This document shows positions 1 to 64,000 of a stretch of DNA of 64,000 nucleotides, in pieces; position 1 is the first letter of the stretch, and every line of letters begins with the position of its first letter. Origin of the DNA: Asticcacaulis aquaticus. GTDB taxonomy: Bacteria > Pseudomonadota > Alphaproteobacteria > Caulobacterales > Caulobacteraceae. The stretch lies in contig NZ_JAQQKX010000001.1 of the NCBI RefSeq assembly GCF_028550415.1, positions 186,001 to 250,000 of the forward strand, written 5' to 3'. A program made the translations under genes and the position numbers. The notes below the pieces were generated by a model that did no database searches, was not told the origin of the DNA, and worked only from the letters and a program-made list of their open reading frames with translations.

Positions 1-480
1 GTCGTTTCGAGCGTGATCTTCGCCGCCTTGTACGGCCTACTGGCCTTCGTGCCGGCGGGCAATTTCCCGGTCATGGCCATGGCGGTCTTCCTCGCCGGCA
101 TTCCCTACGCCGCCTATCTGCTGCTGACGCGCTCGCTGATGGCCGATATCGGCGACGAAGTCCTGCTGGAAACCGGTCACGATCAGAAGGGCACACTGAT
201 GTCGATCCTGTCGGCGACGACGAAGCTCGGTTACGCTTTCTCGGTCCTGACCCTGTCGGCGCTGGCGGCGCTTGGGTTCGATAACAAGGCCGCGCACAAT
301 TCAGATCAGGCGCTTATGTGGGTCGAAATCTTTTTTGTCGGTCTCCCGGTCGTTTTCCTCTTGCTTGGGGCGTGGGCGATGAAGTCCTATGACCTGACGC
401 CGGATCGCTATGCGCAGATTCAGGCGGCGTTGAAAGCAAAGGGTTTATCGCGTGACACAGGTGCAAGTCTCGGCCATTGA
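1..480 (+). CDS. MFS/GPH-family sugar:cation symporter, C-terminal part (5' truncated by window)
   Basis: The reading frame is open from base 1, so the gene begins upstream of the window. About 159 C-terminal residues are visible. They hold at least three hydrophobic membrane segments and end in a short charged cytoplasmic tail (SYDLTPDRYAQIQAALKAKG). The conserved cytoplasmic-loop style (RSLMADIGDEVLLETG followed by KGTLMSILSATTKLG) fits the MelB/GPH branch of the major facilitator superfamily, which couples glycoside uptake to Na+ or H+. The substrate cannot be told from this fragment. The stop overlaps the mazG start by about 29 bases, implying co-transcription. Confidence 0.75.
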   Translation, partial: VVSSVIFAALYGLLAFVPAGNFPVMAMAVFLAGIPYAAYLLLTRSLMADIGDEVLLETGHDQKGTLMSILSATTKLGYAFSVLTLSALAALGFDNKAAHNSDQALMWVEIFFVGLPVVFLLLGAWAMKSYDLTPDRYAQIQAALKAKGLSRDTGASLGH

Positions 481-1255
481 CGGCCTGATCGAGGTCATGA
501 ACCGCCTGCGGGCGAAGGATGGCGGCTGCCCGTGGGACCTTGAGCAGACCTTCGAGACGATCGCGCCCTATACGATCGAGGAATCCTACGAAGTCGCCGA
601 CGCCATTGCGCGCCAGGATATGCGTGACCTGAAAGAGGAACTGGGCGACCTGCTGTTCCAGGTGGTGTTCCACAGCCACCTTGCGAAAGAACAAGGTCTG
701 TTCGATTTTCACGATGTGGCGCAGGCCATGACGGACAAGCTGATCCGCCGTCATCCGCACGTCTTCGGCGATGTCGGCGACCGCACGGCCGACGAACAGA
801 ACGCCGCCTGGGAAGTCGTCAAGGCCGCGGAGCGCAAGGCCAAGGCCAAGCACGGCATCCTCGACGACGTGCCGGTGGGCCTGCCCGCCCTCACCCGCGC
901 CGCCAAGCTGACCAAGCGCGCTGCGCGGGTCGGCTTCGACTGGCCCTCGACCGACGAGGTCTTCGCCAAGCTGGAAGAAGAGGTCGCGGAGCTCAAGGTC
1001 GAGTTGGCCACCGGTGACAAGGACAAGGCGCGCGCCGAACTGGGCGATATCCTGTTCGTCGTTGCCAATCTGGCGCGCAAGATCGACGCTGAACCCGAAG
1101 ACGCCCTGCGCGGCACCAATGCCAAGTTCGTGCGCCGGTTCGAGACCATCGAGGCGGAACTGGCGAAGATCGGCAAGACGCCGGAGCAGTCCGACCTCGC
1201 GGAAATGGACGCGCTCTGGAACAAGGCCAAGGCGACCGAACGCGGCGCATCATAA
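452..1255 (+). CDS. mazG: Nucleoside triphosphate pyrophosphohydrolase MazG
   Basis: 267 residues with two tandem MazG domains. The first has the conserved CPWD (26-29), an EExxE helix (43-47) and ELGD (63-66). The second (about 170-215) has EEEVAEL and ELGDILF. The EExxE and ExxD carboxylates bind Mg2+. The family hydrolyses NTPs/dNTPs to NMP and pyrophosphate, cleaning the nucleotide pool and, in E. coli, lowering ppGpp. Length is that of the two-domain enzyme. The start is GTG at 452, inside the end of the transporter gene; a second in-frame GTG at 461 is an alternative. Confidence 0.93.
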   Translation: MTQVQVSAIDGLIEVMNRLRAKDGGCPWDLEQTFETIAPYTIEESYEVADAIARQDMRDLKEELGDLLFQVVFHSHLAKEQGLFDFHDVAQAMTDKLIRRHPHVFGDVGDRTADEQNAAWEVVKAAERKAKAKHGILDDVPVGLPALTRAAKLTKRAARVGFDWPSTDEVFAKLEEEVAELKVELATGDKDKARAELGDILFVVANLARKIDAEPEDALRGTNAKFVRRFETIEAELAKIGKTPEQSDLAEMDALWNKAKATERGAS

Positions 1256-1259
1256 CGTG

Positions 1260-1865
1260 ATGAGGTGGATTGCCGCTGCGCTTTGGGTTGTTGTCGTGTG
1301 CGTCTTTGTCGCGCATGAGCGACATATACATAACTGGCCGTCGCCCGACACACGGCTTACGGTCGCCACGCTTATGTTTCCACTCGATGGCCTGGAGTGT
1401 AACGATTGTAAGGAATGGCAGGTAGACGTGTTCGGCGATGGTCGCGTCATCTATCAGGGCTATCGCGACGTCTCAGTCTTAGGCTGTCACGAGTACAGGA
1501 TACCCACAGAACAGGCCGTAAAACTGATCCGGGCCGCACGGTTGAACGTCAAGCCGAATAAGGAGGTCAGTTACGGCCCCGTTCTTGGCGTCTGGGATCT
1601 TCAGTTTGTCGGATTGAGAGACAAAGGCGTAGAAAGCTTTGTGAACTTTACCAAAGAGCCTTTTTATAATGCATCGGGAAAAGTCGTATATGAAACGCCT
1701 GACACTATATGGGCACTGAAAAAACAGATACTCGTCACGACGGGTGCGCAAAGTTTAATTAGCGCCGACATCCAAACCGCCTCCCTATTGAAAACGGCAC
1801 ATCGAAGTCACGGGCGCGGTGCGTTTGAGTCGGGCATCAAACCTACCGAGGCCTCGGCACTATGA
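1260..1865 (+). CDS. Unknown membrane-anchored protein, DUF6438-like
   Basis: 201 residues starting at ATG 1260, four bases after the mazG stop. One N-terminal hydrophobic segment (about residues 3-18) suggests a signal anchor, so the rest is probably periplasmic. The first part of the soluble region (LECNDCKEWQVDVFGDGRVIYQG) follows the DUF6438 pattern: a Cys-rich turn, a beta hairpin with GDG, then a helix (PTEQAVKLIRAARL). That family has no assigned activity. Base composition is visibly less GC-rich than mazG. The stop overlaps the next ATG (ATGA at 1862), so the two are translationally coupled. The family call is from memory of the pattern. Confidence 0.6.
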   Translation: MRWIAAALWVVVVCVFVAHERHIHNWPSPDTRLTVATLMFPLDGLECNDCKEWQVDVFGDGRVIYQGYRDVSVLGCHEYRIPTEQAVKLIRAARLNVKPNKEVSYGPVLGVWDLQFVGLRDKGVESFVNFTKEPFYNASGKVVYETPDTIWALKKQILVTTGAQSLISADIQTASLLKTAHRSHGRGAFESGIKPTEASAL

Positions 1866-2698
1866 CCTTACGCAGTTCGATTGAAATCTACGATCTTGAG
1901 ATGCGGTCGTCGCGTGTGATCTGGCAGACCGAAGCTCTCGTGGAATCGCCGCATTTCACGCCGGATGGTCAGATTCTGATCTTCAATTCGGACGGCCTGA
2001 TCTATCGATTGCCTATCGGCGGAGAACCTGAGCGCATAGATACGGGGTTCGCCACACGCTGCAATAACGACCACGGTCTGTCGCCGGACGGGCGGACTCT
2101 GATTATTACCGACAAGAGTGAAGGACGCGCCGCCCTCTATACCCTGCCCTTCGAAGGTGGGGTGCCGGTTCGCATCACCGACAATTTTGGTGCTTACTAC
2201 CACGGCTGGTCACCCGACGGAGCGCGCATCACCTATACGGCGTTTCGGCAGCGCGATGTGTTTGCCATCCTGACCAATAGGCCACACGGTCGCGACGAAC
2301 AGGTGGTGATCGAAGGCGGCGGACTGAACGACGGGCCGGATTATTCGGCGGATGGGCAGTGGATATGGTTCAATTCCGACCGTTCCGGCCATATGCAATT
2401 GTGGCGCGCCCGATCAGACGGCAGCGACCTGCAACGCATGAGCCATAGTGACCACTGCGACTGGTTTCCGCATCCATCGCCGGACGGCCAACATGTGTTG
2501 TTTCTGTCTTATGATGCATCGGTCGGTCGCGACCATCCGCGCGACAAAACCGTGTGGCTGAGGCTTATGTCATCAGACGGTGGGACGCCTGAAACCTTAT
2601 TTGAACTATTCGGCGGGCAGGGCACCATGAACGTGCCGAACTGGACTCCCGACGGAAAACGCTTTGCTTTTGTGAGATATTTCAAGCCAACTGAATGA
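1862..2698 (+). CDS. TolB-like PD40 beta-propeller protein
   Basis: 278 residues made of repeated PD40/WD40-like blades, each with the signature xSPDGxxxxxx (SPDGRTLIITD, SPDGARITYT, SPDGQHVLFLS, TPDGKRFAFV). There is no signal peptide and no N-terminal TolB domain, so this is not the Tol-Pal TolB itself but the related stand-alone family often annotated as a biopolymer transporter TolB. Such propellers usually act as protein- or ligand-binding scaffolds. It overlaps the upstream DUF6438-like gene by 4 bases (ATGA), which suggests the two act together. The function is unknown. Confidence 0.75.
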   Translation: MTLRSSIEIYDLEMRSSRVIWQTEALVESPHFTPDGQILIFNSDGLIYRLPIGGEPERIDTGFATRCNNDHGLSPDGRTLIITDKSEGRAALYTLPFEGGVPVRITDNFGAYYHGWSPDGARITYTAFRQRDVFAILTNRPHGRDEQVVIEGGGLNDGPDYSADGQWIWFNSDRSGHMQLWRARSDGSDLQRMSHSDHCDWFPHPSPDGQHVLFLSYDASVGRDHPRDKTVWLRLMSSDGGTPETLFELFGGQGTMNVPNWTPDGKRFAFVRYFKPTE

Positions 2699-2820
2699 TT
2701 GCTTGTCCATTGCAATTTGAGTGAATTTCGATTTCAAAACGCAATGAACGTATAATTTACTTGTGATATGCTATCGAATTCGCCATGAGTTGTGTATCGA
2801 AAGCAAAAGGCTGATCTGAT

Positions 2821-3408
2821 ATGGCGAAGACCTCCCCCGCGGGCAAATCCGCGCCCAAAGTCGCTCCTAAGACGGCGCGCAAACCGGTGGCCAAGGCCAC
2901 GGCGAAACCGGCCGCGATCAAGGAGGCCATCACCCGTGGCCCACGCTCGAAATGTCCGATCAACCTGATGCTGGAGGCCGTCGGCGACTCGTGGTCGCTG
3001 CTGATCATTCGCGACCTGATGTTCAAAGGGCGCTCGACCTATAAGGCGTTCCTGGGGGCCGAAGAAAAGATCGCCACCAATATCCTTGCCGACCGTCTGG
3101 TGAAGCTCGAAGCCGCAGGCCTGATTTCGAAATCCACCGATCCGGAAGACGCGCGCAAGTTCATCTACAAGCTGACCGAAAAAGGCGCCGACCTCGCACC
3201 GCTGCTGGTCGAGATGATGCTGTGGTCGAACAAATACCACATCACCGACACGCCGAAGGACTTCCTCGCCTCGTTGCAAAAGAACAAGACCGCCTTCGCG
3301 ACCCGTGTCGTCAAGGACATCAACAGCGCCGTCGCGCCCAAGACCCCGGTCGTGCCGGTGAAGATCGAGCCGAAGGACGAGACATTGAGCCTGTTCGATG
3401 GCTTTTAA
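2821..3408 (+). CDS. HxlR-family transcriptional regulator with Lys/Ala-rich N-terminal tail
   Basis: 195 residues. Residues 45-140 form a winged helix of the HxlR type, beginning CPINLMLEAVGDSWSLLIIRDL and containing the typical Cys45 and the LVKLEAAGLI recognition region. HxlR proteins sense redox or electrophilic signals and usually control a neighbouring gene. Residues 1-40 are an unusual Lys/Ala/Pro-rich extension (KSAPKVAPKTARKPVAKATA) resembling a histone H1-like tail. The C-terminus also extends past the domain. It stands alone upstream of sodB in the same orientation, and no target is evident. Confidence 0.85.
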   Translation: MAKTSPAGKSAPKVAPKTARKPVAKATAKPAAIKEAITRGPRSKCPINLMLEAVGDSWSLLIIRDLMFKGRSTYKAFLGAEEKIATNILADRLVKLEAAGLISKSTDPEDARKFIYKLTEKGADLAPLLVEMMLWSNKYHITDTPKDFLASLQKNKTAFATRVVKDINSAVAPKTPVVPVKIEPKDETLSLFDGF

Positions 3409-3442
3409 CCCCGCATAACCATCGAATTTATAAGGCTAATTT

Positions 3443-3457
3443 TGCGAATTATTCTCA
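3443..3457. promoter_or_regulatory. Fur-box-like 7-1-7 palindrome upstream of sodB
   Basis: TGCGAATTATTCTCA is a near-perfect 7-1-7 inverted repeat centred on 3450 and matches the general Fur-box pattern built on GAAT-n-ATTC. It sits upstream of the proposed -35 of sodB, a position more typical of activation than of repression. Assignment to Fur rests on motif resemblance only. Confidence 0.5.
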
Positions 3458-3469
3458 CAAGTTTTAATC

Positions 3470-3498
3470 TTGAAAAGCAATTTTAGCCCCCATATATC
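3470..3498 (+). promoter_or_regulatory. Candidate housekeeping promoter of sodB
   Basis: TTGAAAA (3470-3476), a 14-base spacer, then CATATATC (3491-3498) resembles the Caulobacter sigma-73 consensus TTGACGS-N10-14-GCTANAWC. It lies about 50 bases upstream of the sodB ATG. Confidence 0.35.
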
Positions 3499-3548
3499 AG
3501 TCGTCAGTTCTTTTATTTAAACCGTTTTCATACAGCCCCGAGGCCGCC

Positions 3549-4160
3549 ATGACGTTCGAACTCCCCGCCCTGCCCTACGCCACCGACGCGCTTGAGCCGC
3601 ACATGTCGGCCAACACCTTCAGCTACCACCACGCCAAGCACCACAAGGCCTATGTGGACAACCTGAACAAGCTGATCGCCGGGACCGAATTCGAAGGCAA
3701 GACGCTCGTCGAGATCGTCAAGGCGTCGGAAGGCACCAATCCGGGCGTGTTCAACAACTCGGCTCAGGTGTGGAACCACACCTTCTTCTGGCACTCGATG
3801 ACGCCGAACGGCGGCGGGGCCCCGACGGGTGCCATCGCCGACAAGATCAACGCCGATTTCGGTTCGTTCGATGCCTTTGCCGAAGCCTTCAAGACCGCCG
3901 GCGCGACGCAGTTCGGCTCGGGCTGGGCCTGGCTGGTGCTGGGTCAGGACGGCAAGCTGAAGGTCGTCAAGACCGGCAACGCCGAAACTCCGTTCACCAA
4001 GGGTGACAAGCCGCTGCTGACCATCGACGTGTGGGAGCACGCCTACTATCTCGACTACCAGAACCTGCGTCCGAAGTTCATCGAAACCTACCTCACCTCG
4101 CTGGTGAACTGGGACTTCGCCAACACCAATCTGGAAGCCCCGCTGCATCCGGGCGTGTAA
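3549..4160 (+). CDS. sodB: Iron superoxide dismutase
   Basis: 203 residues, the usual SodB length, with no signal peptide, so cytoplasmic. It converts superoxide to O2 and H2O2. The metal ligands fit the family: His27 (in SYHHAKHHKAY), His77 (VWNHTFFW), Asp160 and His164 (DVWEHAYYLDY). The sequences AQVWNH and FGSGWAWL favour the Fe-type rather than the Mn-type enzyme. It stands alone, with a Fur-box-like palindrome and promoter candidate upstream and a clear terminator downstream. Iron-responsive control is therefore likely. Confidence 0.97.
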   Translation: MTFELPALPYATDALEPHMSANTFSYHHAKHHKAYVDNLNKLIAGTEFEGKTLVEIVKASEGTNPGVFNNSAQVWNHTFFWHSMTPNGGGAPTGAIADKINADFGSFDAFAEAFKTAGATQFGSGWAWLVLGQDGKLKVVKTGNAETPFTKGDKPLLTIDVWEHAYYLDYQNLRPKFIETYLTSLVNWDFANTNLEAPLHPGV

Positions 4161-4182
4161 GCGTCATAACATTACGGAAAGG

Positions 4183-4208
4183 GCGGCCTTCGTGGGCCGC
4201 TTTTTTTG
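4183..4208 (+). terminator. Intrinsic terminator of sodB
   Basis: GCGGCC (4183-4188) pairs with GGCCGC (4195-4200) around a 6-base loop and is followed directly by a run of seven T. Confidence 0.85.
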
Positions 4209-4286
4209 TGCGCGTTAACCACGTCGGGCCTATTGATTATTGATACACGCGTGAGTTTAAATACGGTCACGCATGAAGGAACCGTC

Positions 4287-4793
4287 ATGGACGCTCACGA
4301 CCTCGTCACCGATATCATCGCTTTGGCGCGGTCGCAGGGCCGGACCCTGACGACGGCGGAAAGCTGCACCGGCGGACTGATCGCGGGTGCGATGACACGG
4401 GTGTCCGGGGCGTCGGACGTCTTCCACGAAGGCTATGTCACCTATTCCAACGAAGCCAAGTCGCGGCTTCTGGGCGTGCCGGAAAGCGTTCTGGCCGAAC
4501 ACGGCGCGGTCAGCCTGAAAACCGCGCATTGTATGGCCGAAGGCGCTCTGAAATCGGCGGGTGCCGATCTGGCCCTGAGTGTCACCGGCATTGCAGGCCC
4601 TACGGGCGGCTCCGAGGAAAAACCGGTCGGCACGGTCTGTTTCGGTCTGGCCTTCCGCAGCCCCGACGGCGAGGTCAAGTCGCTCGCCAACCTGCACCAT
4701 TTCGAGGATATGGGCCGCGACTTCATCCGCGAACAGTCGGTGATGTATGCCCTGCACTGGGTATTGGAGCACTTGCGGGCCGAGGAAGCCTAA
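4287..4793 (+). CDS. pncC: Nicotinamide-nucleotide amidohydrolase (CinA C-terminal domain family)
   Basis: 168 residues starting at ATG 4287, preceded by the ribosome-binding site GAAGGA at 4275-4280. It is a stand-alone CinA C-terminal domain with the signature TTAESCTGG (22-30; Ser26 is the expected nucleophile) and the conserved VSGASDVFHEGYVTYSNEAK and VTGIAGPTGG segments. The family deamidates NMN to nicotinate mononucleotide in the pyridine-nucleotide salvage cycle. It converges with ratA, the two stops overlapping by 4 bases. The longer upstream frame lacks a credible start. Confidence 0.9.
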   Translation: MDAHDLVTDIIALARSQGRTLTTAESCTGGLIAGAMTRVSGASDVFHEGYVTYSNEAKSRLLGVPESVLAEHGAVSLKTAHCMAEGALKSAGADLALSVTGIAGPTGGSEEKPVGTVCFGLAFRSPDGEVKSLANLHHFEDMGRDFIREQSVMYALHWVLEHLRAEEA

Positions 4794-5242
4794 GCTTTCC
4801 CGTACAATTGCTTTGCCCGGGCCTCGAACACGCTCATCAGTTTCGAGATGGCGATGTTCAGATTGGCCTTCAGCACCGCATTTAGCAGCGGATTTTTGAA
4901 ATCCATATCCATATTGAAGTCGACTCGCGTGCCGCCCGCGACTTCGGTGAATTTCCACTCGCCGTTCAGGCGTTTCAACGGCCCGCGCAACAGGCCCATA
5001 TGCAGGCTCAGATCGTCGGCCTTGCGCGTCACCCGCGTCGAAAACCGCTCTGACAGCATCTTGAAACCCACCGACACGTCGGCATCGAACACCTCAACAC
5101 CCGTTGCCGGTGTCGTGCGGTTATAGGCCCGCAGCGCCGTGATCCACGGAATGAACGACGGATAGGCCTGAACGTCGCTGACCATGGCCCACAGGTCCTC
5201 AGCCGCATAGGGCAGGACGCGTTCGAGATGGAACTGCGCCAT
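4790..5242 (-). CDS. ratA: RatA/COQ10-family START-domain protein (ubiquinone-binding)
   Basis: 150 residues of the polyketide-cyclase/COQ10 START-like fold, opening with FHLERVLPYAAEDLWAMVSDV and containing YPSFIPW, hallmarks of the RatA/COQ10 group. Members bind ubiquinone and support respiration. In E. coli RatA was also described as an inhibitor of 70S assembly, and databases call it a toxin although no antitoxin is adjacent here. It lies 7 bases downstream of lipA on the same strand, a common alphaproteobacterial pairing. Confidence 0.88.
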   Translation of the reverse strand: MAQFHLERVLPYAAEDLWAMVSDVQAYPSFIPWITALRAYNRTTPATGVEVFDADVSVGFKMLSERFSTRVTRKADDLSLHMGLLRGPLKRLNGEWKFTEVAGGTRVDFNMDMDFKNPLLNAVLKANLNIAISKLMSVFEARAKQLYGKA

Positions 5243-5249
5243 CTAAGCC

Positions 5250-6218
5250 TTACCGCTTACCGGCGATCAGAGCTTCACGAGCGTTACGCAGGCGCTCGAA
5301 ATCCTCACCGGCGTGGTGCGACGACCTCGTCAGCGGCGACGACGACACCATCAGGAAGCCCTTGGCGCGGGCGATGGACTCGTAGGCCTTGAACTCGTCC
5401 GGAGTCACGAAGCGGTCGATGGCGGCGTGTTTGCGCGTCGGTTGCAGATACTGACCGATGGTGATGAAGTCGACGCCGGCCGAGCGCATGTCGTCCATGA
5501 CCTGCATGACCTCTTCCTTGGCTTCGCCGAGGCCGACCATGATGCCGGACTTGGTGAACTGCGACGGATCGCGTTCCTTGACACGCTCCAGCAGGCGGAG
5601 AGAGTGGTAATAGCGCGCGCCCGGGCGGATTTTCAGGTAGTTGCGCGGCACGGTTTCCAGATTGTGGTTGAACACATCGGGTTTCGCGTCGATGACGATT
5701 TCCGCTGCGCCGTCCTTGCGCAGGAAGTCCGGCGTCAGGATCTCGATCGTCGTTTTCGGCGACTGGGCGCGAATCTGACGGATGACCTCGGCAAAGTGTT
5801 CGGCACCGCCGTCGGCCAGATCGTCGCGATCGACCGAGGTGATGACGACGTGCGACAGGCCCATCTTGGCCACCGTCATGCCGACGCGGTTCGGCTCATC
5901 CGTATCGAGCGGCTGCGGCATGCCGGTCTTGACGTTGCAGAAGGCGCAGGCCCGCGTGCAGGTGTCGCCCATGATCATCAGGGTGGCGTGGTTCTTGGTC
6001 CAGCATTCGCCGATATTGGGGCAGGCCGCCTCTTCGCACACGGTCACCAGCTTGGCGTCGTGCACGATCTTTTTCGTTTCGTTATAGCCACCCGAGCCCG
6101 GCGCCTTGACCCGCAGCCAGTCGGGCTTTTTCAGCACCGGCGTTTCAGGACGGTTTTGCTTTTCGGGGTGGCGTAACTCGCGAGCTGTCGCATCGACGCG
6201 GTTAATCAGGGTGACCAT
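5250..6218 (-). CDS. lipA: Lipoyl synthase
   Basis: 322 residues from ATG 6218; an in-frame TTG at 6227 is a possible longer start, and neither has a strong Shine-Dalgarno sequence. LipA is a radical-SAM enzyme inserting two sulfurs into octanoyl-lipoyl domains. The auxiliary-cluster cysteines are 61, 66 and 72 ([12 protein letters not shown]) and the radical-SAM CxxxCxxC cysteines are 87, 91 and 94 (CTRACAFC). The C-terminal RSSHHAG supplies the serine that ligates the auxiliary cluster. Its products are needed by the lipoylated Pdh subunits encoded 8 kb away. Probable operon with ratA. Confidence 0.97.
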
Positions 6219-6369
6219 CGAAACCAATCACAAAATACAAGTATGGAAGCCCTAATTGGGCGTTTTGACGTGCAATATCAAGCCAAAACACCCGCTACCT
6301 CCTCACTTAGCGTAACAGGGATGCGGAACGACGATGACAGGGACGCGGAATCCGGCCTATGGTTCGTTC

Positions 6370-7284
6370 ATGACCGCCCCCACCTCAGCCTCTGTCCTGC
6401 TTTCGCGCCGTGTGCTGACATTCGGTCTGGCGCTTCTGGTCAGCGGCTGCTCGCGTTTTAGCGGCGACGGGCCGGATCAGGCCGGGGCAGCGTTCCTCGA
6501 CAGCCAGATACCGCCCGGCCTGTCCCCCGAATATTATCCGCCCGCCGGATTCGTGTGGAGCAGCTTCAAACTCGGTAATTTCCCGCAAGCCCGCTATGGT
6601 GTGGCCGCGCCGCCGGTCAATCCGCGCGCCCATTTGCTGATTCTGGCCGACGCCGGCTATCCGGGCGAGGTCTATTTCGATCTGGCCCAGACGGCCCTCA
6701 AATCGGGCGTCAGCGTGTGGATTCTGGAGGCCCCCGGTCAGGGCGGCTCCGGGCATTATGTGTTGCAGGATCAAAAGGTTCATACACCAGACTTCACCCA
6801 TGCGATCAAGGTCGCCAGGGCCTTTGTCGAAACGGTCATCAAGCCGTCCGCCGCCAAGCCGCTGTATATTTTCGGGCACGGGTCCGGGGCCTTGACGGCG
6901 CTGGAACTGCAGGCACAGAAATGGCCCATCACCAGCGTGATGCTCTATGCACCATGGAGTGGCGATGACACTGCCGGTGAATGGCATCGCGAAGACACGC
7001 CCGCCGACCTGTGGGGCAAGGTCGCCCACCGCTGGCGCATCGCCAATCCTGACCTGCGCCTGACGCAAAAAAGCTCGGCCTGGGTCGAGCAGATGGGTAA
7101 ACAGCGCAAGGCCCTGACCTCGGTCAGCCTCGATAAACTCAATCCCACACTTAAGCGTCCGCCTTTGCTGATCAGCAGCCTGTCCGGTGATCCGGCCCTG
7201 TGCAGCGGTCGCGGCCCCTGCAAGAGCGAAATGGTCGCCGATGAAGCCGCCTTGACGCCCGTCTTCAAGGCCTTTCTGAGTTGA
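6370..7284 (+). CDS. Lipoprotein alpha/beta hydrolase (lysophospholipase-like)
   Basis: 304 residues from ATG 6370; an upstream in-frame ATG at 6334 would only add residues before the signal peptide. Residues 13-27 form a lipoprotein signal ending in the lipobox LVSGC (Cys27), so it is an exported lipoprotein. An alpha/beta-hydrolase core follows, with an EAPGQGGSG strand-turn, the nucleophile elbow GHGSG (Ser172) and a late Asp/His region. It resembles monoacylglycerol lipase or lysophospholipase enzymes. It lies just upstream of an acyl-activating enzyme of the Aas type, which makes a role in phospholipid deacylation and reacylation attractive but unproven. Confidence 0.75.
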   Translation: MTAPTSASVLLSRRVLTFGLALLVSGCSRFSGDGPDQAGAAFLDSQIPPGLSPEYYPPAGFVWSSFKLGNFPQARYGVAAPPVNPRAHLLILADAGYPGEVYFDLAQTALKSGVSVWILEAPGQGGSGHYVLQDQKVHTPDFTHAIKVARAFVETVIKPSAAKPLYIFGHGSGALTALELQAQKWPITSVMLYAPWSGDDTAGEWHREDTPADLWGKVAHRWRIANPDLRLTQKSSAWVEQMGKQRKALTSVSLDKLNPTLKRPPLLISSLSGDPALCSGRGPCKSEMVADEAALTPVFKAFLS

Positions 7285-7317
7285 CATGACGAAGTTATGC
7301 ACAGGCTCTCAAAAATT

Positions 7318-7330
7318 TGAACATTGTTCA
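7318..7330. promoter_or_regulatory. Operator-like palindrome TGAACA-T-TGTTCA
   Basis: A perfect palindrome with 6-base arms around one base, immediately upstream of a promoter-like TTGACT. It resembles operators of TetR-type fatty-acid regulators such as DesT (TGAAC...GTTCA). The resemblance comes from the motif only. Confidence 0.4.
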
Positions 7331-7331
7331 T

Positions 7332-7360
7332 TTGACTTGTGCGTCATCCCTACATAATGT
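7332..7360 (+). promoter_or_regulatory. Candidate promoter of the Aas-like gene
   Basis: TTGACT (7332-7337), a 17-base spacer and TAATGT (7355-7360) lie about 56 bases upstream of the ATG at 7416, with the palindrome at 7318-7330 abutting the -35. Confidence 0.4.
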
Positions 7361-7415
7361 GAAACACTATGTGACGCGCGGATGAACCAGCGAGTCCAAA
7401 CGGGAGTTTTCGCGC

Positions 7416-8975
7416 ATGGTGCGCCCTTTTGACGTAGAGACCGAGACCAAGTCCCTGTTCGACGCGCTTCTCGATGCCGCCGATAAATACGGCAAGGACA
7501 AGATCATCATCGAGGATCAGGAACGTCAGCCGGTCAGCTATGACGACTTCATTCTGCGTACCTTCATCATTGCGCGTCTGTTCGACAAGGTGCTGCATAA
7601 GGAGACGCGCATCGGCCTGATGCTGCCGACCTCCATGGGCGGGGCCCTGTCGTTCTTCGGGCTGCACGCGCGCGGCCGCACGCCGGTCATGATCAATTTC
7701 ACCGCCGGCCCCGCCAATATCAAGACCGCCTGCCTGACCGGCAAGGTCAAGACGGTGATCACGTCGCGCCGCTTCGTCGATCAGGCCAAGCTGGAAGACC
7801 TCGTCGCCTCGATGACCGCCTATGTGCGGGTGCTGTATCTCGAAGACCTGCGCAAGACCCTGTCGTTAGCGGATAAGCTCTATGGGCTGGCGGCGTCGAA
7901 ACTGCCGCGCGTCTTTGCCCATAAGGCGAAACCTTCGGACATCGGCGTCATCCTGTTCACGTCGGGAAGCTTCGGCACGCCGCGCGGCGTGGTCCTGACC
8001 CAGGCCAATCTGGTGCTGAACTGCGCCCAGATCGCCGCCCATATCGAGCTGAAACCGGAATGGGTCGCCTTCAATCCGATGCCGATCTTCCACTCGCTGG
8101 GGCTCACCGGCGGCGTGATCCTGCCGCTGTTGCAGGGGCTAAAAAGCTTCCAGTACCCCTCGCCGCTGCATGTGAAGCAGATTCCGGGTTTGCTGAAGGA
8201 AACCAAGGCGTCGCTGCTGTTTTCAACCGACACCTTCCTCAATCAGTATGCCCGTGCGTCTCAGCCTGACGATTTCGCGACCTTGGAATTCGTCGTTTGC
8301 GGCGCCGAAAAGGTCCGCGAAGAAACACACAAGCTGTTCAGGGAGCAGTTCAACGGCCTGACCGTGCTCGAAGGTTACGGCGTCACCGAAACCTCGCCCG
8401 TGCTGGCGGTCAACTATCCGCACGATAACCGCCACGGCACGGTCGGCCATGCCCTTCCGGGGATGCAGTTGCGCCTTGAGATGGTCGAGGGCATCAACGA
8501 AGGCGGGCGTTTGCACGTCAAGGGCCCGAACATCATGGGCGGTTACATCAACCTTGAGACGCCCGACATCATCGAGGCGCCCAAGGATGGCTGGCACGAC
8601 ACGGGCGATATCGTCAGTCTCGACAAGGACGGCTTCATCAAGATTCTCGGCCGCGCCAAGCGCTTCGCCAAGATCGCGGGTGAAATGGTCTCGCTAACCG
8701 CTGTCGAGCGCATCGCCGAAGAGGTATGGCCCGACAACCGTCACGCTGTGGTCGCCGTTGCCGACGACAAAAAGGGCGAGCGGCTGGTGCTGATCACCGA
8801 TCACGACACCGCCGATCTGTCGCAATTGTCGGATTGGGCCAGGGAAAACGGCACACCCGCGCTTGCGATCCCCAAAAAGCTGGTAAAGGTCGAGACCGTT
8901 CCGGTGCTGGGGTCGGGCAAGACCGACTATGTCACCCTGCAAAAACTGGCCGAAGTGGTGGCCAACGCCGCTTGA
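7416..8975 (+). CDS. Stand-alone acyl-activating enzyme resembling the C-terminal domain of Aas
   Basis: 519 residues of the ANL (AMP-forming acyl ligase) superfamily. It aligns closely in my memory with the acyl-ACP synthetase half of E. coli Aas: LPLFH-like PMPIFHSLGLTGG, YPSPLH, EGYGVTETSPV (319-329), WHDTGDIV (393-400), GRAKRFAKIAGEMVSL and the C-terminal LGSGKTDYVTL with the catalytic Lys. The acyltransferase half of Aas is absent. The phosphate-binding loop reads TSGSFGTPRG (182-191), with Phe186 where Glu is usual and Arg for the usual Lys. It probably activates fatty acids to acyl-AMP and acyl-ACP (or acyl-CoA) for lysophospholipid reacylation. A lipoprotein hydrolase gene lies upstream. 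Confidence 0.85.
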   Translation: MVRPFDVETETKSLFDALLDAADKYGKDKIIIEDQERQPVSYDDFILRTFIIARLFDKVLHKETRIGLMLPTSMGGALSFFGLHARGRTPVMINFTAGPANIKTACLTGKVKTVITSRRFVDQAKLEDLVASMTAYVRVLYLEDLRKTLSLADKLYGLAASKLPRVFAHKAKPSDIGVILFTSGSFGTPRGVVLTQANLVLNCAQIAAHIELKPEWVAFNPMPIFHSLGLTGGVILPLLQGLKSFQYPSPLHVKQIPGLLKETKASLLFSTDTFLNQYARASQPDDFATLEFVVCGAEKVREETHKLFREQFNGLTVLEGYGVTETSPVLAVNYPHDNRHGTVGHALPGMQLRLEMVEGINEGGRLHVKGPNIMGGYINLETPDIIEAPKDGWHDTGDIVSLDKDGFIKILGRAKRFAKIAGEMVSLTAVERIAEEVWPDNRHAVVAVADDKKGERLVLITDHDTADLSQLSDWARENGTPALAIPKKLVKVETVPVLGSGKTDYVTLQKLAEVVANAA

Positions 8976-9006
8976 CTTTTCACAGCCGACACGTCTAAGG
9001 CGGATT

Positions 9007-9435
9007 ATGGCCCGTGCCTTTTGCCTTCCCCGATCATCAGTTCTCCGAAGCGAGTGCCGCTTCTGGACGATGCTGGCCGTGGTCGTGGCCCTGTGCGCGC
9101 AGGTCCTGTTTCCGCCGCATCTGATGGCGGCTGCCCCTGATGGCGGCGGTTTTGTCCTCTGTAATACGCAAGCGCCGGTCGTCGATACGCAACTCAGTCA
9201 GGCTGTGGCGACAGATACCGCCAGTAAGGCTTTCAAGGATAAATCCGTTCAGGGCCTGAAATGCGCCGACTGCGTTCTGGCGTCGCTGACCGGCCTGACC
9301 GAGCCTGAATTTACCGTCACACCGGTCGTCTATACGATCGTTGCCGTGTCGGCAGTGGTGCCCGCCGACAGTGAGCGCCCGAAAGCCCGCGCCCCGCCGC
9401 GTCCCCATTCCTGCGGCCCCCCTCACCGCGTCTGA
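9007..9435 (+). CDS. DUF2946-like small exported protein
   Basis: 142 residues from ATG 9007. A hydrophobic segment at about 16-40 acts as signal peptide or anchor. It is followed by a CADCVL motif near the middle, a second hydrophobic stretch (FTVTPVVYTIVAVSAVV) and a basic tail ending RPHSCGPPHRV. This layout (N-terminal helix, central CxxC, C-terminal GPP) is that of the DUF2946 family, which is often encoded beside TonB-dependent metal receptors. A TonB receptor starts 68 bases downstream. A role in metal (perhaps copper) acquisition or sensing is inferred from family and context only. Confidence 0.65.
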   Translation: MARAFCLPRSSVLRSECRFWTMLAVVVALCAQVLFPPHLMAAAPDGGGFVLCNTQAPVVDTQLSQAVATDTASKAFKDKSVQGLKCADCVLASLTGLTEPEFTVTPVVYTIVAVSAVVPADSERPKARAPPRPHSCGPPHRV

Positions 9436-9503
9436 AATTCGTCATCGGCAGGACCGGATCGCATCCGCCTGCCTGAATATCGATTCCAGACAGGTTACAT
9501 TTC

Positions 9504-11558
9504 ATGAAACTCCGTATAATGGCGCTGCTGTGCGGCGTCTCGCTGGCGGCCTTCGCACCCGCATTCGCCGCCGAAACCGACAACATCCCCACCGTCATCG
9601 TCACCGGGCAAGCCAACCCCGAAGACCCGAACGTCGTCAAATCCACCCGCACCAAACTGTCGCGCACGCCCGGTGCGGTGTCGGTCGTGGCGAGCGAGAC
9701 CTATTCAAACTCATACGCTTTAGGCCTTTACGACACGCTGAAAAACGTCTCTGGCGTGTTCGCTCAGAAGAAATTTGGTGAAGACACGCGTTTGTCGATC
9801 CGAGGTTCCGGCATTGGTAACGCCTCGCACAATCGCGGCACCTGGCTCAGCGTCGATGGCGTGCCGGTCAATCAGGCCGACGGCTCGGGCGATTTTCAGG
9901 AGATCGATCCCCTCTCCGCTCGCTATATCGAGATCTATAAGGGCGGCAACGCCCTGCGTTTCGGCGGGTCGCAACTGGGCGGCGCGATCAATTATGTTAC
10001 CGCATCCGGCCAGAATGCGGGTTACCGCACCCTTCTGCGCGTCGAAGGCGGCAGTTTCGGCACCCGCCGCGCGCAACTGGCCTATGCCGATGTGATTGGC
10101 GATTACGACCTCTATCTGTCGACGACGGTAACCCACGCCGACGGCTGGCGCGCCAATTCCGAACAGGACGCCAAACGCGTGACGCTCAATGTCGGCCGTA
10201 CCTTTGCCGAAGGTCGCTCGGTACGGCTGATTTTTCAGGCCAACGATATAGATCAGCGCATTGCCGGCGGTTTGACGCTCGCTCAAGCGCTCACCACGCC
10301 CAAAGCAACGACGGCGGCCAACTATCCGACGCTGAAATACGGGCGCAACATGAAGTCGGCCCGCGCCACAGTGCAGACCGACTGGCGTCTGAACGACGAC
10401 TGGGCATTCGAAGGCGGTGTCTATGCCGCGTGGAAAGAGCTGATTCACCCGATCTCGATCTATCTCGACTACGAGTACCAAAACTACGGCGCGTTCGGGC
10501 GTTTCGACGGCAAGGGCACCATCGGCGGCCTGACATACGACGCTTTTTTCGGGGCCAATTACCTCTCCGGCAATGCCGAAGCCCTGACCTTCGCCAATGC
10601 CAACGGCATCCCTGGTGCCATGTCCGGCAATTCGCAGCAGAACGCCGCGGCCTGGGACGTGTTCGGCGAAGGCCGCATGTTCGTCACCGATGAACTGGCG
10701 CTGGTCGCCGGGGCCAGCTACGGCTGGACCGACCGTGATTATGTCAACCGGCTGGCCCTGACGCGGTCGGCCAAAACCGAGATGGACTGGTGGGCCCCAC
10801 GCATCGGCATCCTCTGGCAAAACGCCAGCGGTCAGCAGGTCTTCGCCAACCTGACCAAGTCCGTCGAGGCCCCGACCTACGGCGCTTTGGTTCAGGCCCA
10901 GTTCCAGCAGTTCACCCCCGTTAATCCGCAGGAAGCCATCACCGCCGAGATCGGCACGCGCGGCCGGTCCGGCGCGCTGACGTGGGATCTGGCGCTTTAT
11001 CGCGCCGAAATCGACGGCGAAATGCTCAACTTCATCGTCACAGCGGACATCCCGGCGGCGACCTTCAACGCCGATTCGACCATCCATCAGGGGCTCGAAG
11101 CCGCGCTCGACTGGAAAGTCGGTACGGTGGGCGACTGGAGCGTTGCCTTGCGTCAGACCTATACCTGGTCGGATTTCAAATTCGACCACGACAAGACCTA
11201 CGGCAATGCCCGTCTGCCGGTCGTGCCGGAGCACTATTATCGCGGCGAACTGAGCCTCTCGACAAAAACCGGCTGGCGGATCGCGCCGTCGGTCGAATGG
11301 GCCCCGAAGGACGTCTGGGTCGATTACGCTAATACGCAACGCGCTCCGGGTTTCACCGTCTGGAACCTCTCCGCATCGAAAAAGGTCAATCAAGGCCTCG
11401 AAGTCTTCGCCGAGGCCCGAAACTTAAGCGACACGCGCTATGTGTCAAACGTCAATGCCGTGACCGATTTCACTAGGGTCGCCGCCAGTGCCCAGAGCGT
11501 CTTCACCCCCGGCGAAGGCCGTGCGGTCTTTGTCGGTCTTAAGCTGACAGGGAAATAA
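9504..11558 (+). CDS. TonB-dependent outer-membrane receptor
   Basis: 684 residues. Residues 1-22 are a Sec signal peptide (cleavage near AFA-AE). A TonB-box-like PTVIVTG follows, then a plug domain with LSIRGSGIG and the GGNALRFGGSQLGGAINYVT ending, and a 22-strand barrel finishing GRAVFVGLKLTGK. The long beta-rich middle and the conserved ARNLSDTRYVSNV near the C-terminus are typical of siderophore or cofactor receptors (FecA/FhuA-like). The substrate is unknown; the DUF2946-like partner upstream hints at a metal complex. A perfect hairpin follows the gene. Confidence 0.9.
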   Translation: MKLRIMALLCGVSLAAFAPAFAAETDNIPTVIVTGQANPEDPNVVKSTRTKLSRTPGAVSVVASETYSNSYALGLYDTLKNVSGVFAQKKFGEDTRLSIRGSGIGNASHNRGTWLSVDGVPVNQADGSGDFQEIDPLSARYIEIYKGGNALRFGGSQLGGAINYVTASGQNAGYRTLLRVEGGSFGTRRAQLAYADVIGDYDLYLSTTVTHADGWRANSEQDAKRVTLNVGRTFAEGRSVRLIFQANDIDQRIAGGLTLAQALTTPKATTAANYPTLKYGRNMKSARATVQTDWRLNDDWAFEGGVYAAWKELIHPISIYLDYEYQNYGAFGRFDGKGTIGGLTYDAFFGANYLSGNAEALTFANANGIPGAMSGNSQQNAAAWDVFGEGRMFVTDELALVAGASYGWTDRDYVNRLALTRSAKTEMDWWAPRIGILWQNASGQQVFANLTKSVEAPTYGALVQAQFQQFTPVNPQEAITAEIGTRGRSGALTWDLALYRAEIDGEMLNFIVTADIPAATFNADSTIHQGLEAALDWKVGTVGDWSVALRQTYTWSDFKFDHDKTYGNARLPVVPEHYYRGELSLSTKTGWRIAPSVEWAPKDVWVDYANTQRAPGFTVWNLSASKKVNQGLEVFAEARNLSDTRYVSNVNAVTDFTRVAASAQSVFTPGEGRAVFVGLKLTGK

Positions 11559-11581
11559 ACTTCTGTTTTTGCCGCTTACCT

Positions 11582-11613
11582 CCCGAAAAACCACCCAGAC
11601 GTGGTTTTTCGGG
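11582..11613. terminator. Hairpin terminator after the TonB receptor gene
   Basis: A perfect 13-bp stem: 11582-11594 pairs with 11601-11613 around a 6-base loop (CCAGAC). The 3' arm carries an internal run of five T. It sits 24 bases after the receptor stop and before the next gene's ribosome-binding site. Confidence 0.65.
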
Positions 11614-11647
11614 TAAGGTAGCGCAAACATAAGCAGAGGAGATTTCC

Positions 11648-12757
11648 ATGGATCGTCGTCAGATGCTCGCCGGGCTAACCGCTACCACATTTAGCGCTAC
11701 CCCGGCCATCGCCATAACGTCCAACCTGCCCGGCCTTGTTCGCCTGATCGTCGGCACGTTCGGCCATGAAGGCGGCAAGGGCACGCAAGTTGTAGAAACT
11801 GCCGATGACAGTCCCCTCAGATTGCTGGCCGCTTATTCTGAAATCGACACGGCGTCTTATGGTGTCGTAAATCAGGCCAGGGGACGCGTCTATGTCACTG
11901 AACGCAATGCCGGGCGTGTGGCGGCTTACACTGTGACTGACGGCTACAAGCTGTCGCCTAACGGTGCGCCGGTGCCATCGATGGCGACCAATCCCTGTTA
12001 TGTATCGTTGTCACCGAACCGGACTCATCTGGCCGTCGCCAATTTCGCCAGCGATGTTGTCGCGATCTATACGCTCGATTCGACCACAGGCGAGATAAAG
12101 GGCGAACCGCAAGTCCTGCGATCCGAAGGGAACCGCGACAACGGCCATGCGCACTGGGTGCAATGGTCTCTGGACGGTAAGTTCATCTATGTCGTCGATC
12201 TTGGCCACGAGGAAGTACGGTCCTATGCGTGGGATCACACCACGGGTAAGGCCGGGCCGCCGCAAACCGCCTTTGGAGTCGCTACAGGCTCAGGGCCGCG
12301 CCATATGGCTTTATCGCCGGAGGGAGCATTCGCCTTTCTGCTGACCGAAAAGTCGGGTGAACTGATTGCGCTGCGTCGGGAAAAAGATGGTTCGCTGAGC
12401 GAAATTATGCGCGTTAAGGCCAAATCGGAGTCCTTTACCGGCGAGTACGCCGCCGCCCATATCGCGATCAATGCCAAAGGTGATCGCGTCTACATCAGCG
12501 AGCGCGGTCCCGACACGATCCGCGTCTACGCCGTGGCGAAGGACGGCCACCTGACCCATCTGCAAACCATCGCCTCGGGCGGCAAATGGCCGCGATTCTT
12601 TACACTGCTCGAACCGGAAACGCGTTTGATCGCCGCCAATCAGCGTAGCCACAGCCTTACCGTGTTCGATATTCAAACGGATGGGACGCTCAAGGCTACG
12701 GATATTCGTTATGACGTTGAGTCTCCGGTATATATCGATGCGATCTGGCGGCCTTAA
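11648..12757 (+). CDS. Lactonase-family seven-bladed propeller (6-phosphogluconolactonase-like), exported
   Basis: 369 residues starting at an ATG with a good GAGGAG site upstream. The N-terminus (DRRQMLAGLTATTFSATPAIA) looks like a twin-arginine signal, so the protein is probably periplasmic. The rest matches the YbhE/PF10282 lactonase propeller: SLSPNRTHLAVANFASDVVAIY, GHAHWVQWSLDGKFIYVVDLG, GSGPRHMALSPEGAFAFLLTE, FTGEYAAAHIAINAKGDRVYISERGPD and GGKWPRFFTL. Cytoplasmic relatives hydrolyse 6-phosphogluconolactone, but an exported copy more likely acts on another sugar lactone. Downstream lies a convergent small lipoprotein gene. Confidence 0.85.
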   Translation: MDRRQMLAGLTATTFSATPAIAITSNLPGLVRLIVGTFGHEGGKGTQVVETADDSPLRLLAAYSEIDTASYGVVNQARGRVYVTERNAGRVAAYTVTDGYKLSPNGAPVPSMATNPCYVSLSPNRTHLAVANFASDVVAIYTLDSTTGEIKGEPQVLRSEGNRDNGHAHWVQWSLDGKFIYVVDLGHEEVRSYAWDHTTGKAGPPQTAFGVATGSGPRHMALSPEGAFAFLLTEKSGELIALRREKDGSLSEIMRVKAKSESFTGEYAAAHIAINAKGDRVYISERGPDTIRVYAVAKDGHLTHLQTIASGGKWPRFFTLLEPETRLIAANQRSHSLTVFDIQTDGTLKATDIRYDVESPVYIDAIWRP

Positions 12758-12891
12758 TTTTCTGAGGCAGATGTCGCCGAAGAGTCAGAACTTTCAACGA
12801 CATAATCCAAGCTGTCGCCCGGCGACCGTGGCGGATCGACAGGCTTGCATGCCGCAAGTAAAATTATAATTGTGAAGAGCAAGCGTTTCAT
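12754..12891 (-). CDS. Small lipoprotein, 45 residues, unknown function
   Basis: Reading the minus strand from ATG 12891 gives 45 residues with a textbook lipoprotein signal: MKRLLFTIIILLAAC, with lipobox LLAAC and Cys15. A short Pro-, Asp- and Ser-rich mature part follows (KPVDPPRSPGD, then VVESSDSSATSASEN). GAGG lies about four bases before the ATG. The stop overlaps the lactonase stop region by 4 bases. It lies downstream of lpdA, beyond a hairpin terminator, so it may rely on read-through or on its own promoter. I do not recognise a family. Confidence 0.65.
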   Translation of the reverse strand: MKRLLFTIIILLAACKPVDPPRSPGDSLDYVVESSDSSATSASEN

Positions 12892-12912
12892 GCCCTCACT
12901 CTAACTCAAGCC

Positions 12913-12953
12913 AAATAAAAAGCCGCTGCGTTTCCGCAACGGCTTTTTATTTG
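12913..12953. terminator. Bidirectional intrinsic terminator between lpdA and the small lipoprotein gene
   Basis: An A-rich left arm plus AGCCG and TGCG (12913-12930) pairs with CGCA, CGGCT and a T-rich right arm (12935-12953), with one mismatch or bulge. It has the A-tract/T-tract form of a two-way terminator. Confidence 0.8.
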
Positions 12954-12961
12954 AAGATTTA

Positions 12962-13053
12962 ACCACGGATGGTCACGGACATGGTCGCTTCGCGTCCATG
13001 AACACGGATATCCGTGTCGCCGCCAAAGGCGGCATCCGCGCCTTATCCGTGGT
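12962..13053. repeat. Palindrome-rich intergenic element bounded by ACCACGGAT / ATCCGTGGT
   Basis: ACCACGGAT (12962-12970) is inverted at 13045-13053. Inside lie a perfect 16-bp palindrome, ACACGGATATCCGTGT (13002-13017), and a GCCGCC-AAA-GGCGGC hairpin (13019-13033). It starts 7 bases after the lpdA stop, so it would be in that transcript's 3' end. It looks like a REP or miniature palindromic element. No second copy is seen in this window. Confidence 0.55.
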
Positions 13054-13059
13054 CGATCC

Positions 13060-14460
13060 TTACAGGTTGATCATACGACCGTCGGCATCCAGAGAGGCCT
13101 CCAAAATCGCTTCCGACATGGTCGGATGCGGGAAGACCGTCCCCTGCAGGTCTTCTTCCGTCGCTTCCATGGTGATCGCCAGGCAGAAGCCTTGCACCAT
13201 TTCGGTCACGTTGGCCCCGATCAGGTGTGCGCCCAGAAGCGCGCCGGTCTTCTTGTCGAAGATCACCTTGACGAAACCACCGGGCTCACCGGCGGCAATC
13301 GCCTTGCCGTTGGCCTTGAACGGGAAACGGCCGATCTTGACGTCGAGACCCTTTTCCTTGGCACCCTGCTCGGTGATGCCTACCGAAGCGACTTCCGGAG
13401 TGGCATAGGTGCAGCCCGGAATCGGCGGATTGAGGTTCGACAGCTTCTTGCCGGCCATGTAGTCGGCGGCGTGGACGGCTTCGTGCGAAGCCTTGTGCGC
13501 CAGCCAGGGCGGCCCGGCGCAGTCGCCGATGGCGTAAAGCCCCTTGACGTTGGTCTTACCGTGGCTGTCGTTCTTGATGTGACCGCGGTCCATCTCGACG
13601 CCCAGTTTTTCCAGACCGAGGTTTTCGGTGTTGGCCACGATGCCGACGGCGACGATGCAGCCTTCGGCTTCGAGGACTTCGGACTTGCCGCCGACCTCGA
13701 CCGAGACCTTCACGCCAGAACCCGACTTCTCGACCTTGGTCACCTTCGCGCCGATGCGGAACTTGAAGCCGCGCTTTTCAAAGGCCTTCTGGGCCTCGGC
13801 GGAGACTTCCTTGTCCTCGACCGGCAGGATGCGGTCCAGCGCTTCGACGACGGTCACTTCGGCACCGAGCGAGCGGTAGAACGAGGCGAACTCGATCCCG
13901 ATGGCACCCGAACCGATGACGACCAGCGATTTCGGCATCGACTTCGGCGTCAGGGCGTTGCGGTAGGTCCAGATACGGTCGCCGTCAGACACCGCGCCGA
14001 TGGCGGGGATCTCACGGGCGCGGGCCCCGACGGCCAGCATGACGTTCTTGGCCTCGACGATCTGTTCGCCGCCCTTGTTGAGCTTGACGACGACTTTCGG
14101 AGCGTCCTTGCCGGGTTCCAGCGTGGCGAAGCCCTCGATCACGTCGATCTTGTTCTTCTTCATCAGGTAGCCGACGCCGCCATTGAGTTGTTTGGCCACC
14201 GCGCGAGACCGCGAGACGACCTTCTCGAAGTCGAAGCCGGGCTTTTCACCGGTCAGGCCGTAGTCGCCCAAATGGTTGATCTTATCGAACACTTCGGCCG
14301 ACTTCAGCAAAGCCTTGGTGGGGATACAACCCCAGTTCAGACAGATGCCGCCCAGCAGTTCGCGCTCGACGATGGCGACCTTGAGGCCGTTCTGAGAGGC
14401 GCGGATCGCACCCTCGTAACCGCCGGGGCCGGAGCCGATCACAACGAGATCATAAGCCAT
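13060..14460 (-). CDS. lpdA: Dihydrolipoyl dehydrogenase (E3)
   Basis: 466 residues, standard E3 length. It reoxidises dihydrolipoyl groups of 2-oxoacid dehydrogenase complexes with NAD+. Visible are the FAD-binding GSGPGGYEGA (9-18), the redox-active disulfide in GGICLNWGCIPTKA (Cys40, Cys45), the NAD-binding VIGSGAIGIEFASF, the FAD motif AIGDCAG and the C-terminal catalytic HPTMSE (His445, Glu450). It is the last gene of the pdhA-pdhB-pdhC-lpdA cluster, 14 bases after pdhC, so this is the E3 of the pyruvate dehydrogenase complex. Confidence 0.97.
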   Translation of the reverse strand: MAYDLVVIGSGPGGYEGAIRASQNGLKVAIVERELLGGICLNWGCIPTKALLKSAEVFDKINHLGDYGLTGEKPGFDFEKVVSRSRAVAKQLNGGVGYLMKKNKIDVIEGFATLEPGKDAPKVVVKLNKGGEQIVEAKNVMLAVGARAREIPAIGAVSDGDRIWTYRNALTPKSMPKSLVVIGSGAIGIEFASFYRSLGAEVTVVEALDRILPVEDKEVSAEAQKAFEKRGFKFRIGAKVTKVEKSGSGVKVSVEVGGKSEVLEAEGCIVAVGIVANTENLGLEKLGVEMDRGHIKNDSHGKTNVKGLYAIGDCAGPPWLAHKASHEAVHAADYMAGKKLSNLNPPIPGCTYATPEVASVGITEQGAKEKGLDVKIGRFPFKANGKAIAAGEPGGFVKVIFDKKTGALLGAHLIGANVTEMVQGFCLAITMEATEEDLQGTVFPHPTMSEAILEASLDADGRMINL

Positions 14461-14474
14461 GTGATTTCAGCTCC

Positions 14475-15752
14475 TTAAGCCAGCATCTTGATGGGGTCTT
14501 CGAGAAGCCCCTTCAGCACGGTGATGTATTTCGCACCGACCGAACCGTCGACCACGCGGTGATCGCAGGTGAGCGTCACGGTCATGACCGTGGCGACGGC
14601 CAGAGCGCCGTTCTTGACGACCGGACGCTGTTCACCGGCGCCGACCGACAGGATGCAGCCCTGCGGCTCGTTGATGATCGACGCGAACTGCTTGATGCCG
14701 AACATGCCGAGGTTGGACACGGAGAACGTACCGCCCTGGAATTCTTCGGGTTTCAGCTTCATGTCGCGGGCGCGTGCCGCCAGATCCTTGGTCTCTTTGG
14801 CGATTTGCGCCAGAGACTTGGTTTCGGCCTTGCGAACGATCGGGGTGATCAGGCCGCCGTCGATGGCGACCGCCATGGCGATGTCGGCATTGTGGTGCAG
14901 CGCGATGCCTTCCGGGGTGAAGGAGGCATTGGCTTCCGGCACCTGCTTGAGGGCCAGAGCGACCGCCTTGATGACGATATCGTTGACCGAGACCTTGATG
15001 CCCTGAGCTTCCAGAGCCGTATTGATCTTGGTCCGCGCCGCCAGCAGATTGTCGAGTTCGATGTCGACGGTCAGCGGGAAGTGCGGGATATCGCGGAACG
15101 ACTCGGTCAGGCGGCGGGCGATGACCTTGCGCATATTGTTGAGCGGCACGAGGTCGTAGGAACCCGGCGCGATGCCCAGTTGCTCAAGGCTTTGGACCTT
15201 GCGCGGCTCCGCAGCAGCCGTGGACGCAGCGGCAGGTGCCGAACCAGCCTTACCCGTACCCGACGCCAGAGCGGCTTCGATGTCGCGCTTGATGATACGG
15301 CCGTGCGGGCCGGTGCCCTTGAGCAGTTTCAGGTCGAGCTTGTTGATCTCGGCCAGACGGCGGGCGAGCGGCGACGCGGCGACGCGCGAACCCGATGCGG
15401 CGGGGGCCGCAACCGGAGCCGGGGCAGCGGCAGCTTTGGGGGCCTCTGCCTTGGGAGCCTCAGCAGCTTTAGGCGCTTCGGCAGCCGGAGCGGCCTTCGG
15501 GGCCGGGGCGGCATCGCCACCCGACAGTTTGGCGATCGGGGTGTTGACCTTCACGCCTTCGGTTCCGGCTTCGATCAGGATGGCCTCGATCGTGCCTTCG
15601 TCGACGGCTTCGACTTCCATCGTCGCCTTGTCGGTTTCGATTTCCGCGATCACGTCACCGGCGGCGACGGTGTCGCCTACCTTGACGTGCCACTTGGCCA
15701 GAATGCCCTCTTCCATCGTAGGCGAGAGCGCCGGCATCAGAATATCGGTCAT
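14475..15752 (-). CDS. pdhC: Pyruvate dehydrogenase E2, dihydrolipoamide acetyltransferase
   Basis: 425 residues from ATG 15752 ([10 protein letters not shown]). One N-terminal lipoyl domain (residues 1-80, lipoylated Lys42 in [12 protein letters not shown]) is followed by a long Ala/Pro/Lys-rich flexible linker. The peripheral-subunit-binding domain ([20 protein letters not shown]) and the catalytic acetyltransferase domain come next, with DHRVVDG carrying His398 and Asp402. E2 forms the complex core and transfers acetyl groups to CoA. The frame is open further upstream into the pdhB end, but the conserved lipoyl N-terminus fixes the start. Confidence 0.97.
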
Positions 15753-15762
15753 GGCGCTTCCC

Positions 15763-17112
15763 TTACTTGTACGAGACTTGCTTGACGGCGGCGATGATCT
15801 TCTCAACGCTGGGGACCGTCATGGCTTCGAGGTTGGCGGCGTAAGGCATCGGCACGTCTTCCTGGTGCACGCGGGCGGGCGGCGCATCCAGATCGTCGAA
15901 GGCTTCGGCGGTCACGCGGGCGGCGACTTCGGCGCCGACACCGCACGGGCCCCAGCCTTCTTCGACGGTGACCAGACGGTTGGTCTTCTTCACCGAGGCG
16001 ATGACCGTGTCGGTATCCAGCGGACGCAGGGTCCGCAGGTTGACGACTTCGGCGTCGATGCCCTCTTCGGCCAGCTTTTCAGCCGCCTTGAGCGCGAAAC
16101 CGACCATGCGCGAGTGCGCAACGATGGTGACGTCCTTGCCCTCTTTCTGGATCTTCGCCTTGCCGATCGGCAGAACGAAATCTTCGCCTTCCGCCGGGAT
16201 GTCGAATTCCAGACCGTACATCATTTCGTGCTCAAGGAACACGATGGGGTTCGGGTCGCGGATCGCGGCCTTCATCAGGCCCTTGGCGTCGGCGGCGTCG
16301 TAAGGCGCGATGACCTTGAGACCCGGGACGTTGGCGTACCATGCCGAATAGTCCTGAGAGTGCTGCGCGCCCACGCGGGCGGCGGCGCCGTTCGGACCGC
16401 GGAAGACGATCGACGACTTGATCTGACCGCCGGACATGTAGAGCGTCTTGGCCGACGAGTTCAGGATGTGGTCGATGGCCTGCATGGCGAAGTTGAAGGT
16501 CATGAACTCGATGATCGGTTTCAGACCGGCCATGGCCGCACCCGAACCGATACCGGCAAAGCCCATTTCGGTGATCGGGGTGTCGATGACGCGACGATCG
16601 CCGAACTCTTCGAGCAGACCGCGCGAGACCTTATAGGCACCCTGATACTGGGCCACTTCTTCACCCATCAGGAAGACGCGGTCGTCGCGGCGCATTTCTT
16701 CGGCCATGGCGTCGCGCAGCGCGTCACGGACGGTGATCTTGACGGTCGGCGTGCCTTCGGGCCAGTCGGGCTGGCTTTCGACCGGGGCGGCTACGGGCTT
16801 CGGGGCGGCAGCCGCCACGGGGGCCGGAGCTTCGGCAGCAGGAGCCGCGTCAACTTTCGGCGCAGGCGCGCTCTCGCCGCCTTCGAGACGGGCGATCGGC
16901 GTATTGACCTTGACGCCTTCGGTGCCGGCTTCGACGAGAATGGCTTCGATGACGCCTTCATCGACGGCTTCGACTTCCATCGTCGCCTTGTCGGTTTCGA
17001 TTTCGGCGATCACGTCGCCCGCCGAAACGGTGTCACCGGCTTTCACCAGCCATTTGGAAAGGGTGCCTTCCTCCATCGTCGGAGAAAGCGCGGGCATAAG
17101 AATGTCGGTCAT
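15763..17112 (-). CDS. pdhB: Pyruvate dehydrogenase E1 component subunit beta, with N-terminal lipoyl domain
   Basis: 449 residues, longer than the usual E1 beta of about 330 because residues 1-80 are a lipoyl domain (Lys42 in ETDKATMEV) and 85-115 an Ala/Pro linker. The E1 beta body ([68 protein letters not shown]) completes the thiamine diphosphate site with E1 alpha. The lipoyl domain is almost the same sequence as that of pdhC, 10 bases downstream. Lipoylated E1 beta is a known alphaproteobacterial arrangement. Confidence 0.96.
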
Positions 17113-17117
17113 GGAGA

Positions 17118-18134
17118 TTATGCCTCGAGATAAACGTCGGTGTACAGTTCGGACGGATCGGGTTCGGGGCTGGTCTGAGCGAACTCGACGGCCTCCAGAA
17201 CGATCGCCTTGATCTCATTGTCGATGGCCTTGATTTCGGCCTCTTCGACGCCCGCCTGCTCCAGCATCGTCTTGATGTGGTCGATCGGATCGCGGGTCGT
17301 CTTGACCTCGTCGACCTCTTCCTTGGAACGGTACTTCGCCGGGTCGGACATCGAGTGGCCGCGATAGCGATAGGTCTTCATTTCAAGGATGTAGGGGCCC
17401 TTGCCCGAACGGGCGTATTCGGCGGCGCGTTCGGCGGCTTCCTTGACAGCGAACACGTCCATGCCGTCGACGGTTTCGCCGGGGATGCCGAACGAGGCAC
17501 CACGCTGCGACAGGTTGGTCGTGGCCGAGGCGCGCGCCAGCGACGTGCCCATGGCGTATTCGTTGTTTTCGATCACGTACACGACCGGCAGCTTCCACAG
17601 CTGCGCCATGTTGAAGCTTTCGTAAACCTGACCCTGGTTGGCGGCACCGTCACCGAAATAGGTGAAGGAGACATTGCCATTGCCCTTGTAGAAGTCGGCG
17701 AAGGCCAGACCCGTACCCAGCGACACCTGCGCGCCGACGATGCCGTGACCGCCGAAGAAACCGGTTTCGATGTCGAACATGTGCATCGAGCCGCCCTTGC
17801 CCTTGGACGAACCGCCGGCGCGGCCGGTCAGCTCGGCCATAACGGCCTTGGGGTCCATGCCCGCGGCCAGCATATGGCCGTGGTCGCGGTAACCGGTGAT
17901 GACCTGATCGCCATCGATAGACGCGGCTTCCATGCCGACGGCGACGGCTTCCTGACCGATATACAGGTGGCAGAAGCCCCCGATCAGACCCATGCCGTAC
18001 AGCTGACCGGCGCGCTCTTCGAAGCGGCGGATCAGAACCATTTCACGGTAATATTTGAGGAGTTCGTCTTTGGAGACGTTGCGGAGTGCGGAACCCTTGG
18101 CTCCGGAGTCGTTGGTCTTGGCGGCACGCGCCAT
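17118..18134 (-). CDS. pdhA: Pyruvate dehydrogenase E1 component subunit alpha
   Basis: 338 residues. It decarboxylates pyruvate with thiamine diphosphate and reductively acetylates lipoyl domains together with E1 beta. The thiamine diphosphate motif is [20 protein letters not shown] ending in the downstream ENN. Also visible are [46 protein letters not shown] and the [15 protein letters not shown] loop. GGGAGG lies about six bases before the ATG. It is the first gene of the Pdh operon; the 257-base gap to ftsB upstream should hold the promoter. Confidence 0.96.
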
Positions 18135-18391
18135 AAAAACCTCCCTAGGCTAAATATTCACGTCTTTAAGACCGGCGGTGCGCAGGTCCAAAGACGGCAA
18201 ATCAAAAAGTCCGGTCCGAATAAGAGACCGCTCGCCTTAAATACGCGCTTGAAAACTGTGTTTTTGACCCGACCGCATAATTGCCGCTTACGTCAAAGAC
18301 GGGAAAATGCAACGGTTTAAGCACAACGACACGCGCGTGTCGGCATCCCTCTTAGGAGAAGCGCGTGCTTACGTAAAGTCCCCTTTGGGGC

Positions 18392-18706
18392 TCACGAATT
18401 ATGTGATGAGGGATTTTGATCGCGGATGACGTATTCGTTGGGCGCGTTGAGGCCCAGCAGTACACGGGCACGCTCTTCAAGTAATTCCTTGGATAGGTTG
18501 TCTGTGCGCAAATAACGGGCGCGTGCTTCAAGATCTTTGCGCTCGGCCGACAGCTTTTGCAGCTGCGCCTGCTTTTCCGCCAGCTCGACCTGACGCGTTT
18601 CCTGCGAAAAGAAACCTTTGTCGCCCGTCAGATACTGAACGCTGCAATAGGTGAGAAATATAGCGATGATCGCGGTAGGCAAATACGGCCTCAATTTCTG
18701 TATCAC
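18392..18706 (-). CDS. ftsB: Septum formation initiator FtsB/DivIC family protein
   Basis: 104 residues: a single N-terminal transmembrane helix (about 9-25), then a periplasmic coiled coil rich in Glu, Lys, Leu and Arg (about 38-80, VELAEKQAQLQKLSAERKDL) and a short tail with NEYVIRDQ. This is the layout of FtsB, which bridges FtsL and FtsQ in the divisome. It sits between eno and pdhA, a position conserved in many alphaproteobacteria. A small stem (18377-18392) abuts its stop. Confidence 0.85.
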   Translation of the reverse strand: MIQKLRPYLPTAIIAIFLTYCSVQYLTGDKGFFSQETRQVELAEKQAQLQKLSAERKDLEARARYLRTDNLSKELLEERARVLLGLNAPNEYVIRDQNPSSHNS

Positions 18707-18820
18707 GTCTTGCGCCCTTTCTGGACGGGAAACACTTTTCAGCCTCAGTTTTGCCCGTTTGGGTTTAACAAACTGTTACCGGATATGTCACTTGTACAGA
18801 AAGAATTTATCATAAAACGA

Positions 18821-18852
18821 GAGCGGCACAGGAAGCCTGTGCCGCTCTTTTT
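18821..18852. terminator. Terminator downstream of eno
   Basis: GAGCGGCACAGG (18821-18832) pairs with CCTGTGCCGCTC (18836-18847) around a 3-base loop. It is flanked by five T on the plus side and a TTTT stretch on the minus side, about 55 bases after the eno stop. Confidence 0.8.
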
Positions 18853-18905
18853 GGCGTTTGTGTAAAAACTGTTCCACCATGTGGGAACGGTAGTTACGGA
18901 CGTTA

Positions 18906-20255
<1,350 letters not shown>

Positions 20256-20289
20256 TTACCGGGAAACGAATCACCTGAATGCCCAAACA

Positions 20290-20321
20290 AAAACGCGGCC
20301 TCTTTGCAGAAGCCGCGTTTT
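20290..20321 (-). terminator. Terminator of rpmF
   Basis: AAAACGCGGC (20290-20299) pairs with GCCGCGTTTT (20312-20321). Read on the minus strand the stem ends in a T-rich run. Confidence 0.75.
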
Positions 20322-20355
20322 CATGTGTTCGGTTCTAAGGAAACCTTTTAGTACC

Positions 20356-20400
20356 GCGATATTGTCGTCGAAAACCGGTTCCCACTTTTCGACATATCGC
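20356..20400. repeat. Two-stem hairpin repeat, copy A
   Basis: Outer stem GCGATAT (20356-20362) / ATATCGC (20394-20400); inner stem TCGAAAA (20368-20374) / TTTTCGA (20386-20392) around an 11-base loop. It lies 3 bases beyond the rpmF stop. The same architecture recurs at 21498, 31065 and 41163. Confidence 0.75.
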
Positions 20401-20403
20401 TTA

Positions 20404-20586
20404 TTAGTCCTTTTTCGGCGTCAAAACCTGACGGCCCTTATAGATGCCGGTCTTCAGGTCGACGTGGTGCGGACGGCGCAGCTCGCCAGTGTCCTTGTCT
20501 TCCACGTAGGAGTTCGCGCCGAGCGCGTGGTGCGAGCGACGCATGTTGCGACGCGAGGGGGATACTTTCCGCTTAGGTACGGCCAT
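20404..20586 (-). CDS. rpmF: 50S ribosomal protein L32
   Basis: 60 residues with the standard L32 start [22 protein letters not shown] and the alphaproteobacterial continuation [23 protein letters not shown]. It has no zinc-binding cysteines, as is usual for this clade. An AGAGAGA purine stretch precedes the ATG, a promoter candidate lies at 20614-20639, and a hairpin repeat plus terminator follow. Confidence 0.97.
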
Positions 20587-20886
20587 TTCCGTCTCTCTTT
20601 TACAAGTGAGGCTCGATAAGCTTTAACCCAAGCCTTCAAGCGTATAACAGGGGATGAGCGGGCAGAACCCGATCAGAAGGCGCGCCTTATGCCTCAAGAC
20701 CGCGTACGGATCAAGGGCTTTCACAGGCTTTTCGCCAATAAAGTTACTACACTTTATATACCGCTTATTTTCACGACGCAATTCAGCCCCAATCCATTCA
20801 GACACTGTTCAGGTTGAAAAGCCTTAATGGACGCTAAGGACTTTCTTTTGCGGGATTATCCCGTGATGGGCCTACAGGGTATTTCC
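20587..20886. other. 300-base intergenic region between rpmF and the glycine-zipper gene (divergent promoters)
   Basis: This gap holds the rpmF leader and promoter candidate on the minus strand near 20614-20639. The rest is moderately AT-rich around 20745-20775 and presumably contains the promoter for the plus-strand gene at 20887. A 60-codon open frame on the minus strand (20623-20805) has no family resemblance and no good start context. I see no RNA gene here. Confidence 0.5.
20614..20639 (-). promoter_or_regulatory. Candidate housekeeping promoter of rpmF
   Basis: On the minus strand TTGAAGG (20639-20633), an 11-base spacer and GCTTATCG (20621-20614) fit the Caulobacter pattern TTGACGS-N10-14-GCTANAWC. 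This gives a leader of roughly 20 bases. Confidence 0.45.
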
Positions 20887-21489
20887 ATGAAAACGTTGTC
20901 TTTTACTAAGTTCATGCCCAAAGTTTTGATAGGCGCGGGGTTTGCCGTCGCGCTGGCCGTGCCGTCCCTGGCGTCGGCACAAGGCTATGACGGCTATTGC
21001 TATCAGCGCAAATCGAACGCCACGACGACCGGCATGGTGGTCGGCGCCATCGCCGGGGCGGCCATCGGCAATTCCAGTTCGCATCGTTATGATCGAGGCG
21101 GCAACACCATCGCCGGTGCGGCGCTGGGCGCAGTCCTGGGCAGCGCAGTCGGCAATTCGAGCGTCAGTTGCTACGAAGACCGCTACTATTCCTATGAACG
21201 AAGCGGCTATTACGATCCCCCGCCCCCGCCGAGCGGCTATTCGGTCGTCTATTATTCCAGCCGCCCCAGCTACGGCAGCTACAGCGTCTATCGTGACCGC
21301 TATTACGGCCCGCGTTACTACCCGGCCCCGCCCTCCTATTATTATCGCGGCAATGTCCGTTATGAGCGGTATGATTCGCGCGATGACCGCCGGGATTATC
21401 GTTATGACCGCCGCGACGACCGGCGCGACCGCTATGACGACCGCAGGGATCGTCGGGATGATCGCCGCGACTATCGCGACCGCCACTGA
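20887..21489 (+). CDS. Exported glycine-zipper protein with Arg/Asp-rich tail
   Basis: 200 residues from ATG 20887. Residues 1-32 are a signal peptide ending SLASAQG. A glycine-zipper 2TM region follows (GMVVGAIAGAAIG and TIAGAALGAVLGSAVG), then a Tyr/Pro-rich middle. The C-terminal tail of about 45 residues is built of DDRRD-type repeats (RRDYRYDRRDDRRDRYDDRR). Similar proteins are envelope-associated and stress-linked, but none has a firm activity. The upstream in-frame ATG at 20827 would place extra charged residues before the signal peptide and is unlikely. Confidence 0.75.
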   Translation: MKTLSFTKFMPKVLIGAGFAVALAVPSLASAQGYDGYCYQRKSNATTTGMVVGAIAGAAIGNSSSHRYDRGGNTIAGAALGAVLGSAVGNSSVSCYEDRYYSYERSGYYDPPPPPSGYSVVYYSSRPSYGSYSVYRDRYYGPRYYPAPPSYYYRGNVRYERYDSRDDRRDYRYDRRDDRRDRYDDRRDRRDDRRDYRDRH

Positions 21490-21497
21490 CTAAGGGC

Positions 21498-21540
21498 GCG
21501 CATCTTAGCCAAAAACCGCGGCACACTTTTTGGGATGCGC
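21498..21540. repeat. Two-stem hairpin repeat, copy D (divergent)
   Basis: Outer stem GCGCATC (21498-21504) / GATGCGC (21534-21540); inner stem CCAAAAA (21509-21515) / TTTTTGG (21527-21533). Both stems differ from copy A yet remain fully paired. It lies 9 bases after the glycine-zipper gene stop. Confidence 0.7.
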
Positions 21541-21550
21541 TTGATAGAGC

Positions 21551-21578
21551 AAAGCCCCGGAGGAAACTCCGGGGCTTT
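21551..21578. terminator. Bidirectional terminator between convergent genes
   Basis: AAAGCCCCGGAG (21551-21562) pairs with CTCCGGGGCTTT (21567-21578) around GAAA and is followed by more T. It serves the glycine-zipper gene and the convergent RidA gene. Confidence 0.85.
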
Positions 21579-21582
21579 TTTC

Positions 21583-21963
21583 TTATGCCTCAATCTGGGC
21601 CGAAGCTTCGATTTCGACCAGCCATTCCGGATTGATCAGGGCCGAGGTGCCTAAGAAACTCGACGCCGGGCGAATCTCGCCGAACAGTTCGCCATGGGCG
21701 CGCGCGGCGTCCTTCCACAGCGACATGTCGGTCAGGAAAATGCGGGTGCGAATGATGTCGGACGCCTTGCCACCTGCCTGCTCGACCGCAGCGATGATGA
21801 TTTCCAGCGCGGCGCGGGTCTGGGTATAGGCATCTGTGCCAGCGACCTTGCCGTCGCGAATCGGGGCCGTGCCCGACACTTCGATGCGATTACCTACGCG
21901 CACGGCGCGCGAAAAACCGATTTCGGGCTCGAAGGGGGACCCGGAAGAAATGAGCTGACGCAT
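21583..21963 (-). CDS. RidA-family enamine/imine deaminase
   Basis: 126 residues of the YjgF/YER057c/UK114 fold. The catalytic-site arginine lies in RTRIFLTDMS and the C-terminal INPEWLVEIEASAQIE is the family signature (the Glu positions water). RidA proteins hydrolyse reactive enamine or imine intermediates released by PLP enzymes; this subgroup, with an N-terminal SSGSPFEPEIGFSRAVRVG, is a RidA-like paralogue. It stands alone, converging on the glycine-zipper gene. Confidence 0.85.
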   Translation of the reverse strand: MRQLISSGSPFEPEIGFSRAVRVGNRIEVSGTAPIRDGKVAGTDAYTQTRAALEIIIAAVEQAGGKASDIIRTRIFLTDMSLWKDAARAHGELFGEIRPASSFLGTSALINPEWLVEIEASAQIEA

Positions 21964-22042
21964 GGCGGCATACCTTTGAAAGTCAAAAAGAATGCGCTGC
22001 CTATGCCTCCGCTGCCCCTTAAAATCAACGGGAATAAACCAA

Positions 22043-22076
22043 TATCCGGAAAAAGGCCGAAACCCTTTTCCGGATA
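22043..22076 (-). terminator. Terminator of the secreted unknown gene
   Basis: TATCCGGAAAA (22043-22053) pairs with TTTTCCGGATA (22066-22076). It lies 13 bases after the stop of the minus-strand gene ending at 22089. Confidence 0.65.
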
Positions 22077-22088
22077 CCGGAGAACAGA

Positions 22089-22472
22089 TTAGTTGAGGGG
22101 GAACGAACCGTACTTGGTCTCTTCGTAGGTATCTTCACGCGTCGCCACGGTGGAGAACTTCTCCATGGCGAAGTCCGTGACCTTGCCGTCCGTCGTCTCG
22201 ATACGGCCATAGACCGTCTTGAGGGTGTTGTTGCTGACGTAGGCATAGGCGAACTCGGCGCTGGTGGCGCCCGCTTCGACTTCACAATCATAGACCTTCA
22301 CCAGACGATCCTTCTGGATGCTGGCGTCCTTGGACGCTTCGGCGGCGGCCAGCTTGGCCGCGGCCTTGCCGAGCGCGACGGTCTGCGCATCGGTACACTC
22401 CGCCAGGGCCGACCCGGCGGTCAGGGCGCCGGCGATAACGGCCACGGCGCTGATCAGTTTCATCTTGGTCAT
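22089..22472 (-). CDS. Small exported protein of unknown function
   Basis: 127 residues from ATG 22472 (a second ATG at 22463 and a GTG at 22481 are possible). Residues 1-24 form a Sec signal peptide (ISAVAVIAGALTAGSALA-EC). The mature part has two cysteines, in AECTDAQTV and VYDCEVEAG, which could form a disulfide. A helical stretch rich in Ala and Lys follows, then a beta-like region (KTVYGRIETTDGKVTDFAMEKFSTV). I do not recognise a family. It has its own terminator and lies downstream of the helical-repeat gene with a 140-base gap. Confidence 0.65.
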   Translation of the reverse strand: MTKMKLISAVAVIAGALTAGSALAECTDAQTVALGKAAAKLAAAEASKDASIQKDRLVKVYDCEVEAGATSAEFAYAYVSNNTLKTVYGRIETTDGKVTDFAMEKFSTVATREDTYEETKYGSFPLN

Positions 22473-22612
22473 ATCACACACTCACATAGTTGGTTTAAGA
22501 AGCGCTGCCCTCGTTATGACAGCGCTATCAATTTAACCAATGACGCGATGCGCGGCAATCAAAAAGGTTGCACTGCAACAATATGTGAGAATTGCGCTGC
22601 GACGCAGCATTT

Positions 22613-23650
22613 TTACGTAAAGGCATTATTCCGAATGTACGCAGCGGCTTCGCGCAATGAAGAATGTGAGTCTTTTTCCATCAAGTTGAGGATTTCAGGA
22701 TGCGTCGCCCACACCTCTTTGCGATCGAGAAACGACCACATTGCGGTTTTTCTAACCATTACGGAACGATCCGAAAGTCCGGACGCGATAAGGCTTTCAG
22801 CAGACATATCTGTGTCGATCACGCGCTCACAGCGTAGGTGAATCAGACGATACAAACCTGACGACTTGTCGATCCATCGCTTTTGCATAGGGGCCGACCA
22901 ATCGGGCCAGAATATCCGCCGGTCAATAAGCCAGCCCAAAGCCATAGCCCGTACACTGGGTTGAGCGGCCTTTAGAGCAATATCCGGTAATTGAGAATCA
23001 AAACCGGACCGGCGGACAATCGCTCTGAGCAATCGCGCGGCGCGGCCGTCACCGGCAGATTTGATTCTGGCGGCCAAAGCCGCAACTACGTCGCTTCGGT
23101 TGAGCAAATTTTCGAGATCGCTTAAATCGGCCTGCCGACCCCAGGTCAGCATTTCCTCAGCAAAGCCCGTTGCGGCCTCGGCAATATCCTCCGCTTTGAG
23201 CAAAGGGAAAATGCGACCTGCGCAAAACCGTGCGGTCAATCTGACCGGCCCAACCCAGTCGTTGAGTCGGCGGGCAAGAATAGCAATAAAAAACGCGCTG
23301 TGGCGAGGCTGGGCAATCCTCTTCAACGCTGCCTCTCGCAGGAAGCCATCGCTATGAAACAAAAACAACCACGCCAGATCAGGATACTTACTCAGCAAAC
23401 TAAACTCTGAGGGCACACCCCAAAACCGATACCACGGTTTCTGTCGAGGCCTTTGCCGCCATGACCAAAGGCGCGCCTCCGAATTTATGTCACGACGAAG
23501 ACGTTCAAAATTCTTGATCGGCAAGACATCCATAAGTGTCAACGCCGTGGCGAGATCATACCGATCGACTCGCCCATCATCCAACTGATCGGCGATCCGA
23601 TTAAGACACAGCACAAGTTCCGGGGGAAGTAACTGTTTTAGCGTCGACAT
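22613..23650 (-). CDS. Unknown protein with HEAT-like helical repeats
   Basis: 345 residues from ATG 23650, preceded by GAGAGGAAG. It has no signal peptide or membrane segment. The sequence is almost all helical, with repeated pairs rich in Leu, Ala and Arg (FLREAALKRIAQPRHSAFFI, VRAMALGWLIDRR, VMVRKTAMWSFLDRKEVW, SSLREAAAYIRNNAF) that look like degenerate HEAT repeats, suggesting a scaffold. Base composition and codon use are less GC-biased than pyrG, hinting at relaxed or acquired sequence. It follows pyrG by 28 bases, with a G10 homopolymer just before the ribosome-binding site. Confidence 0.65.
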   Translation of the reverse strand: MSTLKQLLPPELVLCLNRIADQLDDGRVDRYDLATALTLMDVLPIKNFERLRRDINSEARLWSWRQRPRQKPWYRFWGVPSEFSLLSKYPDLAWLFLFHSDGFLREAALKRIAQPRHSAFFIAILARRLNDWVGPVRLTARFCAGRIFPLLKAEDIAEAATGFAEEMLTWGRQADLSDLENLLNRSDVVAALAARIKSAGDGRAARLLRAIVRRSGFDSQLPDIALKAAQPSVRAMALGWLIDRRIFWPDWSAPMQKRWIDKSSGLYRLIHLRCERVIDTDMSAESLIASGLSDRSVMVRKTAMWSFLDRKEVWATHPEILNLMEKDSHSSLREAAAYIRNNAFT

Positions 23651-23659
23651 ACTTCCTCT

Positions 23660-23669
23660 CCCCCCCCCC
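23660..23669. repeat. Homopolymer of ten C (G10 on the coding strand of the downstream gene)
   Basis: Ten consecutive C on the plus strand lie between the pyrG stop and the Shine-Dalgarno sequence of the minus-strand helical-repeat gene. Tracts of this length are prone to slippage. Confidence 0.7.
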
Positions 23670-23678
23670 TGAGCTTGG

Positions 23679-25376
<1,698 letters not shown>

Positions 25377-25393
25377 TTAGCCTATACATTCAA

Positions 25394-25430
25394 AAAGAGC
25401 GGCTCACAAATGAGTCTGTGAGCCGTTCTT
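25394..25430 (-). terminator. Terminator of secG
   Basis: CGGCTCACA pairs with TGTGAGCCG within an A-rich/T-rich frame spanning 25394-25430. It lies about 30 bases beyond the secG stop and upstream of pyrG. Confidence 0.75.
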
Positions 25431-25459
25431 TCGTTTTTAAGTTTTAAAGTCGCGACCGC

Positions 25460-26008
25460 TTATTGCGACGCCGCTTCCGAGGAAGAGGCCGAGGCGCTGG
25501 CCGGGGCCTTGGCCACCGGCTTCGGCGCGGGCTTGGTGGCGGGTTTCGCCACCGAAGACGAGGACGAAGAGGCCGCAGCCGACGACGCGCCCGGATTGCT
25601 GCCCAGGTTGCCCAGGGACGGCGCGGCATTGGTCGGCGCCGGGAGATCCGTCAGCGACGGGGCCACCGAGGCGCTGCTCGACTGGCTGGCTTCCGGCTGG
25701 GCGTTGGCGGCGGCGGACGCCTGCGATTCGTCCAGCTTGAGGTTATCGGCGCCAACCTTGTCGACGACCGAAGTGCCCGCGCGGTCGAAATTGCTGACGA
25801 TGGTCAGGCCGATGCAGTTGGCGAAGAACAGGACGGCCAGAATCGAGGTGGCCTTGGTCAGGAAGTTACCCGCGCCGCGCGCCGACATGAAACCCGACGG
25901 GCCGCCGCCCATGCCCAGCGCGCCGCCTTCGGAGCGCTGAACCAGGATCAGGCCGACAAGGACGATGCCGATGATGATTTGGACGGTCAGCAGGATGATA
26001 AACAGCAT
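25460..26008 (-). CDS. secG: Preprotein translocase subunit SecG
   Basis: 182 residues. The first about 75 are a normal SecG: helix 1 (LFIILLTVQIIIGIVLVGLIL), the family turn VQRSEGGALGMGGG and helix 2 (ATSILAVLFFANCIGLTIV). The remaining about 105 residues are a low-complexity Ala/Ser/Pro/Lys tail (ASSSSSSVAKPATKPAPKP), longer than in enterobacteria but common in alphaproteobacteria. SecG assists SecYE during protein export. It lies between tpiA and pyrG on the same strand. Confidence 0.93.
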   Translation of the reverse strand: MLFIILLTVQIIIGIVLVGLILVQRSEGGALGMGGGPSGFMSARGAGNFLTKATSILAVLFFANCIGLTIVSNFDRAGTSVVDKVGADNLKLDESQASAAANAQPEASQSSSASVAPSLTDLPAPTNAAPSLGNLGSNPGASSAAASSSSSSVAKPATKPAPKPVAKAPASASASSSEAASQ

Positions 26009-26171
26009 AAGTTCCGGACTTTATAGGTGTCGCGCGCCGTTTCCGACGGATCGGAAACGCGCAGGAATGGCGTAAGCGGACGCCCTTAGCATCAAGAATG
26101 GGCTTTTGCCATAGTCAATTCAAGGTTTGACGGTCAATTCCGGGATTCGCTCTCCCGATTGTATGGCCCGA

Positions 26172-26918
26172 TTACCCGGCCGCCGCAATGATCCGGTTGA
26201 AATCCGCGGCCTTGAGCGAGGCACCACCAACCAGAAGCCCGCCGACGCCATCGAGCGTCAGAAGATGCGCGGCATTGTCCGGCTTGACCGACCCGCCGTA
26301 CAGGACGTGCGGCGTCACCTGACCGTGGAACCGCTCTTCGAGATAGGACTTGACCAGCACCATGGCGTCGACGACCTGTTCGTCGGTCGGGATGTGGCCG
26401 GTGCCGATGGCCCAGACCGGTTCGTAGGCCACATGGAACACCTGCCCGGTCAGTTCCTCCGGCAGGCTGGCGCGCAATTGCCGGTTCAGGACGGCGTGGG
26501 TCTCGCCCGCCAGACGTTCTTCGAGGGTTTCGCCGATGCAGATGACCGGTTCGAGCCCGACGCGCAATGCGCCGAGCACCTTTTTGGCGACCAGCGCACA
26601 GGGTTCGCCGTGGCCGTGACGGCGCTCGGAATGGCCCAGTATGACCATACCGGCGCCCGCATCTTTCAGCATCTCGGCCGAAACGTCACCCGTAAAGGCC
26701 CCGTCGGCTTCGCAATGGCAGTCCTGTCCGCCGGTAATTATGGAACTGCCCGCCTCGGCGAGGGCCTGCGACAGACGGTGCAGCAGGGTGGCGGGTGGAA
26801 AAAGCGCGATACGGGCGGAAGACTGACGGGCAGCGGCATCGATAGCCAGAGCTTCGGACACGGCCTGTGACAGGCCGTGCATTTTCCAGTTGCCGGCAAT
26901 AAGCGGTATATGAGGCAT
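26172..26918 (-). CDS. tpiA: Triose-phosphate isomerase
   Basis: 248 residues, standard length. It interconverts dihydroxyacetone phosphate and glyceraldehyde 3-phosphate. Lys12 lies in GNWKMHG, the electrophilic His in LGHSERRH, the catalytic Glu in YEPVWAIGTG, and the phosphate loop in LYGGSVKPDNA and GGLLVGGASL. It is transcribed divergently from the ppiD-trpE operon across a 212-base gap. Confidence 0.97.
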   Translation of the reverse strand: MPHIPLIAGNWKMHGLSQAVSEALAIDAAARQSSARIALFPPATLLHRLSQALAEAGSSIITGGQDCHCEADGAFTGDVSAEMLKDAGAGMVILGHSERRHGHGEPCALVAKKVLGALRVGLEPVICIGETLEERLAGETHAVLNRQLRASLPEELTGQVFHVAYEPVWAIGTGHIPTDEQVVDAMVLVKSYLEERFHGQVTPHVLYGGSVKPDNAAHLLTLDGVGGLLVGGASLKAADFNRIIAAAG

Positions 26919-27028
26919 TATAAATTCTTATGTCTTATTTTTTACGAATGATGATTTTATCTGTAACCAACGCGCCGCCGCCCGCCAAGAAAAAACCCGT
27001 AAACAAATAGATTCCTATTGTAACAGCC

Positions 27029-27053
27029 TTGATCCGGCCCTAGTTGCTAAATT
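27029..27053 (+). promoter_or_regulatory. Candidate housekeeping promoter of ppiD-trpE
   Basis: TTGATCC (27029-27035), a 10-base spacer and GCTAAATT (27046-27053) match the Caulobacter sigma-73 pattern well. The start site would fall near 27060, giving a leader of about 70 bases. Confidence 0.5.
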
Positions 27054-27130
27054 ATATGTGGCCGCGCCCTGCCCCGCTACGAACGGGGACGGCGGCAGAG
27101 CCTCCTTTCCGTTTCCAGGGTCGATTTTTT

Positions 27131-29065
27131 ATGATCAGCAGCTTCCGCGACTTCACCAAGTCCATCGTCTTCAAAATCCTGATGGTGGCGCTGATCCTGA
27201 GTTTTGCCGTCTTCGGCATGAAGGACGTCTTCACCGCGGCCACCTCCAACGACGTGATCGTGGCCGGGTCGCGCAAGACGGCAGCGGCGGATTACAAGCG
27301 CTCCTTCGACAATTACAAGGCCGACATGGAACAACGCGGCGGTCAGCCGATCACCTATGAGCTTGCCGTCAAGGAAGGCCTGCACGTCCGCATCCTCGAA
27401 GAGCTGGCCGACCTCGATTCGGTTTCGGCGTGGCTGTACAAGATCGGCGTGCGCCCCTCGGCCAAGGTGGTGAGCGACCAGATCGGCAAATATTCCGCTT
27501 TCTTCGATTCGGTGACCGGCAAGTTCGACAAGACCAAGTATCAGCAGACCCTGGCCCAGCAGAACCTGACCGAAACCAAGTTCGAGCAGATCATCGCCGA
27601 CGACATCGCCAACCGCCAGTTCGTCGAATCCGCCGTGGCCGGTCTCAAGCCGCCGCGCATCTACGCCGCCATGCAAAGCGCTTTCCGCGTGGAAAGCCGC
27701 GACGCCAGCTTCCTGGTTCTGACGCCGGACGGCGTCGAGCAGCCGGGCGATCCGTCGGATGCCGACCTGACCAAGTTCTATAACGACAACAAGGAAAAGC
27801 TGCGCCGTCCGGAGCTGCGTCAGTTCGTCCTGGCTTCCTTCGCGCCGGGCGATTTCGCCGCCAAGGTCGTGGTCGACGAGGCCGAACTGAAGAAGCTCTA
27901 CGAATTCCGCCGCGACACCCTGTCGACGCCGGAAACCCGCGCCTTCGTCCAGATCACCGTCCCGGACCAGAAGGAAGCGCAGAACGTCATTACCGGCCTC
28001 AACAGCGGCGCCGACCCGGCGCTTCTGGCCAAGGCCCACAAGGGGACGCTGCTGACCTTCGAGAACAAGCCGAAGACCGCCGTGCCGGACCGCAAGGTCG
28101 CCGACGCCGCCTTCGCCCTCAAGGAAGGCGAAACCTCGGGCGTCATTCAGGGCGATCTCGGTCTGGCCGTCGTCAGGGTCTCGCGCATCACTGCCGGTTC
28201 GGTGCCGGGTTACGAGGCTGTGCGCCCGACCCTTGAGGTCGACTACAAGACCGACAAGGCCAAGGATCTGGCCTACAAGGCGTCCGAAGCGTTCGAAAAG
28301 GAACGCGCCGCCGGGGCCGACTTCGTCGCTACCGCCCAGAAGCTGGGCGTCAAGGTGATCGAGCTGCCGCCGATGACCGCGCAGGGCCAGATGATCAACG
28401 GTCAGTCCTTCGCGCAATTCCCGCAGATCCTCAAGACCGCGTTCGAGCAGCCCAAGGGCGGCGAGACCGAGGTTACCGAACTGGGCAACGGCGAATATTA
28501 CGCCATCCGCGTCAACGACATCATCCCGTCGGAAGTCCCGACGCTGGACAAGGTCAAGCCGCAACTGATTCAGGCCTGGAAGGCCAAGACCGTCATGGAC
28601 CGCGTCGTCGCCAAGGGTGACGAGGCCGTGGCCCGTCTGCGCAAGGGCGAAAGCCTTGAGGCCGTCGCCGCCGCGATGAAGGCCAAGGTCGAGGCCAAGC
28701 CGGGCCTGCAGCGTCAGTCGGCCCAGCAGGCCGTCGGGCCGGAAATCGCCGGTCGCGTCTTCTCGGCGAAGGCCGGTGAAGTGTTCCAGTCGCGCCCCGC
28801 CGAGGCCGTGGTCGTGGTCGGCAAGGTTACCGCCATCCATAATGGCGACGCCGCGATCGTCAATCAGGCCGCGGTCATGACCGCTCAGGGCCTGACCTAC
28901 GGCCTGTTCGAGGACATCAGCACCGGCACCCGCAAGGGCGCCCGCGCCACGCTCAAGACCAAGACCTATCCGCAGACCGCCGTTAAGGCGCTGGGCCTCG
29001 ATCCGAAGGAAGTGGCCAAGGCCGCCGAGGCGGATCAGGCCAATGCCGGCAAGGCGGCCCAATGA
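27131..29065 (+). CDS. ppiD: Membrane-anchored periplasmic peptidylprolyl isomerase/chaperone (PpiD/SurA-N type)
   Basis: 644 residues from ATG 27131. A short basic N-terminus is followed by one transmembrane helix (about 13-31, IVFKILMVALILSFAVFGMK), leaving a large periplasmic part. It has a SurA/PpiD N-terminal chaperone domain (ITYELAVKEGLHVRILEELADLDSVS) and a parvulin-like PPIase region (LSTPETRAFVQITV, KEGETSGVIQGDLGLAVVRVSRI). These proteins help newly exported outer-membrane proteins fold. It overlaps trpE by 4 bases (ATGA), an alphaproteobacterial linkage of envelope folding with tryptophan synthesis. Confidence 0.88.
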   Translation: MISSFRDFTKSIVFKILMVALILSFAVFGMKDVFTAATSNDVIVAGSRKTAAADYKRSFDNYKADMEQRGGQPITYELAVKEGLHVRILEELADLDSVSAWLYKIGVRPSAKVVSDQIGKYSAFFDSVTGKFDKTKYQQTLAQQNLTETKFEQIIADDIANRQFVESAVAGLKPPRIYAAMQSAFRVESRDASFLVLTPDGVEQPGDPSDADLTKFYNDNKEKLRRPELRQFVLASFAPGDFAAKVVVDEAELKKLYEFRRDTLSTPETRAFVQITVPDQKEAQNVITGLNSGADPALLAKAHKGTLLTFENKPKTAVPDRKVADAAFALKEGETSGVIQGDLGLAVVRVSRITAGSVPGYEAVRPTLEVDYKTDKAKDLAYKASEAFEKERAAGADFVATAQKLGVKVIELPPMTAQGQMINGQSFAQFPQILKTAFEQPKGGETEVTELGNGEYYAIRVNDIIPSEVPTLDKVKPQLIQAWKAKTVMDRVVAKGDEAVARLRKGESLEAVAAAMKAKVEAKPGLQRQSAQQAVGPEIAGRVFSAKAGEVFQSRPAEAVVVVGKVTAIHNGDAAIVNQAAVMTAQGLTYGLFEDISTGTRKGARATLKTKTYPQTAVKALGLDPKEVAKAAEADQANAGKAAQ

Positions 29066-30591
29066 TGAGCCTGCCCGACGTCGCCGCCAGCGGTTATAAC
29101 AGCGAAAGCGGGTTCGCCGCCCGCTACGATGCCGGTCAGCCGACCATCATTTCGCGCCGCCTGACCGACGATCTGGAAACGCCGGTTTCGGCCTATCTGA
29201 AACTGGCGCGTCAGCGGCCCTATGCGTTTCTGTTCGAATCGGTCGAAGGCGGGGCACTGGCCGGGCGCTATTCGATCCTGACCCTGCGGCCCGACGTCGT
29301 ATGGCGCTGCTTCGGCGACCGCGCCGAAATCGCCCGTGGGGAAGCCGCCATCGCCAAGGGGCTCTATGTCACCGAAGACGCGGCCAGCCTCGATTCGCTG
29401 CGCGCCCTGTCGAACGCCAACCGCCTCGATATCCCCGCCGATCTGCCGCCCATGGCGTCGGGCCTGTTCGGGGTGTTCGGCTATGACCTGATCCGTCTGT
29501 CGGAGCCTCTGGGCGAAGCCAATCCCGACCCGCTGAACCTGCCCGACGCCGTCGTTGTCCGCCCGTCGGTCATCTGCGTCTTCGACAATGTGAAGCACGA
29601 GATTCTGCTGACCACGACGGTGTGGCCAGAGGCGGGTCTTAACGCGCAAACCGCCTATACCGCCGCCCTGTCGCGCCTCGACAAGGTCGAGGAAGACCTG
29701 CGCCTGCCCCTGCCGCCCAAGCCTATCGCGGTCGAGCGCCATCAACCCGCGCTGGTCTCGCCGACCTCGGCCGAGCATTACGGCGCGATGGTGGAAAAGG
29801 CCAAGGAATATATTGCCGCGGGCGACATCTTTCAGGTCGTGCCGTCACACCGTTTCGAAGCGCCGTTCGATCTCGACCCGTTCGCCTTCTACCGCTCGCT
29901 GCGCCGTCAGAACCCGTCGCCGTACCTCTTTTATCTCGATTTCGGCAATTTCCAGCTGGCCGGATCATCGCCCGAGATTCTGGTCCGCGTCCGCGACGGC
30001 AAGCTGACCATCCGTCCGATTGCCGGCACCCGTCCGCGCGGCGCGACCCCGGCGGAAGACAAGGCGCTCGAAGACGAACTGCTGGCCGATCCGAAGGAGC
30101 TTTCGGAACATTTGATGCTGCTCGATCTGGGCCGTAACGACGTCGGCCGTGTCGCCAAACCGGCCAGCGTCCGCGTCACCGAGAAGTTCTATATCGAGCG
30201 CTACAGCCACGTCATGCATATCGTCTCGAACGTCGAAGGCGATGCCCCGGACGACCTCGATCCGGTCGATGCCCTGCTGGCGGCCCTGCCCGCCGGGACA
30301 TTGTCGGGCGCGCCCAAGGTGCGGGCGATGGAGATCATCGACGAACTCGAATCGGTGAAACGCGGCCTCGGTTATGCGGGGGGCGTCGGCTATATTTCGG
30401 GATCGGGTGCGGTCGATATCTGTATCGTTCTGCGCACGGCCCTGTTCAAGGACGAGACGATTTATGTGCAGGCCGGTGCCGGCGTCGTCGCCGACAGCGT
30501 ACCGATCAGCGAATATAACGAAACCGTCCACAAGGCCTCGGCCCTGATCAAGGCGGCCTCCGAAGCCTGGCGTTACAAACAAGGCAACTAA
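29062..30591 (+). CDS. trpE: Anthranilate synthase component I
   Basis: 509 residues. It makes anthranilate from chorismate using ammonia supplied by TrpG. The N-terminal domain carries a feedback-site segment (FLFESVEGGALAGRYSIL). The chorismate-binding domain is complete: AAGDIFQVVPSHRFEA, LAGSSPEILVR, IRPIAGTRPRGATPAED, ELSEHLMLLDLGRNDVGRV, VEGDAPDDLD, GTLSGAPKVRAMEIIDELE and YAGGVGYISGSGAVDICI. It is coupled to ppiD and ends at a terminator, so it is transcriptionally separate from trpG-trpD-trpC about 600 bases downstream. Confidence 0.97.
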   Translation: MMSLPDVAASGYNSESGFAARYDAGQPTIISRRLTDDLETPVSAYLKLARQRPYAFLFESVEGGALAGRYSILTLRPDVVWRCFGDRAEIARGEAAIAKGLYVTEDAASLDSLRALSNANRLDIPADLPPMASGLFGVFGYDLIRLSEPLGEANPDPLNLPDAVVVRPSVICVFDNVKHEILLTTTVWPEAGLNAQTAYTAALSRLDKVEEDLRLPLPPKPIAVERHQPALVSPTSAEHYGAMVEKAKEYIAAGDIFQVVPSHRFEAPFDLDPFAFYRSLRRQNPSPYLFYLDFGNFQLAGSSPEILVRVRDGKLTIRPIAGTRPRGATPAEDKALEDELLADPKELSEHLMLLDLGRNDVGRVAKPASVRVTEKFYIERYSHVMHIVSNVEGDAPDDLDPVDALLAALPAGTLSGAPKVRAMEIIDELESVKRGLGYAGGVGYISGSGAVDICIVLRTALFKDETIYVQAGAGVVADSVPISEYNETVHKASALIKAASEAWRYKQGN

Positions 30592-30592
30592 C

Positions 30593-30620
30593 AAAAAGAG
30601 CGCCAATGGCGCTCTTTTTT
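30593..30620. terminator. Terminator between trpE and a convergent small gene
   Basis: AAAAAGAGCGCC (30593-30604) pairs with GGCGCTCTTTTT (30608-30619) around AAT. It is A-rich on one side and T-rich on the other, so it can act both ways. Confidence 0.85.
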
Positions 30621-30631
30621 AATGGCCCGCT

Positions 30632-30955
30632 TTAATGAGCGGCGATCTGTTCGTCGGTCAGCGGCACGGCCTCGGCGATGGCCGTTTTCCCAGCCTTGGC
30701 CGGAAGCGGCGCGGCCGAAAGTTCGAAACCACCCTCGGTCCCGGATTTCACCGTTTGAGTCACAACGGGCTGCGCTTCCAGTGTGGTATCCGTATCAAAC
30801 ACCGGCCCGACGACCATGGCCGCCGCCAGCCACAGGCTGGCCGCTGCGAGCGCGACCGAGGCCCAGAAGGCCTTGCGTACCGAAGGCGCCGGTCTGGCCG
30901 GTTTTTCCAGCAACAAGAGCGCCTGATCGAGCGGGTTCTGAGTGTCTGCGGTCAT
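30632..30955 (-). CDS. Unknown single-pass membrane protein
   Basis: 107 residues from ATG 30955 (MTADTQNPLDQALLLLEKPA). A short cytoplasmic N-terminus is followed by one hydrophobic helix (about 28-50, FWASVALAAASLWLAAAMVVG) and a periplasmic tail of about 55 residues, rich in Ala, Thr and Pro. No family is recognised. The frame stays open upstream, but those residues lack the coding feel of the rest. It lies between trpE and trpG on the opposite strand, which breaks the trp cluster. Confidence 0.55.
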   Translation of the reverse strand: MTADTQNPLDQALLLLEKPARPAPSVRKAFWASVALAAASLWLAAAMVVGPVFDTDTTLEAQPVVTQTVKSGTEGGFELSAAPLPAKAGKTAIAEAVPLTDEQIAAH

Positions 30956-31064
30956 GGTCGAATTTCCGGAAGCGGACGAATCGCACCGCCCGAGGGCGAT
31001 GCGGCGATATAATCGGCAAACCATGCCGCAAATATGGTTAACGCTTTATGTTATTATTCTGGTC

Positions 31065-31108
31065 GCGATATTGTAGCCAAAAACCGCTCACACTTTTTGG
31101 CATATCGC
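31065..31108. repeat. Two-stem hairpin repeat, copy B
   Basis: Outer stem GCGATAT (31065-31071) / ATATCGC (31102-31108); inner stem CCAAAAA (31077-31083) / TTTTTGG (31094-31100), around a 10-base loop. The inner stem differs from copy A by paired changes. It lies about 70 bases upstream of trpG. Confidence 0.75.
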
Positions 31109-31177
31109 TCTGGAGGATTTTCGGTTGGTTTTTGCGCGCCTTAGCCCTATATCCAAGGCACAAGCCGGGAGCGGGCC

Positions 31178-31771
31178 ATGATCCTCGTCATCGATAACTA
31201 CGACAGCTTTACCTATAACCTCGTTCACTACCTCGCCGAACTGGGTGCGGAAACGAAGGTTTATCGCAACGACGCCCTGAGCGTGCAGGATGCCCTGGCG
31301 CTGAAGCCTAAGGCGGTATTGCTGTCGCCCGGTCCGTGCGCCCCCGATCAGGCTGGCATCTGTCTGCCGCTGCTGCGCGCCGCGCCGGACGATCTGCCCA
31401 TTTTCGGCGTCTGCCTCGGCCATCAGGCCATCGGTCAGGCCTATGGCGGCGACGTGATCCGCGCCAAGACCCTGATGCACGGCAAGACCAGCCAGATCCA
31501 TCACGCCGATATCGGTCTGTTCAAGGACCTGCCAAACCCGTTCACCGCCACGCGTTATCACTCGCTGGCTATCAAAGGCGAAACCCTGCCTGACGACCTG
31601 ATCGTCACGGCGTGGACCGAAGACGGCGAAATCATGGGCGTTCAGCACAAGACGCGTCCGATCCACGGCGTGCAGTTCCACCCCGAATCGATCGCCACCG
31701 AAGGCGGTCACCAGATCCTCGCCAATTTCCTCGAACTGGCCGGCATTGAGAGCCATCACGTCTATGTCTGA
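31178..31771 (+). CDS. trpG: Anthranilate synthase component II (glutamine amidotransferase)
   Basis: 197 residues, a class I glutaminase domain without fusion to TrpD. The nucleophile is Cys79 in [16 protein letters not shown], and the partner His-Glu is in [33 protein letters not shown] opens the domain. It supplies ammonia to TrpE and may also serve PabB (the PabA role), since no other copy is visible here. It overlaps trpD by 8 bases. Confidence 0.95.
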
Positions 31772-32777
31772 CGCCTTCAAACCCTTGCTGTCGAAGCTGG
31801 CGGACGGTCAGACCCTGTCCGACGAAGACGCCGAAATCTTCTTCTCTGCCTGCCTGCGCGGCGAACCGACCCCGGCTCAGGTGGCCGCCGCCGTCACCGC
31901 CATCCGTCTACGCGGGGAAACTGTGGGCGAAATCGCGGCCTGCGCCCGCGCCATGCGTGCCGCCGCCAAGAAACTCGACCACCCCTATGACACGGTCGAT
32001 GTCTGCGGTACCGGCGGCGACGGCCTGCACACGCTGAATATCTCGACCGCCGTGGGCTTTGTCGCCGCCGGCGGCGGGCTCAAGGTCGCCAAGCACGGCA
32101 ACCGCGCCATAACCTCGAAATCCGGCACCGCCGACGTGCTGGCGGCGTTGGGCGTGAATATCGACGCCACGCCGGAACAACAACGCAAGGCGTTGGATGA
32201 GGCCGGTATCTGCTTCCTGTTTGCCGTGTCGCACCACGGGGCAATGAAGCACGTCTCGCCGATCCGGCAACAACTCGGTTTCCGCACGATTTTCAATCTA
32301 TTAGGCCCCCTGACCAATCCCGCAGGGGCGCGGCGTCAGGTCGTCGGCGTCCCCTCACCGCGCTTTATCGAGCCGATCGCCAAGGCCCTGGGGCAGCTTG
32401 ATGCCAAACGCGCCTGGGTCGTGCACGGTTCGGGCCTTGATGAACTGACCACGACCGGGGAAACCGAGGTCGCGGAATGGAAGGACGGCACGCTGCGCCT
32501 GTTCACCATAACACCCGAAGCCGTGGGCCTGCCACGCGCGGCGCTGGCCGACATCACCGGCGGAGCGCCCGAACATAATGCGGCGTCGCTGCGTCGTCTG
32601 CTGGAGGGCGAAACAGGCCCCTATCGCGATATCGTCCTGCTCAATGCCGCTGCGGCCTTCCTCGTCGGCGATGCGGTTGAAACCCTGCGCGACGGCATCG
32701 ATCTGGCTGCCCGAAGCCTCGATTCGGGCAAGGCCCTCGCCGCGCTCGACCACCTCTGTACGATTACGAATAGCTGA
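31764..32777 (+). CDS. trpD: Anthranilate phosphoribosyltransferase
   Basis: 337 residues from ATG 31764 ([20 protein letters not shown]), which lies inside the last codons of trpG. It joins anthranilate to PRPP. Conserved are [19 protein letters not shown] (PRPP site), [21 protein letters not shown], the anthranilate-site [19 protein letters not shown] and [11 protein letters not shown]. The stop is 4 bases before the trpC ATG. Confidence 0.97.
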
Positions 32778-32781
32778 CGCC

Positions 32782-33576
32782 ATGACCGATATTCTCGAAA
32801 CCATCGCCGCCTATAAGCGCGAAGAAGTGGCCGCCCGCCGCCCGCAGACGACTCTGGCCGACCTCGAAGCCCTGATTGCCAAGGCCGGAGCGCCGCGCGG
32901 CTTTCAAAAGGCGCTGGTCGCCAACAAAAAGCCCGGCGGCCTGTCGCTGATTGCCGAGGTCAAGAAGGCCAGCCCGTCCAAAGGTTTGATTCGCGAAGAC
33001 TTTGATCCAGCGTTTCTCGCCGCCGCCTACGAAGCCGGTGGTGCCTCGTGCCTGTCGATTCTGACCGATGCCCCCAGCTTCATGGGTCACGAATCGCACT
33101 TCAAGGCGGCGCGTGCCGCGGTTTCCCTGCCCTGCATCCGCAAGGAATTCCTCGTCGATCCGTGGCAGGTCGCCGAATCGCGCAGCCTTGGGGCCGATGC
33201 GATTCTGGTCATCATGGCCATGATCGACGATGCGCTGGCCGCCGATCTGATCGCCTCGGCGCACTATTACGGTATGGACGCGTTGGTCGAGGTGCACGAT
33301 GCGCCCGAGATGGAGCGCGCGCTTAAACTGGCGTCGCCGCTGATCGGCATAAACAACCGGAATCTAAGAACTTTCGATGTCGATCTGAAGACAACCGAAG
33401 ACCTGTCGCAGATGGTCGGCGCAGACCATGTTCTGGTGGCCGAAAGCGGTATTTTCACCGTGGACGACGTGGCGCGGCTGGAAAAAACCGGCGCCACCGC
33501 CATGCTGGTCGGCGAAAGCCTGATGCGGCAAGGCGATGTGACGGTTGCCGCGAAAAATTTGCTCGCTGTCGCTTGA
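32782..33576 (+). CDS. trpC: Indole-3-glycerol phosphate synthase
   Basis: 264 residues, monofunctional (not fused to TrpF). It closes the indole ring of CdRP. The TIM-barrel signatures are present: [15 protein letters not shown] with the catalytic Lys, [62 protein letters not shown] and [12 protein letters not shown]. It is the last gene of trpG-trpD-trpC. Its stop overlaps the TTGACA that may serve lexA. Confidence 0.97.
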
Positions 33577-33627
33577 CAAGGCCCAAGAACGCATACAGAA
33601 CATCAACTGCAAGTTCATGACTTGTTC
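33573..33627 (+). promoter_or_regulatory. lexA promoter region with two SOS boxes
   Basis: TTGACA at 33573-33578 is followed by GAAC-N7-GAAC (33587-33601) and GTTC-N7-GTTC (33613-33627). These are the two orientations of the alphaproteobacterial LexA direct-repeat box. They imply LexA autorepression with two bound dimers. Confidence 0.8.
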
Positions 33628-33687
33628 ACCATTTCGCCGCTAAGCTGAGCGGTATCTGGGGATGAATCCATTGCAGCGGGTGGACCT

Positions 33688-34386
33688 ATGCTGACGACCA
33701 AGCAACGCGAACTTCTGATGTTCATACACGAACGCATCAAGGAAAGCGGCGTGTCGCCCTCCTTCGATGAGATGAAGGAGGCCCTTGATCTGGCCTCCAA
33801 ATCGGGTATTCACCGCCTTATCACGGCGCTGGAGGAACGCGGTTTCATCCGCCGTCTGGCGCACCGCGCCCGCGCCCTTGAGGTGATCAAGCTGCCGGAT
33901 CAGGCGACGACCGCCGCCCCGCCCAAGGGCCGGCAGGCCTTCGTGCCGCAGGTCGTCGAAGGCACCAAACCCGCGCCCGCCGCCAAGGTGGTTCAGGAAG
34001 ACGGGCGCGAATTGCCGCTGCTGGGCAAGATCGCCGCCGGTGTCCCCATCGAGGCCATGGGTCAGGAACGCGATCGTATCCGTGTGCCGGACGTCTTCGT
34101 CGGCTCTGGCGAACACTACCTGCTCGAAGTCGAGGGCGACTCGATGATCAATGCCGGTATTCTCGACGGCGATTACGTCATCATCAAGAAATCCGATACG
34201 GCGCAATCCGGCGAAATCGTTGTGGCGCTGGTCGATGGCGATACCGCCACCCTGAAACGCCTGCGCAAAAAGGGCGCGTCGATCGCACTCGAAGCCGCCA
34301 ATCCGGCCTACAAGACGCGCATCTACAACAACGACGAGGTCGCCGTGCAGGGCAAGCTGGTCGGTCTGATGCGGCGGTATCACTAA
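33688..34386 (+). CDS. lexA: SOS repressor LexA
   Basis: 232 residues, a little longer than the E. coli protein because of an Ala/Pro/Lys linker (about 72-105). The N-terminal winged helix starts [21 protein letters not shown]. The C-terminal S24-type domain has the autocleavage site Ala117-Gly118 (GKIAAGVP), nucleophile Ser152 ([11 protein letters not shown]) and base Lys190 (TATLKRL). RecA filaments trigger self-cleavage after DNA damage. Two SOS boxes upstream indicate autoregulation. Confidence 0.97.
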
Positions 34387-34441
34387 ACCCGTCTTGCGGC
34401 TTACGAATTGAGCCCCATATCTGCCTTTTAACGAGGGTGGT

Positions 34442-34912
34442 ATGGGGCTCTTTCTTTTGGGCGCATTGGCGCTGATGACGGTGGTCGTTCTGTGTTTTCC
34501 GGAAACGCAGGTTGCGCAGAGTCTTCAACGGTATCTGTTTGAACCTGTAGCACAGTTTCTGGATCGGATGACCTTGCCGAAACTGATATTCCTTGTGGCG
34601 CTAGTCGCGGGTTCTTTCGTCTTCGCTTATGCCTTCCCTATGGAAATTGCGCTTCTAGCCGCAGGCGATATGGCGGCCTATGCCGAAATCATGGCGGCGG
34701 TCATGCTCATGAATGCGGGCACACGTCTGAAAGCGACCTTCACGCATCTGAAAGCGTTTGCGATGCGCGCTTTAACCGCTGTCGCAGGCATTGCTCGCTT
34801 TAACACCCGTCGGGCGACGCGTGCCGTGCGACTGCACATTCGGAAAATACAGGTCACGCGCGACGATAGCGAAGACCGACCCTTATCGGCTCCACGGGCG
34901 ATGGCCGCGTAG
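34442..34912 (+). CDS. Unknown small membrane protein
   Basis: 156 residues. Hydrophobic segments lie at about 2-20 (LFLLGALALMTVVVLCF), 47-66 (LIFLVALVAGSFVFAYAF) and probably 78-93 (AYAEIMAAVMLMNAG). They are followed by a strongly basic, likely cytoplasmic tail (RFNTRRATRAVRLHIRKIQV). No family is recognised. It follows lexA by 55 bases, so it could share its transcript and be DNA-damage-responsive. Its last 30 bases overlap the end of the convergent comEC gene. Confidence 0.6.
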   Translation: MGLFLLGALALMTVVVLCFPETQVAQSLQRYLFEPVAQFLDRMTLPKLIFLVALVAGSFVFAYAFPMEIALLAAGDMAAYAEIMAAVMLMNAGTRLKATFTHLKAFAMRALTAVAGIARFNTRRATRAVRLHIRKIQVTRDDSEDRPLSAPRAMAA

Positions 34913-37018
34913 CGGTTGTGCGGCCTTGATGCTCCAGGTCCCGTTGGGATTGCGGTTCAGTTCCATCGCCCTCAACCGTTTGAAGTCTGCCGCCGTGATA
35001 CGGTTGACGCCTATACAGGCGTCCGGCCAGGTATCGATCTCGCTGCGGAGGACGACCAGTTTTGCTGACCGGCATAAGGCTTCCAGATTTTCCACCTTGG
35101 GCGGCTTCTTGCCAAAGGCGAAACCGACACTGTAGGGCGCGGTTCCCGTCGGCACACAGACATAGCTTTTACACTGATAATCCTGCGCCAGCCGCGCCTC
35201 GTCCGGGGTGAGCGAATAGCGCTTCACCCACTGCTCGTAGCCATATTGCTGCACCTTCGGCCGCAGCGCATAGGCCTTGCCGTCGATCTGAAACGCGGCA
35301 TTGGCCCCTTCGGCGTGCAGCCACAGATCGGGGGCTTTCTCGCGTGGCCAGTACAGAATAGCCAGAGCCGCGATCATACCGAACCACCGCGCCTTGCCAC
35401 GGATCAGGCACAGCCACAGGACACCGCCAAACGACAGCAACAGCGCGATATCCGGCGGGCTCGACACGGCGGCCACCGCGCCGGGCAGATGCGCGACGAA
35501 CCCGGCGATACGGTCGATCAGCGACAGACCCCACCCGGCCAGCCACAAAAACGGCGTCCCCAACGGCGTGGCACTGAGTGCGGTCCCAACCGCCAGCGCC
35601 GGCATGATGACAAAGCCGGTGATCGGCGCTTCGAGCAGATTGGCGATCAGGCCGTACATCTGGGCGCGATTGAAATAGAAGATACCGAACGGCGTCGTCG
35701 CCAGTCCGGCCACCGTCGAAGCGACGATCGATACCCATATACCGCGCCAGAATCCCTGCCACGCCCGCACCCACCACGGCACGCTGAGCTCCTTCGGCAC
35801 GGACGGCAGGCTTTCCGAAAGCGCCAGCAGGGCCGCCGTGGCGCAGAACGACATCTGAAATCCCGGCTCGAACACCGCTTCGGGCATCAGACACAGGACC
35901 ACGATGGCCGCCAGCGCCAGCGCCCTTAAACTCAACGCGCGACGGTCGAGCAGGATCGCCCCGAAGGCCACGATAGCCACCACGGCGGCGCGGATGGCCG
36001 GGGCGGGCGCGCCAGATATCGCCAGATAGACTATCACCGCAAAGATGCCGAACCCTGCCGCCCATTTTTTGATCGGATAGCGCAGAGCCACTGCCGGTAT
36101 CAGGGCCAACCCGGCCCGGCTGGCGAAGAACGCGAACCCGCCGACAATGGCCATGTGCAGACCAGAGATCGACAGGATATGGGCAAGTCCGCTGTCGCGC
36201 ATATCCTCGACCAGTTGCGGTGCAAGATAAGCCTGATGCCCGGTTACCAGCGCCGCCGCAAATCCACCGAGTCGCGTACCCTGCCCCGCCTGACCATCCA
36301 GCACACCAACGATATGGCGCGTGATCTGCCAGCGCCATGCATTCAGCGTCACCATGCGCTTCAAACGGCCCGGCATCGGCGGTGTCGCGATCTGCACGAC
36401 CTTGCCCGGCACGAAGCCCACGCCGCCGATGGCGTCGAACCACGCCGTCCGGGCATAGTCGAATCCGCCGGGAATATTCGGCGCGGCGGGCGGATTGACG
36501 ATGGCAAAGGTACGGATCGCCTGCCCCGGCGCAAGGCCCTCCGGCATCTGACGCAGACTCAGTCGCAAACGTATCGGCGTCCCTTCCGGTGACAGACCGG
36601 ACATGCGCAGAGGCGCGACGAGCAGCCGCGGCTTATCCGTATCGCTGCCGATGATATCGATGACAACGGCCTCGATGCGAAACTGGGTTTCCACGCTTGA
36701 CAGAACGGGGGCGGCCACCCGCTCCGTGCGCGCTTTACATACCGTAAACCCCACTGAGAAAGCCAGAAAAAGCCACGCAATATTCGCCACATAGGGCCAT
36801 GAGCTGAAGCGCCGAAGGCCCCACACCAGCGCCCCGCACACCGCCACAAGACCCAACGCCATCCACAGGGCCGGTTCGACCTTGAGGCTCAGATAAACGG
36901 CGCAGCCGCCGCCCAGTGCCACCGGTATCCACAGGATCAGGCGGCCCGCTTGCGCCGACAGGGCGTCACGCCCGGTCTCGCGAAGCCACTCCCGCCCTGA
37001 CGCTACAGAAAAATTCAC
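34883..37018 (-). CDS. comEC: ComEC/Rec2-family DNA uptake channel protein
   Basis: About 711 residues if started at GTG 37018, which has a GGGGG stretch upstream; a TTG at 37054 extends the frame by 12 codons. It has an N-terminal DUF4131-like membrane region and the ComEC competence core (DSGLAHILSISGLHMAIVGGF, RYPIKKWAAGFGIFAVIVYLAISGAPAPAIRAAVVA, NLLEAPITGFVIMPALAVGTAL) with many transmembrane helices. The family moves single-stranded DNA across the inner membrane. The C-terminus lacks the HxHxDH motif of the beta-lactamase-like nuclease domain found in Bacillus ComEC and ends in a short Cys-containing domain. It is divergent from gltX. Confidence 0.88.
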   Translation of the reverse strand: MNFSVASGREWLRETGRDALSAQAGRLILWIPVALGGGCAVYLSLKVEPALWMALGLVAVCGALVWGLRRFSSWPYVANIAWLFLAFSVGFTVCKARTERVAAPVLSSVETQFRIEAVVIDIIGSDTDKPRLLVAPLRMSGLSPEGTPIRLRLSLRQMPEGLAPGQAIRTFAIVNPPAAPNIPGGFDYARTAWFDAIGGVGFVPGKVVQIATPPMPGRLKRMVTLNAWRWQITRHIVGVLDGQAGQGTRLGGFAAALVTGHQAYLAPQLVEDMRDSGLAHILSISGLHMAIVGGFAFFASRAGLALIPAVALRYPIKKWAAGFGIFAVIVYLAISGAPAPAIRAAVVAIVAFGAILLDRRALSLRALALAAIVVLCLMPEAVFEPGFQMSFCATAALLALSESLPSVPKELSVPWWVRAWQGFWRGIWVSIVASTVAGLATTPFGIFYFNRAQMYGLIANLLEAPITGFVIMPALAVGTALSATPLGTPFLWLAGWGLSLIDRIAGFVAHLPGAVAAVSSPPDIALLLSFGGVLWLCLIRGKARWFGMIAALAILYWPREKAPDLWLHAEGANAAFQIDGKAYALRPKVQQYGYEQWVKRYSLTPDEARLAQDYQCKSYVCVPTGTAPYSVGFAFGKKPPKVENLEALCRSAKLVVLRSEIDTWPDACIGVNRITAADFKRLRAMELNRNPNGTWSIKAAQPLRGHRPWSR

Positions 37019-37085
37019 CGATCCCCCGCTACGCCCCCTGTTCTCACCGCGCAACAGGCGTATAAGGGCGCGTCTTTACTATCAT

Positions 37086-38495
37086 ATGGCTTTTTACGTG
37101 ACGCAACCCGTAGTTACCCGCTTCGCCCCCTCGCCCACCGGTTACCTCCACATCGGCGGGGCCCGCACCGCCCTGTTCAACTGGCTCTATGCCAAGCACA
37201 CCGGCGGTCGCTTCCTGATCCGCATCGAGGACACCGACCGCGAGCGTTCGACGCAGGCCGCCGTGGACGCCATCTTCAAGGGGCTGGACTGGCTGGGGCT
37301 GAATACGGACGAGCCGATCGTTTTTCAGTCGACTCGTGAAGCGCGCCACAAAGAGGTTGTGCAGCAGCTTTACGCGTCTGGCCACGCCTATGCCTGTTTC
37401 ATGACGCCGGAAGAAACCGAAGCCGCGCGCGAACTGGCCAAGGCCGAGGGCCGCGCCCTGCGTTCGACCTGGCGTGACCGCACGCCGGATGCCGCGCAAC
37501 TCGCCCAACCTCACGTCATACGCTTCAAGGGGCCGCTGGACGCGCCGCTGATCATCGAGGATGCCGTTCAGGGGACGGTGCGCTTCAACACCAAGGACAT
37601 GGACGACCTGATCCTGCTGCGCACCGACGGAACGCCGACCTATAATCTGGCGGTCGTGGTCGACGATCACGACATGGGCGTCACCCACATCATTCGCGGC
37701 GACGACCACCTGAACAACGCCGCCCGCCAGAGTCTGATCTATCAGGCCGCCGGATGGGACGTGCCGACCTTCGCCCATATCCCGCTGATCCACGGTCCCG
37801 ACGGCGCGAAACTGAGCAAACGCCATGGCGCTCAGGCCGTTGGCGATTACGAAGACCTCGGTTACCTGCCCGAAGCCATGCGCAACTATCTGGCGCGGCT
37901 CGGCTGGTCGCACGGCGACGACGAAATCTTCACCGACGCCCAGATGATCGAATGGTTCGACGTCACCGGCATTAACAAGGCCCCCGCCCGCCTCGACTTT
38001 GCCAAACTGGGGCACGTCAATGCTCACTGGCTGCGCGAATGCGCCCCCGAACGGCTTGTCGGGCTGGTGCTGGATGCGCTGAAAGCCAGGGGCGATGTCG
38101 CTGAAAACGCGGCGGATATCCTGACGCGTACCGTGCCGCTGGTGGTCGAGCGGGCCAAGACGATTCCGGAACTGGCCGATTTATGCACTTTTGCACTGGC
38201 AAAAAGCGATTTTACCCTTGATGAGAAGACGAAAAATCTTCTGACTGAGGAAACTTTACAACGATTGACGAGACTTCACGAAAAGTTGTTAAGTCAGACA
38301 AATTGGGACAACGACTCTCTGGACCAATTGTTAAAAAATTTCGTTGAAAATGAACAGGTTGGCTTTGGAAAGGTCGGCCCGGTTCTAAGGGGAATTCTGT
38401 CGGCGGGACAACCTGCACCTGACATTTCCCGCACTTTGGCCGCCCTTGGGCGCGACGAGTCTCTCGCGCGCCTCAAGCAGGCTCTTTTCATTTAG
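37086..38495 (+). CDS. gltX: Glutamyl-tRNA synthetase
   Basis: 469 residues. It charges tRNA-Glu (and in many alphaproteobacteria tRNA-Gln). The class I signatures are FAPSPTGYLHIGGARTALFNWLYA (HIGH) and KLSKRHG (Lys242-Lys245, KMSKS equivalent). Also typical are RIEDTDRERST and YNLAVVVDDHDMGVTHIIRGDDHLNN. The anticodon-binding C-terminus is shorter than in E. coli but normal for the clade. The coding stretch from about 38195 to 38390 is strikingly AT-rich, with codons unlike the rest of the gene. Confidence 0.96.
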   Translation: MAFYVTQPVVTRFAPSPTGYLHIGGARTALFNWLYAKHTGGRFLIRIEDTDRERSTQAAVDAIFKGLDWLGLNTDEPIVFQSTREARHKEVVQQLYASGHAYACFMTPEETEAARELAKAEGRALRSTWRDRTPDAAQLAQPHVIRFKGPLDAPLIIEDAVQGTVRFNTKDMDDLILLRTDGTPTYNLAVVVDDHDMGVTHIIRGDDHLNNAARQSLIYQAAGWDVPTFAHIPLIHGPDGAKLSKRHGAQAVGDYEDLGYLPEAMRNYLARLGWSHGDDEIFTDAQMIEWFDVTGINKAPARLDFAKLGHVNAHWLRECAPERLVGLVLDALKARGDVAENAADILTRTVPLVVERAKTIPELADLCTFALAKSDFTLDEKTKNLLTEETLQRLTRLHEKLLSQTNWDNDSLDQLLKNFVENEQVGFGKVGPVLRGILSAGQPAPDISRTLAALGRDESLARLKQALFI

Positions 38496-38570
38496 TTTGG
38501 CACTTTATATAGCAGGTGCAACGAAAATGCCGTTTGCATTGCACACAAAAGATCAAGAGGTACGCACTTC

Positions 38571-39860
38571 ATGACCCAGAACACTCCCGCGAAGATTACC
38601 GTCGGCGAACAGGTCATCGATCTGCCGATCATGAAGGGGACGCTTGGCCCGGACGTGATCGACATCCGTAAGCTTTACGCCCAATCCGACGCTTTCACCT
38701 ACGACCCCGGTTTCACCTCGACCGCGTCGTGCGAGTCCAAGATCACCTTCATCGACGGCGATCAGGGCGTGCTTCTGCACCGGGGTTACCCGATCGATCA
38801 ACTGGCGTCGCAGTCGAGCTTCCTTGAAACCTGCTACCTCCTGCTGCACGGCGAACTGCCGACCGCCTCGGAATACGAAACGTTCGAGACGACGATTACC
38901 CGTCACACCATGCTGCACGCGCAGTTCGACCGCTTCTTCGAAGGTTTCCGCCGCGACGCCCACCCGATGGCGATCATGACCGGTGCCGTCGGCGCTCTGT
39001 CGGCCTTCTACCACGACAGCCTCGACATTCAGGACGCCACTCAGCGTGAAATCTCGGCGCATCGCCTGATCGCGAAGATGCCGACGATCGCCGCCCGCGC
39101 CTTCAAGTACAGCGTCGGCCAGCCCTTCGTTCACCCGAAGAACAACCTGTCCTACGCCGAAAACTTCCTGCGCATGTGCTTCGCCGTCCCGGCCGAGGAC
39201 TATGTCGTCGATCCGGCGCTGGTTCGCGCCATGGACCGCATCTTTATCCTGCACGCCGACCACGAACAGAACGCCTCGACCTCGACGGTGCGTCTGGCCG
39301 GGTCTTCGGGCGCCAACCCGTTCGCCTGTATCGCCGCCGGCATCGCCTGCCTGTGGGGTCCGTCGCACGGCGGCGCCAACGAAGAAGCGCTGAACATGCT
39401 GAAGGAAATCGGCACGCCCGAGCGCATCCCCGAGTTCATCGCCGGCGTCAAGGACCGCAAGTACAAGCTGATGGGCTTCGGTCACCGCGTCTACAAGAAC
39501 TACGACCCGCGCGCCAAGGTCATGCAGACCTCGGCCTACGAAGTGCTGGCTGCCACGGGCCGCGAGAACGACCCGCTGTTCCTCGTCGCCAAGGAACTGG
39601 AAGCCGTCGCCCTGAAGGACGAGTTCTTCATGGAGCGCAAGCTGTTCCCGAACGTCGATTTCTATTCGGGCATCACCCTGTCGGCCATGGGCTTCCCCAC
39701 GACCATGTTCACCGTGCTGTTCGCCCTGGCGCGCACCGTGGGCTGGATCGCCCAGTGGAAGGAAATGATCGAGGATCCGGGTCAGAAGATCGGCCGTCCG
39801 CGTCAGCTCTATACCGGCTCCGCCGCCCGCGACTTCGTTCCGGTGTCGCAACGCGGTTAA
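38571..39860 (+). CDS. gltA: Citrate synthase
   Basis: 429 residues, the type II (hexameric, NADH-sensitive family) length. It condenses oxaloacetate and acetyl-CoA. The active-site segments are present: the first His in [36 protein letters not shown], the second His in [17 protein letters not shown], and the catalytic Asp in [19 protein letters not shown] precedes the ATG by about 10 bases. It probably shares the region with gltX but has a 75-base gap and its own strong terminator. Confidence 0.97.
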
Positions 39861-39878
39861 TCGCAATATTGGCTAAAG

Positions 39879-39912
39879 AAAAACCCGCCGGAGCGATCCG
39901 GCGGGTTTTTTG
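39879..39912. terminator. Terminator between gltA and the convergent hydrolase gene
   Basis: ACCCGCCGGA pairs with TCCGGCGGGT around GCGA, with an A-run before and six T after. It ends 8 bases before the convergent stop at 39920. Confidence 0.88.
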
Positions 39913-39919
39913 TTTTCTC

Positions 39920-41143
39920 TCAAACCTTTACGGCGTCTTCCAGCCCCAGTCGCGAAGCCTCGACGCGGAGCGCCTTCTGGGCCGCGCCGAAGCGCGCTGC
40001 CCCGCCGCCGTCGCAATTATAGAGGATCGAGACGGTCACCTGCTCGTCAATGAAGCTGCGCAGGTGTCCGGTGAAACCGTTGATGCGACCGCCATGCGTA
40101 CAGTAACGATGGTTATCGACCGTACCGACCCCCAGCCCGAACCCGTAATTCAGCGGCTCGGTGCCGCCCTCGCGCTCCCAGGCCGGTTGCCCGTTACGCA
40201 GGAGGGCGGGCGTGAGCATGGCCGTGAGGCTGTCGGCCTTGAGCACCTTGCCCCCCAGAAGAGCGGCGTGCCACTGGCACAGGTCTTCGCTGGTCGACCG
40301 CATGGCGCCCGCCCCGCTCAGGAAACTGGGCGAGGCTGGTACATGCGGATCGAAGCCCCGACCGGACGGCGTATAGCCGCGCGCCGCCGTATTGGCCGTG
40401 GCGCAATCGCGATCGATAACCGTATGATTGAGCCCCGCCGGTTTGAACAGGTGCTGCTCGCAGAAATCCGCGAAGCTCAGGCCCGACAGGTGCTCGACCA
40501 CGATCGACAGCAGCGTGAAGCCGGAATTGGAATAGGCCCAGCCGAGTCCCGGACCGAAGCGATACAACGGCTTACCGGCACGGATGAGCTTCAGCACGTC
40601 GTCCGCCGTATAGTCGCGGTTCTGCGCCTCGGTCAGGATAGCCATGTCCTGACGGTTGACGTAGTCGCCCATGCCTGAGGTGTGGCTCATCAGTTGGCTG
40701 AGCGTGACCTCACCGGCGCGCGGAAAATCCGGCAGGAAGCGCGACAGGGGATCATTGACACTGAGCAGCCGCTGCTCCTGCAGCAGCAAAATGGCGGCGG
40801 CGGTGAACTGCTTGGTGATCGAGGCGATGCGCAGGGTCGTCTGCGGCGTGATCGCCTCGTCCGTATCGATCGTGGCGACACCGAAGCCTTTGGAATAGAG
40901 CATCACGCCCTTGCGCATGACGCTGAGGCTGAGGCCCGGCGTCAGGCGGGTATCGATAAAGGTTTGCGCCAGGGCGTCGAGCGTCGGCCAGTCCTTGAGC
41001 GGCGGCGCCTTCGGCCCGGCCAGCAGATTCGGTACTTCAATCGGCACGACCTTGAGCAAGGCGCTGCTGCCGAGCGAGGCCAATCCCGCGACCAGAGCCG
41101 CGCGGCGTGTCAATCCCCCCCGTTTTTGTCTGGGATCAAACAT
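39920..41143 (-). CDS. Exported serine hydrolase, beta-lactamase (class C/PBP-like) family
   Basis: 407 residues. The N-terminus (GLTRRAALVAGLASLGSSALL) looks like a Tat signal. The serine beta-lactamase/esterase fold is clear: SxxK nucleophile Ser108-Lys111 (ASITKQFTAAAILLLQ), YSN at 203-205 (GWAYSNSGF), the HTSGMGDY turn, and HGG at 349-351 (CTHGGRINGF) replacing the classical KTG. Such PF00144 proteins include D-aminopeptidases, esterases and AmpC-like enzymes; HGG suggests a peptidase or esterase rather than a true beta-lactamase. It stands alone, with a hairpin repeat just upstream. Confidence 0.85.
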   Translation of the reverse strand: MFDPRQKRGGLTRRAALVAGLASLGSSALLKVVPIEVPNLLAGPKAPPLKDWPTLDALAQTFIDTRLTPGLSLSVMRKGVMLYSKGFGVATIDTDEAITPQTTLRIASITKQFTAAAILLLQEQRLLSVNDPLSRFLPDFPRAGEVTLSQLMSHTSGMGDYVNRQDMAILTEAQNRDYTADDVLKLIRAGKPLYRFGPGLGWAYSNSGFTLLSIVVEHLSGLSFADFCEQHLFKPAGLNHTVIDRDCATANTAARGYTPSGRGFDPHVPASPSFLSGAGAMRSTSEDLCQWHAALLGGKVLKADSLTAMLTPALLRNGQPAWEREGGTEPLNYGFGLGVGTVDNHRYCTHGGRINGFTGHLRSFIDEQVTVSILYNCDGGGAARFGAAQKALRVEASRLGLEDAVKV

Positions 41144-41162
41144 AGGTACTAGGTTGGTTAGA

Positions 41163-41206
41163 GCGATATGTCGAAAAGTGTGGGCGGTTTTCGATAATAA
41201 TATCGC
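41163..41206. repeat. Two-stem hairpin repeat, copy C (inverse orientation)
   Basis: Outer stem GCGATAT (41163-41169) / ATATCGC (41200-41206); inner stem TCGAAAA (41171-41177) / TTTTCGA (41188-41194), around a 10-base loop. The reverse complement of this copy aligns base for base with most of copy A. It lies 20 bases upstream of the hydrolase start. Confidence 0.75.
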
Positions 41207-41223
41207 GATAAAACAAAAATTTA

Positions 41224-41261
41224 GAGCGGAATGACGATTCCATCTAAAGTCATTCCGCTCT
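41224..41261. repeat. Perfect 13-bp inverted repeat (second palindromic element)
   Basis: AGAGCGGAATGAC (41224-41236) is inverted at 41249-41261 around a 12-base loop. It lies 18 bases from repeat copy C in the gap between the hydrolase start and the lpxB end. There is no T-run, so it is more REP-like than a terminator. Confidence 0.65.
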
Positions 41262-41362
41262 GGCGTGACATCGGGACCAATGGCGGCGGATCACATCGCG
41301 CGCACCATCAGAATCCTATTAGAACAAGAGCTTAAATTAATAAGCTACCGAGAAGTTTCAAC

Positions 41363-42538
41363 CTATATGGTTATCTTAGGGTTAACATTCAGGTGATCGA
41401 GCACGGCGGCGGCCGCCAGTTTCGCCGGGGCGGGTTGCCCACGGCCCATCAGGTCGAGCGCCGCGAACTGTTCCTCGCGCTGACGATCGCGCAAAGCCGG
41501 ATCGTCGAGGCGCGCCGCCACGGCGGCCGTCAGGGCATCGACCGTGCAGTCGTTCTGAATGAACTCCGGCGCGACCGTTTTACCCGCCATGATGTTGAAC
41601 AGGGTGACGTGGTCGAGTGGTGAAATATGCTTGAAAATGAAGAAGGTCAGCGGCTCGACCTTATAGGCGATGACCATCGGGCACCCCGCCAGCGCCAGCT
41701 CGGTCGAGACCGTACCGGAACAGGCCAGCGCCACCGTCGCCGCCTTCATAGCCGACAGCTTGTCTGCCTCGGCCTCGATCAGAATCAGCGGCACGGTCAG
41801 GCCGTCCAGCCCCTCATGTACCAGCCCGCGGACGGTGTCGGCGACCGGCATGACGAATTTCAGGTCCGGCTGCTCGGCCGCGAGCCGTTCCAGCGTCCCC
41901 CGGAAGGTCGGCATCAGGCGGCGGATCTCCGACGGACGGCTGCCCGGCAGAACCAGAACGAACGGACGGTCGCCCAGATCGTGACGCGCCCGAAACCCGT
42001 CCGGATCGGCCTGAGTGAAATCGACGTTCAGCGCCGGATTGCCGACGACGACGGTTTCCAGCCCTTCTTTTTCGAAATAGGGCGCATCCATCGGATGCAA
42101 AGCCAGAAGCAGATCAACGCTTTGCGCCAGAGTCTTCGCCCGCCCGGGACGCGTCGCCCACACCTGCGGTCCGACATATTTGATCAGGGCGACGTCGGGC
42201 ATGACCGCGCGAATGCCGTGCGCCACGCGCAAGGTGAAGCCCCACGAATCGATAAGGATCACGGCATCGGGTGTTTCGCGCTGGGCGAGCGCCACCGTGT
42301 CGGCGACGCGCGCCTTGACGCGCTTATAGGCCTTGAGGCCTTCGACCATACCGAGGATCGACAACTGCGCGATATCGAACGGGCTCTCTATGCCCAGTTC
42401 CGCCATCTGCTTGCCGCCGACGCCGAAAAACGTCAGGGGCACGGCGGATTGCGCCTGCAATTCGCGGATCAGACCGGCCCCCAGCGTGTCGCCGGACGCT
42501 TCGGCGGCAACCACCATAAGTTTAAGGGGCGTGACCAT
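41363..42538 (-). CDS. lpxB: Lipid-A-disaccharide synthase
   Basis: 391 residues from ATG 42538 ([22 protein letters not shown]). It is a GT19 glycosyltransferase joining UDP-2,3-diacylglucosamine and lipid X. Conserved are the VAAEASGDTLGAGLI opening, FFGVGGKQMAELGI, LIDSWGFTLRVA, YVGPQVWATRPGRA, LVLPGSRPSEIRRLMPTF and ACSGTVSTELALAGCPMVIAYKV. The start overlaps the lpxI stop by 17 bases. It is the last gene of the long minus-strand envelope cluster. Confidence 0.96.
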   Translation of the reverse strand: MVTPLKLMVVAAEASGDTLGAGLIRELQAQSAVPLTFFGVGGKQMAELGIESPFDIAQLSILGMVEGLKAYKRVKARVADTVALAQRETPDAVILIDSWGFTLRVAHGIRAVMPDVALIKYVGPQVWATRPGRAKTLAQSVDLLLALHPMDAPYFEKEGLETVVVGNPALNVDFTQADPDGFRARHDLGDRPFVLVLPGSRPSEIRRLMPTFRGTLERLAAEQPDLKFVMPVADTVRGLVHEGLDGLTVPLILIEAEADKLSAMKAATVALACSGTVSTELALAGCPMVIAYKVEPLTFFIFKHISPLDHVTLFNIMAGKTVAPEFIQNDCTVDALTAAVAARLDDPALRDRQREEQFAALDLMGRGQPAPAKLAAAAVLDHLNVNPKITI

Positions 42539-43352
42539 AGATAAACAATCCCAACTCTGCAGCGCGCGCATAGGTCCGCGCCTTGTCGACGACCAGCAGC
42601 GCCCCCGCCTGACCGACTATACCCGCCAATCCCGCCGCCGCCGCCGCCTCGACCGTCTGGACGCCGATGGTTGGCATGTCCAGACGCAGGTCCTGAATCG
42701 GCTTGGCGACCTTGGCCAGCACGCCCTTGCGCGCCCCCTCGCGACCGATCAGGACCGGCGACAGCGTCGGAATGCGTTTCAGCAGGGCATCCGTGCCTTC
42801 CTGAGCCTCAACGGCGAGCGTAATCCGATCCGCCACGACGACCGCCTGACCGATATCGAGCGCGCCGATGGCGTGGGCAATGCGAAAGGCCTCGTGGACG
42901 TCGGCCAGCGCCTCCGCCGATGGGGCCGCCCCCGCCTGAAGCCCCTCGTCGAGCAGCAATTGCGGATTGGCTTCGTGCGCGCCCTCTATGACATAGCCCT
43001 GCGATTCAAACACCTTGGCAACTTGCCGCAGGAGCGAATCGTCACCGCCGCGTCCGGCCTGCTGGATCGACGGCAGGTGCGCTGCGCCGCCTTCGTCGCG
43101 TTTCAGGGTGTCGAAATCGGGGCGTTTGACGTAGCCGACCATACAGACGGCCTTACAGCCTTCCTGCGCCAGAGCGACGAAGATCTGCTGAAAATGGCCG
43201 ATATCGATGTCATGCCCGGGATGCCCGTTCAGTTCTTCATCGACCAGACCCGCCAGACGAATGACGCAATAGTCGCGACCCGACGCCTTCAGATAGCGGG
43301 CGATTTCCACCGGCACCCACCCGCCACCGGCGATAAGCGCAAGCTTGCTCAT
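42522..43352 (-). CDS. lpxI: UDP-2,3-diacylglucosamine pyrophosphatase LpxI
   Basis: 276 residues of the LpxI (DUF1009) family, which replaces LpxH in alphaproteobacteria and cleaves UDP-2,3-diacylglucosamine to lipid X and UMP. Typical segments are [56 protein letters not shown] and the C-terminal [21 protein letters not shown]. It sits between lpxA and lpxB, as expected. It overlaps lpxA by 4 bases and lpxB by 17 bases, indicating translational coupling. Confidence 0.95.
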
Positions 43353-44137
43353 CCTTCCGCCGGCAGACAGATGGGGCGGTTGGAGTCTTCGCGAATGAAC
43401 TGAACGATTTCAACCACCTGCGGGATATCACTGAAATTTTCCAGCACGTCGTCGAGGCGCTCCTGGAACGTGCCTTCGGGGGCGAACATCATGCGGTAGG
43501 CCGTGCGCAGCGCCAGAATGAGGTCGCGCGAAAAACCGCGACGCTTGAGACCGACCAGATTCAGGCCTTCGAGGCGGGCGTGGTTGCCCCATACTGAGCC
43601 GTAGGGAATGACGTCCTTGGTCACCATGGCCGCGCCGCCGACGAAGCTGTAGCGGCCGATGCGGGCGAACTGATGGATGCCGCACAGGCCACCCAGAAAG
43701 ACGAAATCGCCGACCTGAACGTGACCGCCCAGAGAGGCATTGTTGGCGAGGACGACATTGTTGCCGACGACGCAGTCGTGCGCGACATGGCTGCCGACCA
43801 TCAGCAGGCAGTCGTTGCCGACCGTCGTCACGCCGCCGCCCTTGACCGTGCCGGTGTGCATGGTGACGTGTTCGCGGATATGGTTGCGCGCGCCGATGAT
43901 CAGGCGGGTATCTTCACCCTTGTGCGCCAAATGCTGCGGCGTACCGCCCAGGACGGCAAAGGGATGGACGACCGTGTCCTCACCGATTTCGGTATGGCCT
44001 TCGATGACGACGCTCGATTGCAGCGTCACGCGGTCCTTGAGAACCACCTGAGGCCCGACGATGCACCACGGCCCGACCGTGACGCCTTCGCCAAGACTCG
44101 CGCCCTCGTGGATGATGGCGGAGGGATGAATGCTCAT
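43349..44137 (-). CDS. lpxA: UDP-N-acetylglucosamine acyltransferase
   Basis: 262 residues from ATG 44137 ([22 protein letters not shown]). It is a left-handed parallel beta-helix of hexapeptide repeats, followed by a C-terminal helical domain. It performs the first step of lipid A synthesis, 3-O-acylation of UDP-GlcNAc. Key features are [20 protein letters not shown] with the catalytic-region His, THTGT-like [11 protein letters not shown], and [20 protein letters not shown]. It overlaps fabZ by 4 bases. Confidence 0.96.
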
Positions 44138-44613
44138 TGCGGGTTCTCGACGACCATGGCGGCGAATTCGCATTCACAGCACAGCTTGCCGTTGACATAG
44201 GCCTTGCCGCTGAATTTGAACACGTCACCGCGGTGGCGCGTGACTTCGACGTGCATGCGCAACTGATCGCCGGGGCGCACGGGGCTGCGGAACTTTACCC
44301 CGTCCACGCCCATGAAGAAGATGGTCTTGCCTTCGACCGACACCTCAAGCGATTTCGACATCAGGACGGCGCCGGTCTGACCCAAGGCTTCGATGATGAG
44401 AACCCCCGGCATGACCGGGTTTTCAGGAAAGTGTCCCTGAAAGAACGGTTCGTTGAACGTCACGTTCTTGATACCGACCATGCTCTTGTTCTTGATCCAG
44501 TCTTCGCCGCGATCAATGAGCAAAAAGGGATAGCGATGCGGAATCCGCTTCAAAATCTCGGCATAGCTGATGGCTATGCCGGTTTCGGCTTCAGGCGCAG
44601 TTTCGGTCGTCAT
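44134..44613 (-). CDS. fabZ: 3-hydroxyacyl-ACP dehydratase FabZ
   Basis: 159 residues, hot-dog fold. It dehydrates 3-hydroxyacyl-ACP in fatty acid elongation and competes with LpxA and LpxD for the same hydroxyacyl-ACP pool. The active site is His61 in [15 protein letters not shown] and Glu75 in [23 protein letters not shown] is the family opening. It lies between lpxD (9-base gap) and lpxA (4-base overlap), the classical arrangement. Confidence 0.97.
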
Positions 44614-44622
44614 GGTCTGTTT

Positions 44623-45636
44623 TTAACCCTTGTCTTTGGAGGCCGCCGCCTTGGCCAGCCAGGCCGATTCGCGCAGGAACTGCCGCGATGGCTTGGCGGG
44701 AAAGCCCGACCACATCTGCCCCGCAGGGACATTTTTGAACACAATAGCACCGGCGGCGACCTTGGCCCCCTCGCCGATTTCGATATGATCGATCACCCCG
44801 GCCCGGCCTCCGAACATGGCGCCGTCGCCGACATGGACCGAACCGGACAGGCCGGAATGGGCCGCCACGATGACGTTACGTCCAATCTTAACGTTATGAG
44901 CGATTTGCACCATGTTGTCGATCTTGGTCGCCTCACCGATAACGGTATCGTCGAAGGCGCCGCGATCGACGCAGGTACCCGCGCCGATCGACACGTCGTC
45001 CTGAAGGATGACGCGACCCAGTTGCGGCACGTCGATCAGCCCCATCTTGTCACCCGACACGCCGAATCCGGCCTCGCCGATGCGGACGCCCGACGACAGG
45101 TGCACCCGGTCCCCCATCAGTGTGCAGTAGATGGTCGAATGCGCCCCGATATGACAATCACGCCCGATAGTACAGCCCGGCCCGATGACCGTATAGGCCT
45201 CGATGCGCGACCCGCGGCCGATTTCGACGTTTTGCCCCACCACGACGCCCACACCGAGGCTGGCACCCGGCTCGATCCGGGCTGTGGGGTGAATCGCCTG
45301 CCCGCCATCGTGAATCTTGGGCGTATAGAGCTTCGCCGCCAGCCGCGACCACGACGCCTGCGGCGAAGCCGTCACCAGCGGTATGGAATGGGCGGGCACG
45401 TTTTCGACGTCGGAGGCGCTGACGAAAACATATTCGGCCTGCGTTTTCTGCAAATTGAGAAGATAGCGGCGGTCGCTGAAATAGGACGCCTTGCCCGCAC
45501 CCGCCGACGATAGGGGCGCACAGCCGGATACAAAGCCGTCAGATCCGGCGGATTTACCTATCGACGCAAAGGTCAGGGCCGCGACCTGATCGAGACCGAT
45601 CCGCGATCCTACATCGAAAAACCTCAGATCGGGCAT
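44623..45636 (-). CDS. lpxD: UDP-3-O-(3-hydroxyacyl)glucosamine N-acyltransferase
   Basis: 337 residues: an N-terminal uridine-binding domain (to about 105), a hexapeptide-repeat beta-helix (HPTARIEPGASLGVGVVVGQNVEIG onward) and a C-terminal helix. It performs the third step of lipid A synthesis. The signature region includes GEAGFGVSGDKMGLIDVPQLGRVILQDDVSIGAGTCVDRGAFDDTVIG and the catalytic His of NMVQIAHNVKIG. A 136-base gap with a long hairpin separates it from skp, unlike the tight spacing elsewhere in the cluster. Confidence 0.96.
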   Translation of the reverse strand: MPDLRFFDVGSRIGLDQVAALTFASIGKSAGSDGFVSGCAPLSSAGAGKASYFSDRRYLLNLQKTQAEYVFVSASDVENVPAHSIPLVTASPQASWSRLAAKLYTPKIHDGGQAIHPTARIEPGASLGVGVVVGQNVEIGRGSRIEAYTVIGPGCTIGRDCHIGAHSTIYCTLMGDRVHLSSGVRIGEAGFGVSGDKMGLIDVPQLGRVILQDDVSIGAGTCVDRGAFDDTVIGEATKIDNMVQIAHNVKIGRNVIVAAHSGLSGSVHVGDGAMFGGRAGVIDHIEIGEGAKVAAGAIVFKNVPAGQMWSGFPAKPSRQFLRESAWLAKAAASKDKG

Positions 45637-45693
45637 GCCCCTCTATATCCTGATATCGTTTGTATGCCCGCGTTTGCGCGGAGCAAAAAACGG

Positions 45694-45743
45694 TTGAGCC
45701 TTGTCCAGTAAAATGGCTTCGCACATTTTTGGACAAGGCTCAA
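45694..45743. repeat. Long hairpin between skp and lpxD (terminator-like)
   Basis: TTGAGCCTTGTCCA (45694-45707) pairs perfectly with 45730-45743. Inside, AAAATG (45710-45715) pairs with CATTTT (45724-45729), giving about 20 bp with a 2-base bulge. On the minus strand it is followed by a six-T run, so it may terminate or attenuate transcription leaving skp. Confidence 0.7.
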
Positions 45744-45772
45744 GTTTTAGCACGTGTTTTTAGCGCAGCCTA

Positions 45773-46462
45773 TTAGCCGCCCTGTTGCTGGGCTTCCTGC
45801 TCGGCCTTGGCCTTCAGGAGCTTCTGACGGTCGGCCTCGGGCAGGACGACGCGCTTGATATCGACGGTGGCCTTGGAATCGTCCAGCTTCTTGATGACGT
45901 CGCCGGTGATGTCCATCGCCGGGTTGGCGAACAGAACGGCCTTGCGATCGACCAGCATGCCGCAGTTCTTGGCTTCATAGACGGCCGACAGGACCGGACC
46001 AACCTGCTGAGCGACCAGGACATTGGCCTGCTGCTCGGTGCGGCCCAGTTCCTGATTGACGATGAACGCCTTGTCCTGGAAGGCCTTGGCCTTGACGTAG
46101 AAGGCCTGGGCCAGCGGCTCGAACTTTTCCTTGGTCAGGGTCTTTTGCTGGGCCGCCAGACCCGTGCGCTCTTTTTCCAGCGCCGTGACGTCAGGGCCCA
46201 GATCGGCTTCGGCCTGCTGGTTGATCTGCTCCAGACGCGTAGCGGCGGCCTTGGCGATGGCGGCATTGGCCATGACGGCTTCGTTCGAATAGACGCAGAC
46301 GCCGGCGATCACCGGACCCGGCTTGGTCTGGGGCTGGGCGGCCGGCGTCGGGGCCGCAGCCGGCTTGGGGGCCTGAGCCGAAGCGACCGGGGCGAGCATA
46401 AGCGCCGACAGGCCGCAAACAGTGATCAGAAGTTGCTTTTTCATGGTGTGGGAACTTTTCAT
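45773..46462 (-). CDS. skp: OmpH/Skp-family periplasmic chaperone
   Basis: 229 residues if started at ATG 46462; ATG 46444 gives a cleaner signal peptide (MKKQLLITVCGLSALMLAPVASAQA). Neither has an obvious ribosome-binding site. A Pro/Ala linker is followed by a helical body with long coiled arms (AATRLEQINQQAEADLGPDV, KTLTKEKFEPLAQAFYVKAKAF) and a C-terminal beta segment (AMDITGDVIKKLDDSKATVDIKRVVLP). This OmpH/Skp form is larger than the 160-residue E. coli Skp. It escorts unfolded outer-membrane proteins to BamA, encoded 12 bases upstream. Confidence 0.85.
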   Translation of the reverse strand: MKSSHTMKKQLLITVCGLSALMLAPVASAQAPKPAAAPTPAAQPQTKPGPVIAGVCVYSNEAVMANAAIAKAAATRLEQINQQAEADLGPDVTALEKERTGLAAQQKTLTKEKFEPLAQAFYVKAKAFQDKAFIVNQELGRTEQQANVLVAQQVGPVLSAVYEAKNCGMLVDRKAVLFANPAMDITGDVIKKLDDSKATVDIKRVVLPEADRQKLLKAKAEQEAQQQGG

Positions 46463-46474
46463 CCGAGAGTAGAT

Positions 46475-48892
46475 TTAGAACTGGGTGGATTGCGAGAAAC
46501 GGAAGGTTTCGGTCTTGTCATACTCTTCCCGCTTGAGCAGCTGGCTGATATCGAACTGGATCGGCCCCATCGGCGACTTCCAGCGGATGGTGATACCAGC
46601 GGCGGCCCGCAACGAGAAATCATCCTTGATATAGTCCAGACGCGAACCGGCAACACAGGTTCCGGCCGCCGCCTGGGTAGCGCTGCAGTATTTCAGGCGG
46701 TCATCGACACCGCCCATCGTACCAAAGTCCACAAACAAAGCGGTTTTAAGGCCGTATTGCTCGGGCAGGCCGTTCGGGATACCCAGCTCGACCGTACCGA
46801 TGGCGTAGGTTTCCCCACCCAGCGCATAGGTCGAAGAGGTGTCGCGCGGGCCGATACCGGCGTTTTCAAAGCCGCGGAACGTGGTGCCCCCCTTGAAGAA
46901 ACGGTCGTTGATGCGGATCGAATCGCCGTTGGTCGGCGTGATGTTCCCCGCCAGCCCCTGAACGTGCAGGATCATATCCTTGCGGAAGCCGTGATACCAA
47001 TGGCCTTCAAGTTCCGAGCGAATATATTTCGCGTCGCCACCCAGACCGGCGAAATCCTGACGCAGGATCGCCTGCCAGCCGCGCGTCGCCATCACATAGT
47101 CGTTGCGGCGGTCGAACGACAGGGTATAGCCGACGCTCGACGTCACGCCGTTGCCGCACGAATAGAGCAGATCGTCGCAGCTGGTCGAGGACGTGGTCGA
47201 CAGTTCGTCGTTGCGCAGGTTGTAGCGCAGGCGCAGGATCGAATAGCCGTTCAGGCTGTAGCCCAGACGCAGGCCCGCACCGTTGGTCTTGGTCGAATAG
47301 CTCACGCCCGAATATTCGTAGGAGCTGGAGAAGATATCGACACCGGCGGAGATATCGCGGCCCATGAAGTGCGGTTCGGTGAACGACAGGTCGACGTTTT
47401 TCTGGATCGAACCCAGCGAGACACGCGCCCGAACGTTCTGACCGCGGCCGCGGAAGTTGCGCTCGGTGATGCCGACGTCGAGAATGAACTTTTCGTAGGA
47501 CGAGAACCCGGCGCCAAAGCTGAGTTCGCCCGTCGGCTGCTCGGTGACCTCGACGCGGATATTGGTGCGGTCGGGTGCCGAACCCGGCGTTTCCTTGATG
47601 TCGGCTTCTTTGAAGAAGCCGAGCGCGTTGACGAACATCTTCGAACGCTCGATCAGGGCCTTGTTATAGGCATCGCCTTCGGAAACCAGCATTTCGCGGC
47701 GCACGACGCGGTCCAGCGTGCGGGCATTGCCGACGACATCGATCTTGTCGATATAGACGCGCGCGCCTTCGCGGACGTTGAAGGTCATGTCGACGGTCTT
47801 GCTCTCCGGGTTGCCTTCGTCGCGCGGGCGCACGTCCACGAAGGCGAAGCCCGCCTGCCCCGCCGCATAGGTCAGGGCGTCGACCGACTTTTCGATCAGG
47901 TCGCTCTCGTAGAGCTGGCCCGGCTGGATCGGCAGGATGCGCGCCAGGTTTTCACCGCTGAGCTTGTCGTTTTCGGTCTTCACCGTGACGCGGCCGAAAT
48001 TGTACTTCTCGCCTTCGTCCAGCGTGTAGGTGATGACGAAGTCCTTGCGGTCCGGCGTCAGTTCAGCGACCGCCGAAACGACGCGGAAGTCGTAGTAACC
48101 GCGGTTGGTATAGTGCTTCTTCAACTGCTCGCGGTCGTAATCCATACGGTCCGGATCGTAGTTGTCGTTCGAGGAGAAGAACTTCCACCACAGCGACTTG
48201 CGCGTGACGACGACGCCGGCCAGTTCGCTGTCCGAATAGGCCTTGTTGCCGACGAAGTTGACGTTCTCGACGCCGGTCTTGACGCCTTCATTGATTTCGA
48301 AGATCAGGTCGACGCGCTTTTGCGGCAGCTCGACGATCTTGGGCGTGACGGTCGCCGAAATGCGGCCCGAACGGCGATAAAGCTCGATGATGCGCTGGAC
48401 GTCGGCCTGTACCTTGGCCTTGGTGAAGACGCCGCGCGGGCGGATGGTGACTTCGTCACGCAGCTTGTCCTTCGACAGGGCCGAATTGCCTTCGAAGACC
48501 ACCTGATTGATGATCGGCGCTTCAACGACGCTGATGACCATTTCCTGACCGTTCATCACGATCTGCACGTCCGAGAACAGTTCGGTGCGGAAGAGGGTCT
48601 TCACCGACTGATCGATCAGGGCGTCGTTGACCGTCTGGCCCACCTGAATCGGCAAATAGGAAATCACGGTCGCCGAATCGATCCGCTCATTGCCCTCGAC
48701 CTTGATGCGGCCGATGGTGGCCACCTGAGGGGCCGGGGCTTCCTGAGGCGCCTGTTGCTGCTGCTCGGCGGGCGGGGCCGGCGGCGCTTCCTGCGCGAGG
48801 GTCGGCGCGGCGGCGGCCAGAAGGGCGAACAGGCTGACCGAGGCCGCCAGCGGACGGAAGGTCTTCGGCGTAAGGAGGTTATGGCTGAGCAT
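46475..48892 (-). CDS. bamA: Outer-membrane protein assembly factor BamA
   Basis: 805 residues. A signal peptide (to about residue 34, ALLAAAAPTLAQ) is followed by a Pro/Gln-rich spacer and five POTRA domains (about 60-430, beginning ATIGRIKVEGNERIDSATVISYL). The C-terminal Omp85 barrel has the characteristic FSYEKFILDVGITERNFRGRGQ, FKGGTTFRGFENAGIGPRD (containing the conserved RGF of loop 6) and a terminal FRFSQSTQF with Phe last. BamA folds and inserts outer-membrane proteins. It lies between rseP and skp, as in most Gram-negatives. Confidence 0.97.
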   Translation of the reverse strand: MLSHNLLTPKTFRPLAASVSLFALLAAAAPTLAQEAPPAPPAEQQQQAPQEAPAPQVATIGRIKVEGNERIDSATVISYLPIQVGQTVNDALIDQSVKTLFRTELFSDVQIVMNGQEMVISVVEAPIINQVVFEGNSALSKDKLRDEVTIRPRGVFTKAKVQADVQRIIELYRRSGRISATVTPKIVELPQKRVDLIFEINEGVKTGVENVNFVGNKAYSDSELAGVVVTRKSLWWKFFSSNDNYDPDRMDYDREQLKKHYTNRGYYDFRVVSAVAELTPDRKDFVITYTLDEGEKYNFGRVTVKTENDKLSGENLARILPIQPGQLYESDLIEKSVDALTYAAGQAGFAFVDVRPRDEGNPESKTVDMTFNVREGARVYIDKIDVVGNARTLDRVVRREMLVSEGDAYNKALIERSKMFVNALGFFKEADIKETPGSAPDRTNIRVEVTEQPTGELSFGAGFSSYEKFILDVGITERNFRGRGQNVRARVSLGSIQKNVDLSFTEPHFMGRDISAGVDIFSSSYEYSGVSYSTKTNGAGLRLGYSLNGYSILRLRYNLRNDELSTTSSTSCDDLLYSCGNGVTSSVGYTLSFDRRNDYVMATRGWQAILRQDFAGLGGDAKYIRSELEGHWYHGFRKDMILHVQGLAGNITPTNGDSIRINDRFFKGGTTFRGFENAGIGPRDTSSTYALGGETYAIGTVELGIPNGLPEQYGLKTALFVDFGTMGGVDDRLKYCSATQAAAGTCVAGSRLDYIKDDFSLRAAAGITIRWKSPMGPIQFDISQLLKREEYDKTETFRFSQSTQF

Positions 48893-48997
48893 AAAGTTCT
48901 GGATCCGCTTTATATGTTGGCAGTCGTCTGATGGGCAGTAGGGAACACGCGCGGCACGACCGCTAACCCCTGTGAGTATGGAGATGTTTTATGACGG

Positions 48998-50194
48998 TCA
49001 TGAAAACAGTCCCCCGAAAAATTTGCTGACGCCCATACGGTTAAGGTCATTCCATGTAGCGAACAACATCAATCCTAACAAGGCCACAAGGCCGAATCTG
49101 TAGCCCAGCCCCTGAATGGTGGCATTGAGCGGTTTACGCGCGACGGCCTCGTAGGTGTAGAACACCAGATGCCCCCCGTCGAGTACGGGCACCGGCAGCA
49201 GGTTGACGAAGCCGATGCCAATCGACACGACTGCCGCCAACTGCAGCATGGTCAGGGCCCAGTTCAGCGCCGTAATGCCGGGCGAGGTCTTCGCCTTGGC
49301 GACTTCGGCGGTCAGATCGCCGGTCGTCTTGGTCATACCCAGAATGCCGGACAGCTGATCGCCGTTTTCTTTTCCAGTGAAAATACGGCCAATATAGGTC
49401 AGGGTCGTGTCAAGCACGTCCACCGTCGTTTTAAAGCCCTCGGCCACGGCGTCGTGCGGCCAGTAGCGCTTGCGGTACGGCTGATCGGCGAAGTGCAGAC
49501 CGATGCGCCCGCCATAGACGACCGGCTGCCCCGGTTGGGTGATGACGTCGCGTTTGGGGGTGGCGTCGATCGTCACGATCTGAGCACCGCGACGGACCTC
49601 GAACCGCGTCGCCTGATCGGCACGCGTATTGATCAGGCGCGCCGCGTCCTGAAACTGATCGACCTTGCGTCCGTCGATGGACACCAGCACATCGCCGGTG
49701 CGGAACCCTGCGGCCTCGGCGACGCTGCCCGGCTCGGTTCGGTCGACCAGCGGCGGGCGAATGACCTCGCCGAACACACTCAGCAGAAACGCGAAGATGG
49801 CAATCGCCAGCACGAAATTGGCCATCGGCCCGGCCAGAACGATCAGAAAACGCTGCCACACCGGCTTGAAATGGAAATAGGCCTGTTCGGCCCCTGCCCC
49901 TTCGCGCTGGGTGATGGCGAGGCGGGCTTCCTGCAATTCTTTCTCATCCGGTGACATGGAAGACACATGTTCGTCGCCGGCGAACTTGACATAGCCCCCC
50001 AGAGGCAGGGCGCTCAGGCACCACAGCACGCCGTTTTTATCGCGGCGCGACCACAGGATCGGGCCGAATCCGACGGAAAACCGTTCGATCTTCGTTTTAA
50101 ACAGGCGCGCCACGCTGAAATGTCCCAGCTCGTGAATCGTCACGATCAGCGAGATCATCAGCAAGAATGTCGGTGCCCCCAGAAGTAATGTCAT
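48998..50194 (-). CDS. rseP: Site-2 intramembrane protease RseP (M50)
   Basis: 398 residues. Transmembrane helix 1 holds the zinc motif HELGH (22-26, TIHELGHFSVARLF). One PDZ domain sits in the middle (PGSVAEAAGFRTGDVLVSIDGRKV). The C-terminal helices carry the second metal motif NLLPVPVLDGGHLVFY. The enzyme cuts anti-sigma or signal-peptide remnants within the inner membrane. Only one PDZ domain is evident, against two in E. coli. It lies between dxr and bamA in the conserved order. Confidence 0.94.
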   Translation of the reverse strand: MTLLLGAPTFLLMISLIVTIHELGHFSVARLFKTKIERFSVGFGPILWSRRDKNGVLWCLSALPLGGYVKFAGDEHVSSMSPDEKELQEARLAITQREGAGAEQAYFHFKPVWQRFLIVLAGPMANFVLAIAIFAFLLSVFGEVIRPPLVDRTEPGSVAEAAGFRTGDVLVSIDGRKVDQFQDAARLINTRADQATRFEVRRGAQIVTIDATPKRDVITQPGQPVVYGGRIGLHFADQPYRKRYWPHDAVAEGFKTTVDVLDTTLTYIGRIFTGKENGDQLSGILGMTKTTGDLTAEVAKAKTSPGITALNWALTMLQLAAVVSIGIGFVNLLPVPVLDGGHLVFYTYEAVARKPLNATIQGLGYRFGLVALLGLMLFATWNDLNRMGVSKFFGGLFS

Positions 50195-50233
50195 TTAGTT
50201 TCCGTACCTTGTCGCCACGTTTTCACCCCGCAC

Positions 50234-51439
50234 TCACGCCGTAGCCGCCGACACAGCCTCAGAGGCCCCGCAGCGTCCCGCCAGTTCGGCGCGTGTGTCC
50301 GCGTCCGTGAGCAATATCCGATCGATATCATGGCCTAAATTTCCCGTTAAGGCCATAGAGGGTGATTCCGCCTTCTTCATGGCATGGGCTACGGCGTCGG
50401 GAATATCGAGGAATCCGATGCGCCCGGCGAGGAAGGCCTGAACCATCGCTTCGTTGGCCGCATTGAATACGACCGGCATCAGGCCACCGACCGTCAGGGC
50501 TTCGCGCGCCAGCCGCAGCATCGGGAAGGCGTCCTCGTCCGGCGCTTCGAAGGTCAGGGTGCCGATGGCACGCAGATCGAACGCCGGGGCTTTCCACGCA
50601 TGGCGGTCGGGCCAGCCGAGGCAATAGGATATCGGCACGCGCATGTCGGCGGGGCCCATCTGGGCAAGGGTCGAGCCATCGGCATATTCGACAAGGCTGT
50701 GCACGACCGACTGCGGATGGACCAGCACGTCGATCTGCTCGGCAGGCATGTCGAACAGATAGGCCGCCTCGATCAGTTCCAGCCCCTTGTTGGCCAGCGT
50801 CGCGCTGTCGATGGTGATCTTGGCCCCCATCGACCAGTTGGGGTGTTTGAGCGCCTGTTCGCGGGTGACCGATTTAAGCTGCTCACGCGTCTTGCCCCGG
50901 AACGGCCCGCCCGACGCCGTGAGGATCAGGCGGCGGATGCGGTCGCGCTGCGTGGTTTCAAAAACCTGAAAAATGGCGTTGTGCTCGGAATCGACCGGCA
51001 GGATGCGCCCGCCCGCCGCCTCGGCGCGCTCGATTAGCGCCCGCCCGCAGCAGACGAGGCTTTCCTTGTTGGCCAGGGCGATGGTCGCCCCCGTCCCCGC
51101 CGCCGCCCAGACGGGCTTAAGACCGGCAATGCCGACGATGGCCGCCATGACCCAGTCAGCACTTCGTCCGGCGGCGGCTTCGACGGCGTCGATACCGCAG
51201 GCGATCTCTATGCCGGAATGGCGCATCAGGTCCTGAAACAGGGGCCACTGCGACTCGTCAGCGATGACGGCGATGGCCGGGCGGAATTTAAGCGCCTGTT
51301 CGGCCAGCAATTCGGCGTTGCGCCCGGCGCACAGGGCCTCAAGGACATAGTCCACGCCGGGCGTCAGGGTTTCCTCGATCAGGTTCAGCGTCGAGACGCC
51401 GACCGATCCCGTGGAACCGAGAATGGAAATCCGCCTCAT
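50234..51439 (-). CDS. dxr: 1-deoxy-D-xylulose 5-phosphate reductoisomerase
   Basis: 401 residues from ATG 51439 (MRRISILGSTGSVGVSTLNLI). The frame is open far upstream, but that part is only cdsA read in another frame. It is the second enzyme of the MEP isoprenoid pathway, NADPH- and metal-dependent. Segments: GSTGSVG cofactor loop, LANKESLVCCG, PVDSEHNAIFQVFE metal site, TASGGPFRG, TIDSATLANKGLELIEAAYLF and VHPQSVVHSLVEYADGS. It overlaps the cdsA stop by 4 bases. Confidence 0.97.
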   Translation of the reverse strand: MRRISILGSTGSVGVSTLNLIEETLTPGVDYVLEALCAGRNAELLAEQALKFRPAIAVIADESQWPLFQDLMRHSGIEIACGIDAVEAAAGRSADWVMAAIVGIAGLKPVWAAAGTGATIALANKESLVCCGRALIERAEAAGGRILPVDSEHNAIFQVFETTQRDRIRRLILTASGGPFRGKTREQLKSVTREQALKHPNWSMGAKITIDSATLANKGLELIEAAYLFDMPAEQIDVLVHPQSVVHSLVEYADGSTLAQMGPADMRVPISYCLGWPDRHAWKAPAFDLRAIGTLTFEAPDEDAFPMLRLAREALTVGGLMPVVFNAANEAMVQAFLAGRIGFLDIPDAVAHAMKKAESPSMALTGNLGHDIDRILLTDADTRAELAGRCGASEAVSAATA

Positions 51440-52278
51440 AGTTTCGTCCCGAGCATGACCAGCCAGCGGATGCCGCCGATGGCGACGATGGCGAACATCA
51501 GGCCGTCGACGCGATCGAGCAGACCGCCGTGCCCAGGGATCAGGGCGCCGGAGTCCTTGACACCATACCGGCGTTTCAGCATCGATTCCCACAGGTCGCC
51601 GCCCATGGTCGCAAACGCCACCAGAAGCCCGACGATCAGGGCCGCCGTATTGGACTGAAACAGATCGGTCAGATCGGCCAGCGCCCCCGACGTCAGCATC
51701 CCGGCGATCATGCCCCCGGCGAAGCCTGCCCAGGTCTTGTTCGGCGAATATTTGGCCCACAGCTTCGGCCCGCCGATCAGCTTGCCGAACATATAGGCCG
51801 CGCTGTCGGCCGCCCAGGCGATGAGGAAGGCGAAAAACACCCAGTAGGTGCCGTTGTGGGTTTCACGCAGCCAGATAAGCACCAGCGCCGGCCAGCCGAT
51901 ATAGAAGGCGCCATAGGCCGCATCGAGATAGGGCCCTTTGAGACGACGGAAATAGAGCCCCGCACAGACCGTGCCGAAACTCAGAACCGCGATCCCGGCC
52001 AGAATATTGGACAGATATACCGTAAATACCGCCGACAGCACGGCCATGGTGATAGCAACGGCCATGCGGCTGGGCATGTGCGGCGCGGCCATGCTGCCCC
52101 ATTCGATGCTGAGGAAGGCGACACCGACGCTGAGCAGCAGCAGGAACGGCCACGAACCGAACCAGATGATCCCCAGCACGACCGGGATCAGCACCGCCGC
52201 CGAGGCGACGCGGAACAGCAGCTCGCGCGATTTCTTTGCGGGTTTGGGCGGCGTCTTCACGCCATCAGGCTGGGACAT
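51436..52278 (-). CDS. cdsA: Phosphatidate cytidylyltransferase
   Basis: 280 residues with about seven transmembrane helices. It makes CDP-diacylglycerol, the precursor of all phospholipids. The CDS signature is near the C-terminus: SMLKRRYGVKDSGALIPGHG followed by GLLDRVDGLMFA, containing the metal-binding Asp residues. It overlaps uppS by 14 bases and dxr by 4, so the three are translationally coupled. Confidence 0.95.
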   Translation of the reverse strand: MSQPDGVKTPPKPAKKSRELLFRVASAAVLIPVVLGIIWFGSWPFLLLLSVGVAFLSIEWGSMAAPHMPSRMAVAITMAVLSAVFTVYLSNILAGIAVLSFGTVCAGLYFRRLKGPYLDAAYGAFYIGWPALVLIWLRETHNGTYWVFFAFLIAWAADSAAYMFGKLIGGPKLWAKYSPNKTWAGFAGGMIAGMLTSGALADLTDLFQSNTAALIVGLLVAFATMGGDLWESMLKRRYGVKDSGALIPGHGGLLDRVDGLMFAIVAIGGIRWLVMLGTKL

Positions 52279-53032
52279 GGCCCGCCTCGACCGCGCCGAA
52301 CCGCCGTTCGCGCCGGTAGAATTCGTCCAGCGCCGCCTTCAGCGCCGCGCCGTCATAGTCGGGCCACAGGATGTCCTGAAACACGAACTCGGCATAGGCC
52401 GCTTCCCACAGCAGAAAGTTCGACAGACGATGTTCGCCCGAGGTGCGGATCACCAGATCGAGCGTCGGCAAGCCATGCGTAGACAGGAAGCCGCCGAAGG
52501 CGTCCGGCGTCAGGTCGTCAATCCGCGCCTCACCCGACTGCACCCGACGGGCGAAGGCCTTGGCACCTTCGACGATATCGGCCTGCGCCCCGTAGTTCAG
52601 CGCCACCTGAAGGAAAAAGCGCGAATTGTGCCTGGTGCGTTCGTGCGCGTCGTGAATGCAGGACAGGATATCAGCGGGAAGCCCGTCGCGCTGACCTATA
52701 ATGCGGACGCAGACGCCTTCGCGCGCCAGACGGTCGAGATCGGACCGGATGAAGGCCTTGAGCAGGCCCATCAGGTCGGACACCTCCGCCGCCGGACGCC
52801 GCCAGTTCTCGGTCGAAAAGGCAAACACCGTCATATGCGTCACGCCCAGATCGCCCGCTGCCGTGATCGTCTTTTTCAGGGCGTCGACCCCGGCCTTGTG
52901 ACCGAAGGTGCGTATCTGATGACGCGCCTTGGCCCAGCGGCCATTGCCGTCCATGATGATCGCGACGTGCAGTGCCTTAGACCCGTCCAGCGCGGCCTTG
53001 CCTTCGGCGATATGGTCCGGCCCTGAGGGCAT
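52265..53032 (-). CDS. uppS: Isoprenyl transferase (undecaprenyl diphosphate synthase)
   Basis: 255 residues. This cis-prenyltransferase makes the C55 carrier for peptidoglycan and O-antigen from farnesyl diphosphate and IPP. The catalytic Asp28 is in HVAIIMDGNGRWAKAR. Also seen are HKAGVDALKKTI, the FSTENWRRP motif, and the C-terminal LDLVIRTSGEHRLSNFLLWEAAYAE with the conserved RxSxExRxSNF pattern. The start is 49 bases after frr. Confidence 0.96.
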   Translation of the reverse strand: MPSGPDHIAEGKAALDGSKALHVAIIMDGNGRWAKARHQIRTFGHKAGVDALKKTITAAGDLGVTHMTVFAFSTENWRRPAAEVSDLMGLLKAFIRSDLDRLAREGVCVRIIGQRDGLPADILSCIHDAHERTRHNSRFFLQVALNYGAQADIVEGAKAFARRVQSGEARIDDLTPDAFGGFLSTHGLPTLDLVIRTSGEHRLSNFLLWEAAYAEFVFQDILWPDYDGAALKAALDEFYRRERRFGAVEAGHVPA

Positions 53033-53080
53033 GAACGCGGATTCCCTTATAATGCAATGACAGGCAGGTGCGGGAAAACC

Positions 53081-53638
53081 CTAAACCTGCATGATTTCCG
53101 CTTCCTTGACCTTGAGCAGTTCGTCGATGCGCTTGATGGCCTCATCGGTGAACTTCTGCACTTCGGTCGTCATCTTCTTTTGTTCGTCCTCGGAAATAAC
53201 CGAGTCCTTTTCGGCCTTTTTGAGGTCGTCATTGGCGTCGCGGCGAACATTGCGCACGGCGACGCGCTTTTCTTCGGCATATTTGCCGGCGATCTTGGCC
53301 AGTTCCTTGCGGCGCTCTTCGGTCAGCGGCGGGATCGGCACGCGCAGGGTCTGACCGTCGGTGATCGGATTGAGGCCCAGACCCGCATTGCGGATGGCTT
53401 TTTCCACCGACACCACCAGGCCCTTGTCCCAGACATTGACGCTGATCATACGCGGTTCCGGCACCGAGATCGCGGCGCAGGACAGGATCGACATCGACGA
53501 CCCGTAGGCGTCGACCGTGATGCCTTCCAGAAGACCCGACGAGGCACGACCGGTGCGCAGGCCGCCGAAATCGTCCTTCAGCGCCACGACCGCCTTGTCC
53601 ATGCGATCCTTGAATTTATTGAGTTCGGGTTTGCTCAT
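53081..53638 (-). CDS. frr: Ribosome recycling factor
   Basis: 185 residues, the exact family length. Domain I is a three-helix bundle ([33 protein letters not shown] opening, [41 protein letters not shown] end), and domain II is the small beta insert ([29 protein letters not shown]). It works with EF-G to split post-termination ribosomes. It lies 30 bases after pyrH in the conserved rpsB-tsf-pyrH-frr order. Confidence 0.98.
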
Positions 53639-53668
53639 GGCTTTTTATCTCTGGCAGTTGGAGCGGCC

Positions 53669-54397
53669 TTAAGCCTGCTCGGAAATAACGGTGTGGACGC
53701 CCTGGCCGGTGATGACCTTCTTCAGGGCCCCCGGTTCGCGGATCGAAAATACGACGATGGGGATATCGTTCTCGCGCATCAGCGACACGGCGGACGCATC
53801 CATGACGCGCAGGTCCTTCGACAGGACGTCCATATAGCTCAGGCGTTCGTAACGTTCCGCCGACGGGTCCTTCTTCGGGTCGGCGGTATAGACGCCGTCA
53901 ACCGACGTGCCCTTGAACAAGGCGTCGCAGTTCATCTCCGCCGCGCGCAAGGCCGCCGCCGTGTCGGTCGTGAAATAGGGTGCGCCCGTCCCGGCGGCAA
54001 AAATCACCACGCGGCCTTTTTCGAGGTGGCGCATGGCCCGGCGACGCACGAAGGGTTCGCACACCGAATTCATCTGGATCGCCGACTGCACGCGCGTGTC
54101 GACATCGAGCTTTTCGAGCGCGTTCTGCATGGCCAGCGCGTTCATAACGGTCGCCAGCATGCCCATATAGTCGGCGCTGGAACGCTCCATCCCCACCGCG
54201 GCCTTCGACAGGCCCCGGAAAATATTACCGCCACCGATGACGAGGCACAGCTCGACGCCCATCCGCGCGACCTCGGCGACTTCCTCGGCCACGGCCTTGA
54301 CCGTGTTCATGTCGATGCCGAAGCCCTGCTCGCCCATCAGCACTTCGCCCGAAATCTTCAGGAGGATGCGTTTATAGGTCGGGCTGGCGTCGGTCAT
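53669..54397 (-). CDS. pyrH: UMP kinase
   Basis: 242 residues from ATG 54397 ([22 protein letters not shown]). It is an amino-acid-kinase-fold enzyme phosphorylating UMP to UDP. Segments: [73 protein letters not shown], and [18 protein letters not shown]. Together with pyrG elsewhere in the window it feeds CTP synthesis. The gap to tsf contains a terminator, so pyrH-frr and the genes below probably have their own promoter. Confidence 0.97.
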
Positions 54398-54479
54398 GGG
54401 TACTCTCAAAAAATCAGACGGGCGATGAATCGGATATAGTCGCGGATGGTCTAACGCAGTTTCATCCCTTTGAACAGAG

Positions 54480-54513
54480 AAAGGGCGCAGACACCCTGCG
54501 GTGCTGCGCCCTT
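54480..54513 (-). terminator. Terminator of tsf
   Basis: AAGGGCGCAG (54481-54490) pairs with CTGCGCCCTT (54504-54513). On the minus strand CTTTCTC follows the stem. It lies about 25 bases after the tsf stop and upstream of pyrH. Confidence 0.7.
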
Positions 54514-54535
54514 AAACCGTGCATAGATCAAAAGA

Positions 54536-55441
54536 TCAAGCGTTACCGCTCATCATCGAGGCGACTTCGGCAGCGAAATCGTCGACCTTCTTTTCCACGC
54601 CTTCGCCCAGGGCGAGACGGGTGAAGCCGGTCACCTTCACGTCGGCGCCGAGCGTCTTGGCCGTGTCGGCAATCAGTTGCTTCACGGTCTGATCCGGGTT
54701 CATGACGAAGGGTTGCTCAAGGAGCACGACTTCGCGCTGGAACTTCGAAATCTGACCGTCGACGATCTTGGCGATCATCGCTTCCGGCTTGCCTTCTTCG
54801 CGCGCCTTTTCCGTCAGAACGGTGCGCTCACGCTCGACCGCCGCCGGGTCGAGGTCGTCGGACGACAGCGACAGCGGCTGGGTGGCGGCGATGTGCATGG
54901 CGATCTTGCGGCCCATGTCGTTCAGGGCGTCAACGTCACCGGCGGACTCAACAGCCACCAGAACGGCGATGCGGCCAAGGTTCGGCGCGATCGCGTTGTG
55001 AATGTACGACGCGACGACGCCTTGCGACACCGTGTGCTTGGCCATGCGGCGAACGACCATGTTCTCACCGATATTGGCGATGAGGTTGGTGATTTCGTCG
55101 TTGACGGCGGCCTGAACGCCTTCGGCGTCGGCAGCGGCCAGACCGGCCTGAGCGGCATTGCGCGCCAGGTTCTGGAACAGCTCGTTACGCGACACGAAGT
55201 CGGTTTCGGCGTTGACTTCGACGGCGACCGAGGTCGTACCGTTCGAGGCGACGGCCACGAGGCCTTCAGCGGCGACGCGGTCGGCCTTCTTGGCGGCCTT
55301 GGACAGGCCCTTGGTACGCAGCCAGTCCATGGACGCTTCGACATTGCCCTCGTTCTCGGACAGGGCCTTCTTGCAATCCATCATGCCGGCGCCGGACTTT
55401 TCGCGCAGTTCCTTAACGAGTGCAGCAGTAATTTCCGCCAT
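54536..55441 (-). CDS. tsf: Elongation factor Ts
   Basis: 301 residues from ATG 55441 ([27 protein letters not shown]), with GGAGG upstream. It is the guanine-nucleotide exchange factor for EF-Tu. The N-terminal TGAGMMDCK-type motif and the [12 protein letters not shown] motif, which contacts EF-Tu, are intact; two core subdomains and a C-terminal coiled segment follow. It is preceded by two tandem hairpins in the gap after rpsB. Confidence 0.97.
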
Positions 55442-55470
55442 GGAATCCTCCATAAATCTCAAAAAGCTAA

Positions 55471-55498
55471 ACCCTCGGTGGCTCCATAGCCCGAGGGT
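55471..55498 (-). promoter_or_regulatory. Hairpin in the tsf leader (attenuator-like)
   Basis: ACCCTCGG (55471-55478) pairs with CCGAGGGT (55491-55498). Read on the minus strand it is followed by TTTAGCTTTTT and then the tsf ribosome-binding site, about 30 bases before the ATG. Confidence 0.5.
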
Positions 55499-55513
55499 GT
55501 GACAGGTATGTAA

Positions 55514-55546
55514 AAGACGGAGCCTAATCTAATCAGGCTCCGTCTT
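55514..55546 (-). terminator. Hairpin terminator of rpsB
   Basis: AAGACGGAGCCT (55514-55525) pairs perfectly with AGGCTCCGTCTT (55535-55546) around a 9-base loop, with a short T-run on the minus strand. It starts 14 bases after the rpsB stop. Confidence 0.7.
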
Positions 55547-55559
55547 GTTCCTGAGTAAA

Positions 55560-56327
55560 TTAGGCTTCGCTGGCTTCTTCGGCGAGCAGGGCCGGCTCGA
55601 CCGGCGCTTCCGAGGCACCCAGATCGATACCCGAAGCCGACTGACCGGCGGCCAGACCGTCGAGGACGGCGTCGGCGATCAGGTCGCAATACAGTTGCAG
55701 GGCGCGGGCAGCGTCGTCGTTGCCCGGAACCGGATAGGTGATGCCGTCCGGATCGGAGTTCGAGTCGAGGATACCGATCACCGGGATGTTCAGCTTGCGG
55801 GCTTCCTGGATGGCGATCGATTCCTTGTTGGTGTCGATCACGAACATCAGGTCGGGGATACCGCCCATGTCCTTGATGCCGCCGAGCGACAGTTCCAGCT
55901 TCTCACGCTCGCGCGTCAGGGTCAGCAGTTCCTTCTTGGCGCGGCCCGACGGATTGTCGAGAACCTGCTCCAGCTCGCGCAGACGGGCGATCGAACCGGA
56001 AATGGTGCGCCAGTTGGTCAGCGTGCCGCCCAGCCAGCGGTGGTTGACATAGTACTGAGCCGAACGCTTGGCGGCGACGGCGACCGGACCGGCGGCCTGA
56101 CGCTTGGTGCCGACGAACAAGACGCGGCCACCGTTGGCGGCGACTTCACGCACCTTCAGCAGGGCCTGATGGAACAGCGGCAGGGTTTGCGACAGGTCGA
56201 TGATGTGGATGTTAGAACGCGAACCGAAGAGGTAACGTTCCATCTTCGGGTTCCAGCGGTGGGTCTGGTGACCGAAGTGCGTGCCGGCTTCGAGCAGGGC
56301 GCGCATAGACAGTTCAGGCATAGCCAT
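55560..56327 (-). CDS. rpsB: 30S ribosomal protein S2
   Basis: 255 residues from ATG 56327 ([25 protein letters not shown]), with AAGGAAG upstream. The upstream open frame has no ribosomal resemblance. Conserved S2 segments: [68 protein letters not shown], and [28 protein letters not shown] 25-residue acidic, Ala-rich tail extends the C-terminus. It opens the rpsB-to-lpxB supercluster; its leader carries a promoter candidate and a hairpin. Confidence 0.98.
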
Positions 56328-56410
56328 GTGAATCTTCCTTTTTAATTCCGATAGACCTCCGCGGATTGAAAGCTCTGGCAAGCCGGAGCCTCGGAACGGT
56401 TGAACGTCGA

Positions 56411-56435
56411 AATTGCCTTTGAAACAAAGACAATT
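56411..56435 (-). promoter_or_regulatory. Hairpin in the rpsB leader
   Basis: AATTGCCTTTG (56411-56421) pairs with CAAAGACAATT (56425-56435) with one mismatch around a 3-base loop. It lies about 85 bases upstream of the rpsB ATG, inside the predicted leader RNA, where S2 autoregulation could act. Confidence 0.4.
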
Positions 56436-56474
56436 CAGCCGCCCACCCGCGTATCCGCGTGTGAGATGGTGCGC

Positions 56475-56502
56475 AACTAGGCACAATCGACGATAAAATC
56501 AA
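56475..56502 (-). promoter_or_regulatory. Candidate housekeeping promoter of rpsB
   Basis: On the minus strand TTGATTT (56502-56496), a 13-base spacer and GCCTAGTT (56482-56475) fit the Caulobacter sigma-73 pattern. This gives a leader of about 140 bases. Confidence 0.4.
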
Positions 56503-56598
56503 GCGATTTTAGGCCGATCTGCTAAAAAGTACGGCACCTTGAGTGGCGGGGTAGTTGAAATCAACCCGATACAGATGAAACGGCTTTGAGGCCGTTGT

Positions 56599-59500
56599 CT
56601 ATACATCCTCGCAATATAGGACGCCGTTCATCGATTTCAAGGCACCGCGCAGGCTGGCGTCGAGACGGTAACGATTCGGCATCTTGAGTTCGACCTCGTG
56701 TCCGTCGATCTCGCTGAGCAGCGTGATTTCCCCGCCCTGCCCCCGTGCGTTATCCAATTGCACTTTGAAGGCCTCCAGATCGAACCCGCGCGGGGTCACC
56801 GTCAGACGCAGGCCCATATCGTCGGTTTTCAGACTGCCCGCCAGCGGATCCGCGGATTCGCCAAAGAAACGCACCTCCCCATCCGCGCCCTTGCAGCGCA
56901 CCTTGAGCAGGATGGATTGCCCCGGTTCGAGGTTTTCACGGCATTTGCGCAGAGCTTCGGGCTGGAACAGCACTTCGTACTCCCCGCTGGGGTCGGACAT
57001 GGTGACGAAGGCAAACTTTTCGCCGGTCCGCGCCGAAGCCCGCTCCTGACGGCGGCGGACGACGCCCGCCATACGGAACGCTTCACGCCCTTCCTGAGCC
57101 AGCGCGACAGCCTCGGCATAGAGGGTCACCTTACGGCGCTTGAAGACGTCGACCATGTCCTGCAACGGATGCCCGGACAGGTAGAACCCGACCGCCGACA
57201 GTTCTTCATCCAGCGCATCGGGACCGGACGCTCTGGGGACATTGGGCAGGCGCGGACGGGATGAATCGTTCGATCCGAACAGGCTGACCTGCGCCGAAGC
57301 GCGCTCCGCGGCCATGCTTTGCGCGTGCGCGATCAGCAGATCGGCGCATTGAACTATCTGCGCCCGGTTGGGGTGGATCGAGTCAAACGCCCCGGCCCGC
57401 GCCAGATTTTCGATGGCGCGCTTGTTGACCGCCTTAGGGTCGATGCGTTCGAGGAAGTCGAACAGGTCCTTGAACGGCCCGCCTTCGTTACGAATGGCAA
57501 CGACGGACTGCATGGCTTCGAAGCCGACATTGCGCACCGCGCCCAGGGCATACAGAACCTCGCCGTTTTCCACGTCGAAATCGGCCATGGAGCGGTTTAT
57601 GTCGGGCGGGCGAATAGTCACGCCGAATTGCCGGGCGTCCTGATAGAAGACCGCCAGCTTATCGGTATTGGCGATATCGAGGCTCATGTTGGCCGCGAAG
57701 AATTCGACCGGGTGATTGGCCTTCAGCCAGCCGGTCTGATAGGAAATGAAGGCGTAGGCGGCGGCGTGCGATTTGTTGAAACCGTAGCCGGCGAACTTGT
57801 TGACCAGTTCGAAGATCGAGTCCGACTGTTTTTCGGGGACGCCCTTCTCCTTGGCGCCGGAAATAAACCTTGCTTTTTGCAAGTCCATTTCCTCTTTCTT
57901 CTTCTTGCCCATGGCGCGGCGCAGAAGGTCGGCTTCGCCGAGGCTGTAGCCCGACAGGATCTGGGCGATCTGCATCACCTGTTCCTGATAGATGATGACG
58001 CCGTAGGTTTCCTTGAGCACCGGCTCTAAGCTGGGGTGCAGCATATCGATATCGGCGCGACCGAATTTACGATCGACATAGGTGTCGATATTGTCCATCG
58101 GCCCCGGACGATAGAGCGAAATCAGAGCGGTAATTTCCTCGATCGAGCCGCAGCGCATCTTGCGCAGGGTATCGCGCATACCCTGACTTTCAAGCTGGAA
58201 CACGCCGATCGACTGGCCCGAGGCCAGCAATTCGTAGGTCGTCTTATCGTCCAGCGGCAGGGTCGAATAGTTGACGTCGATATCGCGTTTTTTCAGATAG
58301 TGCCAGGCACGGTTCAGGGTCGTCAGGGTCTTGAGGCCGAGAAAGTCGAACTTGACCAGTCCTGCGCTTTCGACCCATTTCATGTTGAACTGCGTCGCCG
58401 GGATGTCCGAGCGCGGATCGCGATAGAGCGGCACCAGTTCGGTCAGCTTGCGGTCGCCGATCACGATCCCGGCAGCGTGGGTCGAGGCGTTGCGGTACAG
58501 ACCTTCCAGTTTAAGCGCCGTATCGAGCAGCTTGGCGACGGTTTCTTCCTCGTCGCGCGCTTCCTTGAGACGCGGCTCGATCTCGACAGCCTGCGCCAGA
58601 GTCGTCGGATTGGCCGGGTTGTTCGGCACCATCTTGCACAGACGGTCCACCTGCCCCAGCGGCAACTGCATCACCCGACCAGTATCGCGCAGCACGGCGC
58701 GGGCCTGAAGCGTACCGAAGGTAATGATCTGCGCCACGCGATCGCGGCCATACTTGTCCTGAACGTAGGTAATGACCTCTTCGCGACGTTCCTGACAAAA
58801 GTCGATATCGAAGTCGGGCATGGATACCCGTTCCGGATTGAGGAAGCGCTCGAACAGCAAGCCGAACCGCAGCGGATCGAGATCGGTGATCAGCAGCGAC
58901 CACGCCACCAGCGAGCCCGCACCGGACCCCCGGCCCGGCCCGACGGGAATGTCGTGCAGCTTGGCCCATTTGATGAAGTCCGAAACGATCAGGAAGTAGC
59001 CAGGGAAGCCCATGCGCTGGATGACGCCGATTTCACGTTCCAGCCGATCCCAGTAGTCCTGTTCCGGAAACGCCGGCTCGACCTGACGCAGACGTTCCTT
59101 GAGACCCTCACGCGCCTGAAACGCCAGTTCTTCGTTTTCGTTCCGCCCCGCACCGGTGTCGAAGCGCGGCAGGATCGGATCGCGCTTACCGACCAGAAAG
59201 GCGCAGCGCTTGGCGATCTCGATGGTATTGTCGCAGGCTTCGGGCAGGTCGGCGAACAGGTCGCGCATCATAAGCGCCGGTTTCAGCCAGTGATCCTTGG
59301 TCACCCGGCGACGATCGGCAACCCCCATGAAGGTACTGTCGGAAATGCACAGCAGAGCCTCGTGGGCCTTGAACATGTCGCGGTCGGCGAAATAGACGTT
59401 GTTGGTCGCGACCAGCGGTACGTCGTTGTCATAGGCGAACCTGACCAGACCCGCTTCGGCGGCACCACCGCGCACCCCGCCGTTCGGGCTGCCGTCGTGG

Positions 59501-60030
59501 CGCTGCAATTCGACATAAAAACGATCCCCGAACGCCGCCTTCATATCCGTCAGGGCCGCCACCGCTTCGTCGGCGCGATTTTGTCTGAACAGAGGGTCGA
59601 CGGGACCGTCGGGACCGCCCGACAGCAGGATCAGGCCTTCGGCGCATTCGACCACATCCTGCCACAGGACGTGGGGTTCATCCGTCGCGTCGATATCGAC
59701 ATAGGCCTTCGACGATAATCTGGTGAGGTTGAGATAGCCCTGCTCGTTCTGGACGATCAGCACCACGGTCGGGATCTTGGCCCATTTGTCGGAAAGCATC
59801 CCGCCGATGCCCTTGACCGGGATGGCAGCAGCGACGATCGGCTGAACACCGGTGTCCTTGCAAACCTGAGAGAATTCGAGCGCGCCGAACAGATTACCGC
59901 GGTCGCAGATGGCGATAGCCGGCATATTGGCCTTGGCGGCCAGTTTGCCCATGTCGTAGGCCTTGATCGCGCCTTCGAGCAGCGAATAGGCCGAGCGCAC
60001 ACGCAGATGGACAAACCCGTTTTCGCTCAT
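56599..60030 (-). CDS. dnaE: DNA polymerase III subunit alpha
   Basis: 1143 residues from ATG 60030 ([20 protein letters not shown]), which has GAGGG about nine bases upstream; an ATG at 60045 adds five residues. It is the replicative C-family polymerase. PHP domain at 1-280; polymerase palm with [16 protein letters not shown] and the catalytic [16 protein letters not shown] (Asp residues at 406-411); [22 protein letters not shown] thumb/fingers; helix-hairpin-helix; and an OB-fold near 960-1070. The first PHP metal-ligand motif reads HLRVRS instead of HxRVHS, so the second His is Arg. It stands alone after a 271-base gap from rpsB. Confidence 0.97.
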
Positions 60031-60073
60031 CGTCGCAACCCTCATACCTATACGGCGGGCAGTCTCAGGCGAT

Positions 60074-60160
60074 TCACCCGATCAGCATAGCCGCCTGACA
60101 GACCACGACGACAAAAGCGGCAACAGCGGCGAAAGACAAGATGTTATGAACGGCCAGCAT
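60074..60160 (-). CDS. Candidate 28-residue single-helix membrane peptide
   Basis: Minus-strand ATG 60160 is preceded by AGGGG at about nine bases. The 28-residue product begins [20 protein letters not shown] and ends CQAAMLIG, essentially one transmembrane helix. It stops 43 bases before the dnaE start and might be its leader or a separate small protein. No homologue is known to me. Support is the start context plus the hydrophobic composition only; chance remains possible. Confidence 0.4.
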
Positions 60161-60214
60161 GGTTTCATCCCCTGAATAGACAAGATGTTAATTCATGCTT
60201 TGTTCTATATTCCT

Positions 60215-60261
60215 GATTTGTTCTGCGCGCAAGCATCATTTATGCACACCGTGAACAAATC
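60215..60261. repeat. Inverted repeat GATTTGTTC / GAACAAATC in an AT-rich gap
   Basis: Nine-base arms at 60215-60223 and 60253-60261 flank 29 bases in the AT-rich region upstream of the small peptide and dnaE. A further GAACA lies at 60201-60205 (as TGTTC). It may be a protein-binding site. Confidence 0.4.
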
Positions 60262-60292
60262 ATGTATTCAATTGATTTATATGGATATATTT

Positions 60293-60991
60293 TTACGCGT
60301 CGGCCTTGGATAATTCGACAAGTTTGCCGTCCTTGAGGCTGACCACCCGGTCCATATGACTGGCCAGTTCCAGATTGTGCGTGGCGATCAGCGCCGCGAC
60401 CCCCTGACTCTTGACGATATCCCGCAGAGCTTCGAACACCTGTTGAGAGGTCTGGGGATCGAGATTGCCCGTGGGCTCGTCGGCCAGCAGCAGACGTGGC
60501 GCATTGACCAAAGCACGGGCGATGGCGACGCGTTGCTGCTCACCGCCGGACAGTTGCGCCGGTTGGTGATCCAAACGTTCGCCGAGCCCCAGTTGTTCCA
60601 GAAGCGCCTTCGCTTTCGCTTCGGCTTCTTTCAACGGACGCTTCAACACCCGCTGCGGCAGGGCAACATTGCCGAGCGCCGTAAATTCCGGCAGCAGGTG
60701 ATGAAACTGATAGACGAAGCCGATCTTGTGCAGGCGGGCGCGGGTGCGGGCAGCCTCCGACGCGTTCTTGAAGTCTTCGCCATCGATGGTCAGGGCGGCC
60801 TCTTCGGAGGCCTCCAACAACCCTACACAATGTAACAACGACGACTTACCCGAACCCGACGGGCCGATCAGGCCGACCACTTCGCCCGCGCGCAGGTCGA
60901 GATCGACGCCCTTGAGCACCTCAAGCGACTTGCCGCCGCCGACGGCGTAGGACCGCGTCAAACCCTTGAGCGATAAGACGATCTCACTCAT
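60293..60991 (-). CDS. lolD: Lipoprotein-releasing ABC transporter ATP-binding protein LolD
   Basis: 232 residues from ATG 60991 ([20 protein letters not shown]). It is the ATPase of the LolCDE complex that extracts lipoproteins from the inner membrane. Walker [13 protein letters not shown], a Q-loop in [18 protein letters not shown], signature [15 protein letters not shown], Walker [13 protein letters not shown] and the switch His (LIATHNLEL) are all intact. It overlaps the lolC stop by 8 bases. Confidence 0.95.
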
Positions 60992-62267
60992 AGCGTAAGG
61001 CCTCCACGGGTTCGAGCTTGGATGCCCAGAGCGCCGGAAACAGGGTGGCGACGCAGGTGGCCAGCATGGCAAAGCCGACGATGATCAGGACTTCGGTGGG
61101 TTCGACCTTGGCCGGGATATAGGCCAGATAATAGACCTCTTCGTTAAACACCTTGACCTTGAAGATGGCCTCGACGACCTGCTGGATCGGGCGGATGAAG
61201 ACGCAGAACAGCGTGCCGACCGTGACGCCAAGGATCGTGCCGGTGGCGCCGATGATCGAGCCCGACAGGAAGAATATCTTGGTCACCGAGGCGCGGTCCG
61301 CCCCTAAGGTGCGCAGGATGGCGATGTCGCGCGTCTTGTTTTTCACCAGCATGACGATACCGGAAATGATGTTCATCGCCGCGATCAGCACGATCAGCAT
61401 CAGGATCAGGCGCATGACGTTGCGTTCGACCTGAAGCGCGTTCCACAAGGGCGCGTTGCGCTGCGTCCAGTCCTGAACCAGAGCCCCCTCGCCCGCCGCG
61501 GCCATGGTCGGGGCGCGGTATTTGGCGATGTCGTACGGGTCCTTGACCTTGATTTCGACGACGTCCCATTCGCCTTCCCGGTCGAAGAACAGTTGCGCCT
61601 GCTCCAGCGGCATGAAGACGAAGGCGGCATCGAGTTCCGACACGCCGCTCTTGAAGATGCCGCCGATGATATAGGGTTTACGCCGCGGCACGGCCCCGAA
61701 CGCGGTCGAGCCATTGGGCGACAGAAGCGTCATCTCGTCGCCGACCGCCACGTTCATTTGCCGCGCGAGGCCTTCGCCGACAAGGATCGTATCTCCGCCA
61801 TATTCGCCTTCGCCGAAGCCTTTCAGCGACCCTTCCTTGATATTGTCGCGGATGATCGGCGTGTTTTTCAGCATATCGACTTCGACGCCGCGCATATAGG
61901 CGAGGCCCGCCTGCGAGAACGGTCCCTGCGCCAGGCCCGGGCTCTCGATATAGGGCGAGGCCTCGATGACGCCGGGGATATCGCGCACGCGCTTCAGCAT
62001 GGCGTCGCGGTTATCCCAGTCGGTCAAAGGCGCGCCGTAGATATATTGATGACCGTTGAAGGCCAGAACGCGCGACATCAGTTCGTCGCGGAAGCCATTC
62101 ATCACCGACATGACGATGATCAGCACGGCGACCGCCAGCGTGATGCCGATGAAGCTGATGATGGCGATCAGGGCGATGCCGCCGTCCTTGCGCTTGGTGC
62201 GAAGATACCGCAGGGCGAGATCGGTTTCCCAAGCGGAGAATGAGAACAGCGACAAAAGCCCTTGCAT
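60984..62267 (-). CDS. lolC: Lipoprotein-releasing ABC transporter permease LolC/LolE
   Basis: 427 residues. Four transmembrane helices (near 25-50, 275-300, 320-350 and 385-410) flank a large periplasmic MacB-like core domain. The N-terminus (WETDLALRYLRTKRKDGGIALIAIISFIGITLAVAVLIIVMSVMNG) is the LolC/E hallmark. Only one permease gene is next to lolD, so a homodimeric or LolF-type transporter is likely. It shares one base with the proS stop (TGATG) and overlaps lolD by 8 bases. Confidence 0.93.
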   Translation of the reverse strand: MQGLLSLFSFSAWETDLALRYLRTKRKDGGIALIAIISFIGITLAVAVLIIVMSVMNGFRDELMSRVLAFNGHQYIYGAPLTDWDNRDAMLKRVRDIPGVIEASPYIESPGLAQGPFSQAGLAYMRGVEVDMLKNTPIIRDNIKEGSLKGFGEGEYGGDTILVGEGLARQMNVAVGDEMTLLSPNGSTAFGAVPRRKPYIIGGIFKSGVSELDAAFVFMPLEQAQLFFDREGEWDVVEIKVKDPYDIAKYRAPTMAAAGEGALVQDWTQRNAPLWNALQVERNVMRLILMLIVLIAAMNIISGIVMLVKNKTRDIAILRTLGADRASVTKIFFLSGSIIGATGTILGVTVGTLFCVFIRPIQQVVEAIFKVKVFNEEVYYLAYIPAKVEPTEVLIIVGFAMLATCVATLFPALWASKLEPVEALRYE

Positions 62268-63586
62268 CAGTTCGCTTTCGTCAGTTGATCGAGGACAGAG
62301 TCGAACGGCGCGGTGTGGCGCTCACCCGTGGCGCGGTTTTTGATTTCGACCTGACCTTCGGCGATGCCCTTGGGGCCGATGATGAGCTGCCACGGGATAC
62401 CGATGAGGTCCATCGAGGCGAATTTCGCGCCCGGACGATCGTCGGTGTCGTGGTAAAGCACGTCGCGACCGGCGACTTTCAGGGCTTTGTAGGCCTTTTC
62501 ACACGCCGCATCGCAGGCGGCGTCGCCGACGCGCAGATTGATGACGGCGACGTCGAACGGCGCGACGCTTTCCGGCCAGATGATACCGGCCTCGTCGTGG
62601 CTGGCCTCGATGATGCCGCCAATCAGGCGCGACACGCCGACGCCGTAGGAGCCCATGTGCACATTGACCTGCGCGCCGTCGGGGCCGGAGACCTTGGCGC
62701 CCATCGGGGCGGAGTACTTCTCGCCGAAATAGAAGATATGACCGACCTCGATGCCGCGCGCCGACAGTTGCTTGTCGGCGGGCACGGCGGCAAACGCCGC
62801 TTCGTCGTGCATTTCTTCGGTCGCGGCGTAGAGCGCCGTGCGCTCATCGACGAGGCCTTGCAGGTCGTCCCAGTCGACATCGGCGCCGGGCGCGGGCATG
62901 TCGACCAGATCCTTATGGCAAAAGACGGCGCTTTCGCCGGTGTCGGCCAGGATAATGAATTCGTGGCTGAGGTCGCCGCCGATCGGGCCGGTATCGGCGC
63001 GCATCGGTACGGCTTTAAGGCCCAGACGCGAGAAGGTGTTCAGATAGGCGATGAACATCCGGTTATAGGCCTGACGCGCCGAAGCTTCGTCGATGTCGAA
63101 CGAATAGGCGTCCTTCATCAGGAATTCGCGACCGCGCATGACGCCGAAGCGCGGGCGCTGCTCGTCACGGAACTTCCACTGGATGTGGTAGAGGTTCATC
63201 GGCAGATCCTTGTAGGACTTGACCGTGCCGCGGAAGATTTCCGTGATCATTTCCTCGTTGGTCGGCCCGTAGAGCAGTTCACGCTCATGACGGTCCTTGA
63301 TACGCAGCATTTCCTGACCGTAGTCGTCGTAGCGGCCCGACTCGCGCCACAGATCGGCCAGTTGCAGGGTCGGCATCAGAAGCTCGACCGCACCGGCGCG
63401 CTGCATTTCCTCGTGGACGATCTTTTCGATCTTGCGCAGGACGCGCAGACCCAGCGGCAGCCAGGCATAGATGCCGGCGGCTTCCTGACGGATCATGCCG
63501 GTGCGCAGCATCAGGCGGTGCGACACAATCTGGGCTTCGGAGGGGTTTTCTTTAAGCAGCGGCAGCAGGTAGCGCGACAGGCGCAT
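62267..63586 (-). CDS. proS: Prolyl-tRNA synthetase
   Basis: 439 residues from ATG 63586 ([23 protein letters not shown]). Class II enzyme of the short alphaproteobacterial type, lacking the large editing insertion of E. coli ProS. Motif 2 region: [26 protein letters not shown]; motif 3 region: [17 protein letters not shown]; the C-terminal anticodon-binding domain contains [12 protein letters not shown]. It lies 84 bases after the DUF1467 gene, with a hairpin between, and is coupled to lolC. Confidence 0.96.
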
Positions 63587-63617
63587 GGGAATATCCAATA
63601 GTTCAGGTGACAGAATT

Positions 63618-63644
63618 GGCCCGCAACCTATTCAGGTTCGGGCC
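63618..63644 (-). other. Hairpin in the proS leader
   Basis: GGCCCG and AACCT (63618-63629) pair with AGGTT and CGGGCC (63634-63644) with one bulged C. There is no T-run on the minus strand, so it is more likely a leader structure or processing signal than a terminator. Confidence 0.45.
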
Positions 63645-63670
63645 TTATAATCAATGATAAAAAGGCCGGT

Positions 63671-63934
63671 TTAAGGCCGGTAGGCGGGAATTTCCGGCAT
63701 GGGAATCAGGCCGAAATGGATAACGATCAGGGCGATGGCCCACACCACGACGGCAATCACCGTATTGATCAGCAGTTTCTTCTTGAGATTATGGAAGACC
63801 GGCGCGCCGGGATCGCCGCCGTCGCGCGTTTCCACCCCCGCCTCGTGGTGGCTGACATTGCCGAACGGCAAGACCGCGAACAGCGTGACCCACCAGATCA
63901 TCAGGAGAATGGCGATACTTGTCAGCGGGCCCAT
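63671..63934 (-). CDS. DUF1467 family membrane protein
   Basis: 87 residues with two transmembrane helices (about 6-25 and 56-75) separated by a charged loop (NVSHHEAGVETRDGGDPGAP). WWVTLFAVLPFGNVSHHE is the DUF1467 signature. The family is almost confined to alphaproteobacteria, is usually encoded next to proS and lolC, and has no assigned function. Its ATG overlaps the previous gene's stop by one base (TGATG). Confidence 0.88.
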   Translation of the reverse strand: MGPLTSIAILLMIWWVTLFAVLPFGNVSHHEAGVETRDGGDPGAPVFHNLKKKLLINTVIAVVVWAIALIVIHFGLIPMPEIPAYRP

Positions 63935-64000
63935 CAGATCTCCTTGTCGGCAGACGGCGTCTCAGCAGCCGCCTCTTTTTTCTTGTGCGCAGCGACCGCG
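63934..64000 (-). CDS. C-terminal end of an unidentified gene (truncated by window)
   Basis: The minus-strand frame entering from the window edge ends at the stop 63934-63936. Its last residues are AVAAHKKKEAAAETPSADKEI, a Lys/Ala/Glu-rich tail. The stop shares one base with the DUF1467 start, so the two are co-translated. Too little is visible to name the protein. Confidence 0.55.
   Translation of the reverse strand, partial: AVAAHKKKEAAAETPSADKEI

Follow-up and report, generated by a model that had tools for sequence, protein, structure and literature searches.

The window analysed here, i.e. the whole 64,000-nucleotide stretch of Asticcacaulis aquaticus DNA, contains a sodB gene preceded by a short module that consists of a dyad, a palindrome of the Fur type and a promoter, see Table 1. 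By sequence, SodB is of the Fe type. It scores 285 bits with the NCBIfam FeSOD model against 159.6 bits with the MnSOD model, the curated FeSOD cut-off of 348 not being reached, and of its 14 best matches in the PDB, 11 carry the name Fe-SOD and none is named Mn. The SodB proteins of the genus are mostly 40-55% identical to the other superoxide dismutases (SODs) of the family, yet up to 69% identical to SODs in distant records (68% in Moraxellaceae), hinting at either horizontal acquisition or differential loss.

Table 1. Features of the sodB locus in the window; distances with a minus sign are counted from the inferred transcription start.
Feature	Position	Strand	Remarks
Upstream gene, MarR/HxlR-type regulator	2821..3408	+	Ends 34 bases before the box; outside the module
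Dyad ATAACC-N13-GGCTAA, IscR type II-like	3415..3439	+	CC at 3419-3420, GG at 3434-3435; centre 3427, about -78
Fur-type box TGCGAATTATTCTCA	3443..3457	+	Centre 3450, about -55; from score and conservation in the genus
-35 element TTGAAA	3470..3475	+	Position conserved in the genus; region's top-scoring promoter
-10 element TATATC, spacer 17	3493..3498	+	ATATATS found by pattern in 24/25 genomes, read in the 25th (G125)
Transcription start, inferred	3505..3505	+	7 bases after the -10 element; from the promoter
sodB, Fe-type superoxide dismutase, 203 aa	3549..4160 (stop codon included)	+	NCBIfam and PDB matches

The palindrome ahead of sodB

The palindrome has the 7-1-7 inverted repeat structure looked for in a Fur operator, with six of the seven pairs matched, and it has the highest Fur-type matrix score in the window (22.4, with the runner-up at 49932 scoring 15.3). 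This confirms the Fur-box-like palindrome that an earlier note on this DNA had claimed ahead of sodB. The matrix has 15 columns and was built without sodB, using 11 other sites in the genome. As the pattern that found these 11 sites was itself derived from the sodB box, the score is not independent of that box. The independent evidence for the identity of the box is instead the gene neighbours of the motif sites, discussed below. A score as high as that of the sodB box occurred once in 60 Markov-simulated windows of 64 kb, and in none of 20,000 simulated stretches of 140 bases with the composition of this intergenic region. At up to three mismatches to the box pattern there is no excess in the window (3 matches against 7.68 expected), i.e. 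the exact match alone is exceptional within it.

The sodB transcription start was inferred from conservation together with a promoter matrix set by hand from recall. Counted from this start, the box is centred at -55 and lies upstream of the TTGAAA element, in agreement with the earlier suggestion of a centre about 54 bases before the start and outside the promoter core. A promoter beneath the box (TTTATA-17-TATTCT, which would place the box at -12) was also considered and rejected: in the window its score is 8.7 against 12.9, and it is inconsistent over the genus.

Conservation of the module in the genus and the family

A first search identified the box upstream of sodB in 16 of 16 genomes of the genus. 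A composite pattern (box, TTGNA, ATATATS) written from these genomes matches once per genome in 24 of the 25 genus genomes, including eight of the nine outside the set it was written from, and its reversed control gives no match. The conserved promoter is ranked first among the promoter guesses in 20 of the 24 genomes and second in the other four (G060, G075, G123 and G068). Measured from its inferred start, the centre of the box is at -55 or -56 in all 24. Mean pairwise identity among 20 non-redundant members is 0.88 for the box, 0.54 for the dyad, 0.41 for the spacer between the box and the -35 element, 0.35 for the 5' leader and 0.28 for the far flank. The sodB start codon follows the box centre by 93 to 99 bases in 15 of 16 genomes and by 196 in G014. 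In this genome (locus L092), the stretch between the sodB promoter and the start codon is longer by about 100 bases, which contain inverted repeats, and the module is intact.

The one exception is G125, where no Fur box is found at sodB (best score 3.3) and none at sodC, the Cu/Zn-SOD gene; the dyad and the promoter are present, and both Fur and IscR are encoded.

Among the other SOD upstream regions of the family, one of 92 distinct regions has a convincing box (L101, score 16.0). In total 93 regions were compared, comprising 14 loci and 79 of 80 fetched ones (L238, at a contig end, was excluded); L112 and L221 coincide, giving 92, and two of the regions, L172 and L183, belong to a second SOD gene in members of the genus. 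The comparison covers the stronger SOD matches, with weaker and fragmentary ones left out. In base-composition shuffles 10 of the 93 regions reach p 0.05 or less, and L101 alone scores within the range of the genus boxes. The footprinting set did not include Fe-SOD relatives from the named genomes, among which the genus did not appear.

The dyad was absent from the earlier note, as was the Fur box at sodC. The CC-N13-GG core of the dyad is found -25 to -22 from the start of the box in 24 of 24 genomes, and the dyad is also present in G125, which has no box, so that all 25 genomes have it. The chance of this is 0.02 per random sequence, with the reservation that the genomes are related and hence not independent. 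Ahead of iscR, the genome has the palindrome TTGACTATATTAGTCGG, which we take to be a type I-like IscR site. At the dyad, CC and GG are spaced as in the type II IscR consensus of Caulobacter (CC-N13-GG; PMC11475020), in the 24 genomes as well as in G125. The mean scores of the dyad against IscR consensus sequences (16.6 against 13.9 for E. coli, 19.4 against 16.9 for Caulobacter) are above all 100 shuffle means, but the difference is modest and the rows are related. For the window's own sequence, the E. coli consensus has its best match out of register with the dyad. All 25 genus genomes encode IscR, and a putative IscR site has been reported upstream of sodB in C. crescentus (PMC11475020). 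A protein binding the dyad would most likely be IscR.

The Fur motif across the genome and at sodC

In the whole genome the pattern TGMGAATNATTCKCA has three exact sites, and 41 sites at up to two mismatches, where the reversed control pattern has 12. The scan of neighbouring genes covered 27 of these 41 sites (25 loci, 30 proteins), sodB being scanned separately. Thirteen of the 41 are located at iron-uptake, ferritin or SOD genes: seven at five TonB receptors and the others at tonB, feoB, a PepSY gene, a ferritin gene, sodC and sodB. The search for the same box at known iron genes, proposed in the earlier note as a check, thus finds it at the TonB receptors, tonB, feoB and the PepSY gene. 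Only two FUR-family matches occur in the genome, one Fur and one Zur-like protein, i.e. there is no further Fur paralogue, and a single IscR is encoded. The Fur matches a solved Fur with an E-value of 2.1e-61; a strong FUR-family match is present in 25 of 25 genus genomes. Since Fur is encoded and the motif marks TonB receptors, tonB, feoB, ferritin and sodC, the palindrome at sodB is very likely a Fur operator.

Some further sites and proteins were observed. Two strong Fur-type boxes, at C16:23215 and C5:58044, have no recognised iron gene next to them and may belong to small RNAs or unannotated targets. One neighbour of each was scanned against Pfam and gave no match, and larger stretches were listed as reading frames. 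A Fur-type box with two mismatches (L128:1501-1515) lies 274 bases upstream of a ferritin-domain gene (1782-2267). In two genomes, partial Fur-family matches under the family cut-off lie at a distance of about 3 to 4 kb from the module at sodB (G052:C15:196986-197177 and G122:C15:142549-142746).

Promoter guesses at the other boxes mostly score 4.5 to 9.5, too weak to position most boxes relative to a start. At one TonB receptor gene, which is presumably repressed, the guess places the box at about -49, and an upstream place alone is therefore no proof of activation.

The sodC gene is present in 24 of the 25 genus genomes, and a Fur box scoring at least 12.6 lies upstream of it in 21 of these 24, the exceptions being G125, G052 and G120 (upstream set L267-L287; the genome's own copy is C14:69937-70452). 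With the first-ranked promoter guess, the box is centred between -27 and +45 in 21 of 21 genomes, though many of these guesses are weak and the range searched left hardly any room for a placement at -55. More weight is therefore given to how near the start codon is: it lies within 61 bases of the box centre in 18 of 21 genomes, with start codons chosen by a text pattern. In most genomes the sodC box is thus too near the start codon, and a role as an upstream activator site is unlikely. Together, the two placements suggest a reciprocal switch in which iron-loaded Fur would activate the Fe-SOD gene and repress the Cu/Zn-SOD gene.

How Fur may act at sodB

Direct control of sodB by Fur is well supported by the operator and its conservation. 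The sign of this control is less certain. We suggest, with a probability of roughly 0.58, that iron-loaded Fur at the box raises transcription of sodB when iron is plentiful, with IscR likely at the dyad and Fur repressing sodC. Here we infer the binding of Fur, the presence of IscR at the dyad, the sign at both genes and the contact with the polymerase. The mechanism could be as follows: (i) iron-loaded Fur would bind at 3443-3457, immediately upstream of the -35 element, and increase transcription of the Fe-SOD gene, probably by contacting the C-terminal domain of the RNA polymerase alpha subunit or by excluding a competitor; (ii) a second regulator, most likely IscR, would occupy the adjoining dyad; and (iii) at sodC the same Fur would repress by covering either the core promoter or the region of the early transcript. 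As Fur would activate sodB and repress sodC, the iron supply would move the cell between Fe-SOD and Cu/Zn-SOD.

With Fur at -55, the core promoter stays unobstructed and the C-terminal domain of the alpha subunit can be reached. Since the sites of Fur-repressed genes, in the available parts of PMC3089636, lie within -35 to +12, whereas the sodB box is centred upstream of the core at -55 or -56 from the inferred start in 24 of 24 genomes, activation is the likelier reading. However, in the Fur-activated genes named in a review the box is some 90 to 200 bp upstream (excerpts of PMC3788343), and compared with these -55 is an intermediate position; that distance is the usual place and no strict requirement. 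The interpretation given in the earlier note is thus supported in part. The support is for the Fur-type operator, its place upstream of the core, the Fe-type SOD gene and the conserved position in 24 of 25 genus genomes, whereas activation itself stays a proposal in view of this intermediate distance and of the reported repression of sodB by Fur in Magnetospirillum.

The main alternative is that Fur occupies the box yet represses or restrains sodB, either by blocking the site of the alpha C-terminal domain or by separating an upstream regulator, perhaps IscR, from the polymerase. We regard this as the less likely reading. The box does sit between the dyad and the -35 element, and at E. coli sufA there is a precedent for neighbouring sites from which IscR activates and Fur represses. 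In Magnetospirillum gryphiswaldense, another alphaproteobacterium in which Fur was located at the sodB promoter, there by ChIP, direct repression of sodB is reported (excerpts of PMC3251581), and iron depletion raised two SOD genes in C. crescentus (excerpts of PMC6120978). However, sodB of C. crescentus is 2.2-fold down in a fur mutant, while the arrays in the same source show no iron response of sodB (excerpts of PMC3751524). C. crescentus is in any case a weak guide, since the other SODs of the family are mostly 40-55% identical to this SodB and nearly all lack the box. Repression also fits poorly with a box outside the repression zone given above, with the contrast between its placement and that of the sodC box, and with iron sparing, which argues against shutting off an iron enzyme when iron is plentiful.

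It is considerably less probable that Fur controls sodB indirectly through a small RNA, or that the box matters little in vivo. E. coli sodB is controlled in this way, through RyhB (excerpts of PMC3788343), the boxes at C16:23215 and C5:58044 lie at no recognised iron gene, and G125 has Fur and IscR and no sodB box. On the other side, the constant spacing of the operator in 24 of 25 genomes favours direct action, the Caulobacter Fur regulon has no identified small RNA in the available parts of PMC11005374, and an Rfam scan of the window gave no family at threshold. Finally, that the box belongs to Zur or to the upstream gene is very improbable: the genome does have a second Fur-family protein, but this is Zur-like, the Caulobacter Zur motif GTTA-5N-TAAC (excerpts of PMC4176598) differs from the box and the box motif marks iron genes, while the upstream gene, rejected as a target on its direction, runs the same way as sodB and ends before the box, which stays with sodB where sequence farther upstream is not conserved.

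Activation by Fur, the reading we prefer, has parallels. In Caulobacter crescentus, an alphaproteobacterium and probably a member of the same family, Fur is reported to activate directly the iron-using enzyme genes nuo, sdh and acnA (da Silva Neto 2009, as cited in PMC6120978 and PMC11475020); the direct targets named in the available parts of these two papers do not include sodB. Of these genes in the present genome, sdhC has no box (6.5), nuoA has a weak one (12.8), and acnA has a one-mismatch Fur-type box (C18:38827-38841) 422 bases before its start codon and inside the reading frame of a neighbouring ABC transporter. With the boxes absent, weak or far away, there is little support for a sodB-like architecture at nuoA, sdhC or acnA. 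In Neisseria (norB, aniA and nuoA) and Salmonella (hilD), the Fur box is likewise upstream of the promoter core, but at about 100 to nearly 200 bp instead of about 55 bp (excerpts of PMC3788343 and PMC3089636). We found no description of the sodB arrangement in the open-licence literature, among the matches listed and in the available parts of their texts. As direct activation by Fur is already reported for other Caulobacter genes, the sodB case would add to known Fur activation and is not a new kind.

The outcome would resemble that in E. coli, where the Fe-SOD is also Fur-dependent under plentiful iron and Fur represses one SOD gene in favour of the Fe-SOD. However, the control of E. coli sodB is post-transcriptional and indirect, while here the operator is at the promoter and we propose a direct sodB arm, and the partner in the E. 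coli sodA/sodB switch is a MnSOD, while here it is a Cu/Zn-SOD that is probably exported (excerpts of PMC3788343). The complete scheme, in which one Fur directly activates the Fe-SOD gene from -55 with IscR at -78 and represses the Cu/Zn-SOD gene at its core promoter, with G125 as a natural control, is tentative and, taken as a whole, somewhat doubtful.

The textbook route by which Fur raises Fe-SOD is indirect and goes through the silencing of a small RNA. If the activation suggested here is true, the same outcome would be achieved at the promoter itself, and the genus would offer a clean system for studying activation by a family of repressors. Iron and iron-sulphur sensors might then converge on one enzyme.
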